This document shows positions 1-64,000 of a stretch of 64,000 bases of DNA, piece after piece. Within the stretch, counting starts at the first letter, position 1. Each line of letters starts with the position of its first letter. Origin of the DNA: Verrucomicrobiota bacterium. GTDB lineage: Bacteria; Verrucomicrobiota; Verrucomicrobiia; Limisphaerales; UBA9464. The translations under genes were made by a program, and so were the position numbers. Under the pieces are notes generated by a model. The model was not told where the DNA came from. It saw nothing but the letters and a program-made list of their open reading frames with translations, and ran no database searches. Location: assembly GCA_017309115.1 (NCBI GenBank), contig JAFLEF010000033.1, forward strand, positions 1 through 64,000. Direction: 5' to 3'.

Positions 1-1
1 C

Positions 2-3000
2 TCAAAAGGGCTCCGCCCGGGGGCTTCTCCAGCGGGTCACCAAGGGGCGAATTGCGCACCAAGGCTCCCCACAACCGAAGGTTTCCCCTCCCTTCCTACC
101 CACACAAACTCATCCGGAGCCGGAAATCTGGACGCGTGCAACATCATTAACGGGGGCAACGGTTCGCCCGCTCGCGTGGGACGTCAGGATGTGGATCCCA
201 CCGAACTGCCCGACGATCCGCTCAAGCAACAGGCGCTCCTGCTGCAACAGTTGGTGAACAATCTGTTGGTGATTCTCGGGGACGAAGCGTGGGCGCAGGT
301 GTCCAAGGCCGACGGACGAGCGGCGACCATCCTGCTCAACACGATTGCTGCGGCGGCCGATCCGGCTTCCGACGGGGGTGAAGCAGTCACCGCGAACGAA
401 CATACGGCGATCAATGCCCTGACCGTGCCGCCGTCGCTGCCCGCTGCGGCGGTGCAGCGGCTCATCGACCGGCTGAATCGGCTGGCCCAGGGAACGGCGG
501 ATCCGGCCGAACTCGCGCGCATGACCGAGGCAGTCGGGCAATTATATGATTCCGGCCGTCAGCTTCAGGCCCGGGGATGGGTCCATGTCTTGAGCGGCCT
601 CGAGAATGGAGCCATCAGCCGTTCTCAGGCGGAAGACAGTCGGCACCGCGCACGGGGTCCAAAGCAGGAACCCCTCTTCTACCTGCTCCGGGATCTGCGG
701 ACCGGCTTCGAGCGACGGGGTCGTCTTTCGGAGGATGGAGTTTTCGCGGGACTGATTCTGGCTCCGGAACGGCCTTATTCGGTTCGTTACTATGAGCCGG
801 GACGAAACCTGCTCGGCACGGCGTTTTTCCAATCGGCGGTCAATGGGGGAACTGTGGAACTCCCGATCGCGACGTTGCGCCGAGATCGGGGCAACGATGC
901 GGATGCCGATGGTTTGAGCGATCGAGCGGAGGGAATTGTGGGGACAGATCCGCACCAAGCTGATACCGATGGGGATGGCTTAAAGGACGGCGCGGAACTC
1001 CAGTTGGGCAGCAATCCGTTGGACGGTTTCGCCAGCTTTACCGGGGTGATTGCCTCGGTCGACACGCCTGGGCAGGCCGTGGGGATCACGGTCGAAAGGG
1101 ATCGGGCCTTGGTGGCGGATCAGACGGCCGGGTTATCGGTGTTCAATGTCCTGGACGGCTTCCGACCTCGGTGGATCGGTCAGGTGGACACGCCGGGAAT
1201 CGCGGTGGACGTGGCGGGTGAAGGTGACTTGGCGGCGGTGGCCGACAGCACCCAGGGACTTGCGCTGGTCAGTCTCACCGATCCCAGCGAGCCCCAACTG
1301 CTCCGGCAGGTCGCCTTGCCTGGATCCGCCACATCGGTGGATCTCCGTCAGGGAATCGCCTATGTGGGTCTGGGTGAGGCCGGACTCGCGGTGATCGATG
1401 CTTCCACGGGATCCGTACTTCAGCGGCTCCAGGATGTGGGCGATGTGGATGACGTTTCGGTGGTGGACAGTCGGGTCTTTGTCCTGACCAGTACGGCGCT
1501 GCGGATCTACCGGGACTTCTTTGGCGGACTGCAGATTCTCGGTCAGCTCACCGTCCCGGGTTCGGCGTCGCCCCTGGAATCGGGTCGAAAGTTGTTCGTG
1601 GGTCGCAATGAGGCTTACATCGGAACGTTCACGGGTTTCCGAACCGTTGATGTCACCCCGGGACGAGAGCCGCGTCTGCTGCTGACCGGTAATGGTGGTC
1701 AGGGAGCGATCCACGGCCTCGCGCACAACGGAGTTTCGAATTTGGTGGCCACGACCAGCTTTGCGGGACCGGCGTCGCTCGCCGTGTCGCTGTTCCAGGC
1801 CCCGCAGCCGCCTACGAGTCTGCAGTTCCTGGCGTCCTTTGACACCCCCGGCGAATCCCGGGCGGTCGCCTTGCATCAAGGTCTCGCCTATGTCGCGGAC
1901 ACGGCCGGGGGACTTCAGGTAATCAATTTCCTCGCCCGCGATAGTCGCGGCCGGGCTCCGGTGGTTACGCTTCAAACTCCCGTTGATGTGGATTCGGCGG
2001 CGGGTGTGCAGGTCTGGTCAGGGATGGAGCTCACGGTCGACTTTACGGCTTCGGATGATGTCCAACTCCACCACGTGGAACTGGTCGTCAACGGAATCGT
2101 GGTCGATAGCGATTCAAACTGGCCCTATGACCTGTCCTTTGTTCCCAATGCGGCCACTGGACAGGCGGACACGGTGGAGGTGCAGATCCGGGCGCTGGAT
2201 ACCGGGGGAAACTTGGGAGTGAGTGAGCGCCAGTCCTGGCAGGTGCGCGCCAATCCGTCCTCGCCCTTTCTCGTAACCTCTTCCCCTGAACCGGGCGAAG
2301 TACTCACCGAAGTGTCGCAGATTTCGCTTCGATTTGACGTTCCGTTGGATCCAGCCCGGTTGGTCGGATCAGGAATATTCCTGCGAAATTTGGGAGCCGA
2401 CGGTCAGCTCGAAGGCGGGGATGACCGGAACATCCCGGTCGGAGCATTCACCCACATTTTTGGGAATCGGATTCTGCGATTGTCGCCCGACGAAGTACTG
2501 CCTCCCGGACGTTACCAACTGCAACTGGCGGCGGGGTCGGTCACAAGTGCCTCGGGATTGGCCCTCGAACTTCCGGTGATTCTGGAATTCGAACTCCGAC
2601 CGAATCCTGCCGTGGTGAACTGGGTTTCGGATCAGGACGGAGATTGGTCGAATCCGGCGAACTGGAGTACGGGTCGGGTTCCTGGTCCGGGGGATTTAGT
2701 CGTGATCGACCGCCCCCAATCCGATCCGACAATTCTGATCGATGCCAATGTCACCATTGCTGGACTGCGGTGTCGGGAAGGGCTGATTCTCGACAATCGT
2801 TCCCTCACTCTGCGCGGTTCGCGTCAATCGGAGATTCTTGGCCAGACGTTGATCAACCTCGCCACGGTGACGGTATCGGGACCGGGGGCGATGCTGAATG
2901 CGGCGGGAGTGGTCTCGGCCTCGGAGAGCAGTTTTGTAGCGGAGGAAGGTGGCCGGTTGCGCTTGCCGGCGCTGACGACCTTCCGGGCGGATGATCTCAA

Positions 3001-4756
3001 CAACAAGGCCCTGCGCGCGGTGGGCCTGGGTTCTCGGCTGGAGTTGACCGCTCTGACGTTCCTCGAAGGCCCCATTGGTCAGCGGTTTCTCACCATCTTC
3101 CCCCGATTGGCTTTGGAAGCGTTGGACGGCGGCGTCGTGGATTTGTCCGCAGTCGCCCCGACCCTCAATGGGCGTCTGAAGATGATCGCGGACGGTTTGG
3201 GCAGTCGGATCCTGATCCCCCGGGTTCAGTCCATGACCGGGCCGGACCTGATCTTCTCTTCGGTGGAAGTGGGAACCGGCGGCGAGCTTTTCAATACCAA
3301 TCTGATCACCGCCAGTTTCCAGGAAATCACCCTCGCCGAGGGCGCGAGGTTCGCGTCGCGTCAGCTGAAGACCGTGACTAATGTCGTTCTGAAACTCGAC
3401 GGCGGGCAGCCGGACTTCAGCGGGTTGCAGACGGCGGAGACTCTGTCGTTGCGAGCCCGGAGCAATGCAGTGTTGGAATTGCCTGGCCTGACGGCTTATG
3501 CCGGAACGGGTGCGGCAGATTGGATTGCCGAGGGCAGTGGCAGCCGAATCCGGTTTCCCGGCTTGTCTTCCTTGAGCGGTCCGACGCAGTTCGCCGGGGC
3601 GCCCACCCTGAGAATTCAGGGGTTGGCTGGCGGTCGGATGGATCTGAGTCAGCTGAGTTCACCAATGACAGGTCGGTTCGCTGTGCTGGCGGTGGGCGAT
3701 GGCAGCGAAGTGGATCTGTCGAACCAGACTTCGATGATGGGGACCGGGTTTAACTTTGCGTCGTCCTTAGAGTCGCGGGAAGGCGGTCGGTTGGTGATGC
3801 CGGAACTGAAGCGATTGCAGCATGTGGATTTGGTCCTTCAGCCCGGCGGCATCTCCCCGGCGCAGTTCACCGAGTTTGGAGGAGCCCGGATCACCGCGCG
3901 CGGGACGGCGGCGATCTTCAGCTTCAACACGAACCTGTTCGATGCCTCTCTGCTCGCCCAGTCCGGCGGTTCGATTTCCTTCCCGCTGGTGACGGGGTTT
4001 GCGTCGGCCGAGGCGGTGACATGGGAAGCCTCCGGTGTGGGCAGTCGGATTGAACTCCCGCAACTCACTTCCGGATCTGGCCCCACGAGTTTCCCGGGAC
4101 TGCCGCGTTGGACGCTGAAGAGTTCCGGCGGCGGTCAGGTGGAGTTGAACACTCTGACCGAACTTGGCGGTCGCGTGGTTTTGCTAGCAGACGGGGCGGA
4201 CAGCGGGGTTCGCGCCCCGGCGTTGGTTCGCCTCGATTGCGAAAGCTTCAGCAGTTGCGAGGCGGTGAACGGGGGAAGGGTGACGCTGGCGTCGGCGGGT
4301 GTGGAGGCCCAGGGAATGGAGTTTCTGGTTCAGTCCACTGGAACCTTCACCTGGGGGCCGCTGACCCTTGGAGCGGGAGCGGTACTTTCCGGAACGGGCA
4401 CCTTTGGCAGCGCGGTCGTTAATGGGGGCGAGGTGCAGCCGGGAGCATCGCCGGGACGCCTCGTCATCAACGGCGACTTCACCCAGATGAACTCAGGCAA
4501 ACTCGTGATTGACCTCGCCGGCACGCAGCCAGGGGTTACGTACGATCAGTTGGAGGTGAACGGAACGGCGCAATTGGCCGGTGGCCTGACTGTCGTCCGG
4601 GGATCCGGCTACACTCCGGCTCCCGGCAGTACCTTCCGCGTGATTCGGGCGACTGGACTGACCGGTGCGTTTGGGACCCTCACGGGACTCACCTTAGGCG
4701 GGGTTACCCTGCAGCCAGGCTATACCCCAGAGTTCGTGGACCTGTTGGCTCCCTAA
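2..4756 (+). CDS. Giant secreted repeat protein, 5' end outside the window
   Basis: The frame is open from the first bases of the window to a TAA at 4756, so the start lies outside. A GTG at 176 is possible, but codons upstream of it read like coding sequence. Modules in order: an N-terminal helical part (about 180-890); an Asp-rich thrombospondin-3-like calcium repeat with DADADGLSD and DTDGDGLKDG (895-1020); LVIVD-type propeller repeats (about 1020-1940); an Ig-like domain (about 1960-2240); an SbsA/Big_5-like Ig domain (about 2260-2610); an NWSTGRVPGPGD segment typical of autotransporter-style passengers; degenerate beta repeats with GSR(I/L) signatures near 3030, 3196, 3535 and 4040; and a C-terminal stalk (GTGTFGSAVVNGG, PGASPGRL). 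No beta-barrel or sorting tail is seen. It is probably a surface or exported protein; the function is unknown. Confidence 0.85.
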   Translation, partial: SKGLRPGASPAGHQGANCAPRLPTTEGFPSLPTHTNSSGAGNLDACNIINGGNGSPARVGRQDVDPTELPDDPLKQQALLLQQLVNNLLVILGDEAWAQVSKADGRAATILLNTIAAAADPASDGGEAVTANEHTAINALTVPPSLPAAAVQRLIDRLNRLAQGTADPAELARMTEAVGQLYDSGRQLQARGWVHVLSGLENGAISRSQAEDSRHRARGPKQEPLFYLLRDLRTGFERRGRLSEDGVFAGLILAPERPYSVRYYEPGRNLLGTAFFQSAVNGGTVELPIATLRRDRGNDADADGLSDRAEGIVGTDPHQADTDGDGLKDGAELQLGSNPLDGFASFTGVIASVDTPGQAVGITVERDRALVADQTAGLSVFNVLDGFRPRWIGQVDTPGIAVDVAGEGDLAAVADSTQGLALVSLTDPSEPQLLRQVALPGSATSVDLRQGIAYVGLGEAGLAVIDASTGSVLQRLQDVGDVDDVSVVDSRVFVLTSTALRIYRDFFGGLQILGQLTVPGSASPLESGRKLFVGRNEAYIGTFTGFRTVDVTPGREPRLLLTGNGGQGAIHGLAHNGVSNLVATTSFAGPASLAVSLFQAPQPPTSLQFLASFDTPGESRAVALHQGLAYVADTAGGLQVINFLARDSRGRAPVVTLQTPVDVDSAAGVQVWSGMELTVDFTASDDVQLHHVELVVNGIVVDSDSNWPYDLSFVPNAATGQADTVEVQIRALDTGGNLGVSERQSWQVRANPSSPFLVTSSPEPGEVLTEVSQISLRFDVPLDPARLVGSGIFLRNLGADGQLEGGDDRNIPVGAFTHIFGNRILRLSPDEVLPPGRYQLQLAAGSVTSASGLALELPVILEFELRPNPAVVNWVSDQDGDWSNPANWSTGRVPGPGDLVVIDRPQSDPTILIDANVTIAGLRCREGLILDNRSLTLRGSRQSEILGQTLINLATVTVSGPGAMLNAAGVVSASESSFVAEEGGRLRLPALTTFRADDLNNKALRAVGLGSRLELTALTFLEGPIGQRFLTIFPRLALEALDGGVVDLSAVAPTLNGRLKMIADGLGSRILIPRVQSMTGPDLIFSSVEVGTGGELFNTNLITASFQEITLAEGARFASRQLKTVTNVVLKLDGGQPDFSGLQTAETLSLRARSNAVLELPGLTAYAGTGAADWIAEGSGSRIRFPGLSSLSGPTQFAGAPTLRIQGLAGGRMDLSQLSSPMTGRFAVLAVGDGSEVDLSNQTSMMGTGFNFASSLESREGGRLVMPELKRLQHVDLVLQPGGISPAQFTEFGGARITARGTAAIFSFNTNLFDASLLAQSGGSISFPLVTGFASAEAVTWEASGVGSRIELPQLTSGSGPTSFPGLPRWTLKSSGGGQVELNTLTELGGRVVLLADGADSGVRAPALVRLDCESFSSCEAVNGGRVTLASAGVEAQGMEFLVQSTGTFTWGPLTLGAGAVLSGTGTFGSAVVNGGEVQPGASPGRLVINGDFTQMNSGKLVIDLAGTQPGVTYDQLEVNGTAQLAGGLTVVRGSGYTPAPGSTFRVIRATGLTGAFGTLTGLTLGGVTLQPGYTPEFVDLLAP

Positions 4757-4759
4757 GCC

Positions 4760-4936
4760 TCAGCTCGAAGTAGATTTGGAGTTGGCCTCGGAATCGTCTG
4801 GGGCGGCTCCGCATGTGCCGGCTTCGGCATAGCAGTCGTCGCAGAGCGCGCGCCCATCGATCAGCCACGCCCCGTAGCGGCCGCATTGGTCGCAGGGGGT
4901 ATCGTCGCTGCGTTTCAGCGAATTGGATTCGGCCAT
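4760..4936 (-). CDS. Small zinc-ribbon protein
   Basis: A 58-residue product if started at the ATG ending at 4936. A TTG at 4987 would add 17 residues but looks less likely. It carries two Cys pairs, CDQC and CDDC, separated by about 14 residues. This is the spacing of a treble-clef or zinc-ribbon knuckle, and the tail is acidic and Ser-rich. It converges on the preceding giant gene with 3 bp between the stops. It is a member of the small conserved zinc-binding proteins often seen in Verrucomicrobia; the role is unknown. Confidence 0.6.
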   Translation of the reverse strand: MAESNSLKRSDDTPCDQCGRYGAWLIDGRALCDDCYAEAGTCGAAPDDSEANSKSTSS

Positions 4937-5053
4937 GCGGAAGGCTGGTGCGGGCTTCGCGGGATGCAACGGTGAAGCGATGTCCAAGTTCGAAGAATCG
5001 GGGCTTTGGGACGCGGCAATCCCCGCGCGGGCTCCGGGTTGGAGTTGGTATCA

Positions 5054-5824
5054 ATGGCGCTCGGTGGTAGGTGTCGCTTCGAGATGTCAGACATCGTCTA
5101 CCCTTCCGCACCGGGTTTTCCCTGGGCGTTGACCATGCGCTGGAGCGATCTGTTGTTTGCGCATTGGCCGATGGATCCCGCTTTGGTGCGGGCCGCCCTG
5201 CCCAAGACGTCGCCGCCGTTGGAGTTGGATCTGTGGGAAGGGTCGGCGTGGTTGGGAATCGTTCCCTTCCGGATGAGTGGGATTAGGTGGCGCTGGCTGC
5301 CGCCGGTGCCGGGAACCGAGGCATTTCCCGAATTGAATGTCCGGACGTATGTCCGGGTGAACGGTCGGCCGGGCGTCTGGTTCTTCAGTCTGGATGCGTC
5401 GTCCAAACTCGCGGTTCGGGTGGCCCGGGTGACCTTCAACCTTCCGTACTTCGATGCGGACATTTCGGTGGAATCCCTGACACCCGGTCCGTGGACGCGG
5501 TATCAGAGTCGGCGGACCCATCGGGGCGGCGGGGAAGCCGAACTGGAGGTGACGTACACCCCGCAGGGCGATCCGTTCGAGGCGGCTCAAGGAACATTGG
5601 AGAACTGGCTGACCGAACGGTATCGCCTGTTCGCCGCGGATCGGAATGGCCGGGTACGGCGCGGAGAAATCCAACATGTTCCCTGGCCGTTGCAGCGGGC
5701 AACCGCCCATTTTGGGACGCTGAACATGACCCGCTGGTTGGGCTGGGATCTGCCGGATCAACCGCCGCATTTGTTGTATGCCCGCGAACTTTCGGTGAAG
5801 GCGGCCCGGCCCGTGGCGGCTTGA
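5054..5824 (+). CDS. DUF2071 (YqjF-like) protein
   Basis: About 256 residues. The core begins MRWSDLLFAHWPMDP, goes on to WLGIVPFRMSGIRWR and FPELNVRTYVRV, and then to FFSLDASSKLAVRVAR. This is the conserved pattern of the DUF2071/YqjF family, which is related to acetoacetate decarboxylase-like folds and has no settled biochemical role. I chose the ATG at 5054 because a GGAG lies 9 bases upstream. An ATG at 5084 and a TTG at 5006 are alternatives. Cytosolic; no signal peptide is seen. Confidence 0.85.
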   Translation: MALGGRCRFEMSDIVYPSAPGFPWALTMRWSDLLFAHWPMDPALVRAALPKTSPPLELDLWEGSAWLGIVPFRMSGIRWRWLPPVPGTEAFPELNVRTYVRVNGRPGVWFFSLDASSKLAVRVARVTFNLPYFDADISVESLTPGPWTRYQSRRTHRGGGEAELEVTYTPQGDPFEAAQGTLENWLTERYRLFAADRNGRVRRGEIQHVPWPLQRATAHFGTLNMTRWLGWDLPDQPPHLLYARELSVKAARPVAA

Positions 5825-5948
5825 ATAGGGGTTGAGACATCGAGTGGCAACACGCCGACAAGAGTGGCAACTCAGCGGTAACAGGCTTGCGATACTTAAT
5901 CACAAGGACCCGACAGCGACGGTGGCTCTCTCCTGTTAAAGAGAGGGA

Positions 5949-7274
5949 ATGAATCTTATTCTACCCGTGGCGATCGTTTCGAGTTCGAGGAAATCGACTG
6001 GGCTTTCTGATGGCGATCGCATTCCTGAAGCGACCCGACCAAGTCTGAAGAGATTCTTGATGGGGTACTGGCTGCTCTGGACCGCGTTTGGCTTTCTTCA
6101 AGCGGCACCTTTTCAATTGGACTCCGAACCTTCGCTTGATCGATGGATGTATCCTTTCAATGCCTCGCCGGGTTTCCGACCCGCGGCACCCGTCTTTGCG
6201 ACGTTTGGGGACGAGTCGGGTGTGGATACCCGGCACGGACAGTTCATTCTTGGCTGGGATACTGCGTCCCAGATAGCGAGCCAACTTCCCGCCCAGCGGT
6301 ATCGGGTCACTGCCGCCCGACTGACGCTGCGGACCTTGCGAGAGGGAAGTTTCTTGAACGACTCCACTGAAGATCCGTGGGCTTCGTATCTTCCCACCAA
6401 TTCCGTGAGTTACCGGCCCGACACAGATCCGGGTCGCCCGGTGGAACTGTTTGGAGCAGGTTTCCGGAACGGGTTTACGGCCGAGAGCTATTTGGAAGAC
6501 AGTCCCTTCGGATCATCCTCCGTCGCCCGTCGCAATGCCTTCGCGGCCGGCTACAACGAACGGGGAGAGCTTGTGGACGTCAGCAACAATGTCGGAAAGA
6601 CCAATTCCGAACAGCTGCCCTTTGTGGCCCGCCCGTTTGCGGTGGGGACAATTGCCCAAGTGCCGAACGGTGAACCCGTCCCGGCGGGAGCCGCGGTCGT
6701 TTTCGAATTTAATCTCATTGATCCCTTCGTGGTGAAATACCTTCAGACGGCCTTGAGCGAGGGACGACTGCGACTCTCGGTTACTTGGCTGGGCGAATCT
6801 GGCGGGCTCGGCGGCTCTCCCCAGTATCCCGACTTCGCTACGCGGGAAAACATCCTTCAGGACCCACCCCGACTGGAGTTAGCCGGTGTCGTCTTCGGCG
6901 AGGAGGATTCTGACTCAGACGGACTCTCGGACGACTGGGAGCGTCACTTCTGGGGCAATTTGGAGAAGGCGGCAGGTGATGATTCCGATGCGGATGGGCG
7001 GACCAATCTAGAGGAATGGGGCTGGGGCACCGACCCGACGGTTGCGATCAGCGTGGTGCGCTTGAATGGGCTGAACCTCCGGAAAGATGGGAGAGTGCGG
7101 CTGGAGTTCACGGCCGGATCGGCGGGCCGCTACGTGGTCGAATGGTCCGACGATCTCCGGACTTGGACACGTCCAGCGGGCGAATTTCGTTTTCCAGCCA
7201 TTCGGGCGGGCGAATGGACTTCCTTTGATTCGCAATCGCCTTCGGCTGGCTACTTTCGCCTCCGTCCGGAGTGA
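5949..7274 (+). CDS. Secreted protein with Asp-rich calcium repeat
   Basis: Unrecognised exported protein of up to 441 residues. The only hydrophobic export segment is GYWLLWTAFGFLQAA, near residue 39. The true start may therefore be the ATG at 6060 (404 residues); the region before it looks non-coding in character but holds the basic residues LKR. The middle is a beta-rich domain resembling the N-terminal part of verrucomicrobial exported proteins. Near the C-terminus are DSDSDGLSDDWE and DSDADGRTNLEEW, a dockerin/thrombospondin-3-like calcium motif. A terminal domain follows (RYVVEWSDDLRTW, then YFRLRPE) that recurs in other secreted proteins in this window. Confidence 0.8.
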   Translation: MNLILPVAIVSSSRKSTGLSDGDRIPEATRPSLKRFLMGYWLLWTAFGFLQAAPFQLDSEPSLDRWMYPFNASPGFRPAAPVFATFGDESGVDTRHGQFILGWDTASQIASQLPAQRYRVTAARLTLRTLREGSFLNDSTEDPWASYLPTNSVSYRPDTDPGRPVELFGAGFRNGFTAESYLEDSPFGSSSVARRNAFAAGYNERGELVDVSNNVGKTNSEQLPFVARPFAVGTIAQVPNGEPVPAGAAVVFEFNLIDPFVVKYLQTALSEGRLRLSVTWLGESGGLGGSPQYPDFATRENILQDPPRLELAGVVFGEEDSDSDGLSDDWERHFWGNLEKAAGDDSDADGRTNLEEWGWGTDPTVAISVVRLNGLNLRKDGRVRLEFTAGSAGRYVVEWSDDLRTWTRPAGEFRFPAIRAGEWTSFDSQSPSAGYFRLRPE

Positions 7275-7298
7275 AGAAGGTATCAAGGCGGCGACCTC

Positions 7299-7421
7299 AT
7301 GCGGTGGGTTTACTTCATGGGTGGCTTCGGACCGTTGGTTCTGGCGTTGACCGGGTCGTTCATCTGGTGGAGTCGTCGTCGGTCTTCAGTCTCGCATTCG
7401 ATGGATGACGTCCGTCGTTAA
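7299..7421 (+). CDS. Possible 40-residue single-span membrane protein
   Basis: An ATG at 7299 opens a 40-codon frame ending in TAA at 7421. It has one hydrophobic segment (FGPLVLALTGSFIWW) followed at once by SRRR, as in a C-terminal anchor of PepSY-type membrane proteins. It sits in the 150-bp space between two rightward genes, 3 bp before the next start. It is short and lacks a strong ribosome-binding site, so it may be a relic or chance. Confidence 0.3.
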   Translation: MRWVYFMGGFGPLVLALTGSFIWWSRRRSSVSHSMDDVRR

Positions 7422-7424
7422 AGT

Positions 7425-7790
7425 GTGTCGGGAGATCACGGCAACGAGACCACAGTCTTTGGCAAATTCCGGGAAGCGGAATCGAAGAGCAGCAGCGAGC
7501 CTGAGGTCATGCACTGGTACGATCCAATGACTCGCGAAACGGTGTTTGAACGGGTGGGAACGAGTTCGAACCCGACCACGTTGGTCTGCAATTGCGGCCC
7601 AACGCCGCAGCCGCTGGAAGTCCCGATGGTCTGGAGCGAGGGGCGCTGGCTGGCCCGCTTGCGGCTGCCGGACGGACTCCATTGCTATGGCTTTCGAGCC
7701 GGTTCCCGGCTGATGCGGGATCCGGAGGCAGGGAGTGTTCGAACGCGACAGGGCGAACGACTGAGTCTCGTGGTGGTCCCGGGGTGGTGA
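7425..7790 (+). CDS. Stand-alone CBM48/E-set-like protein
   Basis: 121 residues from a GTG start; an internal ATG at 7509 would give a shorter form. The C-terminal half reads PLEVPMVWSEGRWLARLRLP, then DGLHCYGFRAGSRLMRDPEA. This is the glycogen-binding/isoamylase-N (CBM48, AMPK-beta) pattern of 'W...v.LpdG.y.Y.F..dG....DP'. There is no catalytic domain, so it may bind polysaccharide or act as a partner subunit. A second stand-alone protein of the same type lies at 46554-46874. Confidence 0.6.
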   Translation: MSGDHGNETTVFGKFREAESKSSSEPEVMHWYDPMTRETVFERVGTSSNPTTLVCNCGPTPQPLEVPMVWSEGRWLARLRLPDGLHCYGFRAGSRLMRDPEAGSVRTRQGERLSLVVVPGW

Positions 7791-7800
7791 CTGGTCGTCG

Positions 7801-7835
7801 AAACAAAAAGGGGCACCGGACGAGCCGATGCCCCT
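7801..7835 (-). terminator. Intrinsic terminator of the VPDSG-CTERM gene
   Basis: On the minus strand, a 7-bp stem (AGGGGCA with TGCCCCT, 7809-7835) is followed by a T run (complement of 7801-7809). It lies about 30 bases past the stop of the gene ending at 7865. It may also act on the plus-strand gene ending at 7790. Confidence 0.75.
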
Positions 7836-7864
7836 CGAAATGATCAGGGAACTGTCTGGGTAGC

Positions 7865-8554
7865 TCAGAGATAGCGGCGAACGGTGCCAAGGGCGAGCAA
7901 GCCAAGGCCCATGAGGGTCACGGTCCCAGCGCCATCGGGAACCGCAGTCGCGGTCAACGCGGCCAGGTAGAACTGGTCGCCACCGGTGCTGTCATAAGCG
8001 AAGGTGAAGGTCTTGCCCACGAGGTTCAGGTTGCTGATGTAGCCGACTCCATTGGGAAGCGTCTTCTCCTGACCATTCAGGAGGAACGTCGAACCTGAAG
8101 TCCAACTCGTGTAGTTGTGACCTTCGGAGCTCAGGTCGATCCGGGAGATAGAAACCAATCGGTCAAAGGTGATGGTCAGCGTTTCGCCGGCGGTGATGTT
8201 GTCGTCCGAAGTGTCCAACGGATTTTTGTGATAGACACCCAAGCCGGCGCGACGCTCTTCGGTCCAATTGCCTTCACGATCCTGGACCACTGAAGCAGTG
8301 CCTCCATTGTAGGTACCTTTGGCAGAAACCGTGATGCCACCGGCAGTGTAGTTCAGTGAGCCGCCGAAAGTGGTCGGAACACTCGAGCTGACGTTGTCGC
8401 TGGAGATCACGAAGTAGTCGGTCCCAGCAGTGCCATTGGGCAGGAAGTCCTGACCGGTGCGGCCAAGTTTGTAGAAGTCGAACTGAGCAGCGCTGACCGA
8501 AAGGCCGGCGGCCACTGCAGAAAGAGTGAGCGCAGATAGAGTCTTCAATTTCAT
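7865..8554 (-). CDS. VPDSG-CTERM-type exported protein
   Basis: 229 residues from the ATG at 8554, with GAGGAG about 12 bases upstream. Signal peptide MKLKTLSALTLSAVAAGLSVSA. The mature part is a Ser/Thr/Gly-rich beta domain with NITAGETLTITFDRLVSISR, as in single-domain exosortase substrates. The C-terminus reads VPDGAGTVTLMGLGLLAL, then GTVRRYL: a sorting motif, a membrane span and a basic tail, the VPDSG-CTERM arrangement known in Verrucomicrobia. The exosortase that would process it is not in the window. Function unknown; probably an extracellular matrix or surface protein. Confidence 0.85.
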   Translation of the reverse strand: MKLKTLSALTLSAVAAGLSVSAAQFDFYKLGRTGQDFLPNGTAGTDYFVISSDNVSSSVPTTFGGSLNYTAGGITVSAKGTYNGGTASVVQDREGNWTEERRAGLGVYHKNPLDTSDDNITAGETLTITFDRLVSISRIDLSSEGHNYTSWTSGSTFLLNGQEKTLPNGVGYISNLNLVGKTFTFAYDSTGGDQFYLAALTATAVPDGAGTVTLMGLGLLALGTVRRYL

Positions 8555-8760
8555 AGAGAGCAAGTGCTCCTCCTCGGCAGCAGCCGGGATGCCGATCGTG
8601 CAGAACGCCCTTACTAGCATTCTGATCAGCATGGCAAATCGCTGATTTTGAGGTTTCTACTGTCGAAGACTTGTGCGGAGGGGAATTGGCGCCCCCGGAT
8701 TCTTCGGCCTGTCAAACGAGCCGACACTGTTAAGTGATCCGACACCGAACCGCCTGGCCC

Positions 8761-9897
8761 TTACCGGGTGTTGGCCGGATCCCGTTGAAATCGGTCCAGG
8801 TTTCGGGCGCGGCTGACTGCGGTGTCATAGCTGATGGCGCAGCGCGCGTAGAGGTCATGGAGGCAATTGTCCATGACGACCTGACCCTCGCGGGAGCCGG
8901 TTTGCATAACGTTGCTCAGCTGATGGAGTTGGTTGTCCCGGATAATGGCCCGAACCGCGTTGCTTGCGACCAGGACTTCGTAGGCCAGTACCCGGTGGGT
9001 CCGATCCAAACTGGGGAGCAATTCCTGGGCGATGATCCCCTGAAGGCAGTTGGCGAGTTGCAGGATGACCTGCTTCTGCGCGTTGCCTTCGAATACCCCC
9101 ACAATTCGTTCCAGCGCGTGTCCCACCGACGGCGAGTGCAACGTGGCCAGAACCAAGTGTCCTGTCTCGGCCGCGGTCAAGGCTGTGGCAATGGCGTCGT
9201 GGTCCCGCATCTCTCCCACGCAAATGACGTCCGGATCCTGACGGAGCGCGTGGATCAGGGCGCGATTGAAGGAGCGAACATCGGTGAGCACCTCCTGCTG
9301 CACCACGATGGCGCGCTGGTTGGAATGCACGAACTCGATCGGGTCCTCAATCGTGAGGATCTTGCACCGCCGCTCCCGATTGATGAGGTCAATCATGTAG
9401 TTGAGCGTGGTGGTCTTGCCGGCGCCGGTGGGTCCGGTGACCAGGATTAGTCCGTTCGGCTTGCGGGCGAAGTCATCGACCCGAGAGGGCAACGTGAGCT
9501 CCTCCCGGGAAGGAATTCGGTCTCCGCAGAAACGGCAGCTCAGCTCAGTAAAGCCATTGCGCTTGTAACAGGTGACGCGAATGCGACCCGTTATCGCGTG
9601 TTGGATGGAAATACACAGTTCCCAGTCCTGTTCCAGTTTTCGCCGTTGCAGATCGTTCAACAGCGATTCGGCCATGGCGTGGCATTCCGGGCCGGCCAGG
9701 GCATCGGCGTCGGCCAGGATGATCTCACCGGTGACGCGGAACGCTGGAGGAACCCCGGCCACCAGATGCAGATCGGAGGCCCCTGACTTCTGGGCCTGAA
9801 CAATCAGTCGATCCAGGTAAGGGTGAATGTGTGACTCGCCGGGATGGACCCAGCTGGCCTGCGGTTCCAAGTCGGGGAGCGAGCCAAAACGGTTCAT
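8761..9897 (-). CDS. pilT: PilT-family type IV pilus retraction ATPase
   Basis: 378 residues, the usual PilT/PilU length. It carries Walker A GPTGAGKT (155-162), an Asp box ILTIEDPIEF (about 180-189), Walker B ICVGEMRD (225-232) and a His box ETGHLVLATLHS (about 244-255). An N-terminal PAS-like domain begins at YLDRLIVQAQKSGASDLHL. PilT hexamers power pilus depolymerisation at the inner membrane. It is the last gene of a tight leftward operon with a pseudopilin, a TPR protein and Ycf35/DUF2997 proteins, so it may serve a specialised pilus-like apparatus and not the pilus encoded at 52-58 kb. Confidence 0.95.
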   Translation of the reverse strand: MNRFGSLPDLEPQASWVHPGESHIHPYLDRLIVQAQKSGASDLHLVAGVPPAFRVTGEIILADADALAGPECHAMAESLLNDLQRRKLEQDWELCISIQHAITGRIRVTCYKRNGFTELSCRFCGDRIPSREELTLPSRVDDFARKPNGLILVTGPTGAGKTTTLNYMIDLINRERRCKILTIEDPIEFVHSNQRAIVVQQEVLTDVRSFNRALIHALRQDPDVICVGEMRDHDAIATALTAAETGHLVLATLHSPSVGHALERIVGVFEGNAQKQVILQLANCLQGIIAQELLPSLDRTHRVLAYEVLVASNAVRAIIRDNQLHQLSNVMQTGSREGQVVMDNCLHDLYARCAISYDTAVSRARNLDRFQRDPANTR

Positions 9898-9911
9898 GGG
9901 AGAGCGGGGGA

Positions 9912-10682
9912 TTACCGCAAGAGATCACGGACTTTCCCCAAAAGTTTGGGAACGAGTCCGCGCCGGTCCAGTTGCAGCAGACGTCGGCTCACAGCGTCGG
10001 AACGCGGCGCCAATTGTTCCGCCTGGATCCAGGATCGTCGGGCGTTCTCGGACCAGCCGAGGGCCAGTTGGCAGTCACCCATCAGGACCCAGTGGGCAAA
10101 CCGACCGGCATCTAGTTCGACGGCGGTTTGCGCCAACTTGAGGGCGGCGGCGAACTGGTCGTAGTAGTGCCGGATGCGTCCGGCGAGCCAGACGATCAGG
10201 GCATTGCGGGGCGCCAGGGAACACGCGCGTTCGAAGCAGAATTCCGCCCGACCTTCCTTGCGGGCCAGGAGGACATCGCCGCGCGCCAGCCAGATGTAGG
10301 GAGTGTCGCCGCGCTCCTCCAGGCTGGCATCCGAGAGAGCGAGGGCGGAGTCCAGATCGCCCAACCGCGCCAAGGCGACCCCCTTGGCCGCGAGCAGTTC
10401 CGGTGAGGTGGGCAGTCGTTCCAGGGCCTTGTCGGCCCACACTTGGGCCTCCCGGAATTCGCCGAGTTCGATTAAGGCGCGGACTTGACCAGCCCAGGCG
10501 GTGGATTGATTGGCGTCGAACTCAAGTACCCGGGCGTAGAAGCGTAGGGCCGACTCGAACTCCATCTGGCCGAAGGCGGTCTCGGCTTCGACCAGCCAGC
10601 GCGAGGCGTCCTGATTTTGACGCGATTCCGGTTGGAGTTCGGAAGCTCCACCCTCCAGTTCCAGATTTCCAAATCGGCTCAT
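9912..10682 (-). CDS. TPR-repeat protein
   Basis: About 256 residues from the ATG at 10682, which overlaps the stop of the upstream gene by 4 bp (ATGA), so translation is probably coupled. Consecutive helical repeats (for example AETAFGQMEFESALRFYARV and QVWADKALERLPTSPELLAA) match the tetratricopeptide pattern over most of the length. No signal peptide or membrane span is visible, so it is likely a cytosolic scaffold. In this operon it could link the PilT motor to the other components, as TPR proteins do in pilus biogenesis; that is inference. Confidence 0.8.
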   Translation of the reverse strand: MSRFGNLELEGGASELQPESRQNQDASRWLVEAETAFGQMEFESALRFYARVLEFDANQSTAWAGQVRALIELGEFREAQVWADKALERLPTSPELLAAKGVALARLGDLDSALALSDASLEERGDTPYIWLARGDVLLARKEGRAEFCFERACSLAPRNALIVWLAGRIRHYYDQFAAALKLAQTAVELDAGRFAHWVLMGDCQLALGWSENARRSWIQAEQLAPRSDAVSRRLLQLDRRGLVPKLLGKVRDLLR

Positions 10683-11182
10683 GGCAAGGTCTGCGGACGA
10701 AAGAACCAATGCGTAAACGGGCGGCCCAGCAGATTCCGGCGGGAGACCTGAGCCATATCGTTATAGACTTGGTTGACGGTGGAGAGTTCAACGCCGCGAA
10801 CCTGAGCCGTCAATGCGGGCCACACATACCAGGTGTCGGCGGGTAATCTAATGCTGCCGTCGGCGGGCGCGCCCGGCGGTCGGGGGAAGGTCTGACCGTT
10901 CACCCGGATTTGGTCGGGCGTGAATTCCAGTTGGTCCCCGGGCAAACCCCACACGGGTCCGAAATTGAGGCCTTCACGAATCAGGATTTCTCCATTGTCA
11001 CGGGCTTCGATGCGGACTCCCAAGTGTTCGCCTCGACGAATCGATTCGGGTTGGATCCAAGCTTGGAGAATGATCATCCGTCCCTCCCAGACGATGGGTC
11101 GGGCCACGTGGGTTTGGAACAAGTGGCTGGCCGGCCAGGAACTCGCCCGGGGCGGATCGAAGGCCGAGTTGGCGGCGGGCAT
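10679..11182 (-). CDS. Signal peptidase I-like protein without catalytic residues
   Basis: 167 residues from the ATG at 11182. An ATG at 11251 would overlap the upstream gene by 38 bp. The core resembles the S26 signal peptidase family: IRRGEHLGV, then GPVWGLPGDQLEF and IRVNGQTF, then LPADTWYVW, and a terminal VSRRNLLGRPFTHWFF like the family's 'v...iiGka'. The usual Ser-Met-x-Pro-Thr nucleophile region reads AWIQPES and the Lys/Arg before GLPGD is missing. I therefore read it as a non-catalytic homologue. It lies in an operon with a pseudopilin, suggesting a role in pilin-like substrate handling. Confidence 0.6.
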   Translation of the reverse strand: MPAANSAFDPPRASSWPASHLFQTHVARPIVWEGRMIILQAWIQPESIRRGEHLGVRIEARDNGEILIREGLNFGPVWGLPGDQLEFTPDQIRVNGQTFPRPPGAPADGSIRLPADTWYVWPALTAQVRGVELSTVNQVYNDMAQVSRRNLLGRPFTHWFFRPQTLP

Positions 11183-11213
11183 GGGAGAATCAGGCCGATG
11201 TCTTCGGACGCCT

Positions 11214-11414
11214 TTAGTGGTGCTGTTCCCCGCGCAACTCCACGTCCTCATCGGGTTCGTAGTAGCCGCTGGTGGGGCGCACCTCCCGGGTCTCGCCGAT
11301 CAGGGATTCCAGGAGCTTCAGCGCTTCCAAACAGCCCTTGCCGCGGAATCCGTCCAAGTGAATCTCCACCTCGCCGGTGGCACTGATGGTGATGTCGTAC
11401 TCGCGAAGTTTCAT
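11214..11414 (-). CDS. DUF2997 protein
   Basis: 66 residues from the ATG at 11414; upstream in-frame codons read back towards the preceding gene. The pattern YDITISATGEVEIHLDGFRG, then KGCLEALKLLESLIG and GYYEPDED, matches the small DUF2997 family ('G...v.G..G..C......le..lG.......yYe'). In cyanobacteria and other phyla DUF2997 is usually found next to DUF1257/Ycf35, as here (11885-12361), but with an AAA+ ATPase that is absent. Function unknown. Confidence 0.8.
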   Translation of the reverse strand: MKLREYDITISATGEVEIHLDGFRGKGCLEALKLLESLIGETREVRPTSGYYEPDEDVELRGEQHH

Positions 11415-11419
11415 GGCAG

Positions 11420-11869
11420 TTAGTTGGAGTAGTAGGGGGCGGAGCACAGGTGGGACTTGGGATACTCGGCGATCAGTTTTCCACCTTCCTTGACGGTCAG
11501 GATCACCGTTGAGTCGGGTGTTGCACTGGAGAAGGGAGTGAACGCGACCTTCTTCGAACGCAGGAAGCGTTCACAACGCGAGCTGACCGGACAGAGCTGC
11601 AGCATGGAGTCGAGCGTGACCGATCCGAACTGGGGATTCTCGGCGGCAAACTTGGAAAACTTAATTCGGAGTTCATCCACGTGGACCGCCTGATCGTTAT
11701 CCCCGGCAAAGGCGCGGACCCGTTGGTAGGCGCGGCCGACGGCGCCCAACAGGAGCGAGGCAAGGATGGCGATGATGGCCATCACGCAGAGCAGCTCGAT
11801 CAACGAAAAGGCGCGGCCCCGGTGGGGAACTCGTCCCGGAAGAAAGACTGCAAGGGGAGGGCAGTTCAC
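11420..11869 (-). CDS. Type IV pseudopilin-like protein
   Basis: 149 residues with a class III (prepilin) signal. A basic leader ending PHRGRA is followed by FSLIELLCVMAIIAILASLL, the N-methylated hydrophobic helix with the conserved Glu5. The residue before the cleavage site is Ala and not Gly, which prepilin peptidases tolerate. The globular C-terminal part contains SSRCERFLRSKK and ends SAPYYSN; it is not recognised. It lies 15 bp after the Ycf35-like gene and 5 bp before the DUF2997 gene. Placement in a pilus or type II secretion-like fibre is expected, but no partner pilins are near. Confidence 0.85.
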   Translation of the reverse strand: MNCPPLAVFLPGRVPHRGRAFSLIELLCVMAIIAILASLLLGAVGRAYQRVRAFAGDNDQAVHVDELRIKFSKFAAENPQFGSVTLDSMLQLCPVSSRCERFLRSKKVAFTPFSSATPDSTVILTVKEGGKLIAEYPKSHLCSAPYYSN

Positions 11870-11884
11870 GGGAGGCGGCTCAAG

Positions 11885-12361
11885 TTAGTTCTGCCAGTGG
11901 CGAACCGTGAGCCGAATGGCTTGGTTCTCGTCCACGGATTCCTCCACAAGATTCATGCCGCGCTCGGCCAGTTCGGTGCGGAGTTTCTGCAGGACGTACT
12001 GCTGCACCATTCGACCCCCGAGTTCCTCGCCCACCTGACGGAGTTCGTCCTCGGTGCAGCCGGCTCCGGTGACGCAGAAGGAAGCGCGGCCCCGGACATC
12101 TCGTCCAAATACCGCGGTGAATCCATCTCGGACCAGTCGGATCTGTTGGTCGCGCCCCAAAGTACCTGTGACGACCTCGCTGTGCGGGATTTCCAGTTCG
12201 AGGGTGTTGGACCGTTGGGACGCCTCACGTTCGAGGGCCAGTTGCTGTCGGGTTTCATCAATGACAGTGAAGCCCAGTTGGGCAGCGGCTGACAGAACCG
12301 CGGTACTTAGGGCGGGCCAAGCGGCGATGACCACCGGTGTGAGAACAGCGACAGCACTCAT
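11885..12361 (-). CDS. Ycf35/DUF1257 family protein
   Basis: 158 residues. The C-terminal half reads QQYVLQKLRTELAERGMNLV, then EES and IRLTVRHW, the signature of DUF1257/Ycf35, known from cyanobacterial and chloroplast genomes but of unknown function. The N-terminal part AVLSAAAQLGFTVIDE matches the family's opening. It is the first gene of a leftward six-gene operon and shares it with the family's usual partner DUF2997, split from it by a pseudopilin gene. The start is an ATG 80 bp after the helicase stop. Confidence 0.75.
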   Translation of the reverse strand: MSAVAVLTPVVIAAWPALSTAVLSAAAQLGFTVIDETRQQLALEREASQRSNTLELEIPHSEVVTGTLGRDQQIRLVRDGFTAVFGRDVRGRASFCVTGAGCTEDELRQVGEELGGRMVQQYVLQKLRTELAERGMNLVEESVDENQAIRLTVRHWQN

Positions 12362-12440
12362 TTGATTCGGGAAGGTTTCTGAAGCTTGGACCAGACGTGT
12401 CGATGATCGTTCTGTCCCAGTTTGGGCCAGCGTGAGATTT

Positions 12441-15029
12441 TCAACCGACGGGTCCCAACCGTTCCCAGCGCAACTGGGGTTCCTTGGCGGCTCGTGAGGC
12501 CGCCAAGTCCACGGTGAATTCGGCCATCCAGTCGTTGGCGGCCTCCGGATCGACCAGGATCTGCTGAACCTTCCAATGCGAGCGGTCTTCCGACGGGATG
12601 ACGTAGGTATGCCGGGAGTTGCGGGCTTCCGGATTGAGGCAAAGCAGACGGTGGCTGGCGAAGTAAGTGTTCATCGTCTCCGCCCAGCGAGTCTCGGGTT
12701 TGCTGGCGGGTTCGCCCTCCGCCGGCGGAGCCACGCTGACCACTCCGAGCGCTGTCTCCCACTCCTCGTTGGCGAGGGCGCGGAGGAACGTGAAGATCTT
12801 CGTCCGAATCGCGGCGAGAAACGCCTTGGTGTCGCGCGTGACGTCCTGGGCGGCTTCTTCAGCCCCGGGCGGCCGAACCTCCGGTGCTTCCGCTCGGGCG
12901 GTGTGCTCCGGATTGCGCATCTTCTCCCACTCATCGAGCAGGCTGGAATCCACCTGACGCAGCATCGCTCGGAGGTATTCCTCCATGTCCAGGACCGCCT
13001 CGGTTTTGGCGGCCTCGGGCACCGTCTGGGCGAGCACCTTATACACGCTGTTCAGATGACGAAGCAGCACGCCCTCCGCCCGTTGCAGTTCGTACAGTTT
13101 CAGATAATCGGCAAAGGAGCGGAACTCTTCGAACATCTCCCGGGCGATGGATTTGGGCCGGATGTTTTCCTGGCCGACCCACGGATGGCGCGCCGCCCAG
13201 GCGTTGAAGGTTTCGTAAATGAATTCCCGGCGGGGCTTGGGGTACTCGAGCTTCTCGAGTTCCTCCATACGTTGATCGAACTCCATGCCCTGGGCCTTCA
13301 GTTCCGCCACCTTCTGGCCCTTTAGCCGACTCAACTGTGCTCGCAACACCACGTCGGGATCTTCCAGGATTGACTCGACCAGCGTGATGACATCGAAGGC
13401 GTAGTCTGGCGCTTCCCGATTCAGCAGCGGCAGGGTGTCGAGTAGGAACAGGGACAACGCTTGGTTCAGAGAGAAGTCTTCCGGCAGGGCTACATTCACC
13501 CGCAGCTTGGGTTCGGATGATCCCCGGGGAGCGAGCGTCACGATGTCTCGTTCCACCAACGAACGAAACAACTGCCAGGCGCGCCGTACGTGGGACTTCT
13601 TCTGATTCGGCGAATCATGACAGCGACGGATCAGATCCTGCATCGCCGCACAGCCGTCCCCCGGTCGGGCCAGTACGTTGAGCAGCGTGGCGTGGCTGAC
13701 CTGAAATCGGGAAGTGAGGCGTTCGGGTGGGGCGGTCTGCAACCGCTCGAAGGTCTTGCGGTCCCAGTTAACGAAGTTTTTGTCCGGCGCCTGGCGCTTC
13801 ACGACCTTCTTGCCGTCGCGCTTCGCCTTCTCCTCCAGCTTGAGGTTCTCCACGACGTGCTCCGGGGCCTGGGCGACGACCCAGCCAACATTGTCGAAGC
13901 CCTTGCGTCCGGCCCGACCGGCGATCTGATGGAAATCCCGAACGGAAAGAATGCCGACCTTCTGTCCGTCGAACTTGCACAGCCGGGTGAAGAGAACCGT
14001 GCGAATGGGAACGTTGATGCCGACGCCGAGGGTGTCGGTTCCGCAGATCACCTTGAGGCGTCCGCGTTGTGCCAACTGTTCCACCAGAATTCGGTACTTG
14101 GGCAGCAGTCCGGCGTGGTGCAGACCGATGCCGTGGCGCAGCCACTTCTTGAGTTCCGGACCATAGGGGCTGCTGAACTTGAATCCCTCCAAGTCGCTGG
14201 CGACGGCGGCCTTTTCGTCGCGGGAGGCGACGTTGATGCTGGTGAAGTCTTGAGCGCTTTCCGCGGCTTCAGCCTGAGTGAAGTGTACGACATAGACCGG
14301 TCCTTTGCCGTCGGCGAGGAGTTGTTCCAACGTCTGGGCGAGGGGTGTCTCGGCGTAGGAGAATTCCAAGGGTACCGGGCGGGTGGCCGACTTTACGATG
14401 GTGGTGGGTCGGCCGTTCAGTCGGGTTAACTCATCGGCGAAAAAGCTCGTGTCACCGAGCGTCGCGGACATCAACAGGAAGCGCGTCTGCGGCAGCGTGA
14501 GCAACGGCACTTGCCAGGCGACGCCGCGGTCGCGATCCGAGTAGTAATGAAACTCGTCCATGACCACGTCCTGCACCTTTGCCGCCGGGCCATCGCGGAG
14601 GGCGATGTTGGCGAGGATCTCGGCGGTGCAGCATAGGATGGGGGCGTCGTGATTAACCGTGGCGTCGCCGGTGGCCAGGCCGACATTCTCGGGTCCGAAT
14701 TCGCGGCACAACGACAGCCACTTCTCGTTTACCAGCGCCTTGATCGGGCAGGTGTAGACCGAGCGGCGACCCTGGGCGAGGGACTGGAAGTGAAGGGCAG
14801 CGGCAACCAGGGATTTCCCGGAACCTGTGGGGGTGTTGAGGATGACGTTCTTGTTCTCGAACAGTTCCAGGATCGCCTCCTCTTGGGCGGGATAGAGGCT
14901 CAGTCCCTGGGCGGTCACATAATCCAGAAAACCGCCCAGCACGGCGTCGTTGCCGGTGGAACCGACTCGGAGGAGTTGATCGTAAAGCGTCACCGCGTCT
15001 AGGAAGCCACGAACCGGCCGCAAGAGCAC
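12441..15029 (-). CDS. Ski2-like DEAD/DEAH helicase with DUF3516-type C-terminus
   Basis: 862 residues from a GTG. Motif I is TPTGSGKS near residue 63, motif II is the unusual DEFHYY (DExH), motif III MSATLG, and motif [14 protein letters not shown]. The [18 protein letters not shown] segment is typical of Ski2/Mtr4-like superfamily 2 helicases. The long C-terminal part, ending with [20 protein letters not shown], corresponds to DUF3516 helicases of Actinobacteria and Verrucomicrobia. The likely role is ATP-dependent RNA remodelling or turnover. It runs in the same direction as the Ycf35 operon, 80 bp upstream, so read-through is possible. Confidence 0.9.
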
Positions 15030-15053
15030 GGGTTTGGTTCGGGCGAGGGAGAA

Positions 15054-16319
15054 TCAGGTCCGAGCGCGTCGGTGTGGGTGGCAGGTCCCATCCAAGAATC
15101 GCTGGCAATAGGGTGCGAACCGTTCCGCTTCCCGGGCGGGATCGAGGCCGAATTCCTGGAGGGAGTACTGGTGCTGACCAAAGCGTCCTTTGGGGTTGGC
15201 CTTGGGGAATTGGGTGAGGCGTTGCTCGGCTTGGGCGGACAGTTCCAGGTCGAAGCGGTCATAAACCCGACGCACCACGGCCAAGGGATCGCGGATCAGT
15301 TCCGGATACGGCACGTGCAGCACGCGGTCCGGTGAAACGAGGCCGGAATCGAGCGCGGCCATGGCCCTGCGGACTCCTTCGGCCCAGGTCACGGCCAATT
15401 CCGGTCCGACCTCGGTGGGAATCACCGCGTCGCTGAAGACGCGCCGCAGTTCGGTGCACAGGCTGGCCAGGGAAGCCAACGTGTCCAGGGGCGTGCGATG
15501 GGTCCACACCAGACAGGCGTCGGGATACGTCGCCAGCAAGGCGGGCAATTGGAACAAGTGATTGGGCGCCTTCAGCACCCAGCGATGTCCGGGGCACTTC
15601 CACTGCAAGTGTTGTAGGACCTGGCGGTGGACTTGGTAGGAATCCCGGAAGTCCTGCTGCTCCAGCCAGGCTGAGTACGACGGGATTCGGTACATCGTAT
15701 CGAACTGATAACTAACGAACGAATGGCTGTGCAGCAGCACACATTCCTCCGCCAGACGGGCGCCCACGGGATGAATGCGCTGGAACTGGGGCGCCAAACG
15801 GAGAAACCAGCGGACCTGGCGTTCGGCGAATTCGATGCGCGGATCCGAGTCATGGGTGGCGGCCTCGGGTGGCGGCGACGGCAGCATGGCTTCCCAAGTG
15901 AAGGGCACCCGATTGCCGGGATCCTGGGAAAGGAGGCGATGAAGGAAGGTGGTTCCGGAGCGGGGCAGTCCGACCACGAAAATGGGTCGGTCGATGGATT
16001 GGGCGGCGATTCCCGGGAAGTGCCGACGATCGCGTTCCATCCACAACCGATTGCGCAGGACGCGCAACAGATCACTGCGCACCGCCAAGCGGCCGAACAA
16101 GTTTAGCCGGGCCTCCGTAGTGCAGGCGGCGAGCAGTTGCTCCATGGCCGGTCGCAGATCGGGTTCCCCAAAGTGCTCCAGACCGGTGCGAGCCCGGGCG
16201 GTGGCCACCAGGTCGGCGGCGTCCAGGTTCACAAATCGGCCCAAAGCGGGCCCCAACAGGCGCCCGCCCAGGTTCACCAAGGACGCAAATCCCGGCCGCT
16301 GAAAGTCGGTCAGCGGCAT
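15054..16319 (-). CDS. Sulfotransferase-family protein
   Basis: 421 residues. The 5'-phosphosulfate-binding loop is VVGLPRSGTTFLHRLLSQDP (about residues 114-133). A core sulfotransferase helix follows (WVLKAPNHLFQLPALLATYP) and a 3'-phosphate-binding-like segment (VWTHRTPLDTLASLASLC). These mark the PAPS-dependent Sulfotransfer_3 family, which sulfates carbohydrates or small molecules. The substrate cannot be told. It has no signal peptide. The stop is 24 bp before the helicase start, on the same strand. Confidence 0.88.
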   Translation of the reverse strand: MPLTDFQRPGFASLVNLGGRLLGPALGRFVNLDAADLVATARARTGLEHFGEPDLRPAMEQLLAACTTEARLNLFGRLAVRSDLLRVLRNRLWMERDRRHFPGIAAQSIDRPIFVVGLPRSGTTFLHRLLSQDPGNRVPFTWEAMLPSPPPEAATHDSDPRIEFAERQVRWFLRLAPQFQRIHPVGARLAEECVLLHSHSFVSYQFDTMYRIPSYSAWLEQQDFRDSYQVHRQVLQHLQWKCPGHRWVLKAPNHLFQLPALLATYPDACLVWTHRTPLDTLASLASLCTELRRVFSDAVIPTEVGPELAVTWAEGVRRAMAALDSGLVSPDRVLHVPYPELIRDPLAVVRRVYDRFDLELSAQAEQRLTQFPKANPKGRFGQHQYSLQEFGLDPAREAERFAPYCQRFLDGTCHPHRRART

Positions 16320-16589
16320 GCTTCGACGGCAAAACTCGATTTGTCAGACATCGGAGCGCCCAAGAGGGCGACGGGTCAGGCCCTGACGTCAACGGATTTT
16401 TGCCGACGAGACTGGGCCGAAGGAGCCTGCAACGGGCGGGGAATCGGGCGACGGACGACCGGTTTGCCGCGCCTCGAATTCGGCGGACTGGTCCGCGGCG
16501 GTTTCGAGAATGCGATGGTTACCCTTTGACAGCAGGCGCGTGGTTTTCTCCCTAGCTGATATTGGGTATTCGGGAACCTTGGAGTCTCT

Positions 16590-19500
16590 ATGTTTCGCCT
16601 GCTTAGTCTACTGGCTTGGTTAGGGCTAGTCGTGCCGCTGGGGTCGGGTCTGGCCCAGTCACCGGTCCGACTGGAACTGGACCCATCCGCTCCTCTGGCG
16701 GAGTTCTGGTCGGGCGGGGATTGGAACACGGAGGGCGACCTGCAGGGCTGGCAGGTATCCGGCGCCCCTGCGGTGCAAGTCGGAGCGGGAGTGCTCACGG
16801 CGCAGTTTACCGGCGAGGTGGTTCGAGTGCAGCGAACCGCCCTTCTGAATGGACCCGACTTGGATCTGGGGTTCCATGACTTGGTGGAAATTCGCCTGCG
16901 TCTTCCCGCCGAATACGCTGGTTCCTTGGAAGTGGAGTACGGCGTGGCCAACTCCGGACTGGTGGCTCAAACTGGGTTTGCCGCCACGCGGAGGTGGGCG
17001 CTGACCGCGGATCAACTGCCGCAAGATGGCCAGTGGCATACCTTGCGCTGGGATGTGGGATTGGAACCCCGCTGGCGCGGAACGCTGACCGATCTTCGCC
17101 TGACGCTGACGGGCGGAGCGGCGGGGCAGACCTTAGCCATCGATGATGTCCGGACCGGCGATACCGAGGGAAATGTCTATCGACCCCGGTACAGCACCAG
17201 CAATCCCGCTCCCGGCGCCCTCAATGATCAGGGACGGGTGACCTTGGACATGGAATCGAAACACTTCCGGTTTCTTTGGGACAATCAGGTGGCGTCCCAG
17301 AGTGCGTGGCGGGCCAATCTTCCCCGCGGCACGTTGCGCAATCTGGAGGAAGTCTGGCAGCTGTACGTGAAGGCGCTGGGCTATCGGGAACCGGCGGAGT
17401 CCTGGACCGCTTCCAAGCGGGATGGCCAAAAGTACAAGGTGAATATCACAACTTGGTACGGCGGGTATTGGGCGGGCGGTGACGAAGGCGACTTTGGCCG
17501 ACTCAACATCACGCCCGATGGTCTGCGGGTGGATCCGCCGTCGTGGGTCGTTCCCCACGAGGCAATGCATGTGTTCCAGATGCATCAGGGGCGAGGATTC
17601 TTGGACAATCCGGCGGTCGGTCCCTGGTGGGAAGCTCACGCCAACTATGGTCGGGAACGCTGGCTCACCTCGTTCTATCGCCACTTCGACCCCAACACCT
17701 CGGCGTGGTCGGCTCCCGGCAGTGCGTTTCCGCGGACGGCGCAGCTGTTCCACGGGCACGGGGTCCACTACTACGATCATTGGCCGCTGTTCGTGTATCT
17801 CGATGAAAACCCGGACGACCTGCCGGAACTTCGTCCAAGTGCCGACGGCCGTTCCTTTTCGGCGCGGGTTTGGCAGGAATCGCTGCCGGGAGAGTATCTC
17901 TACGACACGCTGGGCCGGCTGGCCCCACAGGTCGGGGTGAAGGATCTGCTCGGCTACTACGTCCGCCGCAATGTGACCTGGGACTATTCCCAGCAGCAGT
18001 ATCTGCGGGCGGCTCTGAACACCCAGGATCCTCGCCTGACCGAACGTCTGCAGTTTTCGGAACTGCGGCGCCGGGCCGATCAACCCGAGTGGTGGGAAGT
18101 TCCCCCGGAATCCGCACCCATGCAGGGGGCCTATGCGCTGCATGAACTCGTTCCCGAAGGAACCGGGTCGGGTCGGACGGTGACAGTCCGCTTCCGGGGT
18201 TTGCCCCAACCGGAGCGCCTGGCCGACTGGCGGGCTTGTCTGGTGGCGGTCTCCAGCACGGGAAAGGCCCGCTACAGTCCGCTGTGGAACGCGGGTGACC
18301 AGTCCATCGTGCTCGAGGCCGGGGAGAGTCGGTTGTTTTTGTCGGTAGCGGCGACTCCGGGTCAGTTCATCCCTGCCCTGCAACTCGACAGCCAGCAACC
18401 GTACGCGTCGCATCCGGCCAAGGCCCGGTTCCCCTACGAAATTCAGGTGACGGGCGCGGTGCCCAAGGAGACCCGCCACGAAACCACCGGACTGATCCAG
18501 CATGCGAACGGCGGCGGTTGGAAATCGCGCTCCGCCGTGGTCGATGCGTCCGCCTTCATCGGACCCAACGCCCGGGTTCTGAACTCAGCCCAGGTTCGGG
18601 GCCGGGCCCGTATTGAGGACTTCGCTCGAGTGACGGACACCGCCCGGGTCTTGGATGACGCGATCGTCGGCGGCCAGGCTTGGATTCGGGATTCCGCCCG
18701 GGTGCAGAACTTCGCCAAGGTTCGGGATTCGGCCACGCTGTCGGGAAATGCCCGGGTGTCGGGCCGGGCTCGGGTTGGCGGACATGCCCACCTGATCGAG
18801 AATGCGACGGTCACCAATCAGGCCACGGTCAAAGGAGTGACGACGCTGTGGCGCAACGACACCAGCTGGGTGGGTGGCGATTCGGTGCTCGATGGTGATT
18901 GTGTGGTGGGCAATCAAATCACCAACGGTTTCCACTTCGGTTGGGAATGGGGTGGGCTTTCGACCGAGACGATTGCCTCAAAGTCGGCGCCACCAGGGTT
19001 GTTCGTCGCGTATGAATTTGCCGAAGCGCATGCCTTGCTGGCGCGTGACTTGTACGGGGCGACGGATGGTCTCCTGCGGGGTAATCCAGGGTGGGAGGCC
19101 TTGTGGGAGGGACGCCGTGGCGTGCTGCAGCTGACCGGCACCAACTTCGTGGGATTGGAGCGGACGGTGTCGGATCTGGCGGAGATGACTTGGGCGGGCT
19201 GGGTTTATTGGGACGGCGGCGAGGATGAACAGCGGGTGGTGGAGTTCACGGGCGGAGCCGAGCGAAGCATGTCCCTCACGCCCCGAAGTTCGGCGGGACT
19301 GCTCACCCTGAGGGCTCAACGTGATTCCTTGGTGGAATCCATTTCGGCCGCTCCGTTGGCGCCGCTGCGCTGGCACCATGTGGCCTTCACGCTGCAGGAC
19401 TCGGTAGCGAAACTCTGGGTGGATGGCCAGATAGTGGCCACTGGACCGTTCACGCTGAAACCCGATCAGCTACTGGCCCCGAATACCGCTTCGACGCCCC

Positions 19501-20723
19501 AGGAGAACTATCTGGGCCGGGGCCGCTCCGGGAACTTCTTCCGCGGCCGACTGGATTCCATCCGCATTTACCAGCGGGCCCTGACTCCCACGGAAATGGT
19601 TCAGTTGGCTGCGCCGCCGCCGGCGGATCCGGACCTGCTGGCGTGGTATCGGCTGAACGCCACCCAGGGAACACTGGTGGAGGATTTCAGTGGCCAGAAC
19701 CGGCATGGTTCTGTGGTGGGCGGGGCCACGTGGCAGGACGGCGCGCTGACAATAGATGGAACATCGGGCTATGTGCAGACGCCGGTGGCGAATGCCGGAA
19801 CCCTCACCTTGGCGGCCTGGATCCGTCCGCGCACCTCGGATGATGTCGCCTTCATTGAGAGCGTGTTCGACACGGATGTTCCGGGACAATACGGCAGCGG
19901 TTGGGGCCTCGATAATCGGCGGCTCAAAGTGATTCTCGATGACCGGTTCTGGGAGCCGGCGGTGCCGATTCGGCTGAACGAGTGGCAGCACGTGGCACTC
20001 ACCTTCAACGACCGGCAAGCTCGCCTTTACACCAATGGCCTGCTGGCGGCGTCGCTGAGTTACACTCGGGGGCCGGTTTCGTCGGCGAACTTCAAGCTGG
20101 GTCGAAGCAACGCCAACGCGTCCTACTTTGACGGCGCCCTGTCGGATGTCCGCCTGTACAACCGCTTTTTCGCGGCGGCGGACGTCGCCAGCCTATTTTT
20201 GGCGAACGAACGGGCGCGGTTCCGACCGGAGCTGAAGTCTGCGGAGTTGGTGGGTTCGGGAACTGTCCGAATCTCAGGAGAACTCCAGCTCAGCAATGTG
20301 CCTCCGGTGAGGGTGTCCCTGATGTACGGACCGGTGGATGCAGGGACCAACGAAGTGGCTTGGGAACGGACCCTCGATTTGGGAGTGCGCTCGGCGGGGG
20401 CGTTTGTGCAGGAAGTGGTCGGGTTGGAGCAGGGGCAGCGTTATGTCTTCCGGGCTCGGGCGACGAATGCGTTGGGGACGGTGTGGACTGCCGATGCGCT
20501 CGAGGTGGTGGCCCCGGTGCCGCCCACTCCGGAGGTCACGTTATCCGCGACGAGGCTCGAGTTGTCCTGGCCCGAAGGAGGATGGTCGCTGTACTTCAGC
20601 GATTCGATCAGCCCCGAATTCTGGCGACCGTGGCTGGATTCCCCGGTCGTGGTGGGAGGTCGTGCCTCGCAGGTGCTGCCGTTGGACGGAGCCTTGCGGT
20701 TCTTCCGGCTTCAGCCGCGTTGA
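16590..20723 (+). CDS. Secreted HEAMH metalloprotease-like multidomain protein
   Basis: 1377 residues with signal peptide MFRLLSLLAWLGLVVPLGSG. After a galactose-binding-like beta domain comes a zincin-like domain with HEAMH at 323-327 and a likely third ligand, Glu348, in PWWEAHANYGRE. This resembles the DUF6055/Svx-AvrXca group. Residues about 640-770 form a left-handed beta-helix of short repeats (ARVLNSAQVRGRARIEDFAR and so on). Two LamG/concanavalin-like domains follow (WAGWVYWDGGEDEQ and TLAAWIRPRTSDD), then a fibronectin III-like end. It is probably an exported enzyme binding polysaccharide or glycoprotein. No sorting tail is seen. Confidence 0.85.
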   Translation: MFRLLSLLAWLGLVVPLGSGLAQSPVRLELDPSAPLAEFWSGGDWNTEGDLQGWQVSGAPAVQVGAGVLTAQFTGEVVRVQRTALLNGPDLDLGFHDLVEIRLRLPAEYAGSLEVEYGVANSGLVAQTGFAATRRWALTADQLPQDGQWHTLRWDVGLEPRWRGTLTDLRLTLTGGAAGQTLAIDDVRTGDTEGNVYRPRYSTSNPAPGALNDQGRVTLDMESKHFRFLWDNQVASQSAWRANLPRGTLRNLEEVWQLYVKALGYREPAESWTASKRDGQKYKVNITTWYGGYWAGGDEGDFGRLNITPDGLRVDPPSWVVPHEAMHVFQMHQGRGFLDNPAVGPWWEAHANYGRERWLTSFYRHFDPNTSAWSAPGSAFPRTAQLFHGHGVHYYDHWPLFVYLDENPDDLPELRPSADGRSFSARVWQESLPGEYLYDTLGRLAPQVGVKDLLGYYVRRNVTWDYSQQQYLRAALNTQDPRLTERLQFSELRRRADQPEWWEVPPESAPMQGAYALHELVPEGTGSGRTVTVRFRGLPQPERLADWRACLVAVSSTGKARYSPLWNAGDQSIVLEAGESRLFLSVAATPGQFIPALQLDSQQPYASHPAKARFPYEIQVTGAVPKETRHETTGLIQHANGGGWKSRSAVVDASAFIGPNARVLNSAQVRGRARIEDFARVTDTARVLDDAIVGGQAWIRDSARVQNFAKVRDSATLSGNARVSGRARVGGHAHLIENATVTNQATVKGVTTLWRNDTSWVGGDSVLDGDCVVGNQITNGFHFGWEWGGLSTETIASKSAPPGLFVAYEFAEAHALLARDLYGATDGLLRGNPGWEALWEGRRGVLQLTGTNFVGLERTVSDLAEMTWAGWVYWDGGEDEQRVVEFTGGAERSMSLTPRSSAGLLTLRAQRDSLVESISAAPLAPLRWHHVAFTLQDSVAKLWVDGQIVATGPFTLKPDQLLAPNTASTPQENYLGRGRSGNFFRGRLDSIRIYQRALTPTEMVQLAAPPPADPDLLAWYRLNATQGTLVEDFSGQNRHGSVVGGATWQDGALTIDGTSGYVQTPVANAGTLTLAAWIRPRTSDDVAFIESVFDTDVPGQYGSGWGLDNRRLKVILDDRFWEPAVPIRLNEWQHVALTFNDRQARLYTNGLLAASLSYTRGPVSSANFKLGRSNANASYFDGALSDVRLYNRFFAAADVASLFLANERARFRPELKSAELVGSGTVRISGELQLSNVPPVRVSLMYGPVDAGTNEVAWERTLDLGVRSAGAFVQEVVGLEQGQRYVFRARATNALGTVWTADALEVVAPVPPTPEVTLSATRLELSWPEGGWSLYFSDSISPEFWRPWLDSPVVVGGRASQVLPLDGALRFFRLQPR

Positions 20724-20910
20724 CCGGTGACCTTCTCGAAGCGGGGAAGAGTCTCCCGCGGAGGGCGCGGAGGCGGCAGAGGGGGAGAAACGGGTAAGCG
20801 GGAAGCGGGAAGCGGTGGGGATGGACCGCTGGGCCGTCCCCGGTTGGCCAGCGCAGATTGGCCGACCGGCGATTGCTGGTCAGCGCTGGAACGACGTGAC
20901 GGGTCTCCGT

Positions 20911-20954
20911 CTCAAAACAGAAACCCCGGAGACTCGTGAACGAATCTCCGGGGT
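20911..20954 (-). terminator. Intrinsic terminator after first fibro-slime gene
   Basis: A 10-bp perfect stem (ACCCCGGAGA with TCTCCGGGGT, 20923-20932 and 20945-20954) is followed on the minus strand by TTTCTGTTTTG. It lies 26 bases past the stop at 20980. Confidence 0.85.
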
Positions 20955-20979
20955 GATCCAAAAACGGGATCAGATTGAA

Positions 20980-21747
20980 TCAGGCCTGGACCCGACGACG
21001 GCGCCAGGCGCCGAAGGCCAAGCCAAGGGCTGCGAGGGTGCTGGGGACGGCGGTGGTGGCTTCGGGCACCGGGTTCAACACGATGGAGGTCTCGATGTTG
21101 AAGTTGGAGGCCGAGGTGTGGCGCTCCGCGAAGTACAGGTCGAAGTCATAGACTCCACCCGGAACGATGCCCAAGGCCGCGGCGCTGGCGTCCAAATCCA
21201 CAGTCTGGGTTAGAGCGGAATGAACGCCACCCAAGTCGATGGCCAGCTTGCCATTGATGTACACCCACAGGTCATCATCACCGGTGAAGGTGAACTCCTG
21301 GCCCAACTGGTAGGTGAAGGTCGTGTGGATCTCGTAGGTGAAGTGGTAGTTATGGCCGTTGGCGTAGTTGCCGAAGCCCTGACCATCGATCGGGAAGAAC
21401 GAGGCGTTGGAGTAACCGTAGATGCCGGAACCCGGAGCCGTTTCATTCAAAGTGATCGCGTACGGGATGGTGATGTTCACACCCGGAACGTCGTTGTACC
21501 ACTGGTTGAAGGTGGCGGCGCTGTTCACCGTGGTGCTGCCCACGCCCACAAAGGTGGGATTCTTCGAAGCCGGGAGCGTGGTGTCCACGAGGCCGGTTTC
21601 GGAAGCGATGTTGTACTCGAAGTCCGGATTGGTGGCCGGTGTGAAGTCGCGGATGGTGCCCGCGAGGTTGATCGAGGCGGGACCCGCCAAGAGAGACGAG
21701 GCGCCGAGAGTCAGGAGACCGGAATACAGTACGATTTTGGGGAGCAT
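20980..21747 (-). CDS. Fibro-slime domain PEP-CTERM protein (copy 1)
   Basis: 255 residues. Signal peptide MLPKIVLYSGLLTLGASSLL. The central part carries the fibro-slime/PA14-like core: [17 protein letters not shown], then [20 protein letters not shown] and [20 protein letters not shown], and [11 protein letters not shown]. The C-terminus has NPVPEATTAVPSTLAALG, a hydrophobic span and WRRRRVQA, a PEP-CTERM sorting signal. It is predicted to be exported and processed by an exosortase. It is closely related to the next gene (21973-22752), so the pair is a tandem duplication. Each copy has its own terminator. Confidence 0.9.
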   Translation of the reverse strand: MLPKIVLYSGLLTLGASSLLAGPASINLAGTIRDFTPATNPDFEYNIASETGLVDTTLPASKNPTFVGVGSTTVNSAATFNQWYNDVPGVNITIPYAITLNETAPGSGIYGYSNASFFPIDGQGFGNYANGHNYHFTYEIHTTFTYQLGQEFTFTGDDDLWVYINGKLAIDLGGVHSALTQTVDLDASAAALGIVPGGVYDFDLYFAERHTSASNFNIETSIVLNPVPEATTAVPSTLAALGLAFGAWRRRRVQA

Positions 21748-21910
21748 GACGATTTAACTACGGTTGGGGATTAACTGCGCAGGGTCATCAAGTCGGGATC
21801 ACCGCCAATAGACAATCTTTTTGGGGCGAGTTGGATTTCTTCTGGTTCTAATGATGACCGGAGAGGCATTGTTACTAAGCAAACGCGGTGGTTTCGCGGG
21901 TTCTTACCAA

Positions 21911-21947
21911 AACAAAAGGCGCCCGAGTGCGAAAACACCCGAGCGCC
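21911..21947 (-). terminator. Intrinsic terminator after second fibro-slime gene
   Basis: In the minus-strand RNA a 12-bp stem (21918-21929 with 21936-21947) closes with two G-U wobbles around a short U-rich loop (about six bases) and is followed by TTTTGTTTT. It lies 26 bases past the stop at 21973. Confidence 0.85.
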
Positions 21948-21972
21948 GAGGAACTAGCTTAACAAAGTGAAA

Positions 21973-22752
21973 TCAGGCTTGCGCCATCCGCCGGCGACGC
22001 CAGGCCCCGAAGGCGAGTCCCAAGGCCGCCAGAGCGCTGGGAACCACGGCTGACGCTTCCGGAACCGGGTTGGTGTTGAGAGCGATGGAGGTCTCGATCT
22101 TGAAGTTGGATTGAGTCGTGTGGCGTTCGGCGAAGTAGAGATCGAAATCGTACGTGCCGCCGGGCACCAGACCGAGAGCAGCGGCTGAAGCTGTAAGGTC
22201 CACCGAAGCGGTCTGGGCACCGTGAACGCCACCCAGATCGATGGCTAGTTTGCCATTGATGTACACCCAAAGGTCGTCGTCTCCGGTGAAGGTGAAGACT
22301 TGGCCCGGTTGATAGGTGAAGTCCGTGTGAATCTCGTAGGTGAAATGGTAATTGTGGCCGTTGGCGTAGTTGCCAAACCCCTGGCCATCAATGGGGAAGA
22401 ACGAGCTGCTGGCGTATCCGTAGATTCCCGATCCCGGAGCGGTTTCGTTCAGCGTGATCGCGTAGGGGATGTTGATGTTGACGCCGGGAACGTCGTTGTA
22501 CCACTGGTTGAACGTCGCGGCGCTGTGGATGGTGGTACTCGAAACCGGCAGGAACACCGGGTCCTTGGAAGCCGGAAGGTTGGGGCTCAGAACGCCGACG
22601 TCGTTGGCGATCGTGTATTGGAAGTCCGGATTCGTAGCCGGCGTGAAGTCGCGAACGGTTCCGGTTAGCGAGATGGAGGAAGGTCCGGCCCACAGGGCGG
22701 TCGTTCCAGCCACGGTCAACATGGCTGCGAAGAGGGAGGTTGCTTTGGTCAT
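21973..22752 (-). CDS. Fibro-slime domain PEP-CTERM protein (copy 2)
   Basis: 259 residues from the ATG at 22752; a GTG at 22776 is an alternative. Signal peptide [20 protein letters not shown]. The same core as copy 1 is present with nearly identical stretches ([37 protein letters not shown]). The tail is [20 protein letters not shown], then WRRRRMAQA, a PEP-CTERM signal. Divergence is greatest in the N-terminal third ([16 protein letters not shown] against the copy 1 equivalent), as expected for recently duplicated surface proteins under different constraints. Function unknown. Confidence 0.9.
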
Positions 22753-22861
22753 TTTCGATAGTTGGTTTCTGCGCACCCTTCATCTGCACCTCCGGGGCCA
22801 ATCATCCCTGAGAATTGGTGCCGGGCGACTCAAGGACGGGTGCCAAACCAATTCTCGCCCC

Positions 22862-22904
22862 CACAAACGAAAGGCCGGGGACAACCCGAAAGTCATCCCC
22901 GGCC
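22862..22904 (-). terminator. Terminator downstream of a gene relic
   Basis: A 9-bp stem GGCCGGGGA with TCCCCGGCC (22873-22881, 22896-22904) is followed on the minus strand by TTTCGTTTG. A second hairpin (22914-22920 with 22927-22933) lies between it and the relic that ends at 22942. Both sit 3' of the relic on its strand. Confidence 0.6.
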
Positions 22905-22941
22905 ACCCCACCCCCGGGAGAAACCCCTCCCGGAAAAAGAC

Positions 22942-23100
22942 TTAATCCGACAGACTGAACCGCCCTGAGCTCGTCGACGCCGGGACTGTGACGACATTGT
23001 TGCCACCTTCAACAACGAGTGTCTCGAATGTGACCGGCCCGCCTGCCTCGGAGACGTCAGCCCCAAGCTGACTTAGCCACGTCGAAGCGTCGGATAGACG
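22942..23100 (-). pseudogene. C-terminal relic of a secreted protein gene
   Basis: About 50 codons ending at 22942 read LSQLGADVSEAGGPVTFETL, then VVEGGNNVVTVPASTSSG and RFSLSD. This resembles the C-terminal beta domain that closes many exported verrucomicrobial proteins ('...vtvpa...rffRL'). The frame continues upstream to about 23256, but that part shows no recognisable domain or start. With two hairpins just downstream, it looks like the 3' remnant of a deleted gene. It could instead be a short unknown gene. Confidence 0.4.
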
Positions 23101-23498
23101 CCTCGCCGAGAATTCGGTTGGCTTGGTTGTCGGCACGGGAAGCGGGGTGAGTTTGTGGGACGGAACTGCCGTGGGCAAGACTCCGTCATGACAAACTCGC
23201 TGGAACCAGCTCGAACCAACTCGCGGCCGCCAGCCCTCGGCTGGCCCCTTAGCCAATGAAATTTTGGGGAATCCCAGGGAGGCTGCGACACATCTCGGCG
23301 ATTCCCGCTTGAATCCTCCATGCCGATGGCTCCGTTTCCCTGTGTAAATGGCGTATCCGATCCGAAAACGACATGGTAGCCTCCTTTCACCTTGTTAGCG
23401 TTGAGCCGTTTTCCGGGGCGTTCCCGGGTCGGCGGCTCGGCCGACTTGGATGTAAGCCACTCCCACCACGACTCGTTTGTCGGGAATCAGATCCTGCC
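23101..23498. other. No gene recognised
   Basis: About 400 bp between the relic and the phosphatase gene. Frames here are short and lack family signatures. It probably contains the promoter for the rightward gene set starting at 23499, but no clear -35/-10 pair stands out. Confidence 0.4.
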
Positions 23499-24425
23499 AT
23501 GAACCGAATCCTTGTCCCGCTCTGGCTGCTACTGGGCCAACTGGCGGTTGTTGCCTCACCTTTTGCTACCGACGAAACGGGTAATGCCCCGCCGAAGCCC
23601 CAGTCCATCGTGACCACCAATTGTCACAACCTGTTTAAAGTCACCGCTCGAATCTTTTCAGGCGCCGAGCCCGAAACCGAGGCCGCTTTTGCGGAACTCG
23701 CCCAACTGGGCGTCAAAACCCTCATTAGTGTGGATGGCGCCGAACCGGCTGTGGAACTGGCCCGCAAGCATGGTCTTCGCTATGTACATTTACCCATCGG
23801 CTACGATTCCATTCCCTCCAATCGGGTGGCCGAACTGATGTTTGCCGCCACCGAACTGCCGGGTCCGATCTACCTGCATTGTCACCACGGCAAGCACCGG
23901 GGACCAGCGGCAGTAGCGGTCATCTGCTTGGCGGCCGAAGGCTGGACCCGTGATCAGGCCACCCAATGGTTGAAGCAAGCAGGCACCGCGCGGGAGTACC
24001 GAGGCCTATACCGGGCGGTCACTGATTTCAGCCCTCCCACGGTCACCCAGTTGAAGTCGGTCCAGTCGCTTCCGGAAATTGCCCAGCGCTCCTCGTTGGT
24101 GGAGCAGATGGTCGCCTTGGACCAACACTGGGAACGCCTGAAGCAGATTCAGAGCAACGGTTGGAAGGTCCCTCCCCAACATCCTGACCTGCGGGCGGAC
24201 CAGGAAGCGACTGTCCTTTGGGAACACCTTCGCGAACTTCAACGCCTTCCCGAAAATGCCGCCCGGCCGGTGGACTATCGCGACAAATTGGAAGCGTCTG
24301 AACAGGCTGCGCAGGCGCTCCGCTCCGCCTTGGCCGTTCCTCAGGCCACCAGCGAATCGCTCGATGTCCCCTTTCAGGACCTCAACAAATCCTGCACCAG
24401 TTGCCATAAGGTTTATCGGAACTGA
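23499..24425 (+). CDS. Secreted dual-specificity-type phosphatase with C-terminal haem motif
   Basis: 308 residues from the ATG at 23499. Signal peptide MNRILVPLWLLLGQLAVVAS. A cysteine-phosphatase domain follows, with signature HCHHGKHRG and nucleophile Cys128 and Arg134 (HC-x5-R). The upstream YVHLPIGYDSIPSNRVAEL corresponds to the family's acid-loop region. The last ten residues hold CTSCH (299-303), a c-type haem attachment motif, after a helical domain (about 200-298) that resembles cytochrome c' helices. Such a phosphatase-cytochrome combination is unusual. It probably acts in the periplasm. It lies 7 bp before the haloperoxidase-like gene. Confidence 0.82.
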   Translation: MNRILVPLWLLLGQLAVVASPFATDETGNAPPKPQSIVTTNCHNLFKVTARIFSGAEPETEAAFAELAQLGVKTLISVDGAEPAVELARKHGLRYVHLPIGYDSIPSNRVAELMFAATELPGPIYLHCHHGKHRGPAAVAVICLAAEGWTRDQATQWLKQAGTAREYRGLYRAVTDFSPPTVTQLKSVQSLPEIAQRSSLVEQMVALDQHWERLKQIQSNGWKVPPQHPDLRADQEATVLWEHLRELQRLPENAARPVDYRDKLEASEQAAQALRSALAVPQATSESLDVPFQDLNKSCTSCHKVYRN

Positions 24426-24432
24426 ATTTCCC

Positions 24433-25902
24433 GTGGGAACGTCTTTTAATTGTCTCGTCCGGCTTCTGACGTTTGGACTCGCCCTAGTGGTCTCGGCGGG
24501 CGCCCTTTCCGCCAATCCCGTCCTCGACTGGTGCGCCCTGATGCTGGATGCGATTCGGACCGACAATACCAGCCCCACACTCAGCAGCCGCAATCTCGCA
24601 ATCCTCAACATCGCCACGTACGACGCCGTCAATTCCATTCGTCGAACTCACCAGCCGTATCTGCTCCAAGTCGAGGCTTCCACCAATACCTCATTGGACG
24701 CCGCGGTCCTGGCGGCGGGTCGGGAAGTAATGCTCACGCTCTATCCCAGCTTTCGGCCGCGAACCGAGGATCTCTACGACACGCAACTGAGCGCCCTCCC
24801 CCAGTCCGCAGCGGTGACCAACGGTCTGGCGGTGGGCCGGGAAGCGGCCTTGAAAATCATCGCAGCCCGGAGTGCCGACGGCGCCAACACCGACGTCCCG
24901 TACATTCCGAGTTCAGCGCCGGGACAATGGCGCCGAACGGCCCCGTTCTTTCGGCCTCCGCTCACTCCCCAATGGCGGCATGTCCGTCCGTTTTGTCTTC
25001 CGAGTCTGACAGATTTCCTCCCCCAGCCTCCCCCTGCTTTAGACAGTCCCGAATACGCCGCCAGCTTGAATGAAGTTCGGCGTCTGGGAGGGAAGACCAA
25101 CACCGAACGGACCCCGGAGCAGTCGCAGATTGCGACCTTTTGGTCGGACTTCAGCTACACCGCCATGCCGCCGGGGCACTGGCATGAGATCGCCGCCACG
25201 ATTTCCCGCGACCGCTCGCTTTCGATTGAGGATTCGGCCCGATTGTTTGCCCTCATGGGCCTGGCCCAAGCCGATGCCGCCATCGTGTGTTGGGAAGCGA
25301 AATATCGGTGGAACCTCTGGCGACCCATCACCGCCATCCAAAGGGCGGCAGAGGACAATAACCCGCTCACCGAACCTGATGCCGCTTGGGACCATTTCCT
25401 GGTGGCACCTCCCTTCCCAGCCTACACCAGTGGTCATAGCAGCTTTAGCATGTCCAGCGCCCAGGTGTTGACACACTTTTTCGGGACTGACGCCATCTCC
25501 TTTACGGCGCGTTCGGACTCCTTGCCCGGGGTCTTTCGGAAGTTCACCAGCCTCTCGGCCTGTGCCGAGGAAGTGGGCATGAGCCGGATTTACGGGGGAA
25601 TCCATTTTCCGTTCGACAACGAGGAGGGCAAACGGACCGGCGGGTTGGTCGGCGATTTCGTCAGCAAGAATTATCTACTGCCAATCGATTCTTTGCCGCA
25701 GATCCGATTTGAAGGGTTCACCAATGACCTGCCCCGGCTGCGAGTTCACGGCCAGGTGGGCCGACCCACCATGCTGGAGGTTTCCACGGACTTGATGAAC
25801 TGGCAGAAGCTGCGGACCAACGTGGCCGTGACCGGCGGATTTAGTTTGGTCGGCGAGCGGGCTGCGGGTGTGGAAGCCGTCTTTTATCGGGCCTGCGAGT
25901 GA
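24433..25902 (+). CDS. Vanadium-dependent haloperoxidase-like (PAP2 superfamily) protein
   Basis: 489 residues from a GTG 7 bases after the phosphatase stop; export segment CLVRLLTFGLALVVSAGALS. It has the PAP2/vanadium-haloperoxidase signatures: KYRWNLWRPITAIQRA, then AYTSGHSSFSMSSAQVL (GHSSFS near residue 333) and MSRIYGGIHFPFDNEEGKR (His near 387). These bind vanadate or phosphate in related enzymes. A short C-terminal beta domain (LRVHGQVGRPTMLEVSTDLM) is the one shared by other secreted proteins here. Whether it halogenates or dephosphorylates is not decidable from sequence. Confidence 0.85.
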   Translation: MGTSFNCLVRLLTFGLALVVSAGALSANPVLDWCALMLDAIRTDNTSPTLSSRNLAILNIATYDAVNSIRRTHQPYLLQVEASTNTSLDAAVLAAGREVMLTLYPSFRPRTEDLYDTQLSALPQSAAVTNGLAVGREAALKIIAARSADGANTDVPYIPSSAPGQWRRTAPFFRPPLTPQWRHVRPFCLPSLTDFLPQPPPALDSPEYAASLNEVRRLGGKTNTERTPEQSQIATFWSDFSYTAMPPGHWHEIAATISRDRSLSIEDSARLFALMGLAQADAAIVCWEAKYRWNLWRPITAIQRAAEDNNPLTEPDAAWDHFLVAPPFPAYTSGHSSFSMSSAQVLTHFFGTDAISFTARSDSLPGVFRKFTSLSACAEEVGMSRIYGGIHFPFDNEEGKRTGGLVGDFVSKNYLLPIDSLPQIRFEGFTNDLPRLRVHGQVGRPTMLEVSTDLMNWQKLRTNVAVTGGFSLVGERAAGVEAVFYRACE

Positions 25903-25935
25903 TCAACCGCACCGCTCAATCCGCTCGAAATTCCC

Positions 25936-27735
25936 ATGGTATCTCCCGTCCTTCGAAACTGTCTTGTGGTCGCTCGGCCATTGCTTCTGTCATTCAGCCT
26001 GGGATTCGCGGCTTCGTTGGTGGCCCAGTCCCCTGCGTTGATCGGGCGTGAGGTTGCCGTGGCCCGACACCTGGAGGATGGGCAGGAGACCATGATTTCA
26101 ATTCCCGAACTCCTGGCCCACGGTCGGCAGTTGTTCGACGCCAACTGGACCGGCCAGGAAGGCGGAGGCCGGCCGCTTACCAAGGGCAATGGGAATCCCC
26201 TCGCGGATCCCACCGAACCTTTGGTGTTCCCGCGGAACTTCAACCGTATCTCCGCTCCGGACGCCAACTCCTGTTTTGGCTGCCACAATTCCCCCAGCTC
26301 CGGCGGCAATGGCGACATCGTGGCCAATGTTTTTGTGCTCGGTCAGCGCTTCGATTTTGCCACCTTCAATGGCAACGAAAGCCTGCCCACCAAGGCGAAC
26401 GTCGATGAACTGGGCCGGCCGGTCACGTTACAGACGATCGCCAATTCCCGGGCGACCTTGGGAATGTTTGGGTCGGGTTACATTGAGATGCTGGCCCGAC
26501 AGATGACGACCGAATTGCAGGCTATTCGGGATGCCACGGTTCCGGGATCAACCAACGCGCTCACCACCAAGGGAGTTTCGTTCGGGTCCCTGATTCACCG
26601 ACCGGATGGAACGTGGGATACATCTCAGATCCAAGGTTTGCCGGCCCCAAGTGTGTTCGCTTCCGGAGCCACTCCGCCCAACCTGCTGGTTCGTCCCTTC
26701 CATCAGGTCGGCAATGTCATTTCCCTTCGGCAATTTTCGAACAACGCCTTCAATCATCATCACGGCATCCAATCCACCGAACGTTTCGGTTTGGGTACGG
26801 ATCCCGATGGCGACGGTCACCGGGACGAGCTGACCCGAGCTGATGTTACCGCCGTAACCTTGTTCCAAGCCACGCTTCCGGTACCAGGCCGCGTGATTCC
26901 CAATCAGCCGGAAGTGGAGGAAGCAGTCCTGGTGGGCGAAGCGAAGTTCCAGGCGATCGGCTGTGCGGTTTGCCATGTTCCGAACCTCCCGTTGACCCAG
27001 TCGGCTTGGGTGTACACCGAACCCAATCCATTTAATCCGCAGGGCAACCTCCGGCCCGGTGAAGCTCCGGCGGTTACCGTGGACCTGACCGGACCCGAGG
27101 TCCCGGCTCCCCGACTCCAGCCGATCAACGGAGTGGTCTGGGTGCCGGCCTTCACCGATCTGAAACTGCACGATATCTGTAGTGGTCCGACCGATCCCAA
27201 TGTCGAGGCGATCGACATGAATCAGCCGGCGGGTTCGCCCGGTTTCTTTGGGGGCAACCGCTTGTTCCTGACGCGAAAGCTGTGGGGTGCCAGCCGGAAG
27301 CCGAATTTCTTTCACCACGGCCAGTACACTACGATGCGGGAAGCCATCTTGGCGCATGCCGGAGAAGCGCTCGTTTCGCGGAATGCCTTCGAGGCTCTGT
27401 CGGCTCACGAGCGGGATTGTGTGGTGGAGTTTTTGAAGACGCTGCAGGTACTGCCAGCCGGGACGCCACATCTCTTCGTCGACGAAGCGGGCCGGGCCAA
27501 ATCCTGGCCGCCCGCCCGGTTTACCCGACTGACCCAACTTGCGCCGACCCGGCTGCGCTTGGAATGGGCGGGCAGTGGATCGCTATACGCCCCGGCGCGA
27601 TTGCTGCAATTGCAGCGCTCCGGAGGGCTTTCCAGCGCCTGGGAGAATGTGGGTTCGGTCGAGGCTAGTTCGGCGGAGATTTCCACCGAACACCCGGCGG
27701 AATTCTACCGGCTCCAACCGCAGGGATCCTGGTAA
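25936..27735 (+). CDS. Di-haem oxidoreductase (DHOR-type putative peroxidase)
   Basis: 599 residues with signal peptide LVVARPLLLSFSLGFAASLV. It carries two c-type haem motifs, CFGCH (113-117) and CAVCH (343-347). The linker has FGLGTDPDGDGHRDELTRAD, and FTDLKLHDICSGPTDP lies beyond the second haem. This fits the DHOR/thiol-oxidoreductase family (relatives of cytochrome c peroxidase). A C-terminal beta domain ends FYRLQPQGSW. It follows the haloperoxidase-like gene by 33 bp, so the three genes 23499-27735 probably form one periplasmic redox operon. Confidence 0.88.
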   Translation: MVSPVLRNCLVVARPLLLSFSLGFAASLVAQSPALIGREVAVARHLEDGQETMISIPELLAHGRQLFDANWTGQEGGGRPLTKGNGNPLADPTEPLVFPRNFNRISAPDANSCFGCHNSPSSGGNGDIVANVFVLGQRFDFATFNGNESLPTKANVDELGRPVTLQTIANSRATLGMFGSGYIEMLARQMTTELQAIRDATVPGSTNALTTKGVSFGSLIHRPDGTWDTSQIQGLPAPSVFASGATPPNLLVRPFHQVGNVISLRQFSNNAFNHHHGIQSTERFGLGTDPDGDGHRDELTRADVTAVTLFQATLPVPGRVIPNQPEVEEAVLVGEAKFQAIGCAVCHVPNLPLTQSAWVYTEPNPFNPQGNLRPGEAPAVTVDLTGPEVPAPRLQPINGVVWVPAFTDLKLHDICSGPTDPNVEAIDMNQPAGSPGFFGGNRLFLTRKLWGASRKPNFFHHGQYTTMREAILAHAGEALVSRNAFEALSAHERDCVVEFLKTLQVLPAGTPHLFVDEAGRAKSWPPARFTRLTQLAPTRLRLEWAGSGSLYAPARLLQLQRSGGLSSAWENVGSVEASSAEISTEHPAEFYRLQPQGSW

Positions 27736-27821
27736 CCGGAACCGCGCTTCTCTTGGCGCCGACAGCGTCGTAGCGTGGGCCTCACGCCGGTCCGGAAGAG
27801 TTCGCGCTGGCGAGCTTCAAC

Positions 27822-29060
27822 ATGACAATTCTTCGCGCGTGGCTGTTGCTCGGATTGACGTTCTCTCTGCGGGCGGCTCCAGATCCATTGCCGCGTTCCA
27901 CTCCAGCTGCGGAAGGCATTGATCCCGTTCGCCTCGCGCGAATCGGGGAGCTTCTTCAAGGGGAGTTGAAGGCTGGGCACTATGCTGGGGCCAATGTCCT
28001 GGTGGCGCGACACGGCAAGATCGTGGACTGGCAGAGTTTTGGCGTGCGGGACATCACCTCCGGAGCGCCGATGCAGCCCGACACGATTTGCCGCATCTAC
28101 TCGATGTCCAAAGTAGTGACAGCCGCGGCGGTGCTTCAGTTGTTCGAGCAAAACCGGCTGCTCCTGAACGATCCGGTGACGCAGTGGTTGCCCGAGCTCA
28201 AGAATCTGCAGGTGTTCGTCGGCGGAACGGCGGCCGAGCCCCGGCTCGAACCGGCGACCAACGCGATCACCGTTAAGATGCTGCTGAATCACACCGCCGG
28301 CTTCACCTACGACTTCTTCCAGTTTTCCCCAGTCAACGAACTCTATACCAAGGCGGATCTGTGGAATTCCCAAACGCTCGATGAGTTCGTGAACAAGGTC
28401 AGTCGCCTCCCGCTCGTGGCCCAGCCGGGGGTGGCTTTCAACTACAGCATTAGCGATGATCTCCTCGGGTTGCTGGTCCAGCGGATAAGCGGGGAGCCCT
28501 TCGATCAGTACATCGCCCGGCACATTACCCAGCCGCTCCAGATGAACGATACGGCGTTCGATGTGCCGATGGAGAAGCGGGGGCGACTGGCCAAGTTGCA
28601 CGAGATTCGGGACGGCAAACTGCAGCCTGCCGCCGCCATCCTGGGCTCCGACGCGGAGCCGGGCAAAGGCATCCCGTGCGGTGGCGCTGGTCTGTTTTCC
28701 ACCATTGGCGACTACGCGCGGTTTGCGCAGTGCCTGCTCAATGGCGGCGAACTGGATGGGGCTCGCATCCTGGGGCGCAAGACGATCGAACTCGCGCGAA
28801 TGAACTCCCTACCAATGGGCGTGGGAGCCTTCAGTCCATACGACGGTTGGGGTTTGTTCAGTGCTCTGGAATTGGATCTGGCGCGGAGCAGTCGGCTGGG
28901 CTCGGTGGGCACGTTCTTCTGGAGCGGCGCCGCGACCACACATTTCTTTGTGGATCCCCAGGAGGAACTCGTCGCCCTGGTGTTCTGTCAGCACTTTCCC
29001 TTCGATCAGTTCGGACTCTTCGGCCGATTCCACATCGCCGTGTATCAGGCTCTGGAATAG
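27822..29060 (+). CDS. Serine beta-lactamase-like hydrolase (EstB/class C type)
   Basis: 412 residues; signal peptide MTILRAWLLLGLTFSLRAAP. The SxxK motif is SMSK (Ser near residue 94), the YxN-like motif is NYSISDDLLGLL (Tyr near 208), and the late fold segment is GTFFWSGAATTHFFVDPQEE. This is the usual architecture of exported class C beta-lactamase-like esterases and peptidases, common as several paralogues in Planctomycetes and Verrucomicrobia. The substrate is unknown. It lies 87 bp after the dihaem gene; co-transcription is possible. Confidence 0.9.
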   Translation: MTILRAWLLLGLTFSLRAAPDPLPRSTPAAEGIDPVRLARIGELLQGELKAGHYAGANVLVARHGKIVDWQSFGVRDITSGAPMQPDTICRIYSMSKVVTAAAVLQLFEQNRLLLNDPVTQWLPELKNLQVFVGGTAAEPRLEPATNAITVKMLLNHTAGFTYDFFQFSPVNELYTKADLWNSQTLDEFVNKVSRLPLVAQPGVAFNYSISDDLLGLLVQRISGEPFDQYIARHITQPLQMNDTAFDVPMEKRGRLAKLHEIRDGKLQPAAAILGSDAEPGKGIPCGGAGLFSTIGDYARFAQCLLNGGELDGARILGRKTIELARMNSLPMGVGAFSPYDGWGLFSALELDLARSSRLGSVGTFFWSGAATTHFFVDPQEELVALVFCQHFPFDQFGLFGRFHIAVYQALE

Positions 29061-29186
29061 GTCGCGCAGTTGGGATTGCTCGATCCGCGGGGCCTGCCGG
29101 TGGCAGGCGCGGCCACCGCGCGGAAGCTCCTCAATCCCCGTCTGCCTTCGAACGAACTGATGCGCCGAACGTAGGGCGCACGTCAC

Positions 29187-30377
29187 CTACTTGCCTTCGC
29201 CCGGCAAGGGCACCTGACCGGGGCGACCGAGGTAGTACAGCAGATCGCGCAGTTCCTGTTCCTTCAGTTGGGCCAGCAGGCCTTCCGGCATCATGGACTG
29301 GTCACTTTGCTCGACTTTTTCCACCTCCGCCCGGGGCAGCTTCACCAACTCGGTCGCGGTCTGAATGACATACCCATTGGCGTCCAGACTCTTCACCACC
29401 CCCATCACCACGCGACCATCCTTGGTCTCCACGCTGGACGCCCGGTACTCGTTCGGGATGACGGCATTGGGGAACAGAATGTTCTGCAGGAGATAATCCA
29501 GGTCGCCGCGATTGGCGCCCGTGATGTCGGGTCCGACCGCTCCACCAGAGTCGAAGAGGTGATGGCACTGCGCGCAGACCTTGTTGTACACGACGCGTCC
29601 GCGGGAACCGTCCCCGGGAGTGGAACCGCCCGCCCAATAGACTTTCTTGGTCTTCTCGATCTCCGCCTGCATGTCCGGGCTGGTGTCCTTCATAACACCC
29701 CAGACCTGGGTGATCTGATCAACCAAGGCGGGATCCTTAAGGTTGCGCAACTGGCGAACGATGTCGGCGGTGAGGTCGCTCTTGGGCACGGACCCGGAGG
29801 CTACCGCGGTGAGCAGCGGTTTGGCGTAGGCTGGTCGCGAGGCCAGGGTGTTCAAGGCGTCCCGCTTCTCCCCGGGGGTCAGTTGCCCGTAGGCGGCGAG
29901 CACCACGGTTGGGGTCCGGGCGTCGTCATAACTGGCCAAGCCTCGTAGGGCCACGGCGCGAACCGCTGGATCCTGGGCCAACGCTTGCAACACTGGAGGC
30001 AGCTCGGGATCCCGGGCCGCCAACAGGGAATCCAAGGCCTTGCGACGAGCGCCCGCATCCGCCTGGCCGTCCTGGGCCGTCTTGCGCAGGGCTGCGCGGG
30101 CGTTCGGACTGCCAAATGTGAGGGACAGGGACTGGGTCAGAGTGCGAACCTCGGAGTCCGGACTGTTCGCGAGTTTGGTTTCCACGGCATCCCAACCCGC
30201 CGGCATGGGGGCGGATCGTCGTCCCTGGAGGGCCGCCGTCAGACCGCGAAGCAGGTCCAGTTGGAATTGGGCGTCGTCGGACTGCGCGAGCAGTTGGGCG
30301 AGTTGCGGCAAGGAATCAGCCGCCTGAAGCGAGGTTCCGGTCAGCAGCACCAAGGCACATAGGAGAAGGACTTTCAT
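29187..30377 (-). CDS. HEAT-repeat protein with PVC-type CxxCH haem domain
   Basis: 396 residues with signal peptide MKVLLLCALVLLTGTSLQAA. Residues about 25-230 are alpha-helical HEAT-like repeats (AALRKTAQDGQADAGARRKA). The C-terminal domain has CAQCH (near residue 268) and AVGPDITGANRGDLDYLLQN, then NEYRASSVETKDGRVVMGVV. This is the 'putative haem-binding domain' (TIGR02603) specific to Planctomycetes/Verrucomicrobia. In many relatives this part is fused to a dehydrogenase-like domain; here that domain is the neighbouring gene at 30425. Probably periplasmic electron transfer. Confidence 0.9.
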   Translation of the reverse strand: MKVLLLCALVLLTGTSLQAADSLPQLAQLLAQSDDAQFQLDLLRGLTAALQGRRSAPMPAGWDAVETKLANSPDSEVRTLTQSLSLTFGSPNARAALRKTAQDGQADAGARRKALDSLLAARDPELPPVLQALAQDPAVRAVALRGLASYDDARTPTVVLAAYGQLTPGEKRDALNTLASRPAYAKPLLTAVASGSVPKSDLTADIVRQLRNLKDPALVDQITQVWGVMKDTSPDMQAEIEKTKKVYWAGGSTPGDGSRGRVVYNKVCAQCHHLFDSGGAVGPDITGANRGDLDYLLQNILFPNAVIPNEYRASSVETKDGRVVMGVVKSLDANGYVIQTATELVKLPRAEVEKVEQSDQSMMPEGLLAQLKEQELRDLLYYLGRPGQVPLPGEGK

Positions 30378-30424
30378 GCGAACAAAGGCAGAAGTGTAGT
30401 CGCCGGGAGGCGGAGGAGCGGGGC

Positions 30425-32965
30425 TCAGTTCCGGGCCAGGCTGCCCGTGGCGAGACGGCGGGCGATGAACTCCCGAACCTTGGGAATTCGGCAGGCCTTG
30501 AGTAGGGCAATGGCCCGGTCAGGATCAGTCGCCACACCGCCTTCGGCCGCCATCCAGTACAGTTGCGGTAGATTGTGATCCGTGGCGTCGCCTGCGTGCT
30601 GCACCAGTGCGGTGAGAACGTCCCAGCGTTGTTCGACGGGAATTCGTTGCAGTCCTGAGGCGACGAAACGGCGCACCACCGGCGAGGGATCCTGAGCGGC
30701 TAAGCGGCCCAAAGCGGCCACCGATTCGCGGGCGGCGGGTTGCTGCCAGTCGGCCGCGGCGGTGTATGGGGCATTCTCGAGATTCAGTTGGATGGCCCAA
30801 CCGCGCAGCATCTCGTCCTGATTGAGCGCCTCCGCGGTCTCGAAGGGCAAACCACCCGTCTGGGCGAGGGACCACAGGGCCCGCAGTCGGGCGGGACGGT
30901 CCGTGCTGGTCTTGAGCACCTTGACCAAATACGCGCGTGCCGAAGCGAGCGCCGCTCCCCCGGCCTGCCGTTCCTGCAACAGCCGTCGGGCATGGCGGCT
31001 CATCCACTCGTTCTTGGAGGGAACCAACTGTGCCAATTCGTCGTCGCTCAACCGCGCCAGGTTAACCTGGGTCTTCGGTGTGTTGCCGTAGACCACCTTG
31101 TACACCCGGCCATTGCTGCGGTCGTGGCCGTCCTCCCGATTGTGGTGGCACTGGTTCTTGTCGTACCAGTCGATGATATACACGGAGCCATCCGGGTCGT
31201 ACCGCTGGTTCAGAGTCTGGCTCCACGTGTCATTGAAGTTCAGGAAATCGGACCCGTGTTCGCCAATGTAGCCGGATCCGGACGGAACCGGGCGATCCAC
31301 GTTGAGGCGCTGGCCGTGAATGTTGCCGATGAAGAGTTGGTTCCGGTATTCAGCGGGCCAGCTGGTGCCGAGGTATGCCATCAGACCGGCGTGGGCGTGG
31401 CCGCCGCCGGAGGCATCACTCCGGCCGTTGCCAGCGTGCGGACCTTGATTGCCGGCATAGTGGAGGTGATCCGCCACCGTGGTGATGTCTTCGTATACGT
31501 ACGGGAAGACGGGTTTGCCGCTGCGGGCATCGCGTGACTTCGTGTTGCGAGCGGCTTCGGCCAGGTTCAGGCAGTAGTGTTCGCCGCCCTGACGAGTAAT
31601 CCGAGCGCCCTGGACCATGTGGAACAGGTGCGGGATGACGCACATTTCCGCCCAGAGATTGCCGTACTCGTCGAAATCGATGCCCCAGGGATTGGAGCCG
31701 CCTTCGGTGAACACTTCGAACCGATGTTGAACCGGCTGATAGCGCCAGACCCCGGCGTCCACCCACTGACGGTCGGTGGCGGCGGTTCCCGGTTTGCCCA
31801 CGTTCGAGGGGCAGAACACGCCATGGCAGCCGTAGAGCCAGCCATCTGGACCCCAGGTAAACGTGTTCAGCGTCTCGTGGGTGTCGGCGGAGTAGTTCCA
31901 GCCATCCAATAGCACCTGCGGAGCGCCTGCCGGTCTCGGGGAATCGCCGTCCGCAATGGGAATGAACAGTAGATAAGGCGCCGCGCCGACCCACAGGCCA
32001 CCGAAGCCGTACTCAATCCCGGAGATCAGATTCACGCCTTCCAGGAACACGGTCCGGCGATCGAAGCGGTGGTCGCCGTCCGTATCTTCGAACACCAGGA
32101 TGCGGTCCTTGCCGTTGAAGATGTCCTTTTGGATTTCCTCCGCGGTTCCGTTCTTGGGGGGATGCCCCACCCGCTTGGGATAGGTGAAGCCTTCCGCCAC
32201 CCAGAGCCGTCCCCGGTCATCGTCGCAGAACGCGATGGGCTGCTGGACGTCGGGTTCCGAGGCGAAGACGTGCAGCTTGAATCCGGGCGGCAGGGTGGCT
32301 TTCTGGACCGCTTCCAGGGCCGACAAGCCAGCGAACAGCACGGAATCGGCCGGAGGCGGCTCGTTCTTGCGGGCCTCGGCCAGCGTGTACTCCTGGGGTG
32401 GCTGGGGTCGGGTGGGATGGAAGACGAATTCGTCGAAGTTGAGGTGTCCCCAGTGCCCAGAACGATCGTCCACGAGTCGAATGAAGATCTCTTGGCCGAC
32501 CCGGTCCTTCAGATCCACGACCACCGGCCGAAGGGTCTCGTTCTCGGTCCCGCTGATCTTGAAGAACACGTTGCTGGAGCCGGCGTCCACCAGTTCCAAA
32601 CGGGTCTCCGGCCAGGCTCCCGCCGCGAATCGGAAGCTCGCCCAAGGTTGCGTGACCTTGAAGGAGCGGGAGGTCAGCGTGCCCTTCGGGTCGTCGCCCA
32701 CTTTTTCGTAGCCACCAATCCAGTATTCTCCGGCGTGGGTCGAACTCATGTCGGCCCGTCGCGCCTTGACCAGATCGCCCCGGACGGGTTGGCCCTGGAA
32801 GGCCGTTCCGGTTGCCGTCCAATCGGTCAAATCCCCGGTCTCAAACCCCAGATTGAGGGGACGACCCTGGGAATCCACCGGAGGTGTCCCCTCCGCTCCA
32901 TGAACGTTCCAGGCCAGCATCAAGGCACCCAGCACCAACGGAGCGGAGAAGGAAACGCGCGACAT
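30425..32965 (-). CDS. PVC-type membrane-bound dehydrogenase-like protein
   Basis: 846 residues from the ATG at 32965; an upstream GTG would add 19. Signal peptide MSRVSFSAPLVLGALMLAWN. An N-terminal carbohydrate-binding-like domain (LNLGFETGDLTDWTATGTAF) is followed by a beta-propeller with LWVAEGFTYPKRVGHPPKNG and CHGVFCPSNVGKPG, matching the 'membrane-bound dehydrogenase domain' TIGR02604. Helical repeats follow. The haem domain that usually completes the polypeptide is absent and encoded next door (29187-30377), 48 bp downstream on the same strand. Substrate not known. Confidence 0.88.
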   Translation of the reverse strand: MSRVSFSAPLVLGALMLAWNVHGAEGTPPVDSQGRPLNLGFETGDLTDWTATGTAFQGQPVRGDLVKARRADMSSTHAGEYWIGGYEKVGDDPKGTLTSRSFKVTQPWASFRFAAGAWPETRLELVDAGSSNVFFKISGTENETLRPVVVDLKDRVGQEIFIRLVDDRSGHWGHLNFDEFVFHPTRPQPPQEYTLAEARKNEPPPADSVLFAGLSALEAVQKATLPPGFKLHVFASEPDVQQPIAFCDDDRGRLWVAEGFTYPKRVGHPPKNGTAEEIQKDIFNGKDRILVFEDTDGDHRFDRRTVFLEGVNLISGIEYGFGGLWVGAAPYLLFIPIADGDSPRPAGAPQVLLDGWNYSADTHETLNTFTWGPDGWLYGCHGVFCPSNVGKPGTAATDRQWVDAGVWRYQPVQHRFEVFTEGGSNPWGIDFDEYGNLWAEMCVIPHLFHMVQGARITRQGGEHYCLNLAEAARNTKSRDARSGKPVFPYVYEDITTVADHLHYAGNQGPHAGNGRSDASGGGHAHAGLMAYLGTSWPAEYRNQLFIGNIHGQRLNVDRPVPSGSGYIGEHGSDFLNFNDTWSQTLNQRYDPDGSVYIIDWYDKNQCHHNREDGHDRSNGRVYKVVYGNTPKTQVNLARLSDDELAQLVPSKNEWMSRHARRLLQERQAGGAALASARAYLVKVLKTSTDRPARLRALWSLAQTGGLPFETAEALNQDEMLRGWAIQLNLENAPYTAAADWQQPAARESVAALGRLAAQDPSPVVRRFVASGLQRIPVEQRWDVLTALVQHAGDATDHNLPQLYWMAAEGGVATDPDRAIALLKACRIPKVREFIARRLATGSLARN

Positions 32966-32978
32966 CACAGTCAATGAA

Positions 32979-34127
32979 TCAAGGAATGGTTGCTCGATAG
33001 AAGCTGTTTCCGGCCGGGGCATTCAAAATGACGGTTTCTGTCGTGTTGGCGAGGGTCACTGATTGCACCACCGACCACGCCCCGCCACCCAGGGAATCCT
33101 TCCGCTCCAGGTTCACGGTCGTACCCGCCTGGCCCGTCAGGGTAATTTGCAAGGAGCCACCGGTCAGGGCCAAGGACAGCACCGGCGGTTCGGTGGGCGT
33201 CACCGTGGCTGGATCCGTCAGATCCGGAATGCCATCCTGATCGGTATCGTTCGGATCGTTCACGAACATGTCCCACAGATCGAATTCGTCCTGAAACGGG
33301 GTCCCGGGAATGCCGTCCAGAAAGAAGAAAGAGCCGGCATACCAAGGCCGCGTGGCGATGCGATCCAAGAACAGTTCTACGCCATCGACCTCGTAGGTGC
33401 CCAGAACCTCCATCGTGACTTGATCCGGAGCCGACCATTGCGTGGGCTGCCGTTCCAGCGTGCGAGAATCTGTCACCCTCAGGGGGAAGGCGCCCGTGAT
33501 CTTGCCCTCTCCGCCAGCCCGGGTCAGATCCACACTCGCCGTCACGGTGCCACCGATCATCGTGGCCGGCGTGTACGTCAGTTTGCCCTCGTATTGGAAG
33601 ATTTCGAAGGTGTGATCGAAGGATAGTTGATCCCCAATGGGCGACGGGGACGGTAAGGACAGGGTGACGGTTCCCAGGTTTTGCCCTGCGGCACGCGACC
33701 AGGAGGCCACGACCGGTTCGGGTCCGTTGCCAAAGTCCACCGAGCCCGAGGTCTGGGCGCTGATCTCATTCTCCACCTCCAGAAAGTCCGTCAGAAAGTT
33801 GAGATTGGAGTCTCCGGACCGGGGGATATCAACTTCGAGAAACGCCACATAACCCACTTCGAACAGGGTGTCTTCGAGATAGAGGAACGTTTCGTAGCCA
33901 ATGGTCCCGCTCGCGGCGTACCATTCATTGTTAAGGGAAACGATATCACCTTCGTCGGTGAAGTCGGCGGTGAAGTTGGCCTGGTACGTGGAGCCCGCCG
34001 CGTCCTCTGCCGAAGCGGAGTAAACGGCCAACGATTGGCAGGCGATTTTTACCGTGGCCTCATTGGCTGACGCTAGGGAGGTGAGGGCGCCGAGCAGGAT
34101 GGCACCGGTCATCAGTCGGGGTTGCAT
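32979..34127 (-). CDS. Secreted protein with Asp-rich calcium repeat
   Basis: 382 residues from the ATG at 34127. Signal peptide MQPRLMTGAILLGALTSLAS. The body is beta-rich and unrecognised (FTADFTDEGDIVSLNNEWYA). A thrombospondin-3-like motif, NDTDQDGIPDLTDP, precedes a final beta domain ending FYRATIP, the same terminal domain used by several exported proteins in this window. The stop lies 13 bp before the PVC dehydrogenase start, so the three minus-strand genes 29187-34127 may form one unit. Confidence 0.75.
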   Translation of the reverse strand: MQPRLMTGAILLGALTSLASANEATVKIACQSLAVYSASAEDAAGSTYQANFTADFTDEGDIVSLNNEWYAASGTIGYETFLYLEDTLFEVGYVAFLEVDIPRSGDSNLNFLTDFLEVENEISAQTSGSVDFGNGPEPVVASWSRAAGQNLGTVTLSLPSPSPIGDQLSFDHTFEIFQYEGKLTYTPATMIGGTVTASVDLTRAGGEGKITGAFPLRVTDSRTLERQPTQWSAPDQVTMEVLGTYEVDGVELFLDRIATRPWYAGSFFFLDGIPGTPFQDEFDLWDMFVNDPNDTDQDGIPDLTDPATVTPTEPPVLSLALTGGSLQITLTGQAGTTVNLERKDSLGGGAWSVVQSVTLANTTETVILNAPAGNSFYRATIP

Positions 34128-34194
34128 GTCGTAAACGATGTCTAATTCCCAGAAAACCGGCAAGCAGGGAGTAGACCCAACCCGATGGCCTGGT

Positions 34195-34221
34195 CGCCCG
34201 GCGAAGGAGGTCCGCCGGGCG
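34195..34221 (-). terminator. Strong hairpin after leuA
   Basis: A perfect 9-bp inverted repeat (34195-34203 with 34213-34221) lies 24 bases past the leuA stop. It has no T run, so termination by it alone is uncertain. Confidence 0.35.
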
Positions 34222-34244
34222 CAGGGTGTGGAACCTTTGAAAAC

Positions 34245-35900
34245 TCAGAGCCGGTTCAACGCGCTCAGGACCGCTTTCATGGAAGCGAGTTCAATGTTGG
34301 TGTCCACGCCGGCACCCCATTTGGTGTGGCCGTCTGTGGTCTTGATCTGGATGTAGGCGATGGCGCTGGCCTCGGTTCCAGCGCTGAGGGCGTGCTCCTT
34401 ATAGTAGGCGACGCTGAACGGCGGCGCTCCGGCCGAGACCAAGGCATCGACGAAGGCGGCGATGGGGCCGTTGCCCCGGCCGGTGACGGCAACTTCCCGA
34501 CCGTCACGGCGCAGTGAGGCGCGGCACTCAAACAACCGCTCCACGCCGTCGGCATGGAAGTGATGCAGTTCCCACGGTTGGGTCCGCTCGATGTACTCCC
34601 GCCAGAACATCGTTCGCAGTTCCTCCGCTTTGACCTCCCGTCCGAGCGCATCCACTAGGTCGTTGGCAATGGGGCCAAATTCGCGCTGCAGGTCCTTGGG
34701 CAATTCGATGCCGAATTCACGTTCGAGCAGAAACGCAACTCCACCCTTGCCGGATTGGCCGTTGACGCGGATCACCTCGTGGTACTCGCGGCCAATGTCG
34801 GAAGGATCGATGGTGAGATAGGGAACGTCCCAGTGTGGCTGTCGCGCCTTGGCCCATTCGGCGAGACCTTTCTTGATCGCGTCCTGATGCGATCCGCTGA
34901 AGGCCGTGAACACCAGTTCACCGGCATAGGGCTGACGCGGGGGAACTGTCATGCCGGTGCAGCGTTCATACACTTCCCGCACTGCGTTGAGGTCGGTAAA
35001 GTCGAGTTGGGGGTCGAGGCCGTGCATGTACAGGTTCAGTGCGACGGTGACCAAATCCAGGTTGCCGGTGCGTTCCCCGTTGCCGAAGAGTGTTCCTTCG
35101 ACGCGATCTGCTCCGGCCAGCAGTCCCAGTTCGGTGGCGGCGACCCCGGTGCCCCGGTCGTTGTGAGTGTGCAGGCTGATGACCAGGGCCTCCCGGTTGC
35201 GGATATTGCGGGAGATCCATTCGATCTGATCGGCGTACACGTTGGGCATCGCGACCTCCACCGTGTCGGGCAGATTGAGGATCATCTTGTTCTCGGCGGT
35301 CGGTTGCCACACATCCATGACCGCTTCGGAGATCTCCTTCGCAAACTCGACTTCGGTGGCGCTGAAACTCTCCGGCGAATACTGGAGGCGAACCCGGGTG
35401 CCCTTCAGCCGGGGCAGCCGCTCGTGGATCCAGCGAGCACCTTGCACGGCAATCGCTTTGATCTCGTCCTGCGTTTTGCCGAAGACCACCCGGCGCTGGG
35501 CCGGGGAGGTAGAGTTGTAGAGGTGAATGATGACGCTCTTGGCACCCACCAAGGATTGCACGGTACGTTCAATCAGGTCCTCGCGAGCCTGAACCAGGAC
35601 TTGGATGGTGACGTCGTCGGGGATTCGGTTTTCCTCGATGAGCCGGCGGTTGAAGGCGAACTCGGTATTGGAAGCGGAAGGGAATCCCACTTCGATTTCC
35701 TTGAAGCCACAGTTCACGAGGGACTGAAACAGTTCGAGTTTCTGGGCGACGTTCATCGGCACGGCCAGGGCCTGATTGCCATCGCGCAGATCCACACTGC
35801 ACCAGATGGGGGCGTGCCGGAGTACCTGATTCGGCCAGCGGCGGTCGGGAAGATGGATGGGCGGGTACGGGCGGTATTTTTCAGCGGGATTCTTCAGCAT
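34245..35900 (-). CDS. leuA: 2-isopropylmalate synthase
   Basis: 551 residues, the length of the long (LeuA2/type 2) form. It condenses acetyl-CoA with 2-oxoisovalerate, the first committed step to leucine. The catalytic barrel shows WCSVDLRDGNQAL (metal-binding Asp), then EIEVGFPSAS, and VISLHTHNDRGTGVA with the metal His-x-His. A C-terminal regulatory domain (from about residue 420) carries the leucine-binding fold expected for feedback inhibition. It is preceded by a leucine-rich leader peptide and an intrinsic terminator (35950-36120), which points to transcription attenuation. Confidence 0.95.
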   Translation of the reverse strand: MLKNPAEKYRPYPPIHLPDRRWPNQVLRHAPIWCSVDLRDGNQALAVPMNVAQKLELFQSLVNCGFKEIEVGFPSASNTEFAFNRRLIEENRIPDDVTIQVLVQAREDLIERTVQSLVGAKSVIIHLYNSTSPAQRRVVFGKTQDEIKAIAVQGARWIHERLPRLKGTRVRLQYSPESFSATEVEFAKEISEAVMDVWQPTAENKMILNLPDTVEVAMPNVYADQIEWISRNIRNREALVISLHTHNDRGTGVAATELGLLAGADRVEGTLFGNGERTGNLDLVTVALNLYMHGLDPQLDFTDLNAVREVYERCTGMTVPPRQPYAGELVFTAFSGSHQDAIKKGLAEWAKARQPHWDVPYLTIDPSDIGREYHEVIRVNGQSGKGGVAFLLEREFGIELPKDLQREFGPIANDLVDALGREVKAEELRTMFWREYIERTQPWELHHFHADGVERLFECRASLRRDGREVAVTGRGNGPIAAFVDALVSAGAPPFSVAYYKEHALSAGTEASAIAYIQIKTTDGHTKWGAGVDTNIELASMKAVLSALNRL

Positions 35901-35949
35901 TGCAGTTCAGGATGGATGTGGTGCGCCACGCGTCGGCTACCCGGAGGTG

Positions 35950-35988
35950 AAAACAAAAAGCCCCACCGCCGGTTCGCGGCGATGGGGC
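35950..35988 (-). promoter_or_regulatory. leuA attenuator terminator
   Basis: In the minus-strand RNA a 12-bp GC-rich stem (35960-35971 with 35977-35988, one G-U pair, 5-base loop) is followed by TTTTTGTTTT. It ends 50 bases before the leuA ATG. The 5' half of the stem can instead pair with the end of the upstream leader reading frame (CGCGG with CCGCG plus GGGG with CCCC), giving a plausible antiterminator. This is the standard layout of an amino-acid attenuator. Confidence 0.78.
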
Positions 35989-36006
35989 GGAAAGCGATGT
36001 GAGCAT

Positions 36007-36120
36007 TCAACAGACCCCGACCACCGCGCGGCTGAGCGACAGCAGCGCGTTAAGTGTAAGTCGAAGTCCGAGGAGGCGGATCACGGGAAAGGGTGTAACG
36101 GGCGGGATGTTGTCGGGCAA
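36007..36120 (-). CDS. leuA leader peptide (attenuation)
   Basis: A 37-codon frame from a TTG at 36120 with AGGA about 8 bases upstream; a GTG at 36084 would give 25 codons. The product ends VIRLLGLRLTLNALLSLSRA, then VVGVC, with eight Leu within 14 residues plus Val and Ile. It stops at 36007, just before the terminator at 35950-35988 and leuA. When charged leucyl-tRNA is scarce, ribosomes would stall on the Leu codons and favour the antiterminator. Composition and position support this; the exact start does not matter for the mechanism. Confidence 0.75.
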   Translation of the reverse strand: MPDNIPPVTPFPVIRLLGLRLTLNALLSLSRAVVGVC

Positions 36121-36157
36121 GTCCGATTCCTGGCGGTTCGCCAGCGGCCCGGCTGTA

Positions 36158-37057
36158 TCAGCGGTCTCGATCGAGCAAATACTTCGCCAGGGCTTCGAGG
36201 GCGACGGCCCGACCGCGGAAGGGCTTCAGGGCGGCAAATGCCTTGCCGGTCAACTGGGCGGCGATCTTTTTCGATTTCTCCAAGCCGACGAGGCGCGGGT
36301 AGGTCGCCTTTTGTGCGGTCACGTCTTTTCCGGCGGTTTTGCCCAGAGTCTCAGTCGACTGGGTGACGTCCAGAATGTCGTCGATGACCTGGAAGGCGAG
36401 GCCGACGTGATAGCCGAAGTCGGTCAGGGCCTGCAGTTGGGCCGGAGTGCAGTTGGCGCTCATGCCGCCGAGACGAACCGAGCAGCACAGCAGTGCGCTG
36501 GTCTTTCGCTCGTGGATGTAGCGGAGTTGGGCGACGGACAGATCCTTCCCCTCGCCTTCCAGGTCGGCGACCTGACCAGCGATGAGTTGCAGCGATCCGG
36601 ACGCCTTGGCCAGTTCGAGGATGAGATCCTGATGGGTGTATCGCTTCCAGGACCGGGCCTGAGCGGCGATTTCGAAGGCCTGGGTCAGCAAGGCATCTCC
36701 GGCCAGCACGGCAATCCCTTCGCCATAGACCTTGTGGTTGGTGGGTTTGCCCCGGCGGAAGTCGTCGTTGTCCATGGCCGGTAGATCGTCATGGATCAGC
36801 GAGTAGGTATGGATGCACTCGACGGCACAGGCGAGGGGCATGGCCTCGGAGTCGTTGCCGCCACACGCCTCTGCGGCGGCGAGCACCAGAGCGGGTCGCA
36901 TCCGCTTGCCACCGGCGAATAGCGAATACCGCATCGCCTGATGAATCGTGGCCGGGCGGGCGGTTCCTTTCGGCAGGAATCCATCCAAAGCCCGGTCGAC
37001 CGCGTGGGAGCGGGACTTGACCCAGGCCGACAGATCGAACGGAGCGGATTTCGACAT
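36158..37057 (-). CDS. ispA: Polyprenyl (farnesyl/geranylgeranyl-type) diphosphate synthase
   Basis: 299 residues. It has the first Asp-rich motif DDLPAMD (90-96) and the second DDILD (near 226), with GGKRMRP before them and IAGQVADLEGEG between. This is the trans-prenyltransferase family that makes C15/C20 diphosphates from IPP and DMAPP. Two residues between the Asp pairs (DDxxxxD) mark the bacterial FPP-synthase subtype. The gene ends 38 bp before the leuA leader frame. ispE, another isoprenoid gene, lies at 44198. Confidence 0.9.
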   Translation of the reverse strand: MSKSAPFDLSAWVKSRSHAVDRALDGFLPKGTARPATIHQAMRYSLFAGGKRMRPALVLAAAEACGGNDSEAMPLACAVECIHTYSLIHDDLPAMDNDDFRRGKPTNHKVYGEGIAVLAGDALLTQAFEIAAQARSWKRYTHQDLILELAKASGSLQLIAGQVADLEGEGKDLSVAQLRYIHERKTSALLCCSVRLGGMSANCTPAQLQALTDFGYHVGLAFQVIDDILDVTQSTETLGKTAGKDVTAQKATYPRLVGLEKSKKIAAQLTGKAFAALKPFRGRAVALEALAKYLLDRDR

Positions 37058-37153
37058 GCGAGGGGAAAGCTTAGAAAGATTTCCCGGGTCAGCACAAAGA
37101 CCAAATCGTCGCTCGGACTCCCCTATCTTGGGAGGGTTCCGGTTGAGGCTGGA

Positions 37154-37369
37154 TTAACGCAAACGCCAAGTGATCCGGGCTTTGTTCAAGTCGTAAGGCG
37201 ACATTTCGCAGCGGACTCGATCGCCCACGCTGAGGCGGATCCAACGCTTGCGCATTTTTCCGGAGATGGTGGCCAGCACGAGATGCTGGTTGGCGAGTTC
37301 AACGCGGAACATGGTGCCCGGGAGCACCGTATGGACACGTCCCTCTACTTCGATTGGTTCTTCTTTCAT
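37154..37369 (-). CDS. infA: Translation initiation factor IF-1
   Basis: 71 residues, a single S1/OB-fold domain of normal length. Conserved IF-1 segments are [19 protein letters not shown], then [20 protein letters not shown] and [20 protein letters not shown]. It binds the ribosomal A site with IF-2 and IF-3. It is placed away from ribosomal protein genes, upstream of the isoprenoid synthase on the same strand (96 bp gap). The usual Tyr-Asp-Leu 'PYDLxxARI' end is kept. Confidence 0.95.
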
Positions 37370-37922
37370 GATGGCTGCTCACGGGTCCTGACGGTCCTGG
37401 CGACATCTCACCGACCGGTGAAAGAGAGACGCACCCTGGCTTAAGTCGACACGAACACCCGCGTATGGGGAGGACAGGAGAAGCACTCGAATCGGCCTGC
37501 CGACGGACCGGAACGATCGGCTCGCGCATTCAACACCACGGGAGCGAGCCCGATCCCATCCGAGCGTGGCTGCCGCGTTTCAGTATTCCGAAGGGGATTT
37601 CCGGCAGAACCCGCGACTGAACGATGTCCTTCGGGAGTCTGCCCGGACGGAACCAGAACCGCAGTCGAACAGGAACCGCCAATCTGACGATTTCGAGGGA
37701 TCTAGGCAAAGGGCATTATCAACAATCTGACTCCTCTGATTTGGAAAGAGAATGGGCCCGTGGGTGACCAAGCAGCACCAGGAAGTGATTTCGAACAGGC
37801 GCGACCGTGACGACGTCGACTACAGCAATTCACGCGGTCTGGGGGGAAACATTTTGACCGGTTGGGTGGCGGGCATTAAACGGTTTCCGCGCGTTGGATG
37901 AATTCGAGATGATGGAACCAAG
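37370..37922. other. Gene-free divergent intergenic region
   Basis: About 550 bp between infA (leftward) and the Tol operon (rightward). I see no coding signature on either strand and no tRNA-like or clear terminator structure. It must hold both divergent promoters. The length is unusual next to the tight spacing elsewhere in the window. Confidence 0.5.
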
Positions 37923-38654
37923 ATGAATTTCACAGCCGGCCTGTTGGCCGCGAATCAGGGTGGCTTCACGCTGACCTATATTTGGGATCAGGCGACGCCC
38001 GAGGCCAAGGTCATCATCATCATCTTGGTGTTCTTCTCGATTTTCGCCTGGTCGGTAATGGGCTCCAAAGCCATCCAAATGCGCCGGGCTCGCCGACTAA
38101 ATCACTATTTTGAAGCGGAGTTCCGAGAGCAGAAGTCGGTCCTCGCTATTTTTGATCGGAAACTCCAGGTGCAAGGGTGTCCCTTGTTTTCCGTGTATCT
38201 GGACGGATGCACTGATTTGGATGGTCATTTGCAAGGTCCGGATGGCCAACGGAAGGAGTTTGCCACGCTCAAGGCGCTCGAACATGTGAAGCGCGCCTTG
38301 GAAGGGTCAGTTGCTCGGGAATCTCTGCGTCTGGAATCAGGCTTGGTGTTGTTGGCGGCTGCAGTAAGCGGCGCGCCTTTTCTTGGTCTGCTGGGAACCG
38401 TCTGGGGCGTGATGGATGCCTTCGGTGGGGTGGCGATCGCAGCACAGGCGGGTTCACGGGCGGATTTGGCGGTCATGGCGCCCGGCGTGTCGGCGGCGTT
38501 GGTGACTACGGTGGCCGGACTGCTGGTCGCAATTCCCTCCATGTTTGGCTACAATTGGCTGGTTCACACCCTTCGGGTCCACACTGTCGAACTCGATAAC
38601 TTCGCCCAAAGTCTCGCCTCCAGGATGGAGACTGAGTTCTTGAAGGACGAGTAG
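37923..38654 (+). CDS. tolQ: TolQ/ExbB-type proton channel
   Basis: 243 residues. Three membrane spans lie near residues 25-45 (VIIIILVFFSIFAWSVMG), 140-165 and 172-200. Conserved MotA/TolQ/ExbB signature: GAPFLGLLGTVWGVMDAF, then APGVSAALVTTVAGLLVAIP. With TolR it forms the inner-membrane motor that uses proton flow to energise TolA. It is the first gene of tolQ-tolR-tolA-like-tolB-pal, in the canonical order. The N-terminus is somewhat longer than E. coli TolQ. Confidence 0.92.
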   Translation: MNFTAGLLAANQGGFTLTYIWDQATPEAKVIIIILVFFSIFAWSVMGSKAIQMRRARRLNHYFEAEFREQKSVLAIFDRKLQVQGCPLFSVYLDGCTDLDGHLQGPDGQRKEFATLKALEHVKRALEGSVARESLRLESGLVLLAAAVSGAPFLGLLGTVWGVMDAFGGVAIAAQAGSRADLAVMAPGVSAALVTTVAGLLVAIPSMFGYNWLVHTLRVHTVELDNFAQSLASRMETEFLKDE

Positions 38655-38688
38655 TTGGTTGAGCCATCTCCGAACGGCACCTTTTCCC

Positions 38689-39111
38689 ATGCGCCGCTTC
38701 TCCCAACGCAACTCGCTGGTGACGCTGAACGACATCAACGTCACCCCGTTGCTTGATCTGGCGTTCGTGCTGCTGATCATTTTCATCATCACGACTCCGT
38801 TGATGGAACAATCGGTGAACCTTCGGTTGCCGGTCGGCGGCGCCAACAAGTCCGCCAAGCCCGAGGATGTCGTCTTGGCGGAGGTTCGGCCGGATGGGGT
38901 GTACTATTTGCGGGGCCGGCCCTTGGGGGCGGATTTGCGCGTTTTGGAGTCCCGTTTAGTCGACGAGTACCGGAAGAATCCCAATCTGGTGGTCCGCATT
39001 CGGGCGGACGCCGGCGGTAAGTTTGAGCTGCCGATGAACATCATCGAGATCTGTCGGCGCAACGGGATTACCCGTTTCGATATTGCAACTGAACCTCCTG
39101 CCCGACGTTGA
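38689..39111 (+). CDS. tolR: TolR/ExbD-type protein
   Basis: 140 residues from the ATG at 38689; a TTG at 38659 would add 10. One membrane span with the family's key Asp, INVTPLLDLAFVLLIIFIIT, is followed by a periplasmic domain (VRIRADAGGKFELPMNIIEI). The Asp in PLLDLAF carries protons through the TolQR channel. It lies 34 bp after tolQ, and its stop overlaps or abuts the TolA-like start. Confidence 0.92.
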   Translation: MRRFSQRNSLVTLNDINVTPLLDLAFVLLIIFIITTPLMEQSVNLRLPVGGANKSAKPEDVVLAEVRPDGVYYLRGRPLGADLRVLESRLVDEYRKNPNLVVRIRADAGGKFELPMNIIEICRRNGITRFDIATEPPARR

Positions 39112-39113
39112 CC

Positions 39114-40112
39114 ATGGATCGCCTCCAGCAGCGTGCCCTGATGAGTTCGACTGCCGCGCATGCGGCGGTTCTGGCACTGGTGCTGCTGGCAGGTGGTTGG
39201 GCGGCTCGCAAGGCGGTTCCAACCGAAGTTCCATTTCTCGAGATTATCCCTACCGACCTCAAGCTGACCATGGGCGACCAAATTGGGGGAGGAACGCCCA
39301 ATCCGCGTCCGCTCGACCGAGTGGAGGGAATGCCTGCTCTGCCGAAGGTGACCACCCCTGATTCGGTGGTAGCTCCGGTTCCGCCGAAAGTGGAGACCAA
39401 GCCGATTGAACCGCTGCCCGAACCCAAGAAGGTCGAAAAACAGGAGAAGGTTGAGAAGGTTGAAGCCGCCAAGTCCGAGCCGGTTAAGACCGAGCGTAAA
39501 ATCGAAGTGTCCAAGGAAGTCCGGCCAACCGCCAAGGCTCAGGATGTCGATGACACAAAAAAAGCCGATAAACCGAAGATACAAGTCAGCAAACAGGTCC
39601 GGACGCTGAGTTCGGCCGACAAGCAAAAGGCGGAACGAGAGGCTCGGGAGGCGCGCGAAGCACAGGAAGCTCGGGAGGCGGCCGCGTCCGCCGCCCAGGC
39701 TCGAGCCCAACGTTCAGCCAATGCGCAAAAACTGGCCTCCCGACTGACCGGAGCCGCCGTCGGAGTATCCCAGAAAGTGGGTGGTTCCACGCAAATAGAG
39801 ATGCCCGGACCGGGTGGGGCGGCCTACGCTCCTTACACCTCCTGGCTGCAAACGTTCCTTTATCAGCAGTGGCGTCGGCCCACGAGCAGTTCGTCCAATC
39901 AGGAATGGGTGGGGCTGAACCTCACCATCTCCAAGGATGGAACGGTTCTCGGCGTCTCGATCACGCGTTCCTCCGGGATCCGTTCCCTGGATGCTTCGGT
40001 TGAGGAAATCTTCCGCCGCCACCCTAAGTTGCGTCCTCTTCCTGACGAATACCAAGAGCCTCGTCTGGTTGTCCCAGTGAAATTTGTGCTCGAAGCCCCC
40101 GGGTCCTTATGA
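39114..40112 (+). CDS. TolA/TonB-like energy transducer
   Basis: About 332 residues from the ATG at 39114, just after the tolR TGA. Short N-terminal tail, one membrane span (AHAAVLALVLLAGGWAA), a long Lys/Glu/Pro/Ala linker (about 90-205, with KVEKQEKVEKVEAAKSEPVK) and a TonB/TolA C-terminal domain (LNLTISKDGTVLGVSITRSS, then RRHPKLRPLPDEY). It would span the periplasm to couple the TolQR motor to TolB-Pal. The C-terminal fold alone cannot separate TolA from TonB; the operon supports TolA. It overlaps tolB by 4 bp. Confidence 0.88.
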   Translation: MDRLQQRALMSSTAAHAAVLALVLLAGGWAARKAVPTEVPFLEIIPTDLKLTMGDQIGGGTPNPRPLDRVEGMPALPKVTTPDSVVAPVPPKVETKPIEPLPEPKKVEKQEKVEKVEAAKSEPVKTERKIEVSKEVRPTAKAQDVDDTKKADKPKIQVSKQVRTLSSADKQKAEREAREAREAQEAREAAASAAQARAQRSANAQKLASRLTGAAVGVSQKVGGSTQIEMPGPGGAAYAPYTSWLQTFLYQQWRRPTSSSSNQEWVGLNLTISKDGTVLGVSITRSSGIRSLDASVEEIFRRHPKLRPLPDEYQEPRLVVPVKFVLEAPGSL

Positions 40113-41302
40113 AGTTTGGTTGTCGATTCCGTTGCTCCCCCCGCAGTGCTGTTGTGGCGCTGTGGCTCGCCTGTTCCTCCGCCTTGTCCGCTCAGGATAG
40201 TGCTGTCGAAATTCGCGGACAGACCGTCCGCACCATTCCCATCGCCCTCTCGGGTTTTCCCGATGAAGTGCGCAAAATCCTGGAGTTCGACCTGTATGTG
40301 GTCGGCTTCGAAGTGGCCTCGGCCAAACCCCAATACCGATTGACTGGAACCGTTCAAGGGGAGGTCCGGGGTACGCTTGCCGATGCGAATACCCAGACGG
40401 CGCTGTTCTCCCGGGCCTATCCCGGGGGGACGACCCGCGCCCAGGCCCATGCGCTGGCCAATGACGTGGTCAAGACTCTGCTGCAGCTGCCGGGAATCGC
40501 CCAGACCAAGATCGCGTTTCGCAATCTGCCCGGGGGTCGGAATGCCAAGGGCGAGACCATCTCCGAGGTGTGGGCGTCCGATTATGATGGCGCCAATGGG
40601 GTGGCTTTAACCGCCGACAATTCCATTTCATTTGGCCCCAGTTGGGTGCCGGGTCAGCTCAAACTGTTCTACACCTCGTTCCGGGCCGCGCGTCCGGAGA
40701 TTTATCTACAGGACCTGCGATCCGGCGATCGAACCCGGATTTTTTCCTTTCCGGGAACCAGTTCGAGCCCAGCGGTTTCACCCGATGGACGACAGGTGGT
40801 TATGGTCTTGAGCCGAAGCGGCAGTCCAGACCTGTGGATTGCCAATGTCGACGGCAGCGGACTCAAGCAGCTCACGACGACCAAGGAGTTGGAGGCGTCA
40901 CCCTGCTGGTCGCCGGATGGGAGGACGATTTGCTTTACCTCGGCGGACAGCGGTCGGCCGACCCTCTACACCATCCCGGCGACGGGGGGGGCGATGAAGC
41001 GCTTGAACACCGGCGGCGTGACCCAATGCACCGAGCCGGATTGGTCTCCGGATGGCAAATGGATCGCCTTCACTCGGGCGGCGGGGGAGTTCACCCTTTA
41101 CGTCATGCCGGCGGGCGGCGGGAGTGCGGAAGCAGTGGTTGCGGGCGAGGATCCCTCGTGGTCTCCGAACTCGCGGACGCTGATCTTTACTCGCCGCGCT
41201 GGCGCGGAACGGCGACTGTCGCTGCTTGACGTGCCCTCGCGTCACGTCAAGGATTTGTCTCGAATTTCGGGCAGTTGCTCCCAGCCCAGTTGGGCCAGAT
41301 AA
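40109..41302 (+). CDS. tolB: Tol-Pal system beta-propeller protein TolB
   Basis: 397 residues with signal peptide (VVALWLACSSALSAQ). The N-terminal domain (residues about 30-150) has FDLYVVGFEVAS. A six-bladed propeller follows with repeated SPDGR/SPDGK motifs: SPAVSPDGRQVVMVLSRSGS, SPCWSPDGRTICFTSADS and PDWSPDGKWIAFT. TolB is the periplasmic partner of Pal and TolA in outer-membrane maintenance. The start overlaps the TolA-like stop (ATGA, 40109-40112), so translation is likely coupled. Confidence 0.92.
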   Translation: MKFGCRFRCSPRSAVVALWLACSSALSAQDSAVEIRGQTVRTIPIALSGFPDEVRKILEFDLYVVGFEVASAKPQYRLTGTVQGEVRGTLADANTQTALFSRAYPGGTTRAQAHALANDVVKTLLQLPGIAQTKIAFRNLPGGRNAKGETISEVWASDYDGANGVALTADNSISFGPSWVPGQLKLFYTSFRAARPEIYLQDLRSGDRTRIFSFPGTSSSPAVSPDGRQVVMVLSRSGSPDLWIANVDGSGLKQLTTTKELEASPCWSPDGRTICFTSADSGRPTLYTIPATGGAMKRLNTGGVTQCTEPDWSPDGKWIAFTRAAGEFTLYVMPAGGGSAEAVVAGEDPSWSPNSRTLIFTRRAGAERRLSLLDVPSRHVKDLSRISGSCSQPSWAR

Positions 41303-41326
41303 CTACCCCCCGATACCAAGGCTGAT

Positions 41327-41986
41327 ATGAAGTCGTTTCTGTCCCGAGCTGTGCTATTCCTCGTGGCGGTTTCCCTAGTTGGGGGATCCGTCGGATGTTC
41401 CAAAAAACCTAAAAACCTGACCCCACTCCCGGCGGGTCAGTCGGGGGCGCCCGCGCCTACCGACTCTGTGCCGTTGGAAGGCACGGGTGGGACTTCTCCG
41501 GGAGCTGGCCGGTTGCCGGGTTCGGAGAATGGAGTGGGGGGTACCGATTTGAGCAACGGAGGCGGTTTGGGTTTGGGTGACCAAGGCTTAAATCCCAACC
41601 TTGACGCCCGCAACAAGTTGGAGAACCGGGAAATTTTCGCCAACGACAACGTCTACTTCGATTTCGACAAGTTCAATGTGAAGCCGCAATACATGGCGAA
41701 CATCACGAAAGTGGCCGATTACCTCAAGGCGCATCCGACCGACTCGCTCCTGGTGGAGGGGCACACCGACGATCGCGGCACGGAAGAATACAATCTGGCT
41801 CTGGGCGAGCGACGGGCTCAATCGGTTCGCGACCGCTTGGTTTCTGCCGGGGTCAGCGGTGACCGCATCACCACCATTAGCTACGGCAAGGAAAAGCCGG
41901 CAGTGATCGGGAATACGGAAGAGGCGTTCGCCAAGAATCGACGCGGGGTCTTCGTTCTGCTGTCCAATCCCGCTGCCATCCAGTGA
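41327..41986 (+). CDS. pal: Peptidoglycan-associated lipoprotein Pal
   Basis: 219 residues. Lipoprotein signal FLVAVSLVGGSVGC with Cys near residue 24 as the acylation site. A Gly/Pro-rich spacer is followed by an OmpA-like domain: VYFDFDKFNVKPQYM, then LLVEGHTDDRGTEEYNLALG, and RAQSVRDRLVSAG. These are the peptidoglycan-binding residues of OmpA/Pal. It completes the Tol-Pal operon and is followed by a strong terminator (42003-42029). Confidence 0.94.
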   Translation: MKSFLSRAVLFLVAVSLVGGSVGCSKKPKNLTPLPAGQSGAPAPTDSVPLEGTGGTSPGAGRLPGSENGVGGTDLSNGGGLGLGDQGLNPNLDARNKLENREIFANDNVYFDFDKFNVKPQYMANITKVADYLKAHPTDSLLVEGHTDDRGTEEYNLALGERRAQSVRDRLVSAGVSGDRITTISYGKEKPAVIGNTEEAFAKNRRGVFVLLSNPAAIQ

Positions 41987-42002
41987 GTCATTCTTGATTC
42001 CA

Positions 42003-42029
42003 AGCCCCGCCTCCCCGGCGGGGCTTTTT
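42003..42029 (+). terminator. Intrinsic terminator after pal
   Basis: 9-bp perfect stem AGCCCCGCC with GGCGGGGCT, 5-base loop, then a five-T run. It lies 17 bases past the pal stop and closes the Tol-Pal operon. Confidence 0.88.
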
Positions 42030-42110
42030 CTTTGCGGCAGCAACATTGATTGAATCCGGCGGTTTGATTTGTCCCTTTACCCCTCGGGCGGGCAGTCCTA
42101 GCTTCGTTGC

Positions 42111-42290
42111 GTGAACTCAATTGAATTCCACCCGGTCCTGGCGATGATTGGAACGACCGAGATTCTGATCATCCTTGGAATCGTGGTCTTGTTGTTTGGT
42201 GCGCGAAAGATCCCCGAGCTCTTCAAGGGCGTGGGTACTGGCATCAAAGAATTCAAAAAGGCCTCGAAGGATGACGATCGTCCGGCCTGA
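42111..42290 (+). CDS. tatA: Short TatA/E-type translocase subunit
   Basis: 59 residues from a GTG at 42111; an ATG at 42144 (48 residues) is possible. After a short tail, [20 protein letters not shown] forms the single membrane span. [20 protein letters not shown] then gives the amphipathic helix with the Phe-Gly hinge of TatA. It is unusually short, with almost no cytosolic tail. The next gene is a paralogue sharing [13 protein letters not shown]. TatA oligomers make the pore of the Tat export pathway for folded proteins. Confidence 0.85.
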
Positions 42291-42322
42291 AGCGGCAAAT
42301 GGTTTGGATTTCGATACGTGAC

Positions 42323-42607
42323 ATGAACGCTTCGCTATTGGCCATGATTGGGACGACCGAGATCTTGGTGATCGCGGTGGTGGTTTTGGTTTTGTTTGGC
42401 GCCAAGAAAGTGCCCGAACTCATGAAGGGTGTCGGTACCGGCATCAAGGAATTCAAAAAAGCCTCCCGCGACGTGCAGGATGAATTGCACCGGGCCATGG
42501 ACGAAGTGGAGCGGACACCACCTCCGCCCCCCGCTCCCAAACCGGCCCCAGCTCCGGATTCCCTCGCTCAATCCTCCACCCGATCCGATCTCGCGCCAAA
42601 AGCCTGA
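42323..42607 (+). CDS. Second TatA/B-type subunit, longer tail
   Basis: 94 residues from the ATG at 42323; an ATG at 42299 adds 8. [20 protein letters not shown], then [20 protein letters not shown], make a TatA/TatB-type span, hinge and amphipathic helix. The cytosolic tail is longer than in the first copy ([16 protein letters not shown], then a Pro-rich stretch), as in TatB. The span and hinge are very similar to the preceding short TatA, so this is a recent duplicate that may have taken the TatB role. It sits 33 bp after tatA and 28 bp before tatC. Confidence 0.85.
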
Positions 42608-42634
42608 TTCGGATTTTGGTTTTCCCCCCTGGGC

Positions 42635-43651
42635 ATGGCTGACGAGTTGGAGGTGTTGCCTCCTGAGCACGACGGGTCCGAGGACGAGGGCGGTGGCCCA
42701 GTTAAGAGTTTCCTCGAACATCTCGAAGACCTGCGTTGGACGTTGGTCAAATGCGCTATTTCGTTGGCCCTCGGCGTTCTGGTCGCCTTAAGCGCCAGCC
42801 CCACCATCGTCAAAATCCTGGAATGGCCGTTGGTCCTCGCCCAACGCGTCAAAACCACGGACCAACCTCGGGTCATTCTTACTCTGGGAACCAACGTCCT
42901 GGCGCGGATGTTGGCGACTGATTTCCCGGTCATTGGCGGCCCAACGAATCAAGATCTGTTTCTCAAGTTGGCGCCAATCGAAGTGGGAACCAATTTGGTG
43001 CTGGCCGTGGTGCCGGACACTAATCCTCCGGCCGTAGCCCAGTATGGAATGCAGGTGGGGTTGAAGACCCTCGGACCGGCGGAGCCCTTCACGGTGGCGG
43101 TCAAGATTGCCCTGTATGGCGGAACGGCGCTGGCGGCCCCGTTTATCCTGTTGTTTCTGGGCCAATTCATCCTTCCTGCCCTCCACGTTCACGAAAAGCG
43201 TTTCGTCTACAAGGCGGCCGGCTTCGGAACCTTCCTCTTCTTCCTCGGAGTGGCCTTCTGCTACTTCCTCGTGCTGGTCGTGGCCTTAAGTTCCACCGTG
43301 ACGTTCTCCAATTGGCTCGGGTTTGCCGCCGATGAATGGCGAGCGTCGGAGTACATCGGATTCATTTGCTGGTTCATGATCGGAATGGGATTTGCCTTTC
43401 AGCTTCCCCTGGTGCTGTTGACGCTGGTGAAGGTGGGGATTCTCGACGCGGACCGACTCAGTGGCCTGCGTATGTACTGGGTTGTGGCGGGGCTTACCAT
43501 TTCCGCGTTTATCACTCCGGACGGAAATCCGCTGACAATGCTGCTCATGTTCCTGCCGTTGCATGTGCTGTACGAAATCAGCGTGATCATCGCCAAATGG
43601 TGGGAGCGAACGGAGGCGAAGGCGAAGGCCTTGGAGGATGGTGCGCGTTGA
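42635..43651 (+). CDS. tatC: Sec-independent protein translocase TatC
   Basis: 338 residues, against about 250 for typical TatC. The conserved FLEHLEDLRWTLVKCAISLA start, LPALHVHEKRFVYKAAG and PDGNPLTMLLMFLPLHVLYE are present. The extra length falls between the first and second membrane spans (about residues 60-140, including TNVLARMLATDFPVI and APIEVGTNLVLAVVP), a periplasmic loop that is short in E. coli. It has six predicted spans. TatC recognises twin-arginine signals. It completes a tatA-tatA/B-tatC operon. Confidence 0.92.
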   Translation: MADELEVLPPEHDGSEDEGGGPVKSFLEHLEDLRWTLVKCAISLALGVLVALSASPTIVKILEWPLVLAQRVKTTDQPRVILTLGTNVLARMLATDFPVIGGPTNQDLFLKLAPIEVGTNLVLAVVPDTNPPAVAQYGMQVGLKTLGPAEPFTVAVKIALYGGTALAAPFILLFLGQFILPALHVHEKRFVYKAAGFGTFLFFLGVAFCYFLVLVVALSSTVTFSNWLGFAADEWRASEYIGFICWFMIGMGFAFQLPLVLLTLVKVGILDADRLSGLRMYWVVAGLTISAFITPDGNPLTMLLMFLPLHVLYEISVIIAKWWERTEAKAKALEDGAR

Positions 43652-43718
43652 CTTCTGCAAATCCATGCTTGCCACTGTAAACGATCACCCTAGGCTGGTT
43701 CGCGAACACTACGTTTTT

Positions 43719-44150
43719 ATGGCCTCCGTCAAATCCGCTAGCTTGCTCGCCGCCGTCGGGGCGGTGTCCCTCCTTACCGGTTGCTCCAGCATGGAACAGA
43801 AGCTGGGCCGCGGTATCGCCAATGTCATGGAGCCGCTGCGGGGGGGCGAATTCACGCGCTCGACGGAGCAGACCTATTTGGCCGACGGACCGACGGTTGC
43901 CATGAGCTACGGAAAGGTCCATGGGATTGCCCGGACCATTCAACGTACGGCGGTTGGAGCGTTCGACATTGTGACGTTCCCCATCCCGACTGAACCTCTG
44001 ATCACTCCTTCGGAGCCGGTTTATCCCGACAGCGTGAAACCTCAGATGGCGGGTAACCTCGGAGTCGAATCCAGCCAATACATTGGTTTCGGAAGCGGTG
44101 CCGTGCTGCCTGGTCTCGGAACGGCGATGTTCAATCCGCTCGAGAACTAA
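43719..44150 (+). CDS. TIGR04073-type exosortase-associated lipoprotein
   Basis: 143 residues from the ATG at 43719. Lipoprotein signal LLAAVGAVSLLTGCSS. Core: KLGRGIANVMEPLRGG, then KVHGIARTIQRTAVGAFDIV and TFPIPTEP. These match the 'exosortase system-associated' family TIGR04073 found in Verrucomicrobia that carry PEP-CTERM systems, which agrees with the PEP- and VPDSG-CTERM substrates at 7.9 and 21-22.7 kb. The exact role is not known. A strong terminator (44167-44197) follows. Confidence 0.75.
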   Translation: MASVKSASLLAAVGAVSLLTGCSSMEQKLGRGIANVMEPLRGGEFTRSTEQTYLADGPTVAMSYGKVHGIARTIQRTAVGAFDIVTFPIPTEPLITPSEPVYPDSVKPQMAGNLGVESSQYIGFGSGAVLPGLGTAMFNPLEN

Positions 44151-44166
44151 GTCGGAATACTCTTCT

Positions 44167-44197
44167 AGCGCGCCAACCCGGGTTGGCGCGCTTTTTT
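44167..44197 (+). terminator. Perfect palindromic terminator abutting ispE
   Basis: A 10-bp perfect stem AGCGCGCCAA with TTGGCGCGCT enclosing CCCGGG, followed by T7 ending at 44197. The next base starts the ispE ATG (44198). It ends the preceding transcript, and any RNA reading ispE from upstream would have its start codon beside the hairpin. Confidence 0.85.
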
Positions 44198-45070
44198 ATG
44201 CCTCTGATCCGCAGCTCCCCCTGCAAGGTCAACTTCGTCCTCAACCTTCTGGGACGGCGCCCGGACGGATTCCATGAGCTCGAAACGCTGTTCTTTCCAG
44301 TTCCGTTGCAGGACGAACTCCGGTTGGAAGTGGCACCATCAGGAGTTTCCTTGACCTGTTCGCATCCCGAACTGCCAGTGGATGGAACGAATCTGGTCGT
44401 ACGGGCGGCGAACGAGTGGCTGGCTGCATCTGGGATCGGTTCCGGTGTGCGGATTCATTTAGAGAAACGATTGCCTTTGGCGGCTGGGCTGGGTGCCGGG
44501 AGTGCCAACGCGGCGATCACCTTGCTCGGTCTCAACGAACTGTTTGGACATCCGCTCTCGCATGCGGAGTTGGACCAGTTGGCAGCGGGGTTGGGTTCGG
44601 ATGTAAATTTTTTCCTCCAGCCGAACCCAGCCTTGGCTTTTGGACGTGGGGAACGGATTCAGCCTCTGGCACCGTTTCCTGTTCTAAGCGGTCACGCGCT
44701 GTTGTTGTTTCATCCTGGATTTGGGGTTTCGACTCCCTGGGCGTTTCGGGAATTGGCGGACTTCCCGGAGAATCGGAATGGTCAACCGGGTCGGGCGGCG
44801 AAGGTGGCTGAGGCCTTGACCCGGGGAGATCTCCATGCGGCTTTGGCGGGCTGGTTTAACGCCCTCGAAGCTCCTGTTCTCAGGAAGTATCCCGTGTTGG
44901 CGCTTTACCAGGAGTTTCTTCGAAGCCGGGGAGCGTTGGGAGCGCTGATGTCTGGCAGCGGTTCCACGACCTTTGCCTTGTTTTCTGACCTGGCCGCGGC
45001 GGAAGCCGTCGTTCCGGAGTTTCGGGCAAAGTTTGGGCGAGCCGGCTGGCTGGCCACCGTGGGCCTATAA
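44198..45070 (+). CDS. ispE: 4-diphosphocytidyl-2-C-methyl-D-erythritol kinase
   Basis: 290 residues. GHMP-kinase family: N-terminal CKVNFVLNLLGRRPDGFHEL, then the ATP loop LPLAAGLGAGSANAAITLLG, and GALMSGSGSTTFALFSDLAA near the end. It phosphorylates CDP-methylerythritol in the MEP isoprenoid pathway, matching the polyprenyl synthase at 36158. The ATG at 44198 directly follows the T run of a perfect terminator hairpin, so no separate leader exists. A start further upstream would fall inside the hairpin. Confidence 0.92.
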   Translation: MPLIRSSPCKVNFVLNLLGRRPDGFHELETLFFPVPLQDELRLEVAPSGVSLTCSHPELPVDGTNLVVRAANEWLAASGIGSGVRIHLEKRLPLAAGLGAGSANAAITLLGLNELFGHPLSHAELDQLAAGLGSDVNFFLQPNPALAFGRGERIQPLAPFPVLSGHALLLFHPGFGVSTPWAFRELADFPENRNGQPGRAAKVAEALTRGDLHAALAGWFNALEAPVLRKYPVLALYQEFLRSRGALGALMSGSGSTTFALFSDLAAAEAVVPEFRAKFGRAGWLATVGL

Positions 45071-45116
45071 AAACCCTGGCTTGCCCTGCCAAGCATTGAC
45101 TCGCGATGCTCTCGCC

Positions 45117-45443
45117 ATGCCTGTTGCGACCGAGTTTTCTGGGGTGACCGTGGTCACCAAAGCGAATGTCTATTTTGAGGGCCGGGTGGTCAGTCACACG
45201 GTCCGGTTCCCTGATGGTTCCCGCAAAACTCTGGGTCTGATTTTCCCGGGAAACTTCTACTTCGGAACCGAGGCGGCGGAACGTATGGAAATCGTTTCCG
45301 GAACCTGCCGGGTGAAACTCAAGGGCAGCGCCGAGGAGATCGAAGTGGTTGCCGGTGGGGCGTTCGAGGTCCCGGCCAAGTCCGGTTTCGACGTCTCCGT
45401 CGCCTCCGGTCAGTGCGAGTACATTTGTTCGTTTCTGCCGTAA
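45117..45443 (+). CDS. ppnP: Pyrimidine/purine nucleoside phosphorylase (PpnP/DUF1255)
   Basis: 108 residues from the ATG at 45117; E. coli PpnP is about 94. The cupin-like core has SHTVRFPDGSRKTLGLIFPG, then FYFGTEAAERMEIVSGTCRV and GGAFEVPAKSGFDVSVA, the typical DUF1255 pattern. PpnP splits several nucleosides with phosphate. It is 46 bp after ispE. Confidence in the family is high and in substrate range moderate. Confidence 0.88.
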   Translation: MPVATEFSGVTVVTKANVYFEGRVVSHTVRFPDGSRKTLGLIFPGNFYFGTEAAERMEIVSGTCRVKLKGSAEEIEVVAGGAFEVPAKSGFDVSVASGQCEYICSFLP

Positions 45444-45485
45444 CGGATCCAGCTTCGGCGGCTTGTCCCTGGAGATGGCCTCTGC

Positions 45486-46874
<1,389 letters not shown>

Positions 46875-47045
46875 GTTCAAATCCGCACAACTTCGCGGGA
46901 TGGTGAAAAGTAAGCCAGTTACATGCCGGATCCCCAAGGGCCGGAGAAAATGGGGCGAAAAAAGTTCAGTCTCGACGGGAGTTTCGGTTGCTCTTGCCGA
47001 GGGAAACGGCTTCGTGCGGAGGCCCGTTCTCGTTAGTCTCGCAAC

Positions 47046-47861
47046 ATGCAGTTCGCCATCTGCAACGAGATCTTTCAGGACTGGACGTTCGACCGGGCCT
47101 GCGCACTGGCGCGGGAGTCCGGCTACGACGCAGTGGAACTGGCTCCCTTCACGTTTGCGCCTTTAATCACTGACATCACCCGCGAACAGCGGCAGCTCAT
47201 TCGTCGGAATGTCGCTGATTCGGGATTGGCGGTTTCCGGAATCCACTGGGTATTGGCCTACACGGAAGGATTTCATGTGAATCATCCCGAGGCGGAGGTG
47301 CGCCGAAAGACCAGCGATTACCTCGTGGCGGCGGTCGAGTTTTGCGCCGAGGTCGGTGGGCGCTCCATGATCTTTGGCTCGCCTAAGCGTCGGGATCGCT
47401 TGCCCGGAGTTTCGCCGGCCGATGCCGTGCGCTGGACACAGGACACGTTCCTGGCGGCTATTCGGGTTGCGGAGAAGGCAGGCGTGACCATTTGCATGGA
47501 ACCCTTGGCGCCCAGCGAAACGAACTTCCTCAACACGGCGGCGGAAACCCTGGCGCTGACCGAACCGGTCGGGTCCAAGGCGTTTCAAATTATGCTCGAC
47601 GTAAAGGCGATGTGTTCGGAGTCGCAATCCATTCCGGAGATCATCTCCCAATGTCGGGGTCGGTTTGCTTACTTCCACGCCAACGACCGCAATTTGAAGG
47701 GGCCGGGTTTTGGAGACGTGGAGTATGGGCCCATTGTGGCGGCGTTGCAGGCGGCGGGGTATGCCGGCACGGTTTCCGTGGAGGTGTTCAAGTTTGAGGA
47801 GGGGCCGGAGGTGATTGCCCGCCAGAGTCGCTCCTACCTCCGGGAGAAGTTTGGCTGTTAG
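47046..47861 (+). CDS. Xylose isomerase-like TIM-barrel protein (sugar isomerase/epimerase)
   Basis: 271 residues. The N-terminus MQFAICNEIFQDWTFDRACA is followed by EXGYDAVELAPFTF-type segments, EKAGVTICMEPLAPSETNF (active-site Glu) and FAYFHANDRNLKGPGFGDVE, ending with YAGTVSVEVFKFEEGPE. This is the AP_endonuc_2/xylose isomerase-like fold of IolE/IolI-type and hydroxypyruvate-isomerase relatives. The substrate is unknown. Cytosolic, no signal. It is followed by a lipoprotein gene after 77 bp. Confidence 0.85.
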   Translation: MQFAICNEIFQDWTFDRACALARESGYDAVELAPFTFAPLITDITREQRQLIRRNVADSGLAVSGIHWVLAYTEGFHVNHPEAEVRRKTSDYLVAAVEFCAEVGGRSMIFGSPKRRDRLPGVSPADAVRWTQDTFLAAIRVAEKAGVTICMEPLAPSETNFLNTAAETLALTEPVGSKAFQIMLDVKAMCSESQSIPEIISQCRGRFAYFHANDRNLKGPGFGDVEYGPIVAALQAAGYAGTVSVEVFKFEEGPEVIARQSRSYLREKFGC

Positions 47862-47938
47862 TCAGTATTCGCAGCGGGCACGCTTGACCGGATCCCATTT
47901 CGGGAATCCGTTGAATCCTGAAGACACCGCAAACGACT

Positions 47939-48457
47939 ATGAAGACATCCAAAATCGCACTTTTGTTGGCTACCACGGCTCTGTTGACGCTGGCTCCGGT
48001 TGGTTGTGACCAAGGAAAATCCACCACCGATGGCGCCAGTGGAGCGAGCACCAGTGGGGGTTCGGGTGGAACTGCGGTGACCCTGCCGGTGGATCTTTCG
48101 AAGTTTGAAGGTGTCTTCGCCTCGGCAACTGGGACCGTGAAAACCGAGTTCGACAAGATCGTGACGGCTGTGAAGTCGGCTGATTACTCGGGAGCGCTCG
48201 CTTCCATCCAATCCTTGGCCAGCAACGTCAATTTGAGCGCCGAACAGAAGAGTGCCTTGACCCAGTTGATGGAGCAGATCAAGTCGAAGTCAGGCGAGCT
48301 CTGGAAGGGCGCCAGCGATGCCGCCGGCAAAGCGGTCAATCAAGCCACAGAGGCGGCGGGCAAAGCGGCTGAGAAGGCCACTGATGCCGCTAGCAAGGCC
48401 GCCGAGAAGGCCAGTGACGCCGCCAGTAAGGCCGCCAAGGATCTTCTGCCGAAGTAA
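47939..48457 (+). CDS. Lipoprotein with Ala/Lys-rich helical repeats
   Basis: 172 residues. Lipoprotein signal ALLLATTALLTLAPVGCDQG (Cys near residue 23), then a low-complexity Ser/Gly linker. A helical domain (LSKFEGVFASATGTVKTEFD) is followed by 11-residue-like repeats of KAAEKATDAASKA type from about residue 120. These resemble LEA or apolipoprotein-like amphipathic helices and could bind membrane or peptidoglycan. No database family recognised. Confidence 0.7.
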   Translation: MKTSKIALLLATTALLTLAPVGCDQGKSTTDGASGASTSGGSGGTAVTLPVDLSKFEGVFASATGTVKTEFDKIVTAVKSADYSGALASIQSLASNVNLSAEQKSALTQLMEQIKSKSGELWKGASDAAGKAVNQATEAAGKAAEKATDAASKAAEKASDAASKAAKDLLPK

Positions 48458-48490
48458 GCTGCAAGCCCGCGGGGCTACTTAAGTTCAGGC

Positions 48491-50641
48491 ATGGCCCTCG
48501 AAGGTACTTCGGGCCAGAATCCGACGGTGCATCCTTTGGCTTCGAAGACCAACGCCACTCCCTCCGAAGGATTGGAGTCTCCGGTTGCCGTAATTTCCGG
48601 AGTGGGTCCCGATCGACGGCAATTGCTCGAGCGGCTGGGAATTCATTCCGTTCGAGATCTGCTGTGGCACGCTCCCCGGCGCCACGAAGACCGACGGCGC
48701 TTCAGTCCGATTCGGGATCTGGCCCTGGCCGATACCGTCACGGTCCGAGGCAAAGTCGTGGCGGCCGGGGTGAACCGATTTCGCAGCGGTAAATCGGTTT
48801 TTCAACTGATTGTCGACGATGGTACCGGTCGGCTGCATTGCCGTTGGTGGAATCTGCCATTTTTGGAGCGGGTATTTGCGGTGGGCGATGACTTGCTGGT
48901 GTTTGGCAAGGTCAACTCAGTCCGACCGCGGACGATGGATCATCCCGAGACCGAAAAAGTTCTGTCAGGCGAGGAGGAGCAGGTGCATTTGAACCGGTTG
49001 GTTCCGGTTTATCCGTTGACCGAGGGATTAACCCAACGGGTGTTGCGCGGGCTGACTTGGCGAGCCCTGGAGCGTTTTGCGGATCTGCTGACCGAGCCTC
49101 ATCCCGCCCTAAAAGTCACTGATCATCACGTGCGTCCGGCGGTGGAATCCGGCGGCTCACAACTCACCTTGGAAGCGCGACCGTTGCCCGCGCTCGCCGA
49201 GGCGATCCGACGGGTGCATTTCCCGAATGAACCTTGGGAAGCGGACCTAGCCCGCCAACGATTGGCTCTCGATGAATTCGTCGAGCTACAGATCGTGATT
49301 CAGCGTCGACGTCGACGCTTGGAGGCCAAGGCTCGGGCGCTTCCGTGTTCCGGTGATAACCGATGGATGCGGCCTTTCCTGGCGCGTCTCGGATTCGACC
49401 TGACCTCGGCCCAACAACGCGTACTAAGGGAGATTCGGTCGAATCTGGGAGGCCAGGTACCCATGCGTCGGTTGCTGCAAGGCGATGTCGGTTCAGGCAA
49501 GACTTTGGTGGCGGCCGGGGCGGCGCTGATGACCTTGGAGAGCGGGTTCAGTGTCGCGGTGATGGCACCGACGGAGATTTTGGCCGAACAGTTGTATCGG
49601 AACTTCCGCCGCTGGTTTCTTCCCCTGGGATTGTCGGTGGAATTACGAACCGGCCAGCACCAGACCGATTCTCGGATGGAACTGCCTTTGGACGGTTCGA
49701 ATCCCCAAAAAGACGGTCCTACGGTCACGGTGGGAACCCACGCGTTGATTCAATCCGGCTTCGTTCCCCAGCAGCTCGGGCTGGTGATCATTGATGAACA
49801 GCACAAGTTTGGGGTGGCTCAACGGGAGGAACTCCTACGAAAAGGACACTTCCCTCATCTGCTGGTGATGACAGCGACTCCGATTCCCCGGACTTTGGGG
49901 TTGACCCTGTACGGTGATTTGGACGTCAGCGTTCTCGATGAGTTGCCGGGCGGTCGCAAGCGGATCCGGACACATGTGAGGACACCGGACGCTTTACCCA
50001 AAGTGTGGGCCTTTTTGCGCCGGGAACTGGAAGCCGGGCGCCAAGGGTACGTCGTGTATCCCCGTGTTGAGGAATCGGAGTCCGATGACGTTAAAGCCGT
50101 GACGTCGGAGTATCGGCGATTGCAACCAGAGTTAGCGCCGTTTCGGGTTGGTCTCCTGCACGGGCAGCTGCCGCCAGAGGCCAAAGAGTCGGTGATGAAT
50201 GAGTTTAGATCCGGGTTCCTGCAGGTGTTGGTGGCCACCACGGTGGTTGAGGTGGGAGTCGATGTACCAAACGCTACGGTCATGGTCATTGAAGAGGCCG
50301 GACAATTTGGTCTGGCCCAGTTGCACCAGTTGCGGGGACGGATTGGTCGTGGCGCCCAGGAATCCCACTGCATACTCATTGCTGGCGAGCGAACTCCCGA
50401 AGCCGAAGCCCGACTGAAGATTCTGGAGAAGACCACGGATGGATTCGAAATCGCCGAAGCCGATCTCCAGCTCCGTGGGCCCGGTGAACTGGTGGGTCGT
50501 CAGCAGAGCGGCGTCCCGGACTTCCGGTTCGGAGATTTGCGAAGGGACCGAGGATTGGTGGAACTTGCCCGGGAAACCGTGCGTAAAGGCTGGGAAGCCG
50601 CCACATCGACAACGACTGGAATTGACGGAAGACTCAAGTGA
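48491..50641 (+). CDS. recG: ATP-dependent DNA helicase RecG
   Basis: 716 residues, near the usual 690. The wedge (OB) domain in the N-terminal third contains VTVRGKVVAAGVNRFRSG. Helicase motifs: I GDVGSGKT (residue about 338), II DEQHKFG (DExH), III TATPIPRTL, and VI QLRGRIGRG. The C-terminal DFRFGDLRRDRGLVELARE is typical of RecG. It reverses stalled forks and branch-migrates Holliday junctions. The next gene starts 1 base after its stop, implying one transcript. Confidence 0.95.
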   Translation: MALEGTSGQNPTVHPLASKTNATPSEGLESPVAVISGVGPDRRQLLERLGIHSVRDLLWHAPRRHEDRRRFSPIRDLALADTVTVRGKVVAAGVNRFRSGKSVFQLIVDDGTGRLHCRWWNLPFLERVFAVGDDLLVFGKVNSVRPRTMDHPETEKVLSGEEEQVHLNRLVPVYPLTEGLTQRVLRGLTWRALERFADLLTEPHPALKVTDHHVRPAVESGGSQLTLEARPLPALAEAIRRVHFPNEPWEADLARQRLALDEFVELQIVIQRRRRRLEAKARALPCSGDNRWMRPFLARLGFDLTSAQQRVLREIRSNLGGQVPMRRLLQGDVGSGKTLVAAGAALMTLESGFSVAVMAPTEILAEQLYRNFRRWFLPLGLSVELRTGQHQTDSRMELPLDGSNPQKDGPTVTVGTHALIQSGFVPQQLGLVIIDEQHKFGVAQREELLRKGHFPHLLVMTATPIPRTLGLTLYGDLDVSVLDELPGGRKRIRTHVRTPDALPKVWAFLRRELEAGRQGYVVYPRVEESESDDVKAVTSEYRRLQPELAPFRVGLLHGQLPPEAKESVMNEFRSGFLQVLVATTVVEVGVDVPNATVMVIEEAGQFGLAQLHQLRGRIGRGAQESHCILIAGERTPEAEARLKILEKTTDGFEIAEADLQLRGPGELVGRQQSGVPDFRFGDLRRDRGLVELARETVRKGWEAATSTTTGIDGRLK

Positions 50642-50642
50642 C

Positions 50643-51920
50643 GTGAGGACCCGGTTAGTACTGTTCGACATTGACGGAACGCTGATTCGCACTGGGGGAG
50701 CCGGAGTGAAGGCGTTTGCTCAAACTGCGGAACACCTTTTTGGGTGTCCGGGTGGCACCGAGCGGTTGCGGTTCCACGGACGGACGGATCTGTCCTTAAT
50801 TCGTGAGTTCTTCCGGCTCCATGCGCTCCCCGATTCACCGGTTGAGGTAGAGCGGTTTCTGACGGCGTACCTCCATTTCTTGGACGAACAACTGGGCCGA
50901 AACCGGGGAGAGATCTGTCCAGGCGTTGATTCCTTGATTCGGGCGCTTCGGCAGATTCCGGATCCGCCGAAGATCGGATTACTAACCGGCAACGTCCGTT
51001 TGGGAGCACATTTGAAGTTAAGGGCCCATGGCTTGGCCGACGAATTCGAGTTTGGCGCCTTCGGTGACGACCATGAGAACCGGAATGAACTGGCGCGCCT
51101 CGCCTTGGCCAAGGCGAGGCAGAAATGGCCAGGTTCCGGGCAGGGTTCGGAAGTCCTCGTGGTGGGAGATACGCCGGCCGATATCGAATGCGCGCGAGCC
51201 ATCGAGGCCCATTGCTTGGCGGTGGCGACCGGTGGATCAGCGCTCGCGGAGTTGTTGGAACATTCTCCGACGTTGGCTGTGGAAACCTTGGAAGACCTCG
51301 CCGTCGAGCAGTTGCTCGATCCCGGGGTAAAGGCGGATCGAATCACAGATTGGGAGTCGCTCTATCAGGCTGGCGATACTCGTTGGGACAAGGGTGAAGC
51401 AGCCCCTGGATTGATCGACTTTTTGGCGAGGCATACGGGGGTCCAGGGACAGACTGTCTTGGTGCCAGGGTGTGGCCGAGGGCATGACGCTCGGGCTTGG
51501 GCGCGGGCGGGGGCGGAAGTGGTGGCGTGCGACCTGTCGCCGCGGGCCATTGAACAAGCCCAATCCTACCCCGTGGAAGGGGGCTCAATCGTTTTCGAAA
51601 CTCGTGATTTTCTCAGCAAATCGACCCAATCGAGGCAATTTGATTGGGTCTTCGAGCACACCCTATTTTGTGCCATAGCGCCGTCCCAGCGGGCTGAGTA
51701 TGTCAGCGCAATAAAAGATGTGCTGGGTCCTGGCGGGCGCTTTTTGGCCATTCATTATTTGCAGCCGCAGGATCTGAATGGACCCCCGTTTGGAGTGACC
51801 GTGAAGGAACTCCGACGCTGGTTCGAATCGGACTTCGAATTGGTCGATCATTGGCTGCCCCGTTCGTTCCCTGGACGCGTCGGACGGGAACGAATGTTCC
51901 TCTGGCGCCGAGCACGGTGA
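50643..51920 (+). CDS. HAD hydrolase fused to a thiopurine methyltransferase-like domain
   Basis: 425 residues from a GTG at 50643, one base after the recG stop. N-terminal HAD phosphatase: motif I FDIDGTLIRTGGAG (Asp9 and Asp11), then LLTGNVRLG and VVGDTPADIECARAIEAH. The second half starts with WESLYQAGDTRWDKGEAAPG and carries the SAM motif VLVPGCGRGHDARAWARAG, as in TPMT/thiol methyltransferases. The two enzymes are usually separate proteins. No frameshift separates them. It could process a phosphorylated substrate and methylate the product; this is speculative. Confidence 0.85.
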   Translation: MRTRLVLFDIDGTLIRTGGAGVKAFAQTAEHLFGCPGGTERLRFHGRTDLSLIREFFRLHALPDSPVEVERFLTAYLHFLDEQLGRNRGEICPGVDSLIRALRQIPDPPKIGLLTGNVRLGAHLKLRAHGLADEFEFGAFGDDHENRNELARLALAKARQKWPGSGQGSEVLVVGDTPADIECARAIEAHCLAVATGGSALAELLEHSPTLAVETLEDLAVEQLLDPGVKADRITDWESLYQAGDTRWDKGEAAPGLIDFLARHTGVQGQTVLVPGCGRGHDARAWARAGAEVVACDLSPRAIEQAQSYPVEGGSIVFETRDFLSKSTQSRQFDWVFEHTLFCAIAPSQRAEYVSAIKDVLGPGGRFLAIHYLQPQDLNGPPFGVTVKELRRWFESDFELVDHWLPRSFPGRVGRERMFLWRRAR

Positions 51921-51970
51921 AAACGATTCGCCAGCCTGCATCTTTGTAAACAGATGTAAATTTTTCCCTC

Positions 51971-52080
51971 TTGACGGGGTTTTTGTGTTTGACCCAAACC
52001 CCCGCATTTCTTAGGTAGCCGGTCGCCTTAGCCAAGATCGCTCGCCTGCGGGCTTTCGCATGCGGGCGATTTTTTTGGCG
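51971..52080 (+). promoter_or_regulatory. Leader region of the pilus operon with a terminator-like hairpin
   Basis: An 8-bp stem with one wobble (52042-52049 with 52062-52069) is followed by seven Ts (52070-52076), 30 bases before the pilM start. It may end the recG/HAD transcript, about 120 bases downstream of that stop, or work as an attenuator. TTGACG (51971) and TTGACC (51989) are -35-like, but no good -10 element follows. Confidence 0.4.
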
Positions 52081-52105
52081 GGTTGGCAGTCCAACACGCG
52101 TCACC

Positions 52106-53977
52106 ATGCTCAAAACGTCGAAGACATTTCTGGCGGTCGATTTCGGGGCCGGGACTCTGAAGATCGCGGAGCTGGCGCCGGCCGAGAATAGCGGCCTGCG
52201 TCTGCTGCGTTATGGTCTCAAACCGCTTGGCCTTGCGGGATCGCAAGACGCGGCGAGAGAGGGTGTGGTCAAAAAGGCGTTGGCCGAATTGTTGACGGAA
52301 GGTGGATTCACCTCGAAGGACGTCAACTTGTGCGCGCCTGGCTTCCAGGTGTTCTCGAAGTTCGTCAAGTTGCCTCCGGTCGATACTTCGAAGGTAACCC
52401 AGATCATCCAATACGAAGCGCAACAGAATGTTCCGTTTCCTCTGGCCGAAACGGCGTGGGACTACCAAATCCTGGGAACGAGTGCTAACGGAGAGCTGGA
52501 GGTTCTGCTCGTCGCGATTAAATCCGACGTGGTGGAAAAGCAGATCTTCGGATCAGGTGAAGCGTCTGGTCTGCGGATGCAGACGGTGGATGCGTCGATT
52601 GGCGCCTTGGCGAACTCCTTCCGCTACAACTACGCCGATCAGGAAGGTTGCAGCCTGCTGATCGATATTGGTGCCAAAACGAGCAACGTGCTGTTGTTTG
52701 AGCCGAACAAGTACTACGCGCGCAGTGTCAATGTGGGGGCCAACGCGATCACCCAAGAGTTTGCGGCCGAGAGCAAGCTGCGTTTCGACGAGGCAGAGAA
52801 ATTCAAAGTTAGCGACGGTTTTGTGAGTCTGGGTGGCGCCTACGAAGAACCAGATAATCCGCGAGTGGCTGCCGTGTCCAAGGTGGCCCGTAATGTTCTG
52901 ACTCGCCTGCATCTTCAGGTGAATCAGACGATCCAGTTTTACCGCACGCAACAGGGCGGCGGTGCACCGGTTCGCGTTTATTTGTGCGGTGGTGGGTCCC
53001 TAATGCCTTACGCCGCACAGTTTTTCGAAGAGAAATTGGCCTTGCCGGTGGAGTTCTTCAACCCCTTCCGCAACATTCAGATTGATCCCTCGGTCGATGT
53101 CGCGCAGTTGGAAGTGGTCGCTCCCCAATTCGGAGAAGTGATCGGCTTGGGGCTCCGGAATGTGGCGCAGTGCCCGGTGGAATTGAATCTGATGCCACGG
53201 GCCTCACTTACCCGGCAGCAGTTCAATGCCAAAAAGCCGTTTTTGATCGCCGCGGCCTACGCCGCTGTACTGGGCGTCTTCGCTGTCGGTTGGTTTTTCT
53301 CCCGAGTGGCCGAGGTCAGGCGTGATGGTGTTGCCAAAATCGACCAACAATTGCAGCCCTTGGAATCCACCAAGGCTCAGCTCCAGGCGGCCGAGGAACG
53401 GCTTAAGAAGGTCACTGAAGACGCCACTCAAACCGGTCGGTGGATTGAAGATCGACTAACGTGGGCTCAAATCCTGGGTCAGTTGGGCGTAGTCCTCAAG
53501 GGAACTGAGACAGAGTCAAAGGCGCGTTTGGGAGTACCCGTCGGAATCTGGATCGATACCTTGATATCAACGGAACCTACCAAAGATTTGGCTCAAGTTG
53601 AGGAAGAGTCCTCCGGGGGTGGTGCTGCGAACTTCTATCGGATGGATCCGGTCTTGGCCCGCCGTTACGGACTGATTCCCCGCGGGCCAGCAGGCGAAGG
53701 CTCCGGCGAGGGTGGTGGTGAAGAGAAACCGAAGCCCAAAGCTGCATCCAATTCGACCAACGAGATCGCGGTCATCAATCTGACGATTCGAGCGGTGAAT
53801 CTGAATTCCAAGGCGAACAGTGAAATCGCCTATGCGGTGGAGAAGGCCATGAAGAGCTGCGAACTGTTTGACGATAAGGAGACCCAGCTCGCCGGCACCC
53901 TCGAACAGTTGGCGGAGAATGCGACCTCGTTCTCATTCCCGCTCAAGGTGAAGCTTAAACGTCCGATCAAACTTTGA
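52106..53977 (+). CDS. pilM: PilM-PilN fusion, type IV pilus assembly
   Basis: 623 residues. The N-terminal part is a PilM-type actin-like ATPase: FLAVDFGAGTLKIAELAPAE, then CSLLIDIGAKTSNVLLFEPN and VRVYLCGGGSLMPYAAQFFE. After about residue 385, AKKPFLIAAAYAAVLGVFAV is a membrane span followed by a coiled coil (RDGVAKIDQQLQPLESTKAQ), the layout of PilN, so two usual neighbours are joined. It resembles Amuc_1101 of Akkermansia in order and length. It heads an operon with an Amuc_1100-like protein, an Amuc_1099-like protein and a secretin. Confidence 0.9.
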   Translation: MLKTSKTFLAVDFGAGTLKIAELAPAENSGLRLLRYGLKPLGLAGSQDAAREGVVKKALAELLTEGGFTSKDVNLCAPGFQVFSKFVKLPPVDTSKVTQIIQYEAQQNVPFPLAETAWDYQILGTSANGELEVLLVAIKSDVVEKQIFGSGEASGLRMQTVDASIGALANSFRYNYADQEGCSLLIDIGAKTSNVLLFEPNKYYARSVNVGANAITQEFAAESKLRFDEAEKFKVSDGFVSLGGAYEEPDNPRVAAVSKVARNVLTRLHLQVNQTIQFYRTQQGGGAPVRVYLCGGGSLMPYAAQFFEEKLALPVEFFNPFRNIQIDPSVDVAQLEVVAPQFGEVIGLGLRNVAQCPVELNLMPRASLTRQQFNAKKPFLIAAAYAAVLGVFAVGWFFSRVAEVRRDGVAKIDQQLQPLESTKAQLQAAEERLKKVTEDATQTGRWIEDRLTWAQILGQLGVVLKGTETESKARLGVPVGIWIDTLISTEPTKDLAQVEEESSGGGAANFYRMDPVLARRYGLIPRGPAGEGSGEGGGEEKPKPKAASNSTNEIAVINLTIRAVNLNSKANSEIAYAVEKAMKSCELFDDKETQLAGTLEQLAENATSFSFPLKVKLKRPIKL

Positions 53978-53978
53978 T

Positions 53979-54983
53979 ATGGAGTGGGTCAAAAAAAACC
54001 TCGGTTTCGTCATCAGCCTTGCGGTCGCCGTCGTGCTGGTCGGTGTTGGCGTGTTTTACCTCTTGGGCACCAAGAGCGAAGCTGATGGCGTCGATGCCGA
54101 GCTGGCGGCCAAAAACAGTCAACTGGATGAAATAATCCAACGCCCAGTCTTCCCGGATTCGGCAAACATCCAACTCGCCAAAGAAGAAGAGGCCCGCGTC
54201 GGAAATTTCATCAAGGAAGCTAGAAAACACTTTACTGAATTGGCCAAGCCGGAGGGTCTGGACACCGCCGGATTCAAGTCACATTTGGAAGCAACGATCA
54301 CCGAGCTCCTCCAGGAAGCTGATCGGGCGGGAGTTAAACTACCCGACAAAGGCAGCGGTCCATCCTTTGGGTTCACTTTCGACGATCAACGTAAGCAGCT
54401 GCAGCTCCAAGCCAGCACATTGGCTCCGCTTACGGTCCAACTAGGGGATATTAAGACGATCGCCCAGATTCTGTTTGATGCGAAGGTGCCTTCACTCGTT
54501 TCCTTTAAACGAGCTCCGGTGGGTACGAATGAAACCAGCGGAGCACATCTTCTGAGCAAAAAGATCACCACCAATTCAGCGTTAGGTGCGGTGACCTATC
54601 CCTACGAAGTTGTCTTCCAAGGTTTCAGCCCTGAATTGGCGGCAGTGCTCACCGGTCTCATCGAGTCGCCGGATGCATTCATCGTCAAGACCTTGAACGT
54701 GGAGCGAGGAAACCTCGAGGTCACCCCGAATCCCGCAGCGGCAGTCCCGATTACCGGCCCAGCGAATCCGTATGGGATGGACGCCAACTTGGCCCGCCGG
54801 TACGGAATCAATCGTGGACCAGCCGCCCCTCAGGTAGTTGCGCCGACAGCGGTCAATCGCCCCGGTGAAGTGGTTCTCGAAGAGAAGCCTTTGCGGGTTA
54901 CCTTGGGAATTGAACTCGTGAAACTTTTGCCTCAGGAAACGGCCAAACCCGCACGACCGGCTCCGGCCCAAGCCACCAACTAG
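53979..54983 (+). CDS. PilO-like/Amuc_1100-like pilus protein
   Basis: 334 residues, start 1 base after the pilM stop. One N-terminal span FVISLAVAVVLVGVGVFYLL, a coiled coil (about 38-110, GVDAELAAKNSQLDEIIQRP) and a periplasmic alpha/beta domain (LGDIKTIAQILFDAKVPSLV). By position between the PilM-PilN fusion and the next pilus genes, length and topology, it matches the Akkermansia Amuc_1100 lineage, an inner-membrane alignment (PilO/GspM-like) subunit. The sequence similarity was judged by eye. Confidence 0.72.
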   Translation: MEWVKKNLGFVISLAVAVVLVGVGVFYLLGTKSEADGVDAELAAKNSQLDEIIQRPVFPDSANIQLAKEEEARVGNFIKEARKHFTELAKPEGLDTAGFKSHLEATITELLQEADRAGVKLPDKGSGPSFGFTFDDQRKQLQLQASTLAPLTVQLGDIKTIAQILFDAKVPSLVSFKRAPVGTNETSGAHLLSKKITTNSALGAVTYPYEVVFQGFSPELAAVLTGLIESPDAFIVKTLNVERGNLEVTPNPAAAVPITGPANPYGMDANLARRYGINRGPAAPQVVAPTAVNRPGEVVLEEKPLRVTLGIELVKLLPQETAKPARPAPAQATN

Positions 54984-55014
54984 TCTCTGACCGCCACTTT
55001 TTCCCTCCGGCTAC

Positions 55015-55791
55015 ATGGATTTTCTGAAGAAACACTACGAGAAGATCATTCTCAGTGTGGTCCTGCTCGTGGTAGCGGCGGCCGCATTCTGGCTCACTCA
55101 GAAGGTAAGCGAGGTTCAAACCTCGTTGGACGAGAGCCTCCAAACTCGGGTTCGCGGCAACAAAAAGCAGCTTCAGCCGGTGGACTTGACCAACGCTATC
55201 ACGGCCGTTCAGCTCATCTCCAAGCCCGTAGCGCTTGATCTTTCGGGAGATCACAACGTTTTCAATCCGGTACGCTGGATCCGAGGGGCTGATGGGGTGC
55301 CCAAGCCCGACCCGCGTTTGGAGCTTTCGACGACCCTCAAGCTGACCCAGACGCGGCCCCTCTATCTCAGCATAACTTACCTGGGACCGACGGGGATTGG
55401 AGATCCCTACCGTTACCAATTCAGCATCGAACAGCAATCCGCCAAGAAGGTGAGCGATCGCCGTCCGGTCACTCTTTCGCTTACCGAGGGAACCAAGAAC
55501 AATTTCTTCCGACTCCAGGAAGTTCGCGGTCCCAAGGATACCTCAGGTGAGGTCGTGATTGAATTGGTCGGAGGGGAGCGGGCGACGCTCACCAAAGGCA
55601 AGCCGTTCCAAAAAACCACTGGTTATATGGCTGACCTCCGCTTCGAAAACCGCGATTTTCTTGGAAAGCGTGCCGATGACAATCTCGTCTTGGCCGGAAC
55701 CACTTACAAGATTGTTGCCATTGGGAAAGATGAACTTGTAGTTTCAGCGCCCAACGGCACCCGCACGACGATAAAACTCTCCTCTAACTAG
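55015..55791 (+). CDS. PilP/Amuc_1099-like pilus protein
   Basis: 258 residues with an N-terminal span (IILSVVLLVVAAAAFWLTQK) and no signal-peptidase site. A periplasmic domain follows, rich in beta strands: VFNPVRWIRGADGVPKPDPR, then SEQ-like VSDRRPVTLSLTEGTKNNFF and TTYKIVAIGKDELVVSAPNG. It lies between the Amuc_1100-like gene and the secretin, the place of PilP/Amuc_1099. It may link the inner-membrane complex with the secretin. 31 bp follow the previous stop. Confidence 0.65.
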   Translation: MDFLKKHYEKIILSVVLLVVAAAAFWLTQKVSEVQTSLDESLQTRVRGNKKQLQPVDLTNAITAVQLISKPVALDLSGDHNVFNPVRWIRGADGVPKPDPRLELSTTLKLTQTRPLYLSITYLGPTGIGDPYRYQFSIEQQSAKKVSDRRPVTLSLTEGTKNNFFRLQEVRGPKDTSGEVVIELVGGERATLTKGKPFQKTTGYMADLRFENRDFLGKRADDNLVLAGTTYKIVAIGKDELVVSAPNGTRTTIKLSSN

Positions 55792-55837
55792 ACGTCTCTC
55801 CGCGTCTCCGACTTCTCGATTTCCAACCGCAAGTACC

Positions 55838-58669
55838 ATGTTGAAACTGTCTCGTCTCCTCAGCCTGTTGCTGCTCTTCGCTGCCGTCCAGCCGGCCCTC
55901 TCACAGTCGCCGAGCCAGGTCGCCGAAGAAGAGTCCGTCCGTCGCCAGGAAAAACTGATTCTCCTTCGCAAGACCATTGAAGCCGCGCAAGCGGCCAATG
56001 TGGCTAAGGATTATCAGGCCACTGCCAAACTTTACGAAGACGCTTGGACCTTAACGGACCAGCTGGGATCTGCGGCGGAGGCGGAACGGGCAACGGTACG
56101 AACTGGCTTGTCAGCGGCTCGACTGGCACTCGCGACCGCAGCCGCCAAACGAGGAGACTATCGCGAAGCCAATACTCAAGTGACGAGAGCGTTGAAGGTC
56201 GACCCTTCCAACGCCGCCGCCCAGAGTTTCAAGGACGAGAATGACAAACGGATGGCCAATTTGGTTGGAAAATTGCCGTCGGAGGAGGCCCTAGCTCAGA
56301 TCCCGCCCGCCAAGGCACAGGACCTGAAGGCTGCCACCCTGGCCCAAGACGGCAAACTGCTGTTCGAAGCGGGTAAGTTGGATGAGGCCGAAAAGTTGCT
56401 TCTCGAGGCCAAGGCTTTGCAGCCGGAGAATCGGACCGCCAATTACTACCTGGAACTTCTTCAGCAAGCACGGTTTGGCCGGGCGGCGCAGGTAAAGAAA
56501 CTCACTACGCGCGAGATGCTACTCGAAGTGGAGCAAGCTTGGAGTCTTCCGAAGAACAGCCTTCCCAATGCAAATCCCTTCGCGCGGACCAATCTGATCT
56601 ACACTGGTGCGGGCCGCCAGATGATCCAAAACAAGTTGGATCGAATCATCCTCAACGAAGTGAAGTTCGACGGCGTACCTCTCTCCGAGGTTGTCAAATA
56701 CCTCGATGAGCAGGCGCGCGCACGGGACCCGGAAAAGAGAGGCCTTAACTTCATTATCAACTCAACGATGGACGTGGTGAGTGCTTCGGCGGTTCCCCAG
56801 ATTGATCCGAATACTGGCGCACCGATTCCCGCCGCTCCCGCTGAACCGGTCGACCTCAATAGTGTCATCATTCGACTCAGCCCAGGCTTGAGGAACATTC
56901 GATTGGCCGATGCCATCGACGCGATTGCCAAAGTGGCCGAACGGCCCCTGAAGTATTCTATCGAAGACTACGCGATCGTGTTCACTCAGAGACTTCCGGA
57001 GTCCCCTCAGTTGTACACTCGTTCGTTCCGAGTTGATCCCAACACGTTCATGCAAGGTCTGGAGGCTGTTGTCGGCTTCCCCTTTGGTAACCTTCAGGTT
57101 GGTGGTGGCGGCGGCGGTGGTGGTGGTGGCGGCGGCGGCGGCGGCGGTGGCGGCGGTCAAGGAGGACAGGGTGGCATTTTCACCGTCCCCCGTGTTGAGG
57201 CTTCTTCGGGTGTAGCTCAAGGCGGCGGTGGTGGTGGTGGTGGTGGTGCTGTCGGCGGCGGCGGCCAAGGCGGCCAAGGTGGGGCGGGCATCAGCAACGT
57301 CACTCGCACCAATGAAATGGCCAACGTCCAGATCATGGTTCGCAACTTCTTCACGGCGTGCGGTGTAAACTTTCCGATCACTGCGCTCCCCGGCCAGGGC
57401 GGCGCCGGATTTGGCCAGCAGCAGGCGTTCGGAGCTAACGGATTGGTGGATCCCAATGCCAACCAAAAGGCCCTCTTCTTCAACGATCGAACGGGTATCC
57501 TCTTCGTTCGAGCGACTCTCTCTGATCTCGATATCATTGAGAAAGCGATTGAAGCGTTGAACGTCGCTCCCCCGCAGGTGGAGATCGAAGCCAAGTTTGC
57601 CGAAGTCACCCAGTCCGATGCGAAAGCGTTGGGATTCCAATGGTGGTTCGGTAACTGGACAGTCGGTGGGGATCGCGTCGGTGTTCAGGGCGGTACAGCG
57701 CCGTCCATGGGAAGTCCTGCGACTTCCGGATCCGCCGCCAATCCTTACGGAACATTCCCTGGCGTGCCTTTCTCGTCTGGCGTGCCCGGAGTTCCGGATA
57801 ACTTGGTCAACACTACGATCCCGCCCGCCAGTACCGATGGCAATTTGACCGGCGGACTTCGAAACACCTACACGGATGCGAATCGCAACACGACGACCAT
57901 CCCGACCGTGGCGACGATTACCGGTATTCTGACAAATCCCCAGTTCCGGGTCGCGATCGCCGCTCTGGAGCAGCGCGATGGTGTCGATCTGTTGGCCGCT
58001 CCTAAGGTGACCACGTTGAGCGGACGCCAAGCGCAGATTGTTACTGCCGACGTGCGGACGATCGTAACCGGCGTCAACATCCAGCAGACTGCTAGCGGTG
58101 GCGCCGGCAACACCGCTGCTGGGGGATTCAATAACGGTGGTGGTGGTGTGGCACCCGCGGCCAACTACAACGTTCAAACCATTCCCTTCGGACCGGAGTT
58201 GAACGTGATTCCCTATGTGTCGGCGGACGACGTGTCGATCCAAATGACCTTGATTCCCGTTGTGACCGACTTCGTGGGATACGACGATCCCGGTCCGTTC
58301 GTTCCGCAGGCCCAATCGGTGGCCGGCAATACCGTCGGCATTCCTTTGACGGCGACTCTGCCGCTGCCGCGCCTACGGACCCGCCAGGTGGTTACCTCAG
58401 CCATTGTGTGGGACGGTCAAACGGTGGTTCTGGGTGGATTGATTGCTGAAGACACCCGTAAGGCCCGCGACAAGGTTCCTATCTTGGGTGACCTTCCCTT
58501 GGTCGGACGTCTGTTCACCAGCGAGGCCTCGGCCACCGTCAAAAAGAACCTTCTGATCTTCGTGACTCCGACGATCATCGATCCCTCAGGGCGTCGCGTT
58601 AATGATCCAAACGCGATGCCGTACGATCCGAATACCATTCCTCCGCAGTCCGGAGCACGTTCCAAGTAA
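55838..58669 (+). CDS. pilQ: Type IV pilus secretin (PilQ/GspD family, Amuc_1098-like)
   Basis: 943 residues with signal peptide LLSLLLLFAAVQPALSQ. N-terminal TPR-like region (residues about 40-205), then N-domain segments (LSPGLRNIRLADAIDAIAKV). Two glycine tracts (about 421-442 and 461-480) precede a cysteine/aromatic stretch. The secretin C-domain starts at VEIEAKFAEVTQSDAKALGF and ends VPILGDLPLVGRLFTS, then KKNLLIFVTPTII. It forms the outer-membrane pore of the pilus. It lies 46 bp after the previous gene in the pilM operon. Confidence 0.93.
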   Translation: MLKLSRLLSLLLLFAAVQPALSQSPSQVAEEESVRRQEKLILLRKTIEAAQAANVAKDYQATAKLYEDAWTLTDQLGSAAEAERATVRTGLSAARLALATAAAKRGDYREANTQVTRALKVDPSNAAAQSFKDENDKRMANLVGKLPSEEALAQIPPAKAQDLKAATLAQDGKLLFEAGKLDEAEKLLLEAKALQPENRTANYYLELLQQARFGRAAQVKKLTTREMLLEVEQAWSLPKNSLPNANPFARTNLIYTGAGRQMIQNKLDRIILNEVKFDGVPLSEVVKYLDEQARARDPEKRGLNFIINSTMDVVSASAVPQIDPNTGAPIPAAPAEPVDLNSVIIRLSPGLRNIRLADAIDAIAKVAERPLKYSIEDYAIVFTQRLPESPQLYTRSFRVDPNTFMQGLEAVVGFPFGNLQVGGGGGGGGGGGGGGGGGGGQGGQGGIFTVPRVEASSGVAQGGGGGGGGGAVGGGGQGGQGGAGISNVTRTNEMANVQIMVRNFFTACGVNFPITALPGQGGAGFGQQQAFGANGLVDPNANQKALFFNDRTGILFVRATLSDLDIIEKAIEALNVAPPQVEIEAKFAEVTQSDAKALGFQWWFGNWTVGGDRVGVQGGTAPSMGSPATSGSAANPYGTFPGVPFSSGVPGVPDNLVNTTIPPASTDGNLTGGLRNTYTDANRNTTTIPTVATITGILTNPQFRVAIAALEQRDGVDLLAAPKVTTLSGRQAQIVTADVRTIVTGVNIQQTASGGAGNTAAGGFNNGGGGVAPAANYNVQTIPFGPELNVIPYVSADDVSIQMTLIPVVTDFVGYDDPGPFVPQAQSVAGNTVGIPLTATLPLPRLRTRQVVTSAIVWDGQTVVLGGLIAEDTRKARDKVPILGDLPLVGRLFTSEASATVKKNLLIFVTPTIIDPSGRRVNDPNAMPYDPNTIPPQSGARSK

Positions 58670-58799
58670 CCTTTGGGAACGAAATTGACGAGTTCGAGAC
58701 CGACACTGTGTGAACAATGACCGAACTGTGTTGCGAATGTTTGCGGAAGTGAACGAGACTCCTATCGTCAATCCGTTTTCACTGCGGCACGGCTCCGGT

Positions 58800-60704
58800 A
58801 TGACGGCTACGACTATGCCAAGTACGACAAGAAATTTTGCTGGCTCGCGTTCCGTGCTCCGGCGATGGCTTCCACTTACAATGGGGATGCTAGCGGGGAT
58901 TGGGGTTTCGGCTGGAACACCATTCGTCCCAGAAGGAGCGCAGTATCAGGCGGCTGGATCTGTGGTGGGCGATCAAGTATCACCAGTTATCGCATTCCGT
59001 CCCTCGGGGGGCTGGCTGGCTTGGCAAGATAACAGCACGGATGGGGTCGGTTTCGGAATCAGCGCTCGCCGTCTCACCAGCCAACTGACGGGTCTCAGCT
59101 CATTCCGAGTCAATGAAACCACCGTTGGCGACCAGGAGAATGTCCAAGTCGTACTTCTCCCTGATGGCGGAGCCTTCTTGGTCTGGCAGAGCGGTACTCC
59201 TGGTGCCCAGTCAGTCATGGGACGAATCCTTAAGCCGGATGGAAAGTTCGCCGCCGGGGAGTTCTTGATCTCAGGTGGCAATACGGTGAACAACCGAGAA
59301 CCATCTATCGCCATCAACAAGGACGGAACAGTGCTGGTGGTTTGGGCATCGGATGCTGGTGACGGCAACATGCTGGGCGTTCAGGGGCAGCTGTACACCA
59401 CTGCTGGAGTCCCCTCTGGTGGCTCCTTCGCGATCAACCAAGTTGCCAAATTCCATCAAAGGTCGCCTGCGGTCGCTTCGCTTTCAGACGGCAACTTCGT
59501 CGTGGTTTGGATTTCTGAACATCAGCGTTCAGAAAACAGTGTTGATGTCATTGCGAGGAAAATTAGTGCTTCCGGAGCCCCTCTGCAGAACGAATTTGTT
59601 GTCAATGTGACTTCTAAGCCGTGTGCCACCCCCACGGTGGCCCCTTTGATCGGCGGCGGATTCATGACGGCTTGGGCAGAACATGACTTCTCGGTCCCCG
59701 GTGCGGTTTGGGATGTTGTCGGACGGACCTATGGGGTGAGCGGACCGCTCGCTTCTCCGAGCTCCATCAACACTCGACGTCTGGGTTTCCAAGGCATGCC
59801 GAAACTTGCGGCAACTGCTGATGCGGTTCTGGCGGTGTATCGAAGCCAGGGAGGGGATGGTTATGGATCGGGTGTCTCCGGGCGTTGGCTGTCGGCGGAA
59901 GGCGAACCAACTGGAGAGGAGTTTGTCGTTAATACTCAGACTTCCGGTGACCAGTTAACTCCTACTGTGGCTTCTGATGGAGAGAATCGAATAGTCGCCC
60001 TCTGGAGCACCTTCGGCGGTTCTGCCCGAGGAATGGACATCGCTGGCCAGCGGTTCACTCGAGCTGCGATCCCTCTGGACGCCCCCTCCGCCCCCTACGT
60101 TTTCGCGGCGTCATCCTCACGGCTACTCATTACTTTCCCCGAACTGTCGGGTCTCCCGATCAAACAGTACGAATTGTATCTCAACGAGTCGGATGCGCCG
60201 ATTGTAGTCACCTCTGGGTCATATTCCTTGGGTGGGTTAGCGCCGAACTCGACCCATGTTGTTCGACTTGCCTATCAACTTCAGGATGGACGCAAATCGC
60301 CACTTTCCCAGGCAACCTCGGGCAAGACTTGGGGCGAAGACGGAAACGCAGATGGCCTTCCCGATGATTGGCAGACAATCACCTACGGAACGGACTCGTC
60401 GAAGTGGCCTTTACCCTTCACCGACTCCGATCAAGACGGGGCATCAGACCGGGAAGAGTTCCTAGCCGGGACTGACCCGAAATCGGCTCAAAGTGTTCTC
60501 CGGACTACCCTAACCAGCACGCAGCAAGGCGTACTCTTGAGCTGGAATTCCCGTCCCGGTGCTTTCTATCAGGTCCAAAGTTCAAGTGACCTAAAGGAAT
60601 GGACCAATATTGGTGCGGCTCGTCTCGCCGCCGGCGAGACCGATTCAATCCCGGTTGGCGATCAGCCGAACAACTCGTATTACCGCGTAAACCTTCTCCG
60701 TTGA
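58800..60704 (+). CDS. Secreted Kelch/propeller-like protein with calcium motif
   Basis: 634 residues from the ATG at 58800; a GTG at 58710 would add 30. The signal segment is SVLRRWLPLTMGMLAGIGVS. The body is made of repeated units with 'VVVW.s..' strands (TVLVVWASDAGDGNMLGVQG, NFVVVWISEHQRS), as in a beta-propeller, then a fibronectin III-like domain. GEDGNADGLPDDWQ and DSDQDGASDREEF form a calcium motif before a final domain FYQVQSSSDLKEWTNIG. It begins 130 bp after the secretin and heads a group of three exported proteins. Function unknown. Confidence 0.8.
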   Translation: MTATTMPSTTRNFAGSRSVLRRWLPLTMGMLAGIGVSAGTPFVPEGAQYQAAGSVVGDQVSPVIAFRPSGGWLAWQDNSTDGVGFGISARRLTSQLTGLSSFRVNETTVGDQENVQVVLLPDGGAFLVWQSGTPGAQSVMGRILKPDGKFAAGEFLISGGNTVNNREPSIAINKDGTVLVVWASDAGDGNMLGVQGQLYTTAGVPSGGSFAINQVAKFHQRSPAVASLSDGNFVVVWISEHQRSENSVDVIARKISASGAPLQNEFVVNVTSKPCATPTVAPLIGGGFMTAWAEHDFSVPGAVWDVVGRTYGVSGPLASPSSINTRRLGFQGMPKLAATADAVLAVYRSQGGDGYGSGVSGRWLSAEGEPTGEEFVVNTQTSGDQLTPTVASDGENRIVALWSTFGGSARGMDIAGQRFTRAAIPLDAPSAPYVFAASSSRLLITFPELSGLPIKQYELYLNESDAPIVVTSGSYSLGGLAPNSTHVVRLAYQLQDGRKSPLSQATSGKTWGEDGNADGLPDDWQTITYGTDSSKWPLPFTDSDQDGASDREEFLAGTDPKSAQSVLRTTLTSTQQGVLLSWNSRPGAFYQVQSSSDLKEWTNIGAARLAAGETDSIPVGDQPNNSYYRVNLLR

Positions 60705-60707
60705 CCC

Positions 60708-62201
60708 ATGCGTAACTTTTTTAAGGGAATATTGCTGGGGGTTCTCCTGCTGGCGACTGGCTACTCTAATCGAGCGTTCTCGCTGCTGGGGCCATTCGCA
60801 TCCTACCAGATTCCTAGTCTCAATTACGAAAGCCCATTCACCTCCATTGCAGCGCAGGGTGATATCGGCGGTCCAATGAATCTCACAGAGGAGTACCGAT
60901 GGGGCAGTCCTGTGCTGGTTTATGGTTTCGATTCAAGTTTCGTGGAGTATTTTGGTGCTGAAGGTGTAGCTGCAGTTGAAGCGGCAATAAAGGTCCTAAA
61001 CGACCTGCCAGCGACTAGCGCAATGAGCTCTTCGCTTTCGGAGTTTCCGTTAACTACTACCAGATTCAATTATACGGCCCAGCAGCTTAGGCTGAGAGAC
61101 ATTAAGTCTACCGTGCTGTCAATCGTTCTGCAGCAGCTAGGATTGGCATGTCCTGAGCGCTTTACGTGGACAATCTATCAGCAGAGGCCAATCGACGGCA
61201 CTGATCCTCAACAATACGTTTACAGTATCATTCAACGAAATTTCGATCCCGTAAATTTCCGACCGTCCGCGTATGTAAACAACACGCTCTACACATACCA
61301 GATTCTCCAAGTAAGTGCCGATCCCGACACTTGGGATTGCATGGAATTGGCGGTTGACGTTGCAAATCCGAACGTCAGCGTCGCGGCGACTGCCGGTCTG
61401 CAAGCAGGGGTGGTGGATCCCCGCGTTTATCAACAAGTCTACGGGGCACTGGACTTCGTCCAAGGGGGCTATGGATTGTTTTATAGTGGACTGACTCGTG
61501 ATGACGTAGCTGGACTCCGCTATATCTACCGACCTCAGAACACCAACTGGCAAAGTGCGCCAGTCGGTACGTTTGGAAGCGCCGCAATCTCGCCATGGGC
61601 AAACATTTCATTCCAGATCGTATATCCAAATCCGATCTCACCTTGGACCGTGGTGGGCGGACCCATTTTCGGTACGACTAACGTATTGGGCGTCACGACT
61701 GCCGGGTTCCTAAACACGGGCGGACGGGCAGGTCCGGGCAAACTCAGTTTTGTCCGAGTGGATACCGATCCCCTCTTGGGTCAATATTTGGTACCAGTGA
61801 CGATTAGCTACCCGGAGACCGTTATCGACCAAAGTGGCGTCGCAATAAGACAGGTTGCAGCTCGGACAATTCTAGCCCCAGATATAATCTTTTCAGCCCA
61901 AGACTTGGGAGCTTATCCAAACGATCCCGCGCCCTATGTTTACGGCGTTACCGGAACAACCTTTTTGCAAACGCCAAATCCTGGAGTGCCAACTGCTCAA
62001 GACGGGCCCGGAATAATAGAGACGGGGATTCAAATAATTCTAAGCAAGGTGGGACCATGGCTGTTCAATGTCCGAGACACTGATCAGCTGTCTGGGATAC
62101 GAGGATTTACATGGGGTAGCTTCGACGGTACCACGAATGCCCCGATAATTTATCCAGTAGGCGCGAGCGCCCAGGAATTGGAGTCGAGACTGTTCCCGTG
62201 A
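60708..62201 (+). CDS. Exported protein, possible matrixin-like fold without zinc site
   Basis: 497 residues with signal segment FKGILLGVLLLATGYSNRAF. The part up to about residue 270 looks like a matrixin-type domain in outline: VEAAIKVLNDLPATSAMSSS, STVLSIVLQQLGLACPERF where a HExxHxxGxxH helix would sit, and LTRDDVAGLRYIYRPQ at the end. The zinc-binding His residues are not there, so it may be a non-enzymatic relative or unrelated. The DNA is clearly A+T-richer than upstream (22 of 60 bases G or C at 61201-61260). It starts 4 bases after the previous stop. Confidence 0.65.
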   Translation: MRNFFKGILLGVLLLATGYSNRAFSLLGPFASYQIPSLNYESPFTSIAAQGDIGGPMNLTEEYRWGSPVLVYGFDSSFVEYFGAEGVAAVEAAIKVLNDLPATSAMSSSLSEFPLTTTRFNYTAQQLRLRDIKSTVLSIVLQQLGLACPERFTWTIYQQRPIDGTDPQQYVYSIIQRNFDPVNFRPSAYVNNTLYTYQILQVSADPDTWDCMELAVDVANPNVSVAATAGLQAGVVDPRVYQQVYGALDFVQGGYGLFYSGLTRDDVAGLRYIYRPQNTNWQSAPVGTFGSAAISPWANISFQIVYPNPISPWTVVGGPIFGTTNVLGVTTAGFLNTGGRAGPGKLSFVRVDTDPLLGQYLVPVTISYPETVIDQSGVAIRQVAARTILAPDIIFSAQDLGAYPNDPAPYVYGVTGTTFLQTPNPGVPTAQDGPGIIETGIQIILSKVGPWLFNVRDTDQLSGIRGFTWGSFDGTTNAPIIYPVGASAQELESRLFP

Positions 62202-62221
62202 CCTAGACTGAGGACAAAACC

Positions 62222-64000
62222 ATGAGAATTTCGATAATCGCATTTGCCGCTGCCGCTCAAGCTCTGGTCTCGGCTATTTCCGCGCCAGCGCCTATTTACA
62301 TCAATGAGGGCGTGAATCCGAATCCCGTCGTTATTGATGCCACAATATTCTTAAACACTGGAACATTTACTATCGGCGCGCCCAACGGTGGATTCTTCAA
62401 TGACTTCCTGAGCCCCGTGAATCCATACGAGACTCAGAATACTCTATACTACACAAATACGTTTCGGATGTCGGCTGTTCCGGGTTTCAATCTGGAGTTC
62501 ATTAGTGATAGTGGAGTTCGTCGTCCTGCGGCCCAGGTTTACAATGCACCAGGTGCAACAATCAGTGCTGAGTTTTCTGATCTCGCTGCAAACCTCTTTT
62601 TTCCGAACACTATTTTTCCTCTCTACGGAGGGTTGGTGTCTATCAATGCTACAAATGTCATTAACAAGGGCACAATCGAGGGCTTTTACGCAGGAAGCAT
62701 CGAGATTCGCGGTGACAACGTCGATTTGAGTGCGAGTCGCGTGGGGTCTACGCCTCTCGATTTTAGCACGTTTAGAACTTGGAGATATATTCCCGACGCA
62801 AGCCGTTATCAGCCCTCCATCGGACTCGTCGACGAGACTTATTTTTCCCCGGAGACGAATGTTAGAGATATCTGGTGGCGGTATGGATTCTCTGCGCTGG
62901 ATCCACTTACATTTGCGGTAGAGCAGGTGGATGATTTCGGATTTACCAACCTCGTGGTCGATACCGGAGGTTTCTATATATACACTTTTTTGACAGACGA
63001 CCAGTCACCGGAAAACACCGACCCACCTTTTGCGAGTCTGACACTTCGTAATCCTGCTGTGTTCATGTGGACGAACCAGCCATCAGCCACAAATAAACAG
63101 ATCGAAGTGGTGTTTGTAGACAATCCTGACACTAACGTGCTTGTGGACGTAAGTTGGGCCAACGGGCCCAGTCGGGACTTCCCTGCCAAAACGGCCTTTA
63201 TCCGGTTCACCTCTGTGCAGCCGGACTTAATTAACCAAGGGGCGTCGACCGCGGTAACACAGTTTGTCATTGCAGACACCTTTGGATCGGCTCCTTTGAC
63301 TCAACTTCTTATCAATGGATTGACGCTCAATTCCCAGGCGCCGACCAATATTTTCGCGTTTCGAGCTTATCCGGATCGTTACAATCCAGCGCGTCCCATT
63401 GGTCCTATCACGACAAACGCAACTTTCTCTCCTTCGGTGTTTAACACATGGTTCGATGCTGCATTTGTGGATGGCTTTGAAATGACCAATGTGGTGACGA
63501 CAAATCTCTATGCCACTTACTCCGGTGAACTTGCGCGATTTCCATCCCAGAACCTAAACGACATCACTTTCATTCCAATTACTGATATTACTAGCGGAAC
63601 GATTTTCGATTTGATCGCCCCAACTCCAGTACCCGGGGCGTCGATTACGAATATCGCCGGACGAGTTGCCATTGACGCGAAGACGCTCGACCTTCGCAGA
63701 GCTCAGATTCAGGGCCAGGGAACAGTCTCAATCCGAGCGGACAATTTGAAGAGCAGTCGAGGGGCGGTCATTGACGCTCCGATTCTTAATTACGATTTGG
63801 GAAGCACCAATGGGGTGTTGGAGATTAGAGATCTTGCGAAATCGTCCGTATCTCGGTTTGGGGGAACGTTTGCCGTGTTTTCTACCACGTTTACGAACTC
63901 CTTCGACTACGTAACCAATACCCCAGGGACAACAAACGAAACAGGAGAAGTTGAACCCGGTGAGGAGGTTACAACGAATTTTGTGGCCATCTATCACGTG
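62222..64000 (+). CDS. Exported adhesin-like protein, 3' end outside the window
   Basis: The ATG at 62222 has GAGGA 7 bases upstream. The frame has no stop through 593 codons to base 64000, so it is a partial gene. Signal peptide MRISIIAFAAAAQALVSAIS. The product is Asn/Thr-rich beta repeat, for example YGGLVSINATNVINKGTIEG, then GSIEIRGDNVDLSASR and later LDLRRAQIQGQGTVSIRADN, resembling haemagglutinin-like or polymorphic beta-helix adhesins. It follows the preceding gene by 20 bp and shares its lower G+C content. The final function cannot be told. Confidence 0.82.
   Translation, partial: MRISIIAFAAAAQALVSAISAPAPIYINEGVNPNPVVIDATIFLNTGTFTIGAPNGGFFNDFLSPVNPYETQNTLYYTNTFRMSAVPGFNLEFISDSGVRRPAAQVYNAPGATISAEFSDLAANLFFPNTIFPLYGGLVSINATNVINKGTIEGFYAGSIEIRGDNVDLSASRVGSTPLDFSTFRTWRYIPDASRYQPSIGLVDETYFSPETNVRDIWWRYGFSALDPLTFAVEQVDDFGFTNLVVDTGGFYIYTFLTDDQSPENTDPPFASLTLRNPAVFMWTNQPSATNKQIEVVFVDNPDTNVLVDVSWANGPSRDFPAKTAFIRFTSVQPDLINQGASTAVTQFVIADTFGSAPLTQLLINGLTLNSQAPTNIFAFRAYPDRYNPARPIGPITTNATFSPSVFNTWFDAAFVDGFEMTNVVTTNLYATYSGELARFPSQNLNDITFIPITDITSGTIFDLIAPTPVPGASITNIAGRVAIDAKTLDLRRAQIQGQGTVSIRADNLKSSRGAVIDAPILNYDLGSTNGVLEIRDLAKSSVSRFGGTFAVFSTTFTNSFDYVTNTPGTTNETGEVEPGEEVTTNFVAIYHV

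What the first reader, a model, noticed from the sequence alone, without database searches (positions are those of the whole stretch)
8761..12361. Six-gene operon joining Ycf35/DUF1257, DUF2997, a pseudopilin, a non-catalytic signal-peptidase-like protein, a TPR protein and PilT
All six genes run leftward with gaps of 15, 5, 31, -4 and 14 bp, so they are almost certainly one transcript. Ycf35 and DUF2997 are a known but unexplained pair, usually seen with an AAA+ ATPase. Here that partner is missing and a PilT hexameric ATPase, a lone pseudopilin and a signal-peptidase relative are present instead. This suggests the Ycf35/DUF2997 module can work with a pilus-like or secretion apparatus. The pilus proper is encoded 40 kb away.
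Basis: partly seen in the sequence, partly recalled or inferred. Interest (0 to 1): 0.76.

Follow-up and report, generated by a model that had tools for sequence, protein, structure and literature searches.

The report
Sigma-factor operon pairing Ycf35 with PilT
These genes are the displaced second half of an apparently undescribed gene set, found in several bacterial phyla and probably switched on by its own sigma factor, that joins two mystery proteins known from algae and phages to a motor of the kind that pulls in bacterial pili.

Summary
The six-gene operon is real, with the stated gaps. Five genes (Ycf35/DUF1257-like, DUF2997, signal-peptidase-fold protein, TPR, PilT) keep this order in 13 of 14 Ycf35 loci among 59 relatives and in most of 49 named loci, including Verrucomicrobiota, Lentisphaerota and Planctomycetota. 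Relatives carry AAA+ (often with ECF sigma and radical SAM genes) directly upstream; in this genome that half lies on another contig. The window copy is altered: a pilin is inserted, the signal-peptidase-like protein lacks its membrane half, and the ycf35 promoter has lost its -35. A promoter motif, GCGTGAC-N16-(T/G)GTC(C/T)AA, precedes most ECF and ycf35 genes and, in 4 of 46 genomes tested, the ordinary pilT. This PilT forms one clade apart from 20 other PilTs, with its motor motifs kept. Best reading: an ECF-induced accessory module acting on type IV pili through its own PilT. The module is well supported; its biochemical role is inferred.

The parts
11885..12361 (-). Ycf35/DUF1257-like protein, 158 aa
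   Evidence: ORF; PF06868 below cut-off alone, 32 of 47 aligned sequences match, one of them canonical; present in 14 of 59 genomes
11420..11869 (-). Pseudopilin with prepilin N-terminus; inserted here, not part of the conserved module
   Evidence: N_methyl 3.7e-7; absent at this place in the other 13 Ycf35 loci; ycf35-DUF2997 gaps in 46 of 47 measured named loci are 2-345 bp (the 47th, L140, has TPR between)
11214..11414 (-). DUF2997 protein, 66 aa
   Evidence: PF11211 7.5e-11; G14, G22, G25, C28, G40 invariant in 17 sequences of several phyla
10679..11182 (-). Signal-peptidase-fold (S26-like) protein, 167 aa, shortened: the membrane-spanning region of most relatives is absent in frame
   Evidence: alignment and hydropathy; S26 above cut-off in relative L040; catalytic Lys position not Lys in the family profile. 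Two of 48 other loci (L108, L129) also lack it in the piece found
9912..10682 (-). TPR protein, 256 aa
   Evidence: TPR_2 3.7e-12; present in 29 of 59 genomes
8761..9897 (-). PilT-A, PilT-family motor ATPase, 378 aa
   Evidence: TIGR01420 above cut-off; one clade with 40 orthologues, support 100/100; motifs kept
12386..12392 (-). GGTCCAA, -10-like element of the ECF-type promoter, 24 nt before the ycf35 start; matching -35 not kept (ACAGAAC at the right spacing)
   Evidence: PWM scan: score -4.1; 11.7% of control pieces score as well
12441..15029 (-). DUF3516 DEAD-box helicase, upstream neighbour on the same strand; not part of the module
   Evidence: PF12029 1.4e-156; no tblastn hit in the 18 other loci searched
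52106..58669 (+). Type IV pilus genes (PilM-like, Amuc_1100-like, Amuc_1099-like, secretin), possible target
   Evidence: NCBIfam

Best explanation
The window holds the second of two units of a conserved module that, in Verrucomicrobiota, is led by an ECF sigma gene. Unit 1: ECF sigma, small 'sm86', radical SAM enzyme, small 'sm70', p97-type AAA+ ATPase. Unit 2: Ycf35, DUF2997, membrane-bound dead signal-peptidase-fold protein, TPR, PilT-A. Shown by computation: the gene set, its order, its linked presence and absence, the shared promoter motif, and motor motifs in PilT-A. Inferred mechanism: an envelope or redox signal frees the ECF sigma, which switches on both units. PilT-A, an extra motor beside the genome's ordinary PilT, docks on the shared type IV pilus base and drives retraction or disassembly. 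The AAA+ ATPase, with Ycf35 and DUF2997 as small adaptors and the TPR protein as scaffold, remodels components at that base. The dead signal-peptidase domain holds pilin-like or signal-peptide substrates without cutting them. The radical SAM enzyme modifies or primes a partner. In this species the units are separated and unit 2 is altered.
For: All ten genes in 22 of 49 named loci, collinear in 21. Nested presence in 59 genomes: Ycf35 14, DUF2997 of this kind 15 and S26 15 (the same 15), rSAM 17, AAA 31, TPR 29, PilT-A 32; AAA and PilT-A shared by 30, also where they lie on different contigs. Motif GCGTGAC-N16-(T/G)GTC(C/T)AA before 24 of 28 ECF genes, spacer 16 in all 24; a site of score 10 or more before 31 of 47 ycf35 genes, nearly all ending 10-35 nt from the start; before TPR in 4 loci of genomes without Ycf35. 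Same motif before the ordinary pilT in 4 of 46 genomes tested, all four carrying the system; about 0.07 such sites expected. In the two of these whose downstream genes I read, the order is pilT-pilB-pilC (G040, G044). PilT-A (41 sequences): Walker A, Asp and His boxes in 41, Walker B in 40, AIRNLIRE-like motif in 35; best solved relatives are PilTs.
Against: No contact, assay or expression data. A T4P-type PilC domain is in 59 of 59 genomes, so co-occurrence cannot tie PilT-A to pili. No ECF motif before the window's pilus genes or before the ordinary pilT in 42 of 46 genomes tested, this one included; the contrast 4 of 30 against 0 of 16 is not significant (Fisher 0.28), and two of the four sites were found before the test. 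ECF, sm86 and sm70 were not detected in seven loci outside Verrucomicrobiota (L133, L135-L140), and 16 of 47 ycf35 genes have no good site. L140 has the module without an adjacent PilT. The AIRNLIRE-like pattern fails in 6 of 41, five of them outside Verrucomicrobiota. Co-occurrence p values ignore phylogeny. The window's own ycf35 promoter is weak.
Confidence: 0.48

Rival explanations
1. An iron-sulphur or redox-stress protein-quality module. AAA+, Ycf35, DUF2997 and radical SAM are the working core, and PilT-A has been recruited as a membrane motor with no role in pili.
For: In cyanobacteria DUF2997 and ycf35 sit with the 4Fe-4S ferredoxin fed7, needed for oxidative, metal and iron-limitation tolerance (PMC4284462, passages). 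A phage carries ATPase, DUF1257 and DUF2997 close together, with no PilT named in the 8.4 kb viewed. L140 has the module without an adjacent PilT.
Against: PilT-A keeps PilT's motor boxes and, in 35 of 41, the AIRNLIRE-like motif. The ECF motif stands before the ordinary pilT in four genomes. AAA, TPR and PilT-A persist together where Ycf35, DUF2997 and S26 are lost.
Confidence: 0.29
2. An anti-phage or mobile-element system: patchy, with a phage-related AAA+ core, whose PilT withdraws pili used as phage receptors.
For: Patchy presence (5 of 240 genomes of the phylum; 14 of 59). A DUF1257 relative is in 5 phage records, beside an ATPase and DUF2997 in the one viewed. The AAA domain matches IetA models (1.9e-20) and a planctomycete radical SAM weakly matches viperin models (7e-7; below NCBIfam's cut-off).
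Against: No PADLOC match at 0.001 for the window's Ycf35, DUF2997, S26 and TPR proteins or for L040's radical SAM, S26 and sm70; the IetA match covers the shared AAA domain only. A conserved promoter and long gene order are unlike a typical defence island (inference).
Confidence: 0.09
3. In this species the operon is a decaying remnant: split from its AAA+ half, promoter eroded, membrane protein shortened, pilin inserted.
Against: All six frames are open with tight spacing. The PilT branch is not among the long ones (0.15; median 0.091) and its motor motifs are kept. The ECF, rSAM and AAA genes persist on another contig, and that ECF gene keeps a good promoter.
Confidence: 0.25
4. Chance neighbours or hitch-hiking genes with no joint function.
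For: Gene order alone can be inherited.
Against: Core order shared across phyla; joint presence when unlinked, and a common promoter motif on separated halves in several genomes.
Confidence: 0.03

Closest known systems
AAA+ / DUF1257 (Ycf35) / DUF2997 triad of a phage and of mobile-like contigs
   Same: Same three families close together; the phage RHph_I4 ATPase is 34% identical over nearly full length to the module's AAA (E 8e-92); a bacterial copy with DUF1257 above cut-off (L050)
   Different: In L047 and L050 the module's radical SAM, S26, TPR and PilT proteins give no tblastn hit, and none is named in the phage stretch viewed; the AAA of L050 and L047 is 46 and 45% identical to the module's
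Cyanobacterial cluster duf2997-ycf35-fed7
   Same: The small-protein pair with an iron-sulphur partner (PMC4284462, passages)
   Different: Ferredoxin in place of a radical SAM enzyme; no PilT, TPR or S26-like gene in the cluster as described in the passages seen
PilT/PilU retraction ATPases
   Same: TIGR01420 above cut-off; motor boxes, and in 35 of 41 an AIRNLIRE-like motif, which PMC6762196 (passages) says is absent in PilU
   Different: Clade with 100/100 support apart from 20 other PilTs of nine of the 59 genomes; encoded with the module, not with PilB and PilC
Signal peptidase I (Peptidase S26)
   Same: Sequence match in relatives (PF10502 above cut-off; PDB profile match 1.3e-6)
   Different: Catalytic lysine position (recalled) not Lys; extra membrane segments; N-terminal Cys pairs in L133, L136 and L140

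Membership tests
DUF1257/Ycf35 | Match to PF06868 above gathering score | tested here: inconclusive
   Window protein 19.2 bits against 22.2; 32 of 47 aligned sequences match at E<=0.01, one of them the canonical L050 protein; hhalign to single canonical sequences weak (probability 4 and 7%, E 0.009 and 0.005)
DUF1257/Ycf35 | Paired with DUF2997 and an AAA+ of the triad type | tested here: met
   DUF2997 in the operon; AAA upstream in 42 of 49 named loci and on contig C40 here
DUF2997 | Match to PF11211 above gathering score | tested here: met
   42.2 bits against 24.1
PilT/PilU T4P ATPase | TIGR01420 cut-off; Walker A, Asp, Walker B, His boxes | tested here: met
   376.6 against 319.1 bits; boxes in the window and in 41, 41, 40 and 41 of 41 PilT-A sequences
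PilT (not PilU) | AIRNLIRE-like C-terminal motif | tested here: met
   VRAIIRDNQLHQL in the window; relaxed pattern in 35 of 41 PilT-A, the strict RN[LI][IV]RE in 19 of 41, not in the window; 0 of 20 other PilTs fit either pattern; criterion from PMC6762196
PilT (not PilU) | Drives pilus retraction | not testable with these tools
   Needs genetics and microscopy
Signal peptidase I (S26) | Ser/Lys catalytic dyad | tested here: not met
   Lys position (recalled) of the KR-V-x-G-x-PGD box is not Lys in the family profile nor in the window; the Ser region was not settled by the alignment
AAA+ (CDC48/p97 type) | AAA domain above cut-off | tested here: met
   L040 AAA 96.6 bits against 21.2; best solved matches CDC48/p97. 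The name Ycf46 is recalled, not tested
ECF-sigma regulon | Shared promoter motif before the sigma gene and target units | tested here: met
   For the family of loci. For the window's own ycf35 promoter not met (score -4.1). Recognition by this sigma factor itself is inferred

The most novel reading that the evidence does not exclude
A dedicated, stress-switched pilus-control machine in which a p97-like AAA+ remodeller and a second PilT motor act together. Ycf35 and DUF2997, unexplained in chloroplasts, cyanobacteria and phages, are the adaptors of this AAA+ family. The same AAA+/Ycf35/DUF2997 core is re-used with different partners: ferredoxin in cyanobacteria, phage genes in phages, PilT in these bacteria.
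Probability: 0.32. Interest if true: 0.87.

Novelty: new variant of a known kind. Interest (0 to 1): 0.7.

Why it matters
Ycf35 and DUF2997 occur in plastids, cyanobacteria and phages without a known role. Here they sit in a module with a motor (PilT), a remodeller (AAA+), a sigma factor and a recognisable promoter, which makes their function directly testable. The promoter links the module to the ordinary pilT in a few genomes, pointing to a regulated second retraction motor in bacteria whose pili are little studied.

Tried and rejected
Pilin as a functional member: rejected. It sits inside the operon only in the window (1 of 14 Ycf35 loci); similar pilins are scattered (21 places in 20 other genomes of 59, a lower bound because many genomes had more candidates than were scored). 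Pilin genes near PilT-A in several other loci are not convincing, as first-look pilin candidates number 8-195 per genome.

A PilC of its own for PilT-A: PF00482 in 59 of 59 genomes, no visible link with the module.

Giant fused AAA gene: the 5810-codon frame was an artefact of a masked stretch.

Shortened S26 as unique to the window: not so; two of 48 other loci (L108 and L129, the latter the same contig as G044's) also lack the membrane part in the piece found.

Literature: PMC text searches for Ycf35/DUF1257, DUF2997, Ycf46/slr0374, a five-term pilus query and ECF + type IV pil + Verrucomicrobi listed no title or abstract describing this module; the last two found no papers. Searches showed 25 of 33 and 25 of 35 papers. 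Only open-licence papers were searched.
Full report
Observation. The six minus-strand genes are present with gaps of 15, 5, 31, -4 and 14 bp. DUF2997, the prepilin N-terminus, TPR and PilT are firm; DUF1257 and S26 are below the Pfam cut-offs for the window proteins but rest on relatives: 32 of 47 aligned sequences match PF06868 at E<=0.01, one of the 32 being a canonical DUF1257 included for comparison, and the relative L040 passes the S26 cut-off.

Conservation. Among 59 genomes (own included) Ycf35 occurs in 14. In 13 of the 14 the order ycf35-DUF2997-S26-TPR-PilT is complete; in the other (G042) contig ends split it. G040 holds DUF2997-S26-TPR-PilT at a contig end. The pilin between ycf35 and DUF2997 is found only in the window. 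The S26-like protein has 286-334 residues in the 43 complete relatives of the named set, with membrane segments in the 14 shown, after a YYPPRA-type N-terminus in Verrucomicrobiota. The window protein keeps a DPPRA start and the S26 domain but lacks the stretch between, with no membrane segment predicted. Two of 48 other loci, L108 and L129, are also short.

The missing partner. Directly upstream of ycf35 in many relatives lies a 521-residue AAA+ protein (L040), preceded there by a 70-residue protein, a radical SAM enzyme, an 86-residue protein and an ECF sigma factor. In the window's genome ECF, radical SAM, the 70-residue gene and AAA (80% identical) lie together on contig C40; part of the AAA gene is masked. 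Of 49: AAA upstream in 42, with three of the seven misses having under 1 kb upstream; PilT downstream in 43, with five of the six misses at contig ends and one (L140) real; all ten genes in 22; the genes that were detected are collinear in 47. ECF, the 86- and the 70-residue genes were not detected in L133 and L135-L140, the loci titled Victivallis, Phycisphaerae, Planctomycetota or planctomycete, and Ca. Fischerbacteria; there the shared core is AAA-ycf35-DUF2997-S26-TPR-PilT, with radical SAM upstream in L135-L139; in L140 the order differs and PilT is absent. Other titles include Verrucomicrobia, Limisphaerales, Geminisphaera and Omnitrophota; a few titles (Rubrivivax, Akkermansia) may be mislabelled bins (inference). 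In an even draw of 240 genomes of the phylum, 5 have Ycf35, own included, so the module is accessory and patchy.

Linkage in presence. DUF2997 of this kind and S26 occur in the same 15 of 59 genomes; Ycf35 in 14 of these (in G040 the contig ends beside DUF2997); radical SAM in these 15 plus two; AAA in 31, TPR in 29, PilT-A in 32. DUF2997 in G053 and a second copy in G040 belong to the other, canonical kind and were left out of the 15. I assigned AAA orthologues at 62% identity or more (G024 by a fragment) and PilT-A at about 60% or more, by reading the tables. AAA and PilT-A are shared by 30 (Fisher 2.4e-13, not corrected for phylogeny), also where AAA, TPR and PilT-A lie on different contigs (G009, G015, G021). 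Genomes such as G004 and G050 keep ECF-AAA-TPR-PilT-A without Ycf35, DUF2997, S26 and radical SAM: a core and an added layer lost from both sides of AAA.

Promoter. Upstream of 28 ECF genes (many closely related) a seed search found GCGTGAC-N16-(T/G)GTC(C/T)AA or a near form in 24, spacer 16 each time. With a PWM, 1.3 Mb of loci gave 104 sites of score 12 or more: 42 before ECF, 41 before ycf35, 4 before TPR, 3 before the 70-residue gene, 1 before radical SAM and 13 elsewhere; loci with shuffled bases gave 17. Some loci overlap, so these are not 104 independent sites. 31 of 47 ycf35 genes have a site of 10 or more within 200 bp, nearly all ending 10-35 nt from the start; 16 have none. In loci without AAA, L111, L112, L122, L123 and L128 score 9.4-24.2; L094 and L096 score 3.3. 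The own ECF gene scores 18.5. The window's ycf35 keeps GGTCCAA at 12392-12386 but not the -35 (score -4.1).

Link to the pilus. The scan of other loci hit sites just before the ordinary pilT in G040 and G044, where the order is pilT-pilB-pilC. I then tested 400 bp before that pilT in 46 of the 59 genomes: 4 of 30 with PilT-A (G040, G044, G048, G042; scores 25.6, 20.4, 13.4, 13.0), 0 of 16 without it; the contrast alone is not significant (Fisher 0.28). Real DNA of other loci and the window gave no site of 12 or more in 458 kb counting both strands; a Markov model expects 0.07 sites of 13 or more in the stretch searched, p 7e-7. The first two sites prompted the test; without those two genes, two sites against 0.06 expected give p 0.002. 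This genome's pilT and the window's pilus genes have no site.

PilT-A. 41 module PilTs form one clade against 20 other PilTs from nine of the 59 genomes, support 100/100. Walker A, Asp and His boxes fit simple patterns in 41 of 41, Walker B in 40; a relaxed AIRNLIRE-like pattern fits 35 of 41 PilT-A and 0 of 20 others. PilU lacks that motif (PMC6762196, passages). Best solved relatives are PilTs.

Relation to known things. ATPase, DUF1257 and DUF2997 occur close together in phage RHph_I4 (ATPase 34% identical to the module's AAA, E 8e-92), and AAA/DUF1257/DUF2997 in a contig of G040. In cyanobacteria DUF2997 and ycf35 go with ferredoxin fed7 (PMC4284462, passages). So the module is a new, larger setting of a known but unexplained core.

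Verdict. A conserved module, ECF-led in Verrucomicrobiota, is about 95% likely (own estimate). A role in type IV pilus retraction or disassembly is the best guess, at about 0.48 (lowered slightly after the recount, because the AIRNLIRE-like motif fails in 6 of 41 and the ECF part is not seen in seven loci). How AAA, Ycf35, DUF2997, radical SAM and the dead signal-peptidase domain act is inferred only.

Noticed in passing
window 52106-58669: Type IV pilus genes resembling Akkermansia Amuc_1098-1101 (PilM-like, Amuc_1100-like, Amuc_1099-like, secretin); no ECF motif before them.
   Followed up: partly
L159 (phage MN988552.1 59511-67945): Rhizobium phage RHph_I4 carries an ATPase, DUF1257 and DUF2997 close together; five phage records hold the DUF1257 relative, neighbours viewed in one.
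   Followed up: partly
L050 (G040:C236), L047 (G053:C279): Canonical AAA/DUF2997 loci (DUF1257 shown in L050) among genes that look like mobile-element genes; G040 holds both this and the PilT-linked kind.
   Followed up: partly
L075 10015-12316 (G000 contig C2): Two further PilT-family genes in tandem in the window's genome, outside the PilT-A clade.
   Followed up: no
L136 530-2269: A secretin-like gene about 3 kb upstream of the module's radical SAM gene in a planctomycete.
   Followed up: no
L133, L136, L140 start of the S26-like gene: Cys pairs suggesting a zinc ribbon before the PP(R) motif outside Verrucomicrobiota.
   Followed up: no
window 7865-8632: Protein with a weak VPDSG-CTERM match (below cut-off), downstream of the operon.
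   Followed up: no
L111, L115, L117, L043: Two S26-like genes in tandem within the module.
   Followed up: no
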